From the NCBI GenBank assembly GCA_945878695.1, contig CAMDXI010000014.1, forward strand, positions 1 to 32,109: a stretch of 32,109 nt of DNA, read 5' to 3'. Both the position numbers and the translations under genes were made by a program. This DNA comes from Methylotenera oryzisoli (GTDB taxonomy: Bacteria; Pseudomonadota; Gammaproteobacteria; Burkholderiales; Methylophilaceae). Positions 1-32,109 of this stretch are shown one piece after another. A model generated the notes under the pieces. That model was given only the letters and a program-made list of their open reading frames with translations. It was not told where the DNA came from and ran no database searches. Numbering within the stretch: the first letter of the stretch is position 1; each line of letters opens with the position of its first letter.

Positions 1-119
1 AAAAATAAAAATGGCCATGCAAGACTAGGCGCGAGTAAAAATTTAGCGCCGCATACGAGTGGTATGTAAGCGAAGATTTTTGGCGAGCAACAACGTATTG
101 CGCCGCAATTTTTATTTTT
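1..119. repeat. Imperfect palindromic intergenic element downstream of edd
   Basis: The outer ends are inverted copies of an A/T-rich word (about 1-15 and 105-119). Further in, about 30-50 and 70-90 are imperfectly complementary, and CATAC/GTATG pair around a short loop near 53-63. The whole stretch can fold as a long interrupted hairpin and abuts the edd stop codon. It may act as the edd terminator or be a dispersed palindromic repeat. No reading frame stands out. The left boundary is the window edge, so the element may extend further. Confidence 0.45.
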
Positions 120-1934
120 CTAAAGCCAGGTGATGGCGCCCTCTTCAGCCGACAGCACATTCTTACGCATGCCGCCAAACAACTCGCGGCCAAAGCCATA
201 GGCATTATTGTGACGTTTGCTATCCGACAACTCGGCCACTTCACGCTCGGCCCACTCGTCTTCATCCACCAGCACGTTGACCATGCCTACCGTGGCATTC
301 AAACGTATGATGTCGCCGTCACGCACCTTGGCTAAAGGGCCGCCGGCTGAGGCTTCTGGGCTCAAATGGATGGCCGCCGGAATTTTACCGGAGGCACCAC
401 TCATGCGACCGTCGGTCACGATCGCTACCCTAAAGCCTTTGTTTTGCAACACGGCCAAAGGCGGCGTTAATTTATGCAACTCCGGCATGCCATTGGCTTT
501 AGGCCCTTGGAAACGCACCACCGCAATGAAGTCTTTTTCCAACTCACCACGATCAAAGGCAGCCAATAATTCTTCTTGGGCATCAAACACAATGGCCGGC
601 GCTTCAATGATGTGGCGATCGGCTGGCACAGCAGAAATCTTAATCACGCTGCGACCTAAATTACCCTTAAGCAAACGCAAGCCGCCTGACTCATCAAACG
701 GCGCCGCCGCCGTGCGCACGATGCTGTCGTCTGGGCTTTCTTTTGGCAAATCGCGCCACACCAATTGCTCGTTTTCTTTGACCGGCTTTTTGCCGTAATC
801 GCGCAAGCCGCCGTGTGCGATGGTTAAGACATCAGGGAACATATAGCCCGCATCTATCAATTCACGGATAACAAAAGCTGGGCCACCGGCATCTTGGAAC
901 TGGTTCACGTCGGCTTTACCATTAGGGTAAACGCTGGCCAATAGCGGCGTGGTTTTAGCCAAGTGGTAGAAGTCCGTCCAATCAATCATGATGCCGGCCG
1001 CGCGGGCAATCGCCACCCAATGGATCAAATGGTTGGTGGAGCCACCGGTGGCCAACAAGGCCACCATGGCATTCACGATCACGTACTCATTGACCAAGCG
1101 ACCGATAGGCGTGAACTGTTCTTTTTTGGTTTTAGCTAACACCATCTTCACCGCTTCACGCGTCAACAATTCGCGCATGCCATCGTGCGGGTGGATGAAG
1201 GCCGCACCCGGCACGTGCAAGCCCATGGCTTCCATCAACATTTGATTGCTGTTAGCCGTGCCATAGAAAGTACAGGTGCCAGCGCCGTGGTAAGCCGCCG
1301 ATTCCGATGCCAATAATTCTTTGCGGGTCACTTTGCCTTGTGCATACTGCTCGCGCACTTTGGATTTGGCTGTGTTATCAATACCGGTGCTCATCGGGCC
1401 AGCTGGCACAAACACGCAAGGCAAATGACCAAACTGCAAGGCGCCGATTAATAAACCGGGCACGATTTTATCGCACACGCCTAATAACAATGCCGCGTCG
1501 AACACATCGTGTGACAAGGCAATCGCGGTACTCATGGCTATGGTGTCGCGGCTAAATAAGGACAATTCCATACCAGGCTCACCTTGCGTGATGCCGTCGC
1601 ACATGGCTGGCACGCCACCGGCCACTTGCACAGTGGCACCGTGCTTAGACGCTTCATGGCGAATGATGTCTGGGTAATTCACGTATGGTTGATGCGCTGA
1701 AAGCATCTCATTGTAGGCCGTGACAATACCGATGTTAGGCGCCTTCTCGACCACCACGCGCAATTTATCGTTAGCCGGCATGGCAGCAAAAGCGTGCGCC
1801 ACGTTAGCGCAACCTAAGCGGTCGGCCCCGCGTTCGCGATTGACGATATCGTCTATGCGATTCAAGTAAGCCGTACGAGTCGGCCGACTTTTTTCTATGA
1901 TACGCTCGGTAACTTCTATATGAGATTGCTTCAT
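120..1934 (-). CDS. edd: 6-phosphogluconate dehydratase
   Basis: Entner-Doudoroff enzyme that dehydrates 6-phosphogluconate to 2-keto-3-deoxy-6-phosphogluconate in the cytoplasm. The 604 aa match the usual length of about 603. The protein is of the IlvD/Edd [4Fe-4S] dehydratase family: cysteines in MCDGITQG (C112), [11 protein letters not shown] (C154) and [13 protein letters not shown] (C221) are the expected cluster-region residues, and a [14 protein letters not shown] stretch lies near residue 520. The very similar dihydroxy-acid dehydratase IlvD is less likely given the length and the Edd-like N-terminus. The start is an ATG with no strong ribosome binding site. It is divergent from lpxL across about 150 bp. 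The usual partner eda is not in the window; it could lie beyond the left edge, but the palindrome at 1-119 separates them. Confidence 0.93.
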
Positions 1935-2078
1935 TTTCTATAAGACCATAAGGATGATTAACTGCCTCAATTATCCTCAATGCAGGCCTTATCGTCAAAC
2001 GAATGATGGCTTAGCGGCCAGAAAACCGCATGCCGACCGACGCATTTAAGAAACGCCATGCATCAATCCAGACTCCGC

Positions 2079-2084
2079 TATAAT
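2079..2084 (+). promoter_or_regulatory. -10 box (TATAAT) directly before lpxL start
   Basis: A perfect TATAAT preceded by CGC ends 6 nt before the ATG at 2091. Transcription would be expected to start at or next to that ATG, giving a leaderless mRNA. No convincing -35 hexamer is visible at 16-18 nt upstream. Confidence 0.55.
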
Positions 2085-2090
2085 CCGATT

Positions 2091-2942
2091 ATGCGTTTTA
2101 TAAGTTTTAATTTCTTGCGATTGCTGCTGACGGCCTTTGCCTTATTGCCCCTACCGGTTGTGCACGGCTTGGGCAAGTTATTGGGCTGGGTGGGCTCGGC
2201 TTTATCGCTGCAGCACGCGCGCATTAGTGCCGACAACTTACACTCCAGTGGCATCTACCCCAACCCAGCTGAATTTAAACAAGCCGCGCGCCTGAGCATA
2301 GGCGAGTCGGGCAAGGCCTTACTAGAAAGCTTGGCCATCTGGCTACGCAGCGATCAACGTCAAGCCGCCTTAGTGAAAAACTTTGATGGCTGGGAACACA
2401 TAGAACAAGGCTTGGCCAGTGGCAAAGGGCTGATATTCCTTAGCCCGCACATAGGCTGTTTTGAAATCACCTCTTTGTACGTGGCCAACCGCTTCCCCAT
2501 CACCGTACTCTACCGCAGCCCACGCCACGCTTGGATGCTACCCATCATGAATTGGGGTCGGCAACGCGGCCAAATTAGCTTGGTGCAAGCCAATGCCCAA
2601 GGCGTTAAACATTTATTAAAAGCCCTGCAACGCGGTGAAGCCATAGGCATTTTGCCCGATCAAGCGCCGCAAGAAGGGGAAGGGGAATGGGCGCCGTTTT
2701 TTGGCCGGCCGGCTTACACCATGACGCTGGCTTCGAAATTAGCCAAAACCACGGGCGCGCAAGTGCTCATGGTGTTTGGTGAGCGCTTAGCTTATGGACG
2801 AGGCTACACCATACACGTGCGGCCAATTGCCGACGGTGGCATAGACACCCCTAGCCTGCTCAATAGCGAAATTGAGCGCACCATATTGCAATGCCCCAGC
2901 CAATACCTATGGGGCTACGACCGCTACAAAGCCCGCGACTAA
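2091..2942 (+). CDS. lpxL: Lipid A biosynthesis lauroyl/myristoyl acyltransferase (LpxL/HtrB family)
   Basis: Inner-membrane acyltransferase that adds a secondary acyl chain to the Kdo-lipid A precursor during LPS synthesis. From the ATG at 2091 it is 283 aa. An N-terminal hydrophobic segment (about 5-25) would anchor it, and the family's H-X4-E catalytic motif is present as HIGCFE (H120, E125). A conserved GILPDQAP stretch and a downstream YTMTLASKLA stretch also fit. An in-frame ATG at 2058 would add 11 residues, but a TATAAT box lies between the two ATGs, so 2091 is preferred. Which acyl chain it transfers, and whether it is LpxL, LpxM or LpxP, cannot be told from sequence. Members of this family are often annotated htrB. 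Confidence 0.85.
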   Translation: MRFISFNFLRLLLTAFALLPLPVVHGLGKLLGWVGSALSLQHARISADNLHSSGIYPNPAEFKQAARLSIGESGKALLESLAIWLRSDQRQAALVKNFDGWEHIEQGLASGKGLIFLSPHIGCFEITSLYVANRFPITVLYRSPRHAWMLPIMNWGRQRGQISLVQANAQGVKHLLKALQRGEAIGILPDQAPQEGEGEWAPFFGRPAYTMTLASKLAKTTGAQVLMVFGERLAYGRGYTIHVRPIADGGIDTPSLLNSEIERTILQCPSQYLWGYDRYKARD

Positions 2943-2976
2943 TCGGCTAGGCCTGGCCAAATAGACTTGGCCAAAT

Positions 2977-3011
2977 AGGCTTGGGCGAAACTGCCCGTCT
3001 TTTTTAAGCCT
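2977..3011 (+). terminator. Possible terminator after lpxL
   Basis: A GGGC/GCCC stem with a six-base loop is followed by TCTTTTTT. An outer AGGCTT/AAGCCT pair (2977-2982, 3006-3011) could extend it. The stem is short, so strength is uncertain. Just upstream, a TTGGCCAAATAG-like word occurs twice. Confidence 0.45.
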
Positions 3012-3044
3012 CAAAAAAATAATTAAAAAAATTAGCCTTTCTCG

Positions 3045-3073
3045 CTTGAGATTTTGCCGGCCACCCCCATTGA
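3045..3073 (+). promoter_or_regulatory. Sigma-32 heat-shock promoter of grpE
   Basis: CTTGAGA (3045-3051), a 13-nt spacer, then CCCCATTGA (3065-3073). The sigma-32 consensus is CTTGAAA, 13-14 nt, CCCCATnT. The box lies about 33 nt before the grpE start. Confidence 0.75.
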
Positions 3074-3106
3074 TGACGCATTGCAATAAATTTACAGGAC
3101 CCCTTC

Positions 3107-3625
3107 ATGACTGAAAACGTAAACGACAACCCTACAACGCAAGCCGAAGAGGGCGCCCAAGACAACCCCGTTGCAGCCAGCCCCGAAGAGCGCATTGCCG
3201 AATTGGAAGCGCAGTTGGCAGAGGCCCAAGCGGCCGTGCTCTACACCAAAGCCGAAGGCGAAAACATCCGCCGCCGCGCCATGGACGACATAGAAAAAGC
3301 GCGCAAATTTGCCTTAGAAAAATTCTCCAATGAGTTGTTAGCGGTTAAAGACAGTTTGGACGCGGCTTTGCTAATTGAAGCCGCCGAAGTGCAAAGCTAC
3401 AAAGATGGCGTGGACCTCACCGCCAAACAACTGGCCTCGGTATTCGATAAATTCAACATCACCGAGATTAACCCAGTGGGTGAGAAATTCGACCCCAACA
3501 AACACCAAGCCATCAGCATGTTGGAAAACAGCGGTGAACCAAATACCGTCACCAGCGTATTGCAAAAAGGCTACACCCTCAATGACCGCGTGTTACGCCC
3601 GGCCTTGGTGATGGTGGCTAAATAA
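3107..3625 (+). CDS. grpE: Nucleotide exchange factor GrpE
   Basis: Homodimeric cochaperone that releases ADP from DnaK to restart its folding cycle, and can act as a thermosensor. The 172 aa are somewhat shorter than E. coli GrpE (197). An acidic, low-complexity N-terminus (about 1-30) is followed by a long coiled-coil helix (about 30-70, including [20 protein letters not shown]). The C-terminal beta-wing domain carries the family pattern [14 protein letters not shown] and ends in [23 protein letters not shown] ribosome site lies shortly before the ATG. The gene lies upstream of dnaK with a 150-bp gap that has its own promoter. No hrcA adjoins it on the 5' side, unlike in many bacteria. Confidence 0.95.
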
Positions 3626-3635
3626 AAAATAAACA

Positions 3636-3662
3636 CTTGAAATAATCGCAACAGACCTCATT
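3636..3662 (+). promoter_or_regulatory. Second sigma-32 heat-shock promoter, in front of dnaK
   Basis: A perfect CTTGAAA (3636-3642) is followed by 13 nt and CCTCATT (3656-3662), one mismatch from CCCCATT. The spacer length equals that of the grpE promoter. It lies 10 nt past the grpE stop and about 113 nt before dnaK, so dnaK can be induced independently of grpE readthrough. Confidence 0.7.
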
Positions 3663-3775
3663 GTTAGTGCATCAGTAAATTCGCCACCTAACAGCAACAC
3701 GATAAACAGGGCTCACCCTCGGTTAATTGGCGTTCATTAGTGGTTAAACATAGTTAATAAAAGGAAATAAAAAAG

Positions 3776-5698
3776 ATGGCAAAAATCATTGGTATAGACT
3801 TAGGCACCACCAACTCATGCGTGGCTGTGATGGAAGGCGGCAAACCGCGCGTGATTGAAAACTCCGAAGGCACACGCACCACGCCTTCTATTATTGCTTA
3901 CCAAGAAGACGGTGAAATCCTAGCCGGCGCACCGGCTAAACGCCAAGCGGTGACCAACCCTAAAAACACCTTGTACGCGGTTAAACGTTTAATCGGCCGT
4001 CGTTTTGATGAAAAAGAAGTGCAAAAAGACATAGGCTTAATGCCCTACAGCATTGCCAAAGCCGACAACGGCGACGCATGGGTAGAAGTGCGCGGCGTGA
4101 AAATGGCGCCACCACAAATTTCTGCTGAAGTGTTACGCAAAATGAAAAAAACCGCCGAAGATTACCTAGGCGAAGAAGTAACCGAAGCGGTGATTACCGT
4201 GCCGGCTTACTTTAACGACAGCCAACGTCAAGCCACCAAAGACGCAGGCCGCATTGCCGGTTTGGATGTAAAACGCATCATCAACGAACCGACTGCAGCG
4301 GCTTTGGCATTTGGTTTAGACAAACAAGAAGGCGATCGCAAAATTGCCGTTTACGACTTGGGCGGCGGTACCTTTGACGTGTCCATTATTGAAATTTCCA
4401 GCATCGATGGCGAACACCAATTTGAAGTGTTGTCGACCAACGGTGACACCTTCTTAGGTGGTGAAGACTTCGACAACCGTTTAATTGACTTCTTGGCCGA
4501 CGAGTTCAAGAAAGAAAATAACGGCATGGATTTGCGCAACGACTTATTGGCTAAACAACGCTTAAAAGAAGCGGCGGAAAAAGCTAAAATTGAATTGTCT
4601 GGCGCCACCCAAACCGAAGTGAATTTACCTTACATCACGGCCGATGCCACTGGCCCGAAACACTTGGTGGTAAAAATCACCAGAGCCAAACTGGAATCCT
4701 TGGTGGAAGACTTGATCGAGCGCACCATGGCCCCATGCCGCACGGCGATTAAAGACGCCGGCGTGTCCATAGACGACATCACCGATGTGATCTTGGTCGG
4801 CGGTCAAAGCCGCATGCCTAAGGTGCAAGAAAAAGTAAAAGAAATCTTTGGTAAAGAACCGCGTAAAGACGTCAACCCAGATGAAGCCGTGGCCGTGGGC
4901 GCTGCAATTCAAGGTGGCGTATTACAAGGCGACGTGAAAGACGTGTTGTTATTAGACGTGACGCCATTGTCATTGGGTATCGAAACCTTGGGCGGCGTGA
5001 TGACGAAAGTGATCAAGAAAAATACCACGATTCCTACCAAGGCATCGCAAACTTTCTCTACTGCTGACGACAACCAAAATGCCGTGACCATACAAGTGTT
5101 GCAAGGTGAGCGTGAAAAAGCCGCGGCCAACAAATCATTGGGCCAATTTAATTTAAGCGACATTCCACCCGCACCACGTGGCATCCCGCAAATTGAAGTG
5201 ACCTTTGACATCGACGCTAACGGCATTTTGCACGTGAGCGCCAAGGACAAAGCCACCGGTAAAGAAAATAAAATCACCATCAAAGCCAACAGCGGTCTTA
5301 GCGAAGCCGAGATTCAGCAAATGGAAGAAGATGCCGTTAAATACGCAGACGAAGATAAGAAATACCGCGAGTTGGTCGATGCACGCAATGCCGCTGATGG
5401 CATGGTGCACTCCGTGAAAAAATCCTTAAGTGAGCACGGTGATAAATTGGACGCGGCAGAAAAAGAAGCGATAGAAGCGGCCATTAAAGACGTGGAAGAA
5501 GTCTTGCAATCCGACGACAAAGACGCGATTGAAGCCAAAACCACGGCCTTAACGGAAGCCTCACAAAAATTAGGCGAGAAGGTCTACGCTGAGCAACAAG
5601 CCCAAGCCAACACCGAATCCGCACAACAAGCAGAAGGCGAAAAAACCGTCGATGGCGACGTGGTGGACGCGGAGTTTGAGGAAGTGAAAAAAGACTAA
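3776..5698 (+). CDS. dnaK: Chaperone protein DnaK (Hsp70)
   Basis: ATP-driven Hsp70 chaperone that binds exposed hydrophobic peptides; with DnaJ it also controls sigma-32 stability in the families studied. The 640 aa are full length (E. coli 638). ATPase-domain signatures are visible in order: [13 protein letters not shown] (6-18), [17 protein letters not shown] (around 140), [10 protein letters not shown], the phosphate loop [12 protein letters not shown] (around 195) and LVGGQSRMP (around 340). The linker [19 protein letters not shown] leads to the substrate domain and helical lid, and the acidic tail ends in EEVKKD, as usual. AAGGAAA provides a good ribosome site. It has its own sigma-32-like promoter upstream and a strong terminator downstream. 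Confidence 0.98.
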
Positions 5699-5725
5699 CT
5701 TAGTCTAAGCGAGCAGGCGAACACG

Positions 5726-5762
5726 AGTCGTTAGTACCGGTATTAGGTGCTAACGACTTTTT
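5726..5762 (+). terminator. Strong intrinsic terminator between dnaK and dnaJ
   Basis: AGTCGTTAG (5726-5734) pairs perfectly with CTAACGACT (5750-5758). Inside, ACC/GGT extend the stem across one mismatch, with a seven-base loop. A T-run follows directly. It should reduce dnaJ expression relative to dnaK. Confidence 0.85.
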
Positions 5763-5813
5763 CGCAACTCACTCAGGACTGCCGACTAACGAGCAACCAC
5801 TAGCGACTAAAAC

Positions 5814-6929
5814 ATGGCAACTAAACGAGATTATTACGAAGTACTGGGCGTTAACAAAGACGCCAGCGCAGAGGAAATCAAAAAGTCTTATCGCAAATTA
5901 GCGATGAAGCACCACCCTGACCGCAACCCGGATAACCCAAAAGCCGAAGAGAACTTCAAGGAAGCCAAAGAAGCCTACGAAATGCTCAGCGACGATCAAA
6001 AGCGCGCCGCTTACGATCAATACGGTCATGCTGGCGTAGAGCAAGGTGCAGGCGGCTTTGGTGGCGCCGGTTTTGGCGATGCCTTTGGCGACATCTTCGG
6101 CGATATTTTTGGTGGCGGTCGCTCAGGTGGACAAGGCAATAAAGTGTTTCGTGGTGCCGATTTGCGCTACAACATGGAAGTGTCTTTAGAAGACGCGGCC
6201 AAGGGCACGGAAACTAAAATTCGCATCCCGGTGCAATCCACTTGTGAAACCTGCAATGGCTCAGGCGCCAGACCAGGCACGCAACCGGTGAGTTGCACCA
6301 CCTGTGGCGGCCACGGCCAAGTGCGCATGCAACAAGGCTTTTTCTCTGTGCAACAAACCTGCCCAAAATGCCACGGTAGCGGCAAAATGGTTAAAGACCC
6401 TTGCCCAACTTGCCATGGCGCAGGCCGCACCAAGCAGAACAAAACCTTGTCGGTCAAAATCCCAGCCGGGGTGGACGAAGGCGACAGAATACGCTTGAGT
6501 GGTGAAGGCGAAGCCGGCGTGAACGGCGGGCCTACCGGTGATTTATACGTGGTCATCCACCTCAAAGAACACGCCATTTTCCAACGCGAAGGCGGCAATT
6601 TGCATTGTGAAATGCCGATCAGTTTCAGCACCGCAGCCTTAGGCGGCGAAATTGAAGTGCCTACTTTGGACGGCTCGGCCAAAATGAAAATTCCAGCTGA
6701 AACCCAAACCGGCGCGGTCTTTAGATTGCGCGGCAAAGGCATCAAACCCTTGCGTCAATCGGAATACGGCGATTTGATGGTGCACGTGGTGGTGGAAACC
6801 CCAGTTAAATTAACCGAAAAGCAGAAAGACTTATTACGTGAATTTGAAACCAGCACCCAAGCGGATTCGGGTAAACACAGCCCACGCAATAAATCTTGGA
6901 TGAATAAAGTTAAAGATTTTTTTGATTAA
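5814..6929 (+). CDS. dnaJ: Chaperone protein DnaJ (Hsp40)
   Basis: Type I Hsp40 that delivers substrates to DnaK and stimulates its ATPase. At 371 aa it is close to E. coli DnaJ (376). Domains in order: J domain (1-70) with the essential HPD at 34-36; Gly/Phe-rich linker (about 75-110); four CxxCxGxG zinc repeats starting at C144, C161, C183 and C197; then the C-terminal substrate-binding beta-domains with [12 protein letters not shown]. The start ATG has only a weak ribosome site, and I see no separate promoter in the gap. It therefore probably depends on readthrough past the dnaK terminator. Confidence 0.97.
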
Positions 6930-6960
6930 TGTTTAAAACGCTCGAATAAAAAACCCAATC

Positions 6961-7129
6961 CACCACAGAGGCACAAAGACACAGAGAACGGCAAAATCTT
7001 TAACCCTTTTTTGATTTAATTGTGTTTATAGGCACGTACTTTTCTGAGCAGAATTAAAAAATAGATTTCCGCTTGTGCGAAAACGACTGAATAGCCTGAA
7101 TTTCTCTGTGTCTCCGTGCCTCTGTGGTG
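6961..7129. repeat. 169-bp element with 28-bp terminal inverted repeats
   Basis: The left arm (6961-6988, starting CACCACAGAGGCACAAAGAC) and the right arm (7102-7129) are reverse complements with two mismatches over 28 bp. The 113-bp core holds no convincing gene. It fills almost all the space between the converging dnaJ and the minus-strand operon and could serve as a bidirectional terminator. Very similar CTCTGTGTCTCCGTGCCTCT-type words occur in many bacterial genomes, which suggests a MITE-like or palindromic dispersed repeat. Confidence 0.75.
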
Positions 7130-7137
7130 AGCTGTTT

Positions 7138-7380
7138 TTAGCCGGCTAATCCACTGGCAATGGCGCGCAATTCTTCCGCCGCATCGGCATATTGCTCATA
7201 GCGATGGTCAGTCGTTTTGGCATACCAATACTCGCTGTTCCACTTATCCCCTTCTATTTTATGCAGCACCGCATGCAACCAACAGGCTAAAGGGTCTTGG
7301 TATTGCTGCGCCAATTCATGGGCGCCATGCCACTCGCCGGCCATGGCTAAATGCACCGCCTTGAGTAGCTTGTCACGCAA
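7138..7380 (-). CDS. Small conserved protein of unknown function
   Basis: 80 aa, no signal peptide or membrane segment. The pattern W-x-GAHELAQ, then [21 protein letters not shown] and YWY, reads like a compact helical protein. I recall similar small proteins in proteobacteria but cannot name a function. The start is a TTG at 7380, overlapping the stop of the upstream GIY-YIG gene by 8 nt, so it is probably translationally coupled. An ATG alternative lies further inside at residue 13 and would cut into the conserved part. It is the last gene of the minus-strand run and ends 8 bp from the inverted-repeat element. Confidence 0.7.
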
Positions 7381-7618
7381 AATAGGCGACCTTTTTATCT
7401 CTAGGTAATTTTTTGAGTTGCGCTTCGGCCACGCTGGCGGCCGATCGGTCTTGATAAGCCAAGCTGGCGAGGATTCTGACGGGTGGGTTGGCGCGGGTAT
7501 ACTTGGCGCCCTTGCCGGCTAGGTGCGCGGCATAGCGGGCGTCCAGGTCATTGGTGATGCCAGCGTAATACGCGCCGTTCTTGCATTCCAATAGGTATAA
7601 GACCCAGCCGCCATCCAT
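7373..7618 (-). CDS. GIY-YIG nuclease superfamily protein (UPF0213/YhbQ-like)
   Basis: 81 aa forming a single GIY-YIG domain. [20 protein letters not shown] carries the two strands of the motif, with R28 and H32 in DARYAAH, KGAKYTR after it, and a late glutamate (E65) where the family places its metal ligand. Stand-alone members resemble E. coli YhbQ, reported to act on DNA, but the biological role is not settled. It starts 2 nt after gloA ends and overlaps the next gene, so it is co-transcribed. The domain call is secure; the function is not. Confidence 0.85.
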
Positions 7619-7620
7619 GT

Positions 7621-8010
7621 TTAATAGGTGCCGGCTTGGATGAATTCCACCTTATACCCATCCGGGTCTTCTACAAAAGCAATCACGGTAGTGCCGTGCA
7701 TCATGGGGCCGGCTTCACGCACCACTTTGCCACCGGCTTTGCGCACGGCCTCGCAGGCCTGGGCTGCGTCATCCACTTCCAAGGCAATGTGACCGTAGGC
7801 TTTGCCCATGTCGTAACTTTCCACGCCGTAGTTGTAGGTGAGCTCTATGACTGTGTGATGGGCTTCATCACCGTAGCCAACAAAAGCCAGGCTGAATTTA
7901 CCGTCGGGAAAATCGTGTTGACGTAGCACTTTCATGCCTAACACTTGCGTATAAAAAGCAATGGAGCGCTCCATATTACCTACACGGAGCATGGTATGTA
8001 GCATGCGCAT
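7621..8010 (-). CDS. gloA: Lactoylglutathione lyase (glyoxalase I)
   Basis: Converts the hemithioacetal of methylglyoxal and glutathione to S-lactoylglutathione, a cytoplasmic detoxification step. The 129 aa are typical for the Ni-type bacterial enzyme. The four metal ligands of E. coli GloA are at the same positions: H5, E56, H74 and E122. The start [10 protein letters not shown] matches the family N-terminus. It lies 9 nt after the ferredoxin gene and 2 nt before the GIY-YIG gene in the minus-strand run. Confidence 0.95.
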
Positions 8011-8019
8011 AATCGTATC

Positions 8020-9379
<1,360 letters not shown>

Positions 9380-9389
9380 TGCCCGATTC

Positions 9390-9434
9390 CAGCCCCACTA
9401 AAGCGATTAGCAAGATCGCTCCTGCACGGGGCTG
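9390..9434 (-). repeat. REP-like hairpin in the M16-rsmD intergenic gap
   Basis: CAGCCCC (9390-9396) pairs with GGGGCTG (9428-9434), and inside AGCGAT (9402-9407) pairs with ATCGCT (9415-9420). Read on the minus strand it begins GCAGGAGCGATCTTGC, closely resembling the GTAGGAGCGATCTTTA palindrome at 16149. It seems to be a degenerate copy of the same REP family. In the operon mRNA it would fold between the second peptidase and rsmD. Confidence 0.55.
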
Positions 9435-9437
9435 ATA

Positions 9438-10763
9438 TTACTGAGTATTGGGCGCGCCGACAATCACCGTGACAAAATTCTCTGGGTTTAAGCGACGATT
9501 AAAGGCGTCTTTAATCTGTGCCGCCGTCACCGCGGCCACTTTGCTGTTGTACTCGTCTAGGTAATTAAGCGGCAATTTATAAAAACCGATCACCGCTAGG
9601 TAATCCAAAATCTTGCTGTTGCTGTCTATGCGCATGGGGAAACCGCCAATCACGTTGGCCTTAGCCGCTTTTAATTCCGCATCCGTCACGCCCTTGGCCA
9701 AGAAGTCTGCCAAGGTCGCCCTCACTATTTTTAAGGCCTCGTCGGCTTGCTCTTTCTTGGTTTGCAAACCGATCTGGAAGGTACCCACTTCGGCCATGGG
9801 CATAAAGTAGCTGTAGACGCTGTAAACCAAACCGCGTTTTTCCCGCACTTCTTCCGTCAGGCGCGACACAAAGCCGCCGCCACCCAACACATAATTACCC
9901 AAATACAAGGGAAAGAGATCGGGGTCACCGCGTTTGATGCCGGGGTAGCCCAATAATATGTGCGATTGCGAAGCCGGATGGGCGATGCGTTGCATCACCG
10001 GGGCCTTGGGGTAAGTAACTTGGGCGATGGCCGGATTGGCTGGGCCTTTGGGCAAACCGGTGGCCATGCTCTCGGCTATGGCCTCGGCTTGCGCGCGGCT
10101 TAAATCGCCCATCATGGCAATCACGGCGCCGTTAGCACGGTAATACTGTTGGTAGAAAGCTTGCAAGTCGGCCACGCTCAATTTGCCCACCGTGGCTATT
10201 TCGCCGCTTTCATCCAAACCGTAAGGGTGGTTACCATACAAGGCCGTCATGAAGGCCTTGCTGACCATGCCCTCGGGTTGGGTAGCCGATTCTTCCAATC
10301 CGGAAATAATGCGGGCTTTTTCTCTAGCCAGCACCGATGCAGGGAAATCCGGTTTTTGTAAAATTTTAACGAACACATCCAGCGCTTGTTTTTGCTCACG
10401 CTCACTGCTTAAGGTGCGCAGCTTTAGCGCCGCCCTATCGCCATCGAACTCGCCACCTAACACCGCACCGATGTCTGCCAATTTGTTAGCGATCACTTCG
10501 TCGCTCATGCCGGCTGCGCCCAAGGTCATCATGTAGCGAGTAATGCCTGCTAGGCCGGATTTTTCTGCCGTATCTCTAGCACTGCCAGCGGCAAAATTGA
10601 CACTCAAATCGACGATGGGCAAATCGTGGTTTTCCACGAAATACACCTCGGCACCGCTGCTGGTTTGCCAGTGTTGAATGTTAACGGCCGCTTGCGCGCT
10701 GAGCGCGCTGATTAACATGGCCACACTCAACAGCCAGCGTGTTACTAGGGTCTTTAGAGTCAT
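9438..10763 (-). CDS. M16 family peptidase-like protein, non-catalytic partner
   Basis: 441 aa with a clear Sec signal peptide (about 1-25, ending ALSAQA), so exported to the periplasm. The fold is M16 (pitrilysin/processing-peptidase type): the two-domain layout and the C-terminal LGGGGFVSRLTEEVREKRGLVYSVYSY are typical. The zinc motif HxxEH is absent; the corresponding stretch reads GITRYMMTLGA. Paired M16 genes in bacteria often comprise an active and an inactive subunit, and the gene upstream has the full motif, so these probably form a heterodimer. A GAAGGTAAG ribosome site precedes the ATG. The substrate is unknown. Confidence 0.88.
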   Translation of the reverse strand: MTLKTLVTRWLLSVAMLISALSAQAAVNIQHWQTSSGAEVYFVENHDLPIVDLSVNFAAGSARDTAEKSGLAGITRYMMTLGAAGMSDEVIANKLADIGAVLGGEFDGDRAALKLRTLSSEREQKQALDVFVKILQKPDFPASVLAREKARIISGLEESATQPEGMVSKAFMTALYGNHPYGLDESGEIATVGKLSVADLQAFYQQYYRANGAVIAMMGDLSRAQAEAIAESMATGLPKGPANPAIAQVTYPKAPVMQRIAHPASQSHILLGYPGIKRGDPDLFPLYLGNYVLGGGGFVSRLTEEVREKRGLVYSVYSYFMPMAEVGTFQIGLQTKKEQADEALKIVRATLADFLAKGVTDAELKAAKANVIGGFPMRIDSNSKILDYLAVIGFYKLPLNYLDEYNSKVAAVTAAQIKDAFNRRLNPENFVTVIVGAPNTQ

Positions 10764-10808
10764 GGTTTACTTACCTTCATTAATTCACGGTTGCCGTTGT
10801 CTATTGGT

Positions 10809-12167
10809 TTAATGCACATGCGGCTTGCCTTTAGGCTTGGCATTCGGATCCATGGGCTGCGGGTCCAAAGTGGCTATGGTTAAGTTATCCGCATTGAGGT
10901 ATTGCTTGGCCACTGCTTGCACTTGCTCGGCCGTGACCGCGCGCAATTTGGCTGGGTATTGGTCCAAGATTTTCCAGGAAAAGCCTATGCTCTCCACCGT
11001 GCCGATTTGCATGGCTTGGTAAAACATCGAATCGCGCTGGTAGACATCGGCGGCAATCACCGCGGCTTTCACCCTATCCAATTCTTCGGCGCTGACGCCA
11101 GACTGTTTGATTTTTTCAATTTGCTGCAGCAAGGCGGCTTCTAACTCACGCACGGTTTTGCCTTCGCTAGGCGTGCCGTCTAACTCAAACAAACTTTGCC
11201 GACCGCGCGACATGATGTCGTAACCAGCGCTCACGTCCACCGCCAATTGGCTGTCACGCACCAAGCTTTGGTTTAAGCGCGCTGCTGGGTTGCCACTGAG
11301 CACACCGGCCAAGACTTCCAAGGCATAGGGTTGCCAATCTTTATCGGCCTCCTGCAAGGACGGCACGTGGTAACCCATCAATAAATACGCTTGCTTGGCT
11401 GGCGCTTTCACCACCACGCGGCGTTCACCCAATTGCGTAGGCTCAACTTGCGGTTTGCGCACCGGCAATTTTTTGGCATTCAATTTACCAAAATGCTGCT
11501 TGGCTAATTTATACACCTCTTGTGCTTGCACGTCGCCCACCACCACCACGGTGGCGTTGTTGGGCGCATACCAGAGGTCGTACCATTCACGCGCGTCTTC
11601 AAAGCTCATGTTTTCCAAATCGTTCATGAAGCCTATGACTGGCCGTGAGTAAGGGTGAGCCCGGTAAACCGCGCCTTGAAAAGCCTCATTCACCAAGGAT
11701 TGTGGCTTATCGTCAGTTCGCCAACGGCGCTCTTCCATTACCACCTTAATTTCTTTGTCGAACTCTTCTTTGGTCAATTGCAAATTGGCCATGCGGTCGG
11801 CTTCCAATTCGAAAGCCAAGGCTAAATTGGATTTTTCCAATTGCTGAAAATAGCAGGTGTAATCGCTGCTGGTAAAGGCATTTTCTTTACCGCCGGCAGC
11901 GGCAATTAAGCGAGAGAATTGGCCGGCTTTGACTTTCTTGGTGCCCTTAAACATCATGTGTTCCAAGACATGGGCCACGCCGGTTTTACCGTTAACTTCG
12001 TCTATGCTGCCGGCTTTATACCAAACCTGCGACACCACCACCGGCGAACGGTGGTCTTCTTGGACGATGAGCTTTAAGCCATTGTCTAACTTAAATTCTT
12101 GCACGTTGGCCGCCCAACTGCTGATAGGCAAGACCAACAATAATATCCATGCACTTTTAATCCGCAC
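10809..12167 (-). CDS. M16 family zinc metallopeptidase, catalytic
   Basis: 452 aa with a signal peptide (1-19, ISSWA). The inverted zinc motif HxxEH is intact as HVLEH (H66, E69, H70), and the downstream metal-binding glutamate fits VVMEERRWR (about 145-146). The C-terminal domain contains the typical LNQSLVRDSQLA. This is a predicted periplasmic peptidase, probably acting with the motif-less homologue 45 nt downstream. The start is a GTG with AGGAG 11 nt before it; no ATG is available upstream in a sensible place. It is first in the minus-strand run and divergent from ftsY. Confidence 0.92.
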   Translation of the reverse strand: MRIKSAWILLLVLPISSWAANVQEFKLDNGLKLIVQEDHRSPVVVSQVWYKAGSIDEVNGKTGVAHVLEHMMFKGTKKVKAGQFSRLIAAAGGKENAFTSSDYTCYFQQLEKSNLALAFELEADRMANLQLTKEEFDKEIKVVMEERRWRTDDKPQSLVNEAFQGAVYRAHPYSRPVIGFMNDLENMSFEDAREWYDLWYAPNNATVVVVGDVQAQEVYKLAKQHFGKLNAKKLPVRKPQVEPTQLGERRVVVKAPAKQAYLLMGYHVPSLQEADKDWQPYALEVLAGVLSGNPAARLNQSLVRDSQLAVDVSAGYDIMSRGRQSLFELDGTPSEGKTVRELEAALLQQIEKIKQSGVSAEELDRVKAAVIAADVYQRDSMFYQAMQIGTVESIGFSWKILDQYPAKLRAVTAEQVQAVAKQYLNADNLTIATLDPQPMDPNAKPKGKPHVH

Positions 12168-12215
12168 TGTGTGTTTCTCCTGTGTTGCTTTAGCGCTTTA
12201 ATGTAAGTAGCCCGA

Positions 12216-12221
12216 ATTATA
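12216..12221 (-). promoter_or_regulatory. -10 box of the M16-rsmD-coaD operon
   Basis: A TATAAT on the minus strand lies about 50 nt before the GTG of the catalytic M16 gene. No good -35 hexamer stands at 16-18 nt. Placement in the divergent gap with ftsY supports promoter function. Confidence 0.45.
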
Positions 12222-12365
12222 ACGTGGGCCTATCTTTAACTGCCTGTTCATTTTTACTAGCGGATTTCTGACCGCCGCTCACCTGCCTAAGTTCACGACA
12301 ACTTGGACCAGTGATTTTTTTAGGCCAGGCGCCATGGTGAAGATGAAAGCCGTGCTAAAACAAGT

Positions 12366-12371
12366 TAAAAT
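12366..12371 (+). promoter_or_regulatory. -10 box (TAAAAT) directly before ftsY start
   Basis: TAAAAT ends 7 nt before the ATG at 12379 and there is no ribosome site between, so the transcript would be leaderless or nearly so. Confidence 0.45.
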
Positions 12372-12378
12372 AGTGCCC

Positions 12379-13398
12379 ATGTTTGATTTTTTCAAAAAGA
12401 ACAAAAGCCCAGATCCTGCGCAGCCCGCACCCGACACCCCTGCGCCTCATGCGAATACTGCGGCTGAGCCTGAATTAGCCACGCAGCCCAGCACCTCGTG
12501 GGCCGAACGCCTTAAAACCAGCCTAAGCAAAACCCGCAAACAACTTGGCAACCAATTGGCCGGGCTATTTGGCGGCGGAAAAATTGACGCCGAGGTCTTT
12601 GAGGAATTAGAGACCATCTTACTGACATCAGACGTGGGCGTGAACGCCACCAAGAATTTACTGAACGACATCAAAAACCGCGTTAAAGCGCAAAATTTAG
12701 ACGACACCGTGCAACTCAAAGCTGCTCTTAAAGCGGCCCTGTCGGATTTGCTCACGCCCTTGCAACAACCCTTAGTCACCACCGAACACCAACCCTTCGT
12801 TATCATGCTGGCCGGTGTCAACGGTGCCGGCAAAACCACCAGCATAGGCAAGCTGGCCCATGCATTTCAAGCACAAGGCAAATCGGTGCTGATCGCCGCT
12901 GGCGACACCTTTAGAGCCGCCGCACGCGAGCAATTGCAAGTGTGGGGCGAGCGCAACAACGTGCACGTGGTAGCGCAATCCAGCGGCGATGCCGCAGCGG
13001 TGATGTTTGATGCCATCAATTCGGCCATCGCCAAAAAAATCGACATCGTCTTAGCCGACACGGCCGGTCGCTTGCCCACGCAAATGCATTTAATGGACGA
13101 AATTGCCAAAGTAAAACGCGTCATGGCCAAAAGCTTACCCGGTGCACCACACGAAGTATTGCTAGTATTGGATGCCAACACCGGCCAAAACGCCGTGTCG
13201 CAAGTCAAAGCCTTTGACGATGCCTTGGGTGTCACCGGCTTGGTATTAAGCAAATTGGACGGCACCGCCAAGGGCGGCGTCATTGCAGCGATTGCCGAAG
13301 CGCGACCCATCCCCATACGCTTTATTGGCATAGGCGAAGCGATAGACGATTTGCGTCCCTTTGTAGCCAGCGAATTCATTGATGCCATGCTCGATTAA
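12379..13398 (+). CDS. ftsY: Signal recognition particle receptor FtsY
   Basis: SRP receptor GTPase that docks ribosome-SRP complexes at the inner membrane. 340 aa from the ATG at 12379. A short acidic/proline-rich A region (about 5-45), the helical N domain (about 50-135) and the G domain follow in order. G1 is GVNGAGKTT (146-154), with DTFRAAAREQL, DTAGRLP and SKLDGTAKGG as later GTPase motifs. An in-frame ATG at 12334 would add 15 residues, but MFDFFKKNK is the usual start of this family and a -10-like box sits between the two. It heads the conserved ftsY-ftsE-ftsX-rpoH series. Confidence 0.95.
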   Translation: MFDFFKKNKSPDPAQPAPDTPAPHANTAAEPELATQPSTSWAERLKTSLSKTRKQLGNQLAGLFGGGKIDAEVFEELETILLTSDVGVNATKNLLNDIKNRVKAQNLDDTVQLKAALKAALSDLLTPLQQPLVTTEHQPFVIMLAGVNGAGKTTSIGKLAHAFQAQGKSVLIAAGDTFRAAAREQLQVWGERNNVHVVAQSSGDAAAVMFDAINSAIAKKIDIVLADTAGRLPTQMHLMDEIAKVKRVMAKSLPGAPHEVLLVLDANTGQNAVSQVKAFDDALGVTGLVLSKLDGTAKGGVIAAIAEARPIPIRFIGIGEAIDDLRPFVASEFIDAMLD

Positions 13399-13412
13399 GC
13401 CGACTTTAGCGC

Positions 13413-13418
13413 TATAAT
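13413..13418 (+). promoter_or_regulatory. -10 box (TATAAT) directly before ftsE start
   Basis: A perfect TATAAT preceded by CGC, as at lpxL, ends 6 nt before the ftsE ATG. No Shine-Dalgarno intervenes. It would give a leaderless ftsE-ftsX transcript in addition to readthrough from ftsY. Confidence 0.55.
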
Positions 13419-13424
13419 TCTTCC

Positions 13425-14105
13425 ATGATTAAATTTGACCACGTCACCAAACGTTACCCGGGCAGCAACGAAGCCTTAAGCCAGGTGAGCTTTGACATAG
13501 AAGCCGGCGAGTTGGTGTTTGTAACCGGTCACTCGGGCGCCGGCAAAAGTACCTTACTCAAGCTGATAGCCGCCATCGAGCGCCCCACCAGCGGCACGGT
13601 ATTGATCGCCAATCAAAACATCAGCCAACTAAAAGCTGCCGCTATTCCCTATATGCGCCGCCGCTTTGGCTTGATCTTTCAAGACCACAAATTACTCTAC
13701 GATCGCAATTGCTTTGAGAACGTCATCTTGCCTTTGCACATCAATGGCATCACTGGCTTGGACGCCGCCAAACGCGTGCGTGCCGCCTTGGATAAAGTCG
13801 GTTTATTGCACAAAGAAAAAGCCATGCCCATCACCCTATCCGGCGGTGAGCAACAACGCTTGGCGATTGCGCGCGCCGTGGTCAGTCGCCCATCCATTTT
13901 GATTGCGGACGAACCTACCGGCAATTTGGACTCCAGTTACGCAGCCGACATCATGGGCATCTTCCAAGATTTCAATCAAGTGGGCGTCACGGTGATCGTT
14001 GCCACCCACGATGCACGCGGCATGTCGGCGACACAAAATCGCGTGCTGCACTTAGACCACGGTCGATTGACCGTATCCAATTCAGCTGAAAGCGTGAACG
14101 CATAA
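13425..14105 (+). CDS. ftsE: Cell division ATP-binding protein FtsE
   Basis: ABC ATPase that works with FtsX at the division septum to regulate peptidoglycan hydrolases through periplasmic partners. 226 aa. Walker A GHSGAGKST (35-43), ABC signature LSGGEQQRLAIARA (from 138), Walker B ILIADEPTGNLD (around 160-170) and an H-loop in VATHDA are all intact. The YMRRRFGLIFQDHKLL stretch is characteristic of FtsE. Its stop codon overlaps the ftsX ATG by one base, so the pair is translationally coupled. Confidence 0.96.
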   Translation: MIKFDHVTKRYPGSNEALSQVSFDIEAGELVFVTGHSGAGKSTLLKLIAAIERPTSGTVLIANQNISQLKAAAIPYMRRRFGLIFQDHKLLYDRNCFENVILPLHINGITGLDAAKRVRAALDKVGLLHKEKAMPITLSGGEQQRLAIARAVVSRPSILIADEPTGNLDSSYAADIMGIFQDFNQVGVTVIVATHDARGMSATQNRVLHLDHGRLTVSNSAESVNA

Positions 14106-15019
14106 TGAACTGGCTCAATCAACACCTGCAAGCGATTAAATTGGTGCTGTCGCGCATGGACAGCAACAAGCTATCGACCTTTATGATCAGCTTGGTGATT
14201 GCCGTGGCCATGGCCATCCCCGGGGTGTTTTACTTAGGCGTGGAGCATTTATCCAAACTAAGCAACCACATGCAAAATGAAACCGAGATCAGTCTGTTTG
14301 TGAAGCTAGACGAACCGTCCAGCACCTTAACGGCAATCGACGCTACCTTAAAAAGCAACCCCGCCATCCAGACTTACACCTTGGTCACCAAGGCGGACGC
14401 CTGGGAAGACTTAAAAGCCAAAGCCGCATCAAACAAAATCAACAGCGAAGTGCAAAACCTAGAACAAAATCCGCTACCGGACGCCTTTTTCATTCAAGCC
14501 AAATCGGCTGATGCGGCGGCACTCGCCACCTTAAGGGATGAGCTGCAAGCCCTGCCTGGCGTGGAGCGAGCTTTATTGAATGCCGAGTGGGCCAAACGCT
14601 TGTCCAGCATATTGGCCTTGGGCACAAAAATTATCGCGTTCATTGCCGCCTTGTTGGCTTTGGCTTTATTGGTCATCATAGGCAACACCGTGCGCATGCA
14701 AATCCTCACGCAAAAAGACGAAATCGTGGTCAGCAAATTGATAGGAGCCACCACCAACTTTATCCGCACGCCGTTTCTTTATGCCGGCATGGTCTACGGC
14801 TTATTCGGCGGCCTACTATCCATGGCCATGCTGATGTTTATCGTGCAACTGTATAACCAATCGGTCGTGCAACTGTCTCAACTGTACAGCAACGACTTCA
14901 GCTTGGCTTGGTTTAACCCACCGCTTTACCTAGGCATCATCTTGCTGTCCATCTTCATCGGTTGGCTAGGATCCTTCCTGTCTGTCAGCCGCGCCATTGC
15001 CGCCATCAAAATAGACTAG
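14105..15019 (+). CDS. ftsX: Cell division protein FtsX
   Basis: Membrane partner of FtsE. 304 aa with four predicted membrane segments: about 26-46, 170-193, 223-245 and 274-297. A periplasmic domain lies between the first two, as in the family. The cytoplasmic stretch MQILTQKDEIVVSKLIGATTN after the second segment is the typical FtsX/permease coupling region. Overlap with ftsE and the following rpoH agree with the conserved locus. Confidence 0.95.
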   Translation: MNWLNQHLQAIKLVLSRMDSNKLSTFMISLVIAVAMAIPGVFYLGVEHLSKLSNHMQNETEISLFVKLDEPSSTLTAIDATLKSNPAIQTYTLVTKADAWEDLKAKAASNKINSEVQNLEQNPLPDAFFIQAKSADAAALATLRDELQALPGVERALLNAEWAKRLSSILALGTKIIAFIAALLALALLVIIGNTVRMQILTQKDEIVVSKLIGATTNFIRTPFLYAGMVYGLFGGLLSMAMLMFIVQLYNQSVVQLSQLYSNDFSLAWFNPPLYLGIILLSIFIGWLGSFLSVSRAIAAIKID

Positions 15020-15053
15020 TTTCCCGCCACGCTTGCAGTGAACTATTTAGCCT

Positions 15054-15080
15054 CTAGCACTCTCTTATACAGAGTGCTAA
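15054..15080 (+). promoter_or_regulatory. CIRCE operator (HrcA binding site) upstream of rpoH
   Basis: The left arm CTAGCACTC (15054-15062), a nine-base spacer and the right arm GAGTGCTAA (15072-15080) match the CIRCE consensus TTAGCACTC-N9-GAGTGCTAA at 17 of 18 arm positions, with exact spacing. A -10-like TATACA (15066-15071) lies inside the spacer, so a bound repressor would block it. The site is 29 nt before the rpoH ATG. Known CIRCE sites control groESL and dnaK operons through HrcA. Confidence 0.85.
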
Positions 15081-15109
15081 AATAGCATTAATCTGAGGAC
15101 TAATTTTAA

Positions 15110-15967
15110 ATGACCACTGCCTTATTACCCGTGTTAACTGCCAGTGATAGCCTAGAGCACTACTCTAGGGCCATCAAGGCTTACCCTATTCTGTCCGCAG
15201 AAGAGGAATACGCGCTGGCCGTCAAATTTAGAAAAGAAAACGACTTAGAAGCCGCGCGTCAATTAATTGTCTCGCACCTACGCTTGGTCGCCAGCATCGC
15301 CCGTGGCTACAACGGTTACGGCTTGCCGCAAGCAGACTTAATTCAAGAAGGCAACATCGGCTTGATGAAGGCGGTAAAACGCTTTGACCCAGAACGCGGT
15401 GTGCGCTTGGTGTCCTTTGCCATGCATTGGATTAAAGCGGAGATGCACGAATACATCGTGCGCAATTGGCGCTTGGTCAAAATTGCCACCACCAAAGCGC
15501 AACGCAAACTATTCTTTAACCTACGCAGCATGAAGCCTGGCCATAACAGCCTGCAAAGCAGCGAAGTGGAGCACATCGCCCAGACCTTAAACGTCAAAGC
15601 GGAAGAAGTGCGGGAAATGGAAGCGCGCCTTAACGGCCACGAAATCGCCTTAGAATCCAGCGCTGAGGACGACGAAGACGGCCACTACAGCCCCATCGCC
15701 TACTTACAAGACGAGCGCTTAGAGCCACTGGCGGCCATGCAAGCTAAACAAACGGAAGCCTTTGAAAGCAACGGTTTGAGCCATGCCTTGCAACACTTGG
15801 ATGAGCGCAGCCGTCGCGTGGTGGAATCACGCTGGTTGCAAGACGACGGCGGCAAAACCTTGCACGAATTGGCCGCTGAATTTGGTGTGTCCGCAGAACG
15901 CATACGCCAAATCGAACAAAAAGCCATGCAGAAAATTAAAAGCACCATGTTGGCTTACCAAGCCTAA
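15110..15967 (+). CDS. rpoH: RNA polymerase heat-shock sigma factor RpoH (sigma-32)
   Basis: Directs RNA polymerase to heat-shock promoters. 285 aa (E. coli 284). Region 2 contains LIVSHLRLVASIARGYNGYGLPQADLIQEG-type core and -10 recognition helices, the RpoH-specific box QRKLFFNLR is at 131-139, and the region 4.2 helix-turn-helix ends in SAERIRQIEQKAMQKIK. A GAGGA ribosome site stands 10 nt before the ATG. It follows ftsX by 90 nt, which hold a CIRCE operator, and is followed by a strong terminator. Likely targets in the window are the sigma-32-type promoters of grpE and dnaK. Confidence 0.97.
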   Translation: MTTALLPVLTASDSLEHYSRAIKAYPILSAEEEYALAVKFRKENDLEAARQLIVSHLRLVASIARGYNGYGLPQADLIQEGNIGLMKAVKRFDPERGVRLVSFAMHWIKAEMHEYIVRNWRLVKIATTKAQRKLFFNLRSMKPGHNSLQSSEVEHIAQTLNVKAEEVREMEARLNGHEIALESSAEDDEDGHYSPIAYLQDERLEPLAAMQAKQTEAFESNGLSHALQHLDERSRRVVESRWLQDDGGKTLHELAAEFGVSAERIRQIEQKAMQKIKSTMLAYQA

Positions 15968-15982
15968 GTTGGCTGACTTGAG

Positions 15983-16010
15983 AAAAAAGGCTGCCTGCGC
16001 AGCCTTTTTT
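15983..16010 (+). terminator. Intrinsic terminator of rpoH
   Basis: GGCTGC pairs with GCAGCC around a four-base loop, flanked by A6 and T6 runs that lengthen the stem. It lies 16 nt after the rpoH stop and can work in both directions. Confidence 0.9.
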
Positions 16011-16329
16011 ATTGGCGATGCGCCGCATTGTAGGGCTAAAGCCCGACCTACAAACTAAGAATCGGAATGTCATGTAGGTCGGCCTTAAGGCCGACATGGC
16101 CATTTATAAGCCAGAAAAAGACCTTTTTTTATTGGCGAAATGGGTTTTGTAGGAGCGATCTTTAGATCGCGAAAAGCAATTTAGCCACCTAGCCTTCGCG
16201 ATCTAAAGATCGCTCCTACAAAAAGATCGCTCCTAGATAAGGACCACGCCGGAACGAATCAGTCAGCCTATTGATGTCGCTGTCACGCCGTTCTGTTATC
16301 ATCTTATTTTACAAACAATTGACCCGCGC
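16011..16329. repeat. REP/BIME-like palindrome cluster between rpoH and the DUF971 gene
   Basis: No gene is visible in the gap. Three palindromic units occur. The first (about 16029-16053) has a GGGC-TAAA-GCCC core with TTGTA/TACAA ends. The second (about 16071-16099) has GGTCGGCC-type arms around TTAA. The third is a perfect 29-bp inverted repeat, arms 16145-16173 and 16195-16223 with a 21-nt loop, each arm itself containing GCGATCT/AGATCGC. A partial extra copy of its end follows (16224-16236). These resemble the REP sequences mobilised by RAYT transposases in Gammaproteobacteria and Betaproteobacteria. A promoter for the next gene must lie in or after it; I cannot place one. Confidence 0.8.
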
Positions 16330-16695
16330 ATGAGCAAGCCTAGCCCTAGACCCACCGACATAAAACTGCACCAAGCCTCGCGTTTATTGGAAATAAAATT
16401 CGACGACCACACCGAGTGCATGCTGTCTTGCGAATTTTTACGCGTCCACTCGCCCTCCGCAGAAGTCAAAGGCCACGGTCCTGGCCAAGAAGTGCTGCAA
16501 ACCGGTAAAGAGCAAGTCAACATCAGCCAGATCGAAGCGGTAGGCAATTACGCGGTCAAACTGGTGTTCAGCGACGGCCACGATACCGGCTTGTATTCAT
16601 GGGATTACTTATACGAACTGGCGCGCAACTACGAAGCCTTGTGGTTGGAGTACTTGGGTAAACTAAGTGTGGCCGGCTTGAGTCGAAGCGAATAA
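16330..16695 (+). CDS. DUF971 domain protein
   Basis: 121 aa, single DUF971 domain (the fold also found at the N-terminus of gamma-butyrobetaine hydroxylase-like proteins). The family signature is visible as [19 protein letters not shown] and [17 protein letters not shown]. Its biochemical role is unknown to me; a short stand-alone copy directly before ubiE is common in Betaproteobacteria, so a link to quinone or iron-sulfur metabolism has been suspected but is inference here. The ATG start has no clear ribosome site. It ends 11 nt before ubiE, so the two are probably co-transcribed. Confidence 0.9.
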
Positions 16696-16706
16696 GCGAG
16701 GGACAC

Positions 16707-17447
16707 ATGTCAAACGAACAATCCACCCATTTTGGTTTTAAAACCGTGGCCGAAGGCGAAAAAGCCAAAAAAGTCGGCGAGGTTTTCCATTCCGTGGCTA
16801 GCAAATACGACTTGATGAACGACGTCATGTCGGCCGGCCTGCACCGCACTTGGAAACGCTTTGCCGTGGAAATCAGCGGCGTTAAAGCCGGCGACACGGT
16901 GTTAGACATTGCCGGCGGTAGCGGCGATTTGTCCAAACTGTTTGCGCAAAAAGTCGGGGCTAGCGGCCGCGTCATCTTAACCGACATCAACGCCTCCATG
17001 CTCAGCGTCGGCCGCGACCGCATGTTGGACGCCGGTCTAAACGTCCCGACCTTGCAATGCGACGCAGAAAAATTACCCTTCCCCGATGGCCATTTTGATT
17101 GCGTCATCGTGGCCTTTGGTTTGCGCAACATGACGCACAAAGACAAGGCCTTGGCGGAAATGCTACGTGTGCTCAAAGTAGGCGGCCGCCTCTTGGTGCT
17201 GGAATTCTCTAAAGTGTGGCAACCCTTGAGCAAGCTCTACGATGCCTACTCCTTTAAGTTGCTGCCCATCATGGGTAAATTGTTTGCTAAAGATGCCGAC
17301 AGCTACCAATACCTGGCCGAGTCTATACGCATGCACCCCGATCAAGAAACGCTGAAAAAGATGATGGAAGAAGCGGGACTGGCTAAGGTGGATTATTACA
17401 ATCTGGCGGCCGGCGTGGTGGCCTTGCACAAAGGCTACAAAATATAA
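16707..17447 (+). CDS. ubiE: Ubiquinone/menaquinone C-methyltransferase UbiE
   Basis: SAM-dependent C-methyltransferase of ubiquinone (and menaquinone) synthesis. 246 aa (E. coli 251). It has the UbiE N-terminal signature around [22 protein letters not shown] motif [13 protein letters not shown] (from 65), [13 protein letters not shown] as the acidic loop, and the [13 protein letters not shown] signature near 135. The C-terminus [15 protein letters not shown] is also typical. A GAGGGA ribosome site supports the ATG. It is followed 13 nt later by ubiJ and then ubiB, the usual ubi order. Confidence 0.97.
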
Positions 17448-17460
17448 TGGTGCGCATCCT

Positions 17461-18069
17461 ATGTTAACCGGTTTATCTACCCGCCTATTGCAACACCTGA
17501 TTACCCAAAACAGCTGGGCTTGCCCGCTGCTGCAACCGCATGCCGGCAAGTGCGTTGCATTTAAATTGGGCTTTTTTAGCCGCAGCCTGACTATCTTAGA
17601 AGACGGATCATTGGCCATGGCAGGCGAAAGCCATGTGGCCGATGCCAGCGTCAGCCTAACACCCAGCCTAGCCTTACGTTTATTATCTGGCGACGAAGCA
17701 GCCAAACGACAAGTGGTCATCAGTGGCGACACGCACCTGGCAGCGGAATTAGCCAAAGTACTGTCCGCCATGCGCTGGGACTTTGAGGACGACGCCAGCA
17801 AATTGGTCGGCGACGTGGCCGCGCATAAGATAGGCCAAACCTTACGCGGCATCGCTGCCACCAGCAAAGAAACCGGCAGCAATTTAGCCGCCATGCTAAG
17901 CGAATACTGGCAAGAAGAGATGCCCTTGATAGCCAAAAAACGCCAAGTCGAGGCCTTCAATAGCGACGTCGACACCTTGCGTGCCGACCTTGCTCGCTTT
18001 GAAAAAAAATTCGCCAAACTGCAACAACAACTTAATGAGCATGCCGCTGCTAAAGGCAGCCAAGCCTAA
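17461..18069 (+). CDS. ubiJ: Ubiquinone biosynthesis accessory factor UbiJ
   Basis: 202-aa lipid-binding accessory protein needed for assembly of the Ubi enzyme complex. The N-terminal half is an SCP2-like (sterol carrier) domain that presents FFSRSLTILEDGSLAMAGES and VSLTPSLALRLLSGDEAAK; the C-terminal part (about 165-195) is a coiled-coil helix of LARFEKKFAKLQQQLNEH type. Sequence conservation in this family is low, so position between ubiE and ubiB carries much of the weight. Its stop is 1 nt before the preferred ubiB start. Confidence 0.87.
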   Translation: MLTGLSTRLLQHLITQNSWACPLLQPHAGKCVAFKLGFFSRSLTILEDGSLAMAGESHVADASVSLTPSLALRLLSGDEAAKRQVVISGDTHLAAELAKVLSAMRWDFEDDASKLVGDVAAHKIGQTLRGIAATSKETGSNLAAMLSEYWQEEMPLIAKKRQVEAFNSDVDTLRADLARFEKKFAKLQQQLNEHAAAKGSQA

Positions 18070-18070
18070 T

Positions 18071-19636
18071 ATGCGTTTATTCCGCCTGATATACATCGTC
18101 TACATTGCCTTGCGCTTCGGCTTGGACGAATTCGCCTTATGCAACAGCAAGCTCAAACCGCTGCAAACGCTTATTAATGTGCTGATTTTCTGGCGCAACA
18201 AAAGCACACCACGTGCAGTCAGATTGCGTTTAGCCTTAGAAGCCTTGGGGCCCATTTTTGTAAAATTCGGCCAAATGCTGTCTACCCGTCGTGATCTCAT
18301 CCCATTAGACATCGCCGACGAATTAGCCAAACTGCAAGACCAAGTGCCGCCTTTTGCCTACGCGGACGTGGAGAAAATTGTCTTGGCGGCTTACCAAATA
18401 CCGCTTAATCAAGTGTTCGCCAGCTTTGACGAAACCGCGGTGGCCAGCGCCTCGGTAGCACAAGTGCACTTTGCCGAATTACTCAATGGCACGCCGGTAG
18501 CGGTCAAAGTGTTGCGCCCCGGCATCGCCCAAGTTATCCACCACGACCTGGCCTTATTGGACACCGCCGCTTGGTTGCTGCAAGCCCTGTCGGCAGAAGT
18601 CAAACGCTTAAAACCGCGTGAAGTGGTGGCGGAATTTGCCGAGCACACCGAGAGCGAGCTAGACCTCACCTTAGAAGCAGCCAATTGCACGCGCTTAGCC
18701 GGCAACTTTCCGGACAAAAAATTACTGGTGCCTGAAGTGCATTGGGATTGGTGCCGTCAACAAGTCATGGTCATGCAGCGCATGCACGGCACCCCGATTA
18801 GCAAAATCGACTTGCTGCGTGAACAAGGCATAGACATCAGCCAACTCGCGCACGACGGCGTGGAGATTTTCTTTACCCAGGTATTCCGCGACGGCTTTTT
18901 TCACGCCGACATGCACCCAGGCAACATCTTGGTGGTCAACAGCGGCCCGGACAAAGGCAAGTACATCGCCTTGGATTTCGGCATCATGGGCACGCTGACC
19001 GATAAAGACAAATACTACCTAGCGCGTAATTTTTTAGCCTTCTTTAACCGCGATTACCGCGATGTCGCCGTGGCCCACATTGAATCGGGTTGGGTGCCTA
19101 AAGACACCAATGTCGAAGCGCTGGAAACGGCGGTCAGGGCCATCTGCGAACCGATATTCAACAAGCCCTTAAAAGACATTTCCTTTGGCCGCACGCTATT
19201 AAGCCTGTTTCAAATGTCGCGCAAATTTGGCGTGGTGATCCAACCGCAATTGGTCATGTTGCAAAAAACCTTGCTCAACATAGAAGGCTTGGGCCGTGAT
19301 TTAGACCCCGACATCGACTTGTGGCAAAGCGCTAAACCGTTCTTGAAACGCTGGATGAGTGAGCAAATTGGCTGGCGCAGCATCGCTAAAAAACTCCGCA
19401 AGGAATTGCCCTTTATCGCCAAAACGCTGCCTGAAATGCCGCGCCTGGTGCACGCTTTCTTAGCACAACAAACCGAAGCCGAACAAGACGCACCCATGCG
19501 CACTCAGCTAGCGCAATTGATTGCGGCGCAGCAGCAACAAGCGCGTTGGCAGAAACGCCTGTTCCTAGGTGTGGCGGTGTTGGCGAGCTTAGAAGTGCTC
19601 ATGCTATTGACTGCTTTTTGGCCTTTGGCTAACTAA
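18071..19636 (+). CDS. ubiB: Ubiquinone biosynthesis protein kinase-like UbiB
   Basis: Atypical kinase-like ATPase (ADCK/COQ8 family) required for ubiquinone synthesis, bound to the inner membrane. From the ATG at 18071 it is 521 aa. Family marks: KxGQ as KFGQ (65-68), the alanine-rich loop ASASVAQVH (125-133), invariant lysine in VAVKVLRPG (K146), HADMHPGN (from 278) and LDFG near 302. A C-terminal hydrophobic segment (about 495-518) is the membrane anchor. A start at 17981 would extend the protein by 30 residues, but that extension lies inside ubiJ in another frame and does not look UbiB-like. Confidence 0.95.
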   Translation: MRLFRLIYIVYIALRFGLDEFALCNSKLKPLQTLINVLIFWRNKSTPRAVRLRLALEALGPIFVKFGQMLSTRRDLIPLDIADELAKLQDQVPPFAYADVEKIVLAAYQIPLNQVFASFDETAVASASVAQVHFAELLNGTPVAVKVLRPGIAQVIHHDLALLDTAAWLLQALSAEVKRLKPREVVAEFAEHTESELDLTLEAANCTRLAGNFPDKKLLVPEVHWDWCRQQVMVMQRMHGTPISKIDLLREQGIDISQLAHDGVEIFFTQVFRDGFFHADMHPGNILVVNSGPDKGKYIALDFGIMGTLTDKDKYYLARNFLAFFNRDYRDVAVAHIESGWVPKDTNVEALETAVRAICEPIFNKPLKDISFGRTLLSLFQMSRKFGVVIQPQLVMLQKTLLNIEGLGRDLDPDIDLWQSAKPFLKRWMSEQIGWRSIAKKLRKELPFIAKTLPEMPRLVHAFLAQQTEAEQDAPMRTQLAQLIAAQQQQARWQKRLFLGVAVLASLEVLMLLTAFWPLAN

Positions 19637-19654
19637 GGCCGCGCTAATAAGAAA

Positions 19655-20494
19655 CTAGCTTTTGACGCGGGCTTTTTGGCAGTGCGCACAGAAGAAGGTC
19701 GAACGTTGACCTAAACGCATGGTTTTAATCGGACGACCGCAGACCAGGCATGGCTCATCGGTGCGGGCATAGACAAAGTAGCTTTGTTGAAAATAACCCG
19801 GCAGGCCGTTGGTGCCAAAAAAATCCCGCAAGCTACTGCCACCGGCGTTAAGCGCCTCGTTCAAAGTCAGCTTAATTTCCGCCACCAGCTTTTCACATTG
19901 CTTAAGGCTTAATTGATTGGCCGGTGTTTCCGGGTGGATGCGACTGCGAAACAGCGATTCGGAAGCGTAGATATTGCCTACCCCCACCACCACGTGGCCG
20001 TCCATGATGGCGTTTTTAATGGCGAGACTTTTATTGGTTAAGGCTTGCTGCAAGTATTTGGCATGAAAACCGTCTTCCAAAGGTTCCGGGCCTAAGCTGG
20101 CCAACAAGGGGTGATCGGCCTCGGCGCCTTCCATCCACAACACCGCACCAAAGCGACGCGGGTCCCTTAGGCGCAGCACTTGGCCACCGGCAAACGCCAC
20201 ATCAAAGTGATCGTGTTTTTCTGCCGGGTAGGCGTCGTCCAACAATTGAATGCGGCCGGACATGCCTAAGTGCAAAAGCAATATGCCGTCACCGGTCTCA
20301 CCAGAAAAGTCACACAACAGGTATTTAGCTCGGCGGCGCATGCCATTCAGGGTCATGGCCGGCAAGGTTTGCGGCAAGTGCGTTGGAATAGGCCAGCGTA
20401 AGCGTGGGTGGCGTATGGTGACCGACGTAACCACTTGGCCGACTAGAGGCAAAAGCCCACGTCGCGTGGTTTCTACCTCTGGTAACTCAGGCAT
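19655..20494 (-). CDS. mutM: Formamidopyrimidine-DNA glycosylase
   Basis: Base-excision repair enzyme that removes 8-oxoguanine and formamidopyrimidines and cuts the abasic site. 279 aa (E. coli 269). After Met removal the catalytic Pro and Glu of MPELPEVETTRRGL are in place. The middle contains HLGMSGRIQLL and the helix-two-turn-helix VVGVGNIYASESLFRSRIHP. The C-terminal zinc finger has C249, C252, C269 and C272. It begins 5 nt after the DUF4340 gene, so it seems to be the last gene of the ABC cluster's transcript. It converges on ubiB with only an 18-bp gap and no visible terminator. Confidence 0.97.
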   Translation of the reverse strand: MPELPEVETTRRGLLPLVGQVVTSVTIRHPRLRWPIPTHLPQTLPAMTLNGMRRRAKYLLCDFSGETGDGILLLHLGMSGRIQLLDDAYPAEKHDHFDVAFAGGQVLRLRDPRRFGAVLWMEGAEADHPLLASLGPEPLEDGFHAKYLQQALTNKSLAIKNAIMDGHVVVGVGNIYASESLFRSRIHPETPANQLSLKQCEKLVAEIKLTLNEALNAGGSSLRDFFGTNGLPGYFQQSYFVYARTDEPCLVCGRPIKTMRLGQRSTFFCAHCQKARVKS

Positions 20495-20499
20495 GGCAT

Positions 20500-21396
20500 T
20501 TATTTATTGGGGATGTTCAGCGGCGGATTAAGCATGCTAAAGCCGATATCCGATGGGAAATGGTAGATCAAGCCTTCGTCCGGTCTGGCCAATAGCAAGT
20601 CGGGGGACTCTTGTATTTTGTCAAAATGCACTTTGCTGCCATCGGCCATTTTAATTTCGAAAGACGGGTAAGTCAGTTTGCGATCCGGCGTGTACATTTC
20701 CACCGACTTGGCTGGGTTATGTAGCCAAGAGAAATCCAACCATTCGTTTAATTCGTTTTGTTGTGGCTTGGCCGCAGCAATCGAGGCTTTCCATTTACCA
20801 TCGACAATGTCGACTTTTAAATTCACCTCTTGCCATTGCTCTAAACGCCCAAACTCAAAACCCACTACCTTTTCGCTAGGTTTCAATGGTGCTTTATCGA
20901 TTAACTCTATCATCTGCGTGGCGGCCGCTTCCGAATAACCACCGGACACCAAATAGACGTTATTGCGGTGGGCCACGTATTGCTCTTCGGTCACCGGGTT
21001 ATGGGTACCAAAAATAAACTCTTCTAAATCGCCTTCTTTGCGCACCAACTTGAGCTTTAACTCCGGGTTAGTTAGGCCGAATTTTGCCATGTCACCGCCA
21101 CTGATTTTATCGCTGGACTGCGCGGCAATAATGGACAAAATACGTTGCACCGACGCTTGATCGGCGCGCATATTAACCGGTGCGGTGATGCGCCAGTAGC
21201 CGTCTACTTTAGCTAAAGTAACCGGCGCCTGAGTAGGAAACTCCACGCGTATGGCATTGAATTCAGCCAATCGATAGGTCGACAAATCGTGCATGGTCGA
21301 TTGCTCGGCATCGGCTTTAGGGCGCAGGTAAAGAAACGCCACCAAGCCTGCTACCACTGCCAATAAAATTAAATTCACTAACCAACGTTTTTTCAT
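20500..21396 (-). CDS. DUF4340 domain protein, membrane-anchored
   Basis: 298 aa. One N-terminal membrane segment (about 6-24) is followed by a periplasmic part. The DUF4340 region includes VDGYWRITAPVNMRADQASVQRIL (about 64-87), KFGLTNPELKL and FGTHNPVTEEQYV, a repeated beta-rich layout. Function is unknown. It regularly accompanies GldG-like ABC transporter genes, as it does here, so it is probably an accessory subunit of that system. ATG start with a weak ribosome site. A 112-bp gap with a REP-like repeat separates it from gldG. Confidence 0.88.
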   Translation of the reverse strand: MKKRWLVNLILLAVVAGLVAFLYLRPKADAEQSTMHDLSTYRLAEFNAIRVEFPTQAPVTLAKVDGYWRITAPVNMRADQASVQRILSIIAAQSSDKISGGDMAKFGLTNPELKLKLVRKEGDLEEFIFGTHNPVTEEQYVAHRNNVYLVSGGYSEAAATQMIELIDKAPLKPSEKVVGFEFGRLEQWQEVNLKVDIVDGKWKASIAAAKPQQNELNEWLDFSWLHNPAKSVEMYTPDRKLTYPSFEIKMADGSKVHFDKIQESPDLLLARPDEGLIYHFPSDIGFSMLNPPLNIPNK

Positions 21397-21417
21397 GTCT
21401 GTCTCTAATATGGAATA

Positions 21418-21500
21418 TCGCGGCGAGGCCGCAAGGGCCTTCGGCGTAGTCTATACGTGCTAAAGCACGTTATTCACACGCGAAGGGCGCCGCTCCTACC
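21418..21500. repeat. REP-like repeat between the GldG-like and DUF4340 genes
   Basis: One end reads TCGCGGCGAGGCCGCAAG and the other, near 21480-21500, reads GCGAAGGGCGCCGCTCCTAC. A central CGTGCTAAAGCACG palindrome (about 21457-21470) forms a small hairpin. The GCTCCTAC end matches the end of the 16145-16223 repeat and common REP palindromes. It interrupts an otherwise compact operon. Confidence 0.55.
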
Positions 21501-21508
21501 AAATAAGT

Positions 21509-22894
21509 TTACGCTTTTCTGCGTTTCCACCAGAAGTAAAAGCCCGCCACCATCATGGCCAACGGCAGGAAATATTGGAAGCCATGGAACACTGTCCAAG
21601 CCACCAAGCGACCGCTATCGGAATCCGGAATGGTGACGTTGATGTCTTTCAAAGGCATAGGCTGTATGGTGATAAGCTGATCGTCGCCAGCCAACCAATT
21701 GACGATGTTGACACCCAAATCCAAGTTGCCGCCATTGGTAATAAAGGTGTTGGATAAGAAGTTAGCGTTACCCATCACCACCACGCGCTGGCCTTTTTTA
21801 CCGTAAATACGCTCTAAAGCCACACCGATATTAATCGGACCGCGTTTATCGGTTTTGTCATTGAATTCCGGCTTGGCATCCTTGGCCAATTTACCCGCCA
21901 TCAACCAACCATTGGGTGCCACTTCCACCAAATTGCTCACCTTCCAACCGTTTTCATCGGTACCGATGGCAGTCACTTGGTGGGCTTCAGGGAACAAGGT
22001 GCGCAGCATGAAGTTTTTGGTAATGGCGTGCTCACCGTACAGGCTAGCAAACGACACACGGGCATCCGCACCGTATTGGGCTGATGCCATGTCCAAGGCG
22101 ATACCAGGCGACACCGTCATGCCCAAATACTCGGCCACGGATTCCAAACCGCGTAAATTATTGTCGTCCACCAACCAAAGCAAATTACCGCCACGCTCTA
22201 GGTAGGCTTTGATTTTTTTTGCTTCCACTTCGCTGACGTTCACTTGTGGGCTGGCAATCACCAACATCGCGCCATTGCTAGGCACCGCTTGCGCCACGGT
22301 TAAATCCGGGTTGGCAAACTTGAAGCCTTTTTTCTCTAGTTGCTTACCGAACTCACCAATGTCGTGGTTTTTAACACCCAACAAATTGCGTTCGCCGTGG
22401 CCGTCTAAATACATCACCGCTTGTTGATTGGTACGCGATAAACGCACCAATAAATTGGTCATTTCTTGCTCGGCTATCGGCGGAATAATGTGCTCAGAAC
22501 GTTTGTTGTATTCCACCACCACTTCGCCGTCTTCTTTGACGCCGGCATCTTGGGCCAATTTAGGCTCGATGGATGGGTTGATGAATTTCAAATTCACGTT
22601 CTTTTTTTCGCGTTGGTAGCGGGCAATAAAATCAATCATGCCCTTACGGAAATTGTCGCCGCCCGATGCGTCGTCTTTGGTGGCAAACACGGTAATGTTA
22701 ATCGGCTCTTTCATTTGCTTGAGCACGTTAACGCTGCCTTGCGTCAAGATGTTACGGTTAGCTTGCGTGATGTCTTTCGCCACATGGTATTGCCCGGCTA
22801 AGTAGCCCAGCAACACCACCAGCATTAAAAACAGCACCACAAAGAAACTGTTTTGCACTAAAAGTTGAAAACGCAATTTACGATTAATATTCAT
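21509..22894 (-). CDS. GldG-like ABC transporter auxiliary protein
   Basis: 461 aa. It has an N-terminal membrane helix (about 12-33), a large periplasmic region and a C-terminal helix (about 435-455) followed by WWKRRKA. The central part (ITVFATKDD, VVEYNKRSEHIIPP, YLDGHGERNL, LWLVDDNN) matches the GldG/ABC-type auxiliary family with a glutamine-amidotransferase-like fold, named from Bacteroidota gliding motility. In proteobacteria this gene type accompanies an ATPase and an ABC-2 permease, as here, without any gliding genes. Substrate unknown. The domain call is firm; the gene symbol is withheld. Confidence 0.87.
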   Translation of the reverse strand: MNINRKLRFQLLVQNSFFVVLFLMLVVLLGYLAGQYHVAKDITQANRNILTQGSVNVLKQMKEPINITVFATKDDASGGDNFRKGMIDFIARYQREKKNVNLKFINPSIEPKLAQDAGVKEDGEVVVEYNKRSEHIIPPIAEQEMTNLLVRLSRTNQQAVMYLDGHGERNLLGVKNHDIGEFGKQLEKKGFKFANPDLTVAQAVPSNGAMLVIASPQVNVSEVEAKKIKAYLERGGNLLWLVDDNNLRGLESVAEYLGMTVSPGIALDMASAQYGADARVSFASLYGEHAITKNFMLRTLFPEAHQVTAIGTDENGWKVSNLVEVAPNGWLMAGKLAKDAKPEFNDKTDKRGPINIGVALERIYGKKGQRVVVMGNANFLSNTFITNGGNLDLGVNIVNWLAGDDQLITIQPMPLKDINVTIPDSDSGRLVAWTVFHGFQYFLPLAMMVAGFYFWWKRRKA

Positions 22895-22938
22895 TTCATC
22901 CGACCTAAAATTTCACTGCAACAAACACGATAAAAAAC

Positions 22939-23685
22939 TTAACCACGCAAGCGGTCTGCATCCAAGCGACGCACGGTTAAAGTTAAAAAGCTGGCGATAA
23001 ACAGAGCAAAGTAAGCAATGTCTGCGGTATCAATCAAGCCACCGGCAAACGATTGGAAGTGACGCGTTAAGGACAAGCTGGCCAAGGTATTGCTTGGGTC
23101 ACCGGCGAAAAAGCGGTCTAAAAACATCAAGGCAAACAGCGCGATAAAGGTCAAGATGGCTGCCACCACAGGCTGTTGCGTGATGCTAGAAAAATACAAA
23201 CCAAGCGCAGAAAAGCTTGCCACCATCAGCAATAAACCGATGGAGTTAGCCACGATGAAACCAAAATCGATGTCCGCCCAGATATTTAAGGTAGACAACA
23301 TGGCACCGACGTACACCACCAAGATGCTCAAGAAAGCCACCAAGCCTAAAAATTTACCCAAGACGATTTCAGTTAAGGACAAAGGCGCACTGAATAGAAA
23401 CGGCAGGGTTTGGCTGCGGCGTTCTTCAGACACCAAACGCATGGACAACAAAGGCACAGCAAACAACACCATAAAGGACGCAAAGCCATAGACATTTTGC
23501 CCAACAAATTGCGTCACCCCAGTGCGCTCGGCCGGGCGCATGGCGCCTGACATCACGGCAAAGTAATCGTTAACGCCGTTTAGGTAATAGGTCCCAAACG
23601 AAAACATCAACAAGGCCAAGATCACCCAGCCCATGGGCGAGGCAAACATACTTTTTAATTCTTTTCTTGCTACATTAATAATCAT
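22939..23685 (-). CDS. ABC-2 type permease (GldF-like)
   Basis: 248 aa, about six hydrophobic segments, e.g. around 16-31, 72-86, 112-130, 145-167, 172-195 and 220-236. The N-terminus INVARKELKSMFASPMGWVI and the MRLVSEERRSQTLPFLFSAPLSLTEIVLGKF coupling stretch are typical of ABC-2 permeases of the GldF/NosY group. It sits between the ATPase gene (9 nt upstream) and the GldG-like gene, forming an exporter-type complex. Substrate unknown. Confidence 0.9.
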   Translation of the reverse strand: MIINVARKELKSMFASPMGWVILALLMFSFGTYYLNGVNDYFAVMSGAMRPAERTGVTQFVGQNVYGFASFMVLFAVPLLSMRLVSEERRSQTLPFLFSAPLSLTEIVLGKFLGLVAFLSILVVYVGAMLSTLNIWADIDFGFIVANSIGLLLMVASFSALGLYFSSITQQPVVAAILTFIALFALMFLDRFFAGDPSNTLASLSLTRHFQSFAGGLIDTADIAYFALFIASFLTLTVRRLDADRLRG

Positions 23686-23694
23686 GATGATTCC

Positions 23695-24636
23695 TTAAGC
23701 CGCCTCTTGTTCTTGGTAAGTCAGCTGCACAAACACGTCTTCCAAACTGGTTTGGTCCGGGCCAATTTGATACAAGCCCCAACCCTTGGCCACGGCCGCT
23801 TGCACGATGGCCTCCGCCGGGGTAGCCCCGTCGGTAAAACGCACGCGCATTAATTGATCCGACACGCTTTCGGCTTCTTCGACGCCGGCAATTTTTAACA
23901 GTTCAGCCGCTTTCGGTGGCTTGTTCATGGCGATCAACAACTTGTTGCCTATGCGTTGTTTTTTCAAGACATCGATGGCGCCGTTAAACACCAACTTGCC
24001 TTTATCAATAATCTGCACGTGATCGCAGACCATTTCCACTTCTGGCAAGATGTGCGTGGAAATAATCACGCTGCGCTCGCTGCCGACTTCGCGGATTAAG
24101 GCGCGGATGTCACGAATTTGAATGGGGTCCAAACCAACAGTAGGCTCATCCAAAATCACCACCATGGGGTTATGAATGATGGCTTGGGCAATGCCCACGC
24201 GTTGTTGGTAACCGTTGGATAAGTTTTCGATCAAGCGTTTGCTCATGTGGCCTAAACCGCAACGCTCTTTAGCCAACTCGACGGCTTTTTTGATGTGTGC
24301 GCCGCTAACGCGATGCAACCTGGCGGCGATGGTTAGGTACTCGTCCACCGTCAGCTCTTTATACAAGGGGCGCATTTCTGGCAAATAGCCGATCAAGGCC
24401 TTGGCTTCTTTAGGATTTTCCATCATGTCGATGCCGCAGATTTTGACGCTGCCGTTACTCGGTGCCAAATTGCCGGTCAACATTTTCATGGTGGTGGATT
24501 TGCCTGCCCCATTGGGACCAAGAAAACCCAGCACCTGGCCTTTGCTTAAATTAAAACTGACATTGCTGACGGCTTCTCTGCCGCCATAAAGGCGCGTAAG
24601 ACCAATGGCCTCTACTGTAAAATCATTCATAGTCAC
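23695..24636 (-). CDS. ABC transporter ATPase (GldA-like)
   Basis: 313 aa. Walker A GPNGAGKST (40-48), signature LSNGYQQRV (138-146), Walker B VVILDEPT (158-165) and the H-loop in IISTHILPEVE are intact. The C-terminal extension (about 230-313) is of the sort found in ABC-2 drug/GldA-type ATPases. It powers the permease encoded next to it. The longest start is GTG at 24636; the ATG two codons later (24630) is equally possible. It heads a minus-strand run that ends in mutM. Confidence 0.92.
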   Translation of the reverse strand: MTMNDFTVEAIGLTRLYGGREAVSNVSFNLSKGQVLGFLGPNGAGKSTTMKMLTGNLAPSNGSVKICGIDMMENPKEAKALIGYLPEMRPLYKELTVDEYLTIAARLHRVSGAHIKKAVELAKERCGLGHMSKRLIENLSNGYQQRVGIAQAIIHNPMVVILDEPTVGLDPIQIRDIRALIREVGSERSVIISTHILPEVEMVCDHVQIIDKGKLVFNGAIDVLKKQRIGNKLLIAMNKPPKAAELLKIAGVEEAESVSDQLMRVRFTDGATPAEAIVQAAVAKGWGLYQIGPDQTSLEDVFVQLTYQEQEAA

Positions 24637-24800
24637 TCAATTCAAAAAACGCATTACAAAAAATAATGATGGCCAACCGTTGCCAGGCAGTGCTGGCGTA
24701 TTCTTCAGGGAGCATAACAGAAAATTTCTGGCGCAATGACTAACCCACGCGTAATTATGTGGGAACTTGCGCTAACTGTCACGCACTAAGAAATGCCGTT

Positions 24801-24806
24801 TATAAT
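24801..24806 (+). promoter_or_regulatory. -10 box upstream of the TPR lipoprotein gene
   Basis: Within the 256-bp divergent gap, a perfect TATAAT would place the start of transcription near 24813, leaving an 80-nt leader. A small hairpin (24807-24825) followed by TTTTT overlaps the start. No good -35 is seen. A CCCAC/GTGGG inverted pair lies upstream near 24750. I cannot place the promoter of the ABC operon on the other strand. Confidence 0.35.
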
Positions 24807-24892
24807 GAGGCTTAATTTAAGCTTCATTTTTATCCGACTTAGCCACGAAACCAGCTCGACGTTTTTTAACTTTTAAGTGCCACTCCTAACTT

Positions 24893-26641
24893 ATGCGCCC
24901 AACTAAACATGCAAGCACCCCCATCGCTCAAACCCGTCTATGGTTAATCCGTGGCTTAATAGCGAGCACCGTAGCCTTGAGCGCATGCGCTAGCAATGGC
25001 GGCTACCACAGTCAACCCGGCCAAACCAAAACCAACCCGGAAGGCGCCGCCACGGCGGAATTCGTTTACCGCTACCTGATTGCCGAAGTGGCTGGCCAGC
25101 GTGGCGACTTGGCCACCTCGGGCACGATATTTTACGAATTAGCAAAAAGCACGCGCAACCCCGGCTTGGCTGAACGCGCCGCCAAGGTGTCGGCTTACGG
25201 CAATGTCGGTCAACTGACCATGCCCGCCGTCAAACTGTGGGCCGAATTGGACCCGGCCTCCAATGAAGCGCAACAAGCCATGACGGAAATGTTGGTTGGC
25301 TCAGGCAAACTAAAAGAAGCACAGCCGTTTTTAGCGCAACTGTTTGTTAAAGAAGAAACCCGTGCCGGTGGCTTTTTATATTTAAGCACCTTGCTTAGCC
25401 GCAACCCAGACAAAGCCGCGGTATTAACCTTGGTGCAAGCCTTAGCTAAGCCCTACCCGGAATTGGCCGAGGCGCAGTTTGCCATTGCCCAATCGGCTTG
25501 GGCCGCACAAAAAGACAACGTGGCCCTAGACGCTCTAAACAAAATTGAAACACTCAAACCCGATTGGCCGATAGCCGCCTTACTCAAAGGCCAAGTGTTG
25601 TCCGAACAAAACCCACTGACGGCGATTAATTTTTACCAAGACTTTCTCGACCAACACCCGGACGCCAACGAAATTCGCTTAAACATGGCCAAGCTCATGG
25701 TCAGCCAAAAGCAATACGATTTAGCCAAGGCCAATTTCCCCATCCTGCTGGCTAACGCTAAAAACAGCGAGGCTAAAAATGCCGCCGAAGTCACGGCCAT
25801 AGTCGGCTTATTGTCCTACCAAGGTGGCGACTACCCAGCAGCAGAAGGTTACTTCCAAGAGGCGCTTAAATTGGGCTTCAAAGACGCCGATCAAATTTAC
25901 CTATACCTAGGCCAAGTTAACGACAAACAAAATCGCCCAGAGCAAAGCTTGAGCTGGTATAACAAAGTGGCGCCCGGCCAGCATTACTTGGAAGCGCAAG
26001 TTAACATCGCCACCGCCATGGCCCGTGACGGCAAAGTCGATTTAGCCATAGACAAGCTAGACAGCTTGGACAACCTTAATACGCAACAGCAAATCATCGT
26101 CATTCAAACCGAGGCCTCCTTGCTGGTAAAAGCCGGTCGTCACCAAGAAGCCTTTGATTTACTCGACAAAGCCGTGAAAAACTTACCCAATACCGCCGAG
26201 CTGGTTTACGACTACGCCTTGGCCGCCGAGCGCTTGAAAAAGTTTGATTTAATGGAAGCCGAACTACGCAAAACCATCGCCGACATGCCTAACTTTGCCG
26301 CCGCTTACAACGCATTGGGCTATTCTTTCGCTGACCGCAACATCAAGTTAAACGAAGCCTTAAGCCTAATAGAAAAAGCCGCTAGCCTAAGTCCAAACGA
26401 CCACTACATTTTGGATAGCTTGGGTTGGGTGCATTTCCGCAAAGGCAATTTGAGCAAAGCCTTGGACTACTTGCAACAAGCTTACCAATACAATGCCGAC
26501 CCAGAGATTGCCGCGCATTTGAGCGAGGCGCTATGGCAACAAGGCAAACAAGACCAAGCCAACGTGCTATTAAACGCCGCCCTTGCCAAGCACCCAGACA
26601 ACGCATTGCTCAAAACCACGCGCAGCAAACTCAAACCTTAA
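24893..26641 (+). CDS. Tetratricopeptide-repeat outer-membrane lipoprotein
   Basis: 582 aa. The N-terminus carries a lipoprotein signal with lipobox LSAC (C32); the residues after the cysteine (Ala-Ser) do not include the Asp that retains lipoproteins in the inner membrane, so outer-membrane sorting is expected. The rest is a run of TPR-like helical pairs: clear units read FYQDFLDQHPDANEIRLNMA, YFQEALKLGFKDADQIYLYL and ALDYLQQAYQYNADPEIAAH, the strongest between about 460 and 560. Such a gene upstream of lolB and ispE is usual in Betaproteobacteria. It is 18 nt from lolB, so co-transcribed. The function is not known; a scaffold in envelope assembly is plausible. Confidence 0.88.
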   Translation: MRPTKHASTPIAQTRLWLIRGLIASTVALSACASNGGYHSQPGQTKTNPEGAATAEFVYRYLIAEVAGQRGDLATSGTIFYELAKSTRNPGLAERAAKVSAYGNVGQLTMPAVKLWAELDPASNEAQQAMTEMLVGSGKLKEAQPFLAQLFVKEETRAGGFLYLSTLLSRNPDKAAVLTLVQALAKPYPELAEAQFAIAQSAWAAQKDNVALDALNKIETLKPDWPIAALLKGQVLSEQNPLTAINFYQDFLDQHPDANEIRLNMAKLMVSQKQYDLAKANFPILLANAKNSEAKNAAEVTAIVGLLSYQGGDYPAAEGYFQEALKLGFKDADQIYLYLGQVNDKQNRPEQSLSWYNKVAPGQHYLEAQVNIATAMARDGKVDLAIDKLDSLDNLNTQQQIIVIQTEASLLVKAGRHQEAFDLLDKAVKNLPNTAELVYDYALAAERLKKFDLMEAELRKTIADMPNFAAAYNALGYSFADRNIKLNEALSLIEKAASLSPNDHYILDSLGWVHFRKGNLSKALDYLQQAYQYNADPEIAAHLSEALWQQGKQDQANVLLNAALAKHPDNALLKTTRSKLKP

Positions 26642-26659
26642 AGCCCGACAGGCCAGACC

Positions 26660-27268
26660 ATGCAATCGATTCGCGCCTACTTGACGTTGTGCCTGCTGGC
26701 CACCTTGGCCGCTTGCAGCAGCCTGCCAACGCAGGCACCCATCGCCACACCGGCCAGCTTGAGCTTGCACCAACAGCAGCTCGCCAGCTTAAGTCGCATA
26801 CAGCAATTTGAGCTCAAAGGCCGATTGGGCGTGCAAGCCGATGGCAAAGGCTACAGCGCTAGCCTGCTGTGGCAGCACAATGCCGACCAAGACGACATAC
26901 GTATTTATTCGCCCTTAGGCGGGCAACTGGCGCGCATTCAAAAAACCGCGGACGGCATACGCTTGGAAGACGCGCAAGGCCAAGTGACCGTCGGTAAAGA
27001 CGCCGAAAGCCTAACCCAAACGCTATTAGGCTGGCGCCTGCCGCTGGGCGGCTTAGCCGATTGGGCCTTGGGTAGACCGTTTAACGCCACCATGGCCAGC
27101 CTCACTTGGGATGAAGCCGGCCATACCTTAAGCCTAAACGAAGCCGATTGGACCATTGCTTACCAACATTACCAAGCCAGCCCAACCGTCTTTTTGCCGC
27201 ACAAATTAAGCCTTAAAAATGCACGCGTGCAATTAAAACTCATCGTGGAAAAATGGACTTTAAAATAA
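26660..27268 (+). CDS. lolB: Outer-membrane lipoprotein insertase LolB
   Basis: Receives lipoproteins from the periplasmic carrier LolA and inserts them into the outer membrane. 202 aa, itself a lipoprotein with lipobox LAAC (C19). The mature part has the LolB pattern FELKGRLGVQADGKGYSASLLWQH, IYSPLGGQLARI and a C-terminal LKLIVEKWTL beta-strand. The family is weakly conserved, but the position before ispE and after the TPR lipoprotein is the conserved one in Betaproteobacteria. Confidence 0.93.
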   Translation: MQSIRAYLTLCLLATLAACSSLPTQAPIATPASLSLHQQQLASLSRIQQFELKGRLGVQADGKGYSASLLWQHNADQDDIRIYSPLGGQLARIQKTADGIRLEDAQGQVTVGKDAESLTQTLLGWRLPLGGLADWALGRPFNATMASLTWDEAGHTLSLNEADWTIAYQHYQASPTVFLPHKLSLKNARVQLKLIVEKWTLK

Positions 27269-27306
27269 GGCGGTGCAGTCACAACTTGCCTGTAGCCACT
27301 ATCTGA

Positions 27307-27312
27307 TAAAAT
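27307..27312 (+). promoter_or_regulatory. Extended -10 box (TGA-TAAAAT) directly before ispE start
   Basis: TAAAAT with an upstream TGn ends 6 nt before the ispE ATG; no ribosome site intervenes. A TTGCCT lies 15 nt upstream, too close for an ideal -35. The arrangement predicts a leaderless ispE transcript. Confidence 0.55.
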
Positions 27313-27318
27313 GCCGGC

Positions 27319-28215
27319 ATGCCCAATTTTCAAACTTTTTTAGCCCCCGCAAAAATCAATTTGTTTTTGCACATCACCGGCCAACGCCCTGATGGCTACC
27401 ACCTATTGCAAACGGTGTTTAGACTGATAGACCTGCACGACACCATCCAACTCAAAGTCCGCCAGGATGGTCAAATTAAGCGCGTTAACGACATCGCCGG
27501 CGTGCCGGCCGAAGACGATTTGTGCGTGCGCGCCGCGCGGCTCCTACAAAAACACAGCGGCTGCCCCTTGGGCGTGGACCTGCAAGTGGAAAAACGCATT
27601 CCCATGGGCGGCGGCTTAGGCGGCGGCAGTTCAGACGCGGCCACGGTCTTGCTGGCATTAAACCGACTATGGCAGCTCGATTTAAAACGCAGCAATTTGC
27701 TGCAACTTGGCCTGCAATTGGGCGCCGATGTACCGTTCTTTATCCACGGGAAAAATGCTTGGGCGGAAGGGGTGGGTGAACAGCTGCAAAGCATTTCAAT
27801 GGCGGATGCTTGCTACCTCGTGCTAACGCCCGATGTGCATGTGTCTACCGCGCAAATATTTGCCAATAAGCAATTGACAAAAAATGCTATTCCTAAGACA
27901 ATGTCGGACTTTTCAAGGGCAGCAAACAGTGCGTCAGTGAATTCAGGGCAACACAACACCGAATTTACTAACCAGCTTGAACAAGCAGTTTGCAGCGATT
28001 ACCCAGCCGTATCAGCTTGTTTAACTTGGCTTAAGCAATTTGGTGATGCCAGAATGAGCGGCTCGGGCGCCTCGGTTTTTGTCGAAGTGGCCAATGAAAA
28101 AATAGCGCACGAAATCTGCCTACAAAATCCAGCGCAAGTGCTGGGCTTTGCGGTGCAAAGTTTTGTCGCCAAGGGGTTGAATCAACACCCTTTAATCGAC
28201 TACGCGTCAGATTAA
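27319..28215 (+). CDS. ispE: 4-diphosphocytidyl-2-C-methyl-D-erythritol kinase
   Basis: GHMP-family kinase of the MEP isoprenoid pathway; phosphorylates CDP-ME at the 2-hydroxyl. 298 aa (E. coli 283). Active-site lysine in LAPAKINLFLHITG (K12), ATP-loop PMGGGLGGGSSDAA (95-108), catalytic aspartate in LGADVPFF (D137) and the C-terminal MSGSGASVF motif are all present. An insertion-like, less conserved stretch at about 185-220 explains the extra length. Followed 17 nt later by tRNA-Gln. Confidence 0.96.
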   Translation: MPNFQTFLAPAKINLFLHITGQRPDGYHLLQTVFRLIDLHDTIQLKVRQDGQIKRVNDIAGVPAEDDLCVRAARLLQKHSGCPLGVDLQVEKRIPMGGGLGGGSSDAATVLLALNRLWQLDLKRSNLLQLGLQLGADVPFFIHGKNAWAEGVGEQLQSISMADACYLVLTPDVHVSTAQIFANKQLTKNAIPKTMSDFSRAANSASVNSGQHNTEFTNQLEQAVCSDYPAVSACLTWLKQFGDARMSGSGASVFVEVANEKIAHEICLQNPAQVLGFAVQSFVAKGLNQHPLIDYASD

Positions 28216-28232
28216 GCAGTTTGATTAACAAT

Positions 28233-28309
28233 TGGGGAGTCGCCAAGTTGGTTAAGGCACTGGGTTTTGATCCCAGCATCCGAAGGTTCGAGTCCTTCCT
28301 CCTCAGCCA
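28233..28309 (+). tRNA. tRNA-Gln (anticodon TTG)
   Basis: 77 nt including an encoded CCA. The acceptor stem TGGGGAG pairs with CTCCTCA with one G-T wobble. The anticodon stem CTGGG/CCCAG encloses TTTTGAT with anticodon TTG at 28267-28269. The T arm is GAAGG-TTCGAGT-CCTTC. Its position between ispE and prs is the conserved one in Betaproteobacteria. Confidence 0.97.
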
Positions 28310-28318
28310 AATTTTTTA

Positions 28319-28339
28319 ATGCAGATACTCTGTCTGCAT
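28319..28339 (+). other. Hairpin after tRNA-Gln
   Basis: ATGCAGA (28319-28325) pairs perfectly with TCTGCAT (28333-28339) around a seven-base loop, 9 nt past the tRNA end. There is no T-run after it, so it may be a processing or 3'-end structure rather than a terminator. Confidence 0.5.
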
Positions 28340-28349
28340 GGTGTTAAAT

Positions 28350-28389
28350 AAAAGCGTGTAGATTATTGATTTACGCGCTTTTATTTTTT
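28350..28389 (+). terminator. Intrinsic terminator between tRNA-Gln and prs
   Basis: An 11-bp stem (28350-28360 with 28372-28382, one G-T pair) with an 11-nt loop is followed by a T-rich run. It should end the tRNA transcript. prs therefore needs its own promoter; a TTGACA stands at 28401-28406, but I see no matching -10. Confidence 0.75.
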
Positions 28390-28447
28390 ATGGATTTTTA
28401 TTGACAGTTTGATGCCGGCACGCGTCGGCACGACAGGGAATCAACCG

Positions 28448-29398
28448 ATGTCTAACGGCAACTTGATGGTCTTTACCGGCTCAGCCAACCCAGTTTTAGC
28501 AGCGCAAGTAGCTAAACATTTGGGCATAGAGCTAGGTCGCGCGCACGTTGGCACCTTCAGCGACGGTGAAACCACAGTCGAGCTGTTAGAAAACGTACGC
28601 GGTCGCGATGTGTTTGTATTGCAATCGACCAGCCACCCGACCAACGACAGCCTAATGGAAGTCATGGTCATGGTAGATGCCTTGCGTCGCTCATCGGCCG
28701 GTCGTATTACCGCGGCGATTCCGTACTTTGGTTATTCACGGCAAGATCGCCGTCCACGCTCAGCACGCGTGGCCATTACCGCTAAGGTAGTGGCTAATAT
28801 GCTCACCGGTGTCGGTGTTAACCGCCTGCTCACCATGGATTTGCACTCGGATCAAATTCAAGGCTTCTTTGATATTCCGGTGGACAACATTTACGCCACG
28901 CCGATTTTATTGGCCGACTTGCTCTTGCAAAATCACGACAATTTAATGGTGGTGTCACCCGATGTGGGTGGCGTGGTACGTGCCCGTGCAGCCGCCAAAC
29001 AATTGGGTTCAGACTTGGCGATCATAGACAAACGCCGTCCTAAGCCTAATGTCGCCAAAGTAATGAACATCATCGGCGATGTCGCTGGTCGCACTTGCGT
29101 GATCATGGACGACATGGTCGATACCGCCAACACCTTGTGTGAAGCGGCGGCCGCCTTGAAAAAACACGGCGCGAAAAAAGTGATTGCCTATGCCACCCAC
29201 CCAGTATTATCCGGTGGCGCTGCAGCCCGCATCATGGCATCGGAATTAGACGAATTAGTGGTGACCAACACCATTGCATTGGGCGCAGAAACCGCCCATT
29301 GCAAAAAAATCCGCGTATTGAGTGCGGCCGAATTGCTCGCCGAAACCATACGCCGCATCAGCAGTGAAGATTCCGTGTCTTCATTGTTCATGGATTAA
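28448..29398 (+). CDS. prs: Ribose-phosphate pyrophosphokinase
   Basis: Makes PRPP from ribose 5-phosphate and ATP for nucleotide, His and Trp synthesis. 316 aa from the ATG at 28448 (E. coli 315), preceded by AGGGA. Motifs: [23 protein letters not shown] near the N-terminus, [10 protein letters not shown] with the ATP-binding residues, [25 protein letters not shown], and the PRPP loop [14 protein letters not shown] longer reading from 28409 would add 13 residues that do not match the family. Followed by a terminator and rplY. Confidence 0.96.
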
Positions 29399-29414
29399 TA
29401 ACCGGTTTTTATCC

Positions 29415-29443
29415 CTGCACACTGGTCGCGGTGTGCAGTTTTT
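29415..29443 (+). terminator. Intrinsic terminator after prs
   Basis: CTGCACAC pairs perfectly with GTGTGCAG around an eight-base loop, then TTTTT. It starts 17 nt past the prs stop. Confidence 0.88.
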
Positions 29444-29492
29444 AGTGTAAGAAGGCTGTCGAAAGCCTAGTAGTAAATTTAGGAGCAATAAA

Positions 29493-30134
29493 ATGACTAT
29501 TGAAATTAAAGCAGTAAAACGTGATGCTAAAGGTACGGGTGCGAGCCGCCGTCTACGTCACGCTGGGTCTGTGCCAGGTGTAGTGTACGGTGCAGGTAAA
29601 GAAGCCATCACCATTTTGGTGGATGCCAAAGAACTATTTTTAGAGTTCCGCCACGAAGCGTTCCACGCATCCGTGCTAGACCTAAACCTAGATGGCAAAA
29701 AAGAAAGCGTATTGCTACGTGACTTCCAAATGCACCCAGTGCGTAACACCATTCAACACGTGGACTTCCAGCGCGTTAGCGCTTCAGAAAAAATCCACGT
29801 TAAAGTGCCATTCCACTTTATCAATGCAGACATCGCCCCAGGCGTTAAATTGAGCGGCGGTATCGTTGCCCACATTTTCACTGAAGCCGAAGTAAGCTGC
29901 TTGGCTAAAGATTTGCCAGAGTTCATTGAAGTGGACGTGGCTAAATTGGAAATGGGTCACGCTATCCATTTCTCAGAAATCGCCCTAGCAAAAGGCGTAA
30001 CTTTCGTGCAACTGGCTCACGGCACGGATGCCGCAGTGGTGTCGATTGCTAAAACACGTGGTAGCGTTTCTGAAGCCACTGCTGAAACAACTGAAGCCGC
30101 CGCACCTGCAGCCACACCAGCCGCAGACGCTTAA
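29493..30134 (+). CDS. rplY: 50S ribosomal protein L25/general stress protein Ctc
   Basis: 5S rRNA-binding protein of the large subunit. 213 aa: the L25 domain (about 1-90; KRDAKGTGASRRLRHAGSVPGVVYG at the start) plus the C-terminal TL5/Ctc domain (about 95-180), then an Ala/Thr-rich acidic tail. E. coli has the short 94-aa form; the long form is normal in Betaproteobacteria and many other bacteria. AGGAG lies 9 nt before the ATG. Flanked by terminators on both sides, so it is probably monocistronic; I did not find a clear promoter. Confidence 0.96.
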   Translation: MTIEIKAVKRDAKGTGASRRLRHAGSVPGVVYGAGKEAITILVDAKELFLEFRHEAFHASVLDLNLDGKKESVLLRDFQMHPVRNTIQHVDFQRVSASEKIHVKVPFHFINADIAPGVKLSGGIVAHIFTEAEVSCLAKDLPEFIEVDVAKLEMGHAIHFSEIALAKGVTFVQLAHGTDAAVVSIAKTRGSVSEATAETTEAAAPAATPAADA

Positions 30135-30166
30135 GTAAAGCTGTTTCAAGTTTAAGCATGCAAGAC

Positions 30167-30199
30167 AACGCGCACATTCTCATGAAGTGCGCGTTTTTT
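30167..30199 (+). terminator. Intrinsic terminator after rplY
   Basis: AACGCGCAC (30167-30175) pairs perfectly with GTGCGCGTT (30187-30195) around an 11-nt loop, followed by more T residues. It lies directly before the pth promoter. Confidence 0.9.
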
Positions 30200-30201
30200 A
30201 T

Positions 30202-30210
30202 TGCTACTAT
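30202..30210 (+). promoter_or_regulatory. Extended -10 box (TGC-TACTAT) directly before pth start
   Basis: TGC followed by TACTAT ends 6 nt before the ATG at 30217. No ribosome site intervenes. It sits 2 nt after the T-run of the rplY terminator, so transcription ends and restarts here. Confidence 0.55.
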
Positions 30211-30216
30211 AACGCC

Positions 30217-30789
30217 ATGACACCCATTAAACTATATGTCGGCCTAGGCAACCCCGGTGGCCAATACGAAGCCACCCGGCACAACGCCGGCTTTTGGTGG
30301 ATAGACCAAGTGGCGGCCAGCAATAACAGCCCGCTCAAACTCGACAGCAAATTTTTAGGTTTGGTCGGCAAGCTCAGTAACAGTAACGACACCTGGTTGC
30401 TCAAACCCAACACCTTTATGAACGCCAGCGGTAAAGCAGTAGCGGCCTTGGCCAACTACTACAAAATTTTGCCCGAACAGATACTGGTGATACACGACGA
30501 ATTGGATTTGCCCGCCGGCACGGTGAAACTGAAAAAAGCCGGTGGCCACGGCGGCCACAATGGCTTGAAAGACATCGCCGCCGCCTTGGGCACGCCAGAG
30601 TTTTGGCGCTTACGTTTGGGCATAGGCCACCCAGGTGACAGAAACGAAGTGGTTAACTTCGTGCTAAAAGCCCCAACTAAAGACGAACAAAGCGCGCTAG
30701 ACGGCGCCATAGATAAAAGCCTGAGCATCTTGCCGCAGCTCTTAAGCGGCGATTTTGAACAAGCAATGTTAAAATTGCACTCTAAGTAA
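30217..30789 (+). CDS. pth: Peptidyl-tRNA hydrolase
   Basis: Frees tRNA from prematurely released peptidyl-tRNA. 190 aa from the ATG at 30217 (E. coli 194). LYVGLGNPGGQYEATRHNAGF carries the conserved Asn and catalytic His; the aspartate lies in VIHDELDLPAG, and KKAGGHGGHNGLKDI and RLRLGIGHPG follow. A GTG at 30187 would add ten residues, but it lies in the right arm of the rplY terminator and upstream of the -10 box, so it is not used here. The next gene, ychF, follows after 68 nt. Confidence 0.96.
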   Translation: MTPIKLYVGLGNPGGQYEATRHNAGFWWIDQVAASNNSPLKLDSKFLGLVGKLSNSNDTWLLKPNTFMNASGKAVAALANYYKILPEQILVIHDELDLPAGTVKLKKAGGHGGHNGLKDIAAALGTPEFWRLRLGIGHPGDRNEVVNFVLKAPTKDEQSALDGAIDKSLSILPQLLSGDFEQAMLKLHSK

Positions 30790-30857
30790 AAAACACGAAA
30801 CACAGTACGTAACATAAAGCACGCAAGCATTGCGTTAAAAATGAACTGGAAAACAAC

Positions 30858-31943
30858 ATGAAATGTGGAATTGTCGGCTTGCCTAACGTAGGGAAATCTA
30901 CGCTGTTTAACGCCATCACCAAAGCAGGCATCGCCGCAGAAAACTACCCTTTCTGCACCATAGAACCCAACGTCGGCATCGTTGAAGTACCTGACACGCG
31001 CATGCAAGCCTTGGTTGACATCGTCAAACCACAAAAAACCCAACCGGCCATCGTTGAAATGGTCGACATTGCCGGCCTAGTCGCAGGCGCCTCCAAAGGC
31101 GAAGGCTTGGGCAATAAGTTCCTGGCCAACATCCGCGAGACCGATGCCATTGCCCATGTGGTGCGCTGCTTTGAAGACAGCAACGTGATACACGTATCAA
31201 ACAAAATTGACCCACTGTCCGACATTGAAGTGATCAACACCGAGTTGGCTTTGGCCGACATGGAAACCGTGGAAAAGACCATGCAACGCGAAGGCAAAAA
31301 AGCCAAAAGCGGCGACAAAGATGCCATCGCATTAATGGCCGTGTTGGACAAAATCTTGCCTGGCCTCAACGAAGCCAAAGCCGTGCGCACCTTAGGCTTG
31401 GATAACGACGAATTAAGCCTATTAAAACCGCTTTGTTTAATCACCGTGAAACCGGTGATGTACTTAGCCAACGTCGACGAGAGCGGTTTTGAAAACAACC
31501 CCTTGCTGCAAAAAGTAGTGGATTTAGGCAAAGCCGAGCACGCCCCAGTGGTGGCCATCTGCGCCAAAATCGAATCGGAAATCTCCGAATTGGACGACGA
31601 CGATAAATCGCTATTCTTAGCCGAACTAGGCCAAGACGAACCGGGCTTAAACCGCGTGATCCGGGCGGCCTACGCCCTACTTGGCTTGCAAACCTACTTC
31701 ACCGCTGGCGTGCAAGAAGTGCGCGCGTGGACCGTTAAAAAAGGCGCCACCGCGCCGCAAGCGGCCGGCGTGATTCACACCGACTTTGAACGCGGCTTCA
31801 TTCGTGCCGAAGTGATTCAATACGACGAATTCGTTAAAAACAAAGGCGAACAAGGCGCAAAAGAAGCAGGCAAAATGCGCTTAGAAGGCAAAGAATACAT
31901 CGTGCAAGATGGCGACGTGATGCACTTCCGTTTTAACGTCTAA
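30858..31943 (+). CDS. ychF: Redox-regulated ATPase YchF (Obg-like)
   Basis: Universally conserved P-loop protein of the Obg/OLA1 group that prefers ATP and binds ribosomes; implicated in stress responses and translation. 361 aa (E. coli 363). P-loop GLPNVGKST (7-15), the switch region [33 protein letters not shown], and the NVDE in place of the usual NKxD (about 206-209), which marks the family. The C-terminal TGS domain holds [14 protein letters not shown] and [11 protein letters not shown]. Downstream of pth, as in many proteobacteria. Confidence 0.97.
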
Positions 31944-31956
31944 GGCGAAACTATTT

Positions 31957-31985
31957 TTGACAAGGTCCGCCTAAAACACTAGAAT
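31957..31985 (+). promoter_or_regulatory. Sigma-70 promoter of tRNA-Met
   Basis: A perfect TTGACA (31957-31962), 17-nt spacer and TAGAAT (31980-31985). The GC-rich bases after the -10 (TGCGCCC) resemble the discriminator of growth-rate-controlled stable RNA genes. The start would be near 31992, giving a 5' leader of about 40 nt before the tRNA. Confidence 0.85.
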
Positions 31986-32032
31986 TGCGCCCTTGTTTGC
32001 GTTTTAAGCAATAAAAAACAACCGGTTTACCT

Positions 32033-32109
32033 GGTGATGTAGCTCAGCTGGTTAGAGCACAGGATTCATAATCCTGGGGTCGAGGGTTCAAGTCCCTCTT
32101 TCACCACCA
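32033..32109 (+). tRNA. tRNA-Met (anticodon CAT), elongator type
   Basis: 77 nt with encoded CCA, ending exactly at the window edge. The anticodon arm CAGGA-TTCATAA-TCCTG gives CAT at 32067-32069. The T arm is GAGGG-TTCAAGT-CCCTC. The first pair is G-C and there are no GGG/CCC pairs in the anticodon stem, so it is not the initiator. The lysidine-modified Ile2 tRNA is less likely but cannot be excluded. The acceptor stem has a T-T mismatch at 6-67 and a G-T wobble at 7-66. Confidence 0.93.

Follow-up and report, generated by a model that had tools for sequence, protein, structure and literature searches.

Accounts of heat-shock control in Gram-negative bacteria mostly follow E. coli, with sigma-32 at the top, and CIRCE and HrcA form a classical system. 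In the Methylotenera oryzisoli DNA a CIRCE-like palindrome precedes the gene for sigma-32, which raises the question of whether one of these heat-shock systems controls the other. A sequence-only reading of the window (the whole stretch of DNA that was analysed, 32109 bases) had proposed that rpoH is a target of HrcA, and it had named as checks a genome-wide CIRCE scan, the presence of hrcA and a comparison of the ftsX–rpoH gap across relatives. Here the proposal is supported at the level of sequence: hrcA is present, the arms of the site are conserved, and the site is usually missing in genomes without hrcA. The palindrome is very likely a working CIRCE operator, fused to a predicted promoter, through which HrcA would repress rpoH transcription. 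The features discussed below are collected in Table 1.

Table 1. Position of the operator, the promoter elements and the genes in the window
Feature	Coordinates	Strand	Remarks
ftsY	12334-13398		Precedes ftsE; named by reading the ORF
ftsE	13425-14105		Precedes ftsX; named by reading the ORF
ftsX	14105..15019	+	TIGR00439, 263.6 bits (cut-off 255)
Putative sigma-E (RpoE) -35 box, GAACTA	15040..15045	+	GAAC enrichment upstream of CIRCE; rpoE in genome
CIRCE operator (predicted HrcA site)	15054..15080	.	Left arm CTAGCACTC, 15054-15062; 9-nt spacer TCTTATACA, 15063-15071; right arm GAGTGCTAA, 15072-15080; kept at rpoH in relatives
Putative -35 hexamer, CTAGCA	15054..15059	+	Inside left arm, 18 bp before -10; weak, 3/6
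Putative sigma-E -10, TCTTA	15063..15067	+	In CIRCE spacer, 17 nt after the -35 box
Predicted -10 element, TAAAAT	15078..15083	+	Last 3 bases of right arm plus AAT
Shine-Dalgarno of rpoH, GAGGA	15095..15099	+	Read from sequence
rpoH, sigma-32, 285 aa	15110..15967	+	TIGR02392 and NF005143 matches
Sigma-32 promoter match, CTTGAGA-N13-CCCCAT	3045..3070	+	Ahead of grpE (3107-3625, named by reading the ORF)
Sigma-32 promoter match, CTTGAAA-N13-CCTCAT	3636..3661	+	Ahead of dnaK (3776-5698, named by reading the ORF)

The CIRCE site and its genomic setting

A search of both strands of the window returned a single CIRCE match at three or fewer mismatches, in the gap between the stop of ftsX and the start of rpoH. 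Its sequence, CTAGCACTC-N9-GAGTGCTAA, agrees with the consensus TTAGCACTC-N9-GAGTGCTAA (as given in the accessible part of PMC545781) at 17 of the 18 arm bases, with a single arm base off. No CIRCE match occurred in 100 dinucleotide shuffles of the window. The near-perfect operator with a nine-base spacer described by the sequence-only reading was thus borne out, and the CIRCE site ahead of rpoH is confirmed as genuine, beyond chance. That reading was also right about the gene behind the site. Curated models identify the open reading frame as RpoH, with 404.2 bits for TIGR02392 (cut-off 323.1), a score above the cut-off of this equivalog model, and 419.4 bits for NF005143 (cut-off 241). The gene order at the locus is ftsYEX-rpoH. 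Among the named matches listed, which may omit the nearest records of the window, the closest rpoH belongs to a Methylotenera MAG at 80% identity, which makes a Methylophilaceae-like methylotroph the probable host.

The genome encodes a full-length HrcA (TIGR00331, 342.2 bits with a cut-off of 197.2; PF01628, 231.8 bits with a cut-off of 22.2), and rpoE is present as well. The CIRCE scan of the whole draft genome gave two sites at three or fewer mismatches, one ahead of rpoH and the other ahead of groES, and no match to the CIRCE pattern read backwards; the draft of 1.39 Mb is 86% complete, and this count may therefore have missed another site. Sigma-32 promoter matches with one mismatch each were found ahead of grpE, dnaK and groES, and none with up to three mismatches in all was found ahead of rpoH, hrcA or dnaJ. 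The groES upstream region (L003, 1473-1527) holds the CIRCE site together with the sigma-32 promoter match CTTGAAA-N13-CCCAAT, and AAT follows the groES CIRCE as it does at rpoH.

Several further elements were seen downstream of rpoH. The sequence AAAAAAGGCTGC-CTGC-GCAGCCTTTTTT at 15983-16010 reads by eye as an intrinsic terminator and is absent from the list of the terminator scan. A perfect 29-nt inverted repeat with 21 nt between its arms lies at 16145-16223, with no further copy within the window, and a second inverted repeat of the TGTAGG... type, 83% complementary, lies at 16029-16096. Both repeats look like REP-type palindromes.

Conservation upstream of rpoH

For each rpoH gene of the relatives, about 350 bases upstream were taken and the best CIRCE match was scored. 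The family sample held 92 genomes out of 113 with rpoH over the cut-off. The sample from other families of the order held 85 genes in 84 genomes, drawn from 90 genomes after exclusion of three without an rpoH match, three of the window's own family (counted there or, for G000, as the window's own) and a below-cut-off second hit in G196. The sample from the rest of the class held 91 genes in 90 genomes, drawn from 104 genomes after exclusion of 11 without an rpoH match (8 of them with hrcA), of the window's own genome, of partial genes in G239 and G265 and of a second hit in G295. Outside the class, 35 of 45 genomes from other classes of the phylum were used, with the best-scoring RpoH copy of each. 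The upstream stretches of G199 (L118), G238 (L160) and the named locus L409 were short.

CIRCE with no more than three mismatches lies upstream of rpoH in all 92 family members, in 72 of 85 genes from the other families of the order and in 64 of 91 from the rest of the class; at two or fewer mismatches the counts are 90/92, 71/85 and 60/91. The site is perfect at 30 genes in the order outside the family and at 37 in the rest of the class. The reversed motif never came closer than five mismatches in the same regions. As a control, composition-matched palindromes with shuffled arms were tried, 20 for every second upstream region (134 of 268); one of the 2680 tests came within four mismatches, and the real motif was found within three in 228 of 268 regions. 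In the comparison of the ftsX–rpoH gap that the sequence-only reading had suggested, the middle of the spacer varies freely, whereas the arms are conserved in the family, in the order and in much of the class. A hand count gave exactly two CIRCE-like sites at three or fewer mismatches for 82 of 120 genomes in the family.

Similar results were obtained with named loci. Among the best 80 of 581 confirmed rpoH loci, 76 carry CIRCE within two mismatches, including those of Bordetella, Paraburkholderia, Herbaspirillum, Pandoraea, Comamonas and Nitrosomonas europaea; the other four belong to Gallionella, Nitrosospira, Snodgrassella and a Lautropia whose upstream sequence is short. The CIRCE–rpoH arrangement is common in the class sampled and not peculiar to the Methylotenera oryzisoli genome. 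In other classes of the phylum, CIRCE within three mismatches precedes 2 of the 35 rpoH genes, although most of the genomes concerned (27 of 35) have hrcA; control of rpoH is therefore not a necessary function of HrcA. The CIRCE-like sites seen upstream of rpoH outside the class are L347 (three mismatches), L350 (one) and L346 (four), with L347 and L350 both in family f162.

Co-occurrence with hrcA

The rpoH CIRCE is usually absent where hrcA is absent. Among the 84 genomes of the order, 70 have both, 4 have hrcA only, 1 has CIRCE only and 9 have neither (Fisher p 1.8e-8); the corresponding numbers for the 90 genomes of the class are 58, 4, 6 and 22 (p 7.4e-12), and both p values assume independent genomes, an assumption that holds only in part. 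Stated for the genomes lacking hrcA, the rpoH site is missing in 9 of 10 in the order and 22 of 28 in the class. Nine further class genomes that are listed as 100% complete and have no rpoH CIRCE all lack hrcA.

Contrasts were also found within single families. In family f4 of the order, G122 has both the site and the gene and G171 has neither. In family f34, also of the order, G196 has both and G152 has neither, although G152 retains a decayed remnant with five mismatches. Outside the class, family f162 includes G317 and G341 with both and G313 and G352 with neither (loci L348 and L349, which have no site). At the G152 locus (L127; hrcA not found) the remnant stands beside an intact GGAACTT box. 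Decaying rpoH CIRCE sites with three to four mismatches were also seen in genomes that keep hrcA (L053, L095, L135 and L137).

Other genomes do not follow this pattern. Three of the four order genomes with hrcA only have a site with four mismatches, and the fourth, G202, has just an hrcA fragment with a stop codon. Counted against control by HrcA are the single order genome with CIRCE but no detected hrcA (84% complete), the six class genomes of the same kind (three of them 62-81% complete and three 97-99%) and the four class genomes with hrcA but without an rpoH CIRCE.

Predicted promoter elements at the operator

The TAA at the end of the right arm and the conserved AAT that follows it make TAAAAT, and the operator therefore overlaps a predicted -10 element. 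The last T of this hexamer is found at 92/92 sites of the family and 133/136 sites of the order and class, and the pattern TA...T is kept in 227 of 231 rpoH sites. For comparison, 30 groES loci were taken as best hits from the order sample (2 from the window's family), of which 26 have CIRCE within four mismatches. While the rpoH operator spans the -35 region to the -10, these 26 groES sites usually have a CTATTA-like element directly before the left arm, and a T after the right arm occurs in only two, one of them the groES site of this genome. The AAT extension is thus largely specific to rpoH CIRCE sites; its occurrence after the groES CIRCE of the same genome counts against the fusion of operator and promoter at rpoH.

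The left arm may cover a -35 element. Outside the family, 115 of 136 sites begin the left arm with TTAGCA or TTGGCA, 18 bp before the -10, which resembles a -35. In the window's family the arm begins with C in 86 of 92 sites and with CTAGCA, a poor -35, in 81. A generic sigma-70 promoter scan called no promoter at the window CIRCE, where the -35 matches at three of six positions. At 46 of the 136 sites outside the family the third base of the left arm is G and not A, and a T is retained in 134 of 136 at its partner in the palindrome, the first base of the -10.

A second candidate promoter overlaps the operator from upstream. The sigma-E promoter consensus is GGAACTT, 16-17 nt and TCnnA. The tetramer GAAC occurs between -22 and -5 from CIRCE at 151 of 228 sites, compared to 10/227, 14/227 and 15/228 in three control windows. 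The composite GAAC[TC]N-(15-17)-TCNNA is present at CIRCE in 57/92 sites of the family, 42/72 of the order and 37/64 of the class, and GAACTA-N17-TCTTA of the window is degenerate relative to the consensus. In upstream regions whose best CIRCE has five or more mismatches, the composite was found in 5 of 37, once far upstream, with not all 37 genomes lacking hrcA. A sigma-E-like promoter is mostly not visible where CIRCE is gone.

Alternative explanations

HrcA may bind the site with minor effect only, the level of sigma-32 depending chiefly on translation, stability and the sigma-E promoter. We regard this as rather unlikely, and it overlaps the preferred reading, which it weakens and does not replace. 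Translation and stability are the main controls on sigma-32 in E. coli, and the rpoE gene and the sigma-E-like box beside CIRCE in this genome would fit such a division of labor. Moreover, rpoH may also be read from ftsYEX, as the terminator scan, which missed a likely terminator after rpoH, lists none on the + strand between 14900 and 16100. However, the retention of CIRCE within two mismatches across the family, the order and the class, together with its joint absence with hrcA, suggests that repression is under selection. The operator also overlaps both predicted promoters, so that HrcA would block both.

It is very improbable that the palindrome works mainly at the level of the rpoH mRNA, forming a hairpin or RNA thermometer, and not as a DNA operator. 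The RNA from 15050 to 15149 does form the CIRCE stem when folded (-19.9 kcal/mol, z -2.12, equalled by 7 of 200 shuffles). At the third pair the usual substitution is to G-T (53 of 231 sites), which in RNA would leave a G-U pair, and the outer pair shows a double change from T-A to C-G at 12 of 231 sites. Yet 94 of 231 sites have a non-pairing C-A as the outer pair, and for six of the nine arm pairs the bases are identical in 226 or more of the 231 sites, which indicates that the bases are kept and not the pairing. Read-through transcripts from ftsYEX would contain the palindrome, but the conserved -10 places the predicted start downstream of it, and the transcript from that start would lack it. 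The leader from 15090 to 15189 shows no unusual fold (z -0.65), and the usual absence of CIRCE where hrcA is missing also argues against a mere mRNA hairpin. An mRNA hairpin was rejected as the main function because of the C-A outer pairs, the conservation of individual bases and the predicted start.

The sequence-only reading had seen a -10 in the spacer hexamer TATACA (15066-15071), and this part of it was not upheld. The hexamer is present in the window, but it recurs within one mismatch at the same place in 1 of 231 sites, and a TATAAT-like hexamer starts anywhere in the spacer in only 18 of 231. A role for TATACA as the -10 of rpoH is highly improbable and was rejected in favor of the conserved TAAAAT. 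Finally, that the site is a chance palindrome or a relic has almost no probability: its one arm base off consensus is the first-base C that is the rule in the family and hence not decay, all 92 family members carry the site, and chance was rejected by the dinucleotide and shuffled-arm controls.

Comparison with known systems

The rpoH site resembles HrcA/CIRCE control of groESL and dnaK operons in having the same palindrome, an encoded HrcA and a groES site in the same genome, but here the predicted target is a sigma factor gene. E. coli rpoH has several promoters, one of them sigma-E dependent, and stands in the order ftsYEX-rpoH; the locus described here is alike in this order and has a putative sigma-E-type promoter upstream. 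Among the control genomes, E. coli gives no match to PF01628, the HrcA profile, and without HrcA it has no HrcA layer over rpoH.

A survey of these regulons in beta- and gamma-proteobacteria by Permina and Gelfand in 2003 may already list rpoH sites. A CIRCE site upstream of rpoH was predicted in Geobacter sulfurreducens in 2004, at position -51 (Table 8 of PMC545781), with others at groESL and hrcA-grpE-dnaK-dnaJ, according to the accessible part of that paper. The G. sulfurreducens case, as presented in that part, concerns one genome of a delta-proteobacterium, without promoter anatomy, whereas the arrangement described here lies in the Beta/Gammaproteobacterial class, extends over many families, is absent together with hrcA, and has a predicted fused -10 and a sigma-E-like box. 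No CIRCE at a Beta/Gammaproteobacterial rpoH appears in the accessible parts of PMC545781, PMC10490939, PMC3989490, PMC11764788, PMC10696704, PMC3135505 and PMC3224663, and a term search of PMC5343134, on proteobacterial regulons, gave no mention of HrcA, rpoH or CIRCE. In the literature searched, which left subscription papers and regulon databases mostly outside, no report of CIRCE at rpoH in Beta/Gammaproteobacteria was found, and we do not claim that it is unpublished. What makes the rpoH site of added interest is how widely it occurs, that it is missing where hrcA is missing, and that the operator appears fused to the promoter.

A proposed model for HrcA control of rpoH

Taken together, one heat-shock system (HrcA) probably controls the other (sigma-32) at this locus. 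With its left arm over the -35 region and its right arm supplying the first half of the -10, the operator appears fused to the promoter, and the sigma-E-type promoter (GAACT..N16-17..TCnnA), which may also serve rpoH, would overlap it on the upstream side, so that HrcA, once bound to CIRCE, would directly block RNA polymerase. Heat or misfolded protein would inactivate HrcA, rpoH transcription, predicted to start near 15090, would rise, and sigma-32 would rise with it. Given the sigma-32 promoter matches, the chaperones would follow: sigma-32 would drive grpE, dnaK and groESL, with groESL also freed from its own CIRCE and so under both controls. Such a circuit would be a coherent feed-forward loop, in which HrcA represses rpoH and groESL and RpoH activates groESL. 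In Bacillus subtilis, HrcA is re-activated by GroEL, and the same may hold here. In Xylella under nitrogen starvation, the messages of hrcA and rpoH both rose (accessible part of PMC3224663); this observation may count against repression of rpoH by HrcA.

The breadth of the arrangement and the contrasts within families, rather than a species tree, suggest an order of events. We consider it reasonably likely that Beta/Gammaproteobacteria ancestrally had HrcA repression through an operator in an rpoH promoter containing sigma-70 and sigma-E elements, and that control of the E. coli type, without HrcA, arose from it when hrcA and the rpoH CIRCE were repeatedly lost together. If HrcA stands above sigma-32 in most Beta/Gammaproteobacteria that keep HrcA, the two heat-shock systems would be connected in series and not side by side, and E. 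coli would be the exception. Loss of HrcA would then raise sigma-32 and its whole regulon, and not groESL alone.
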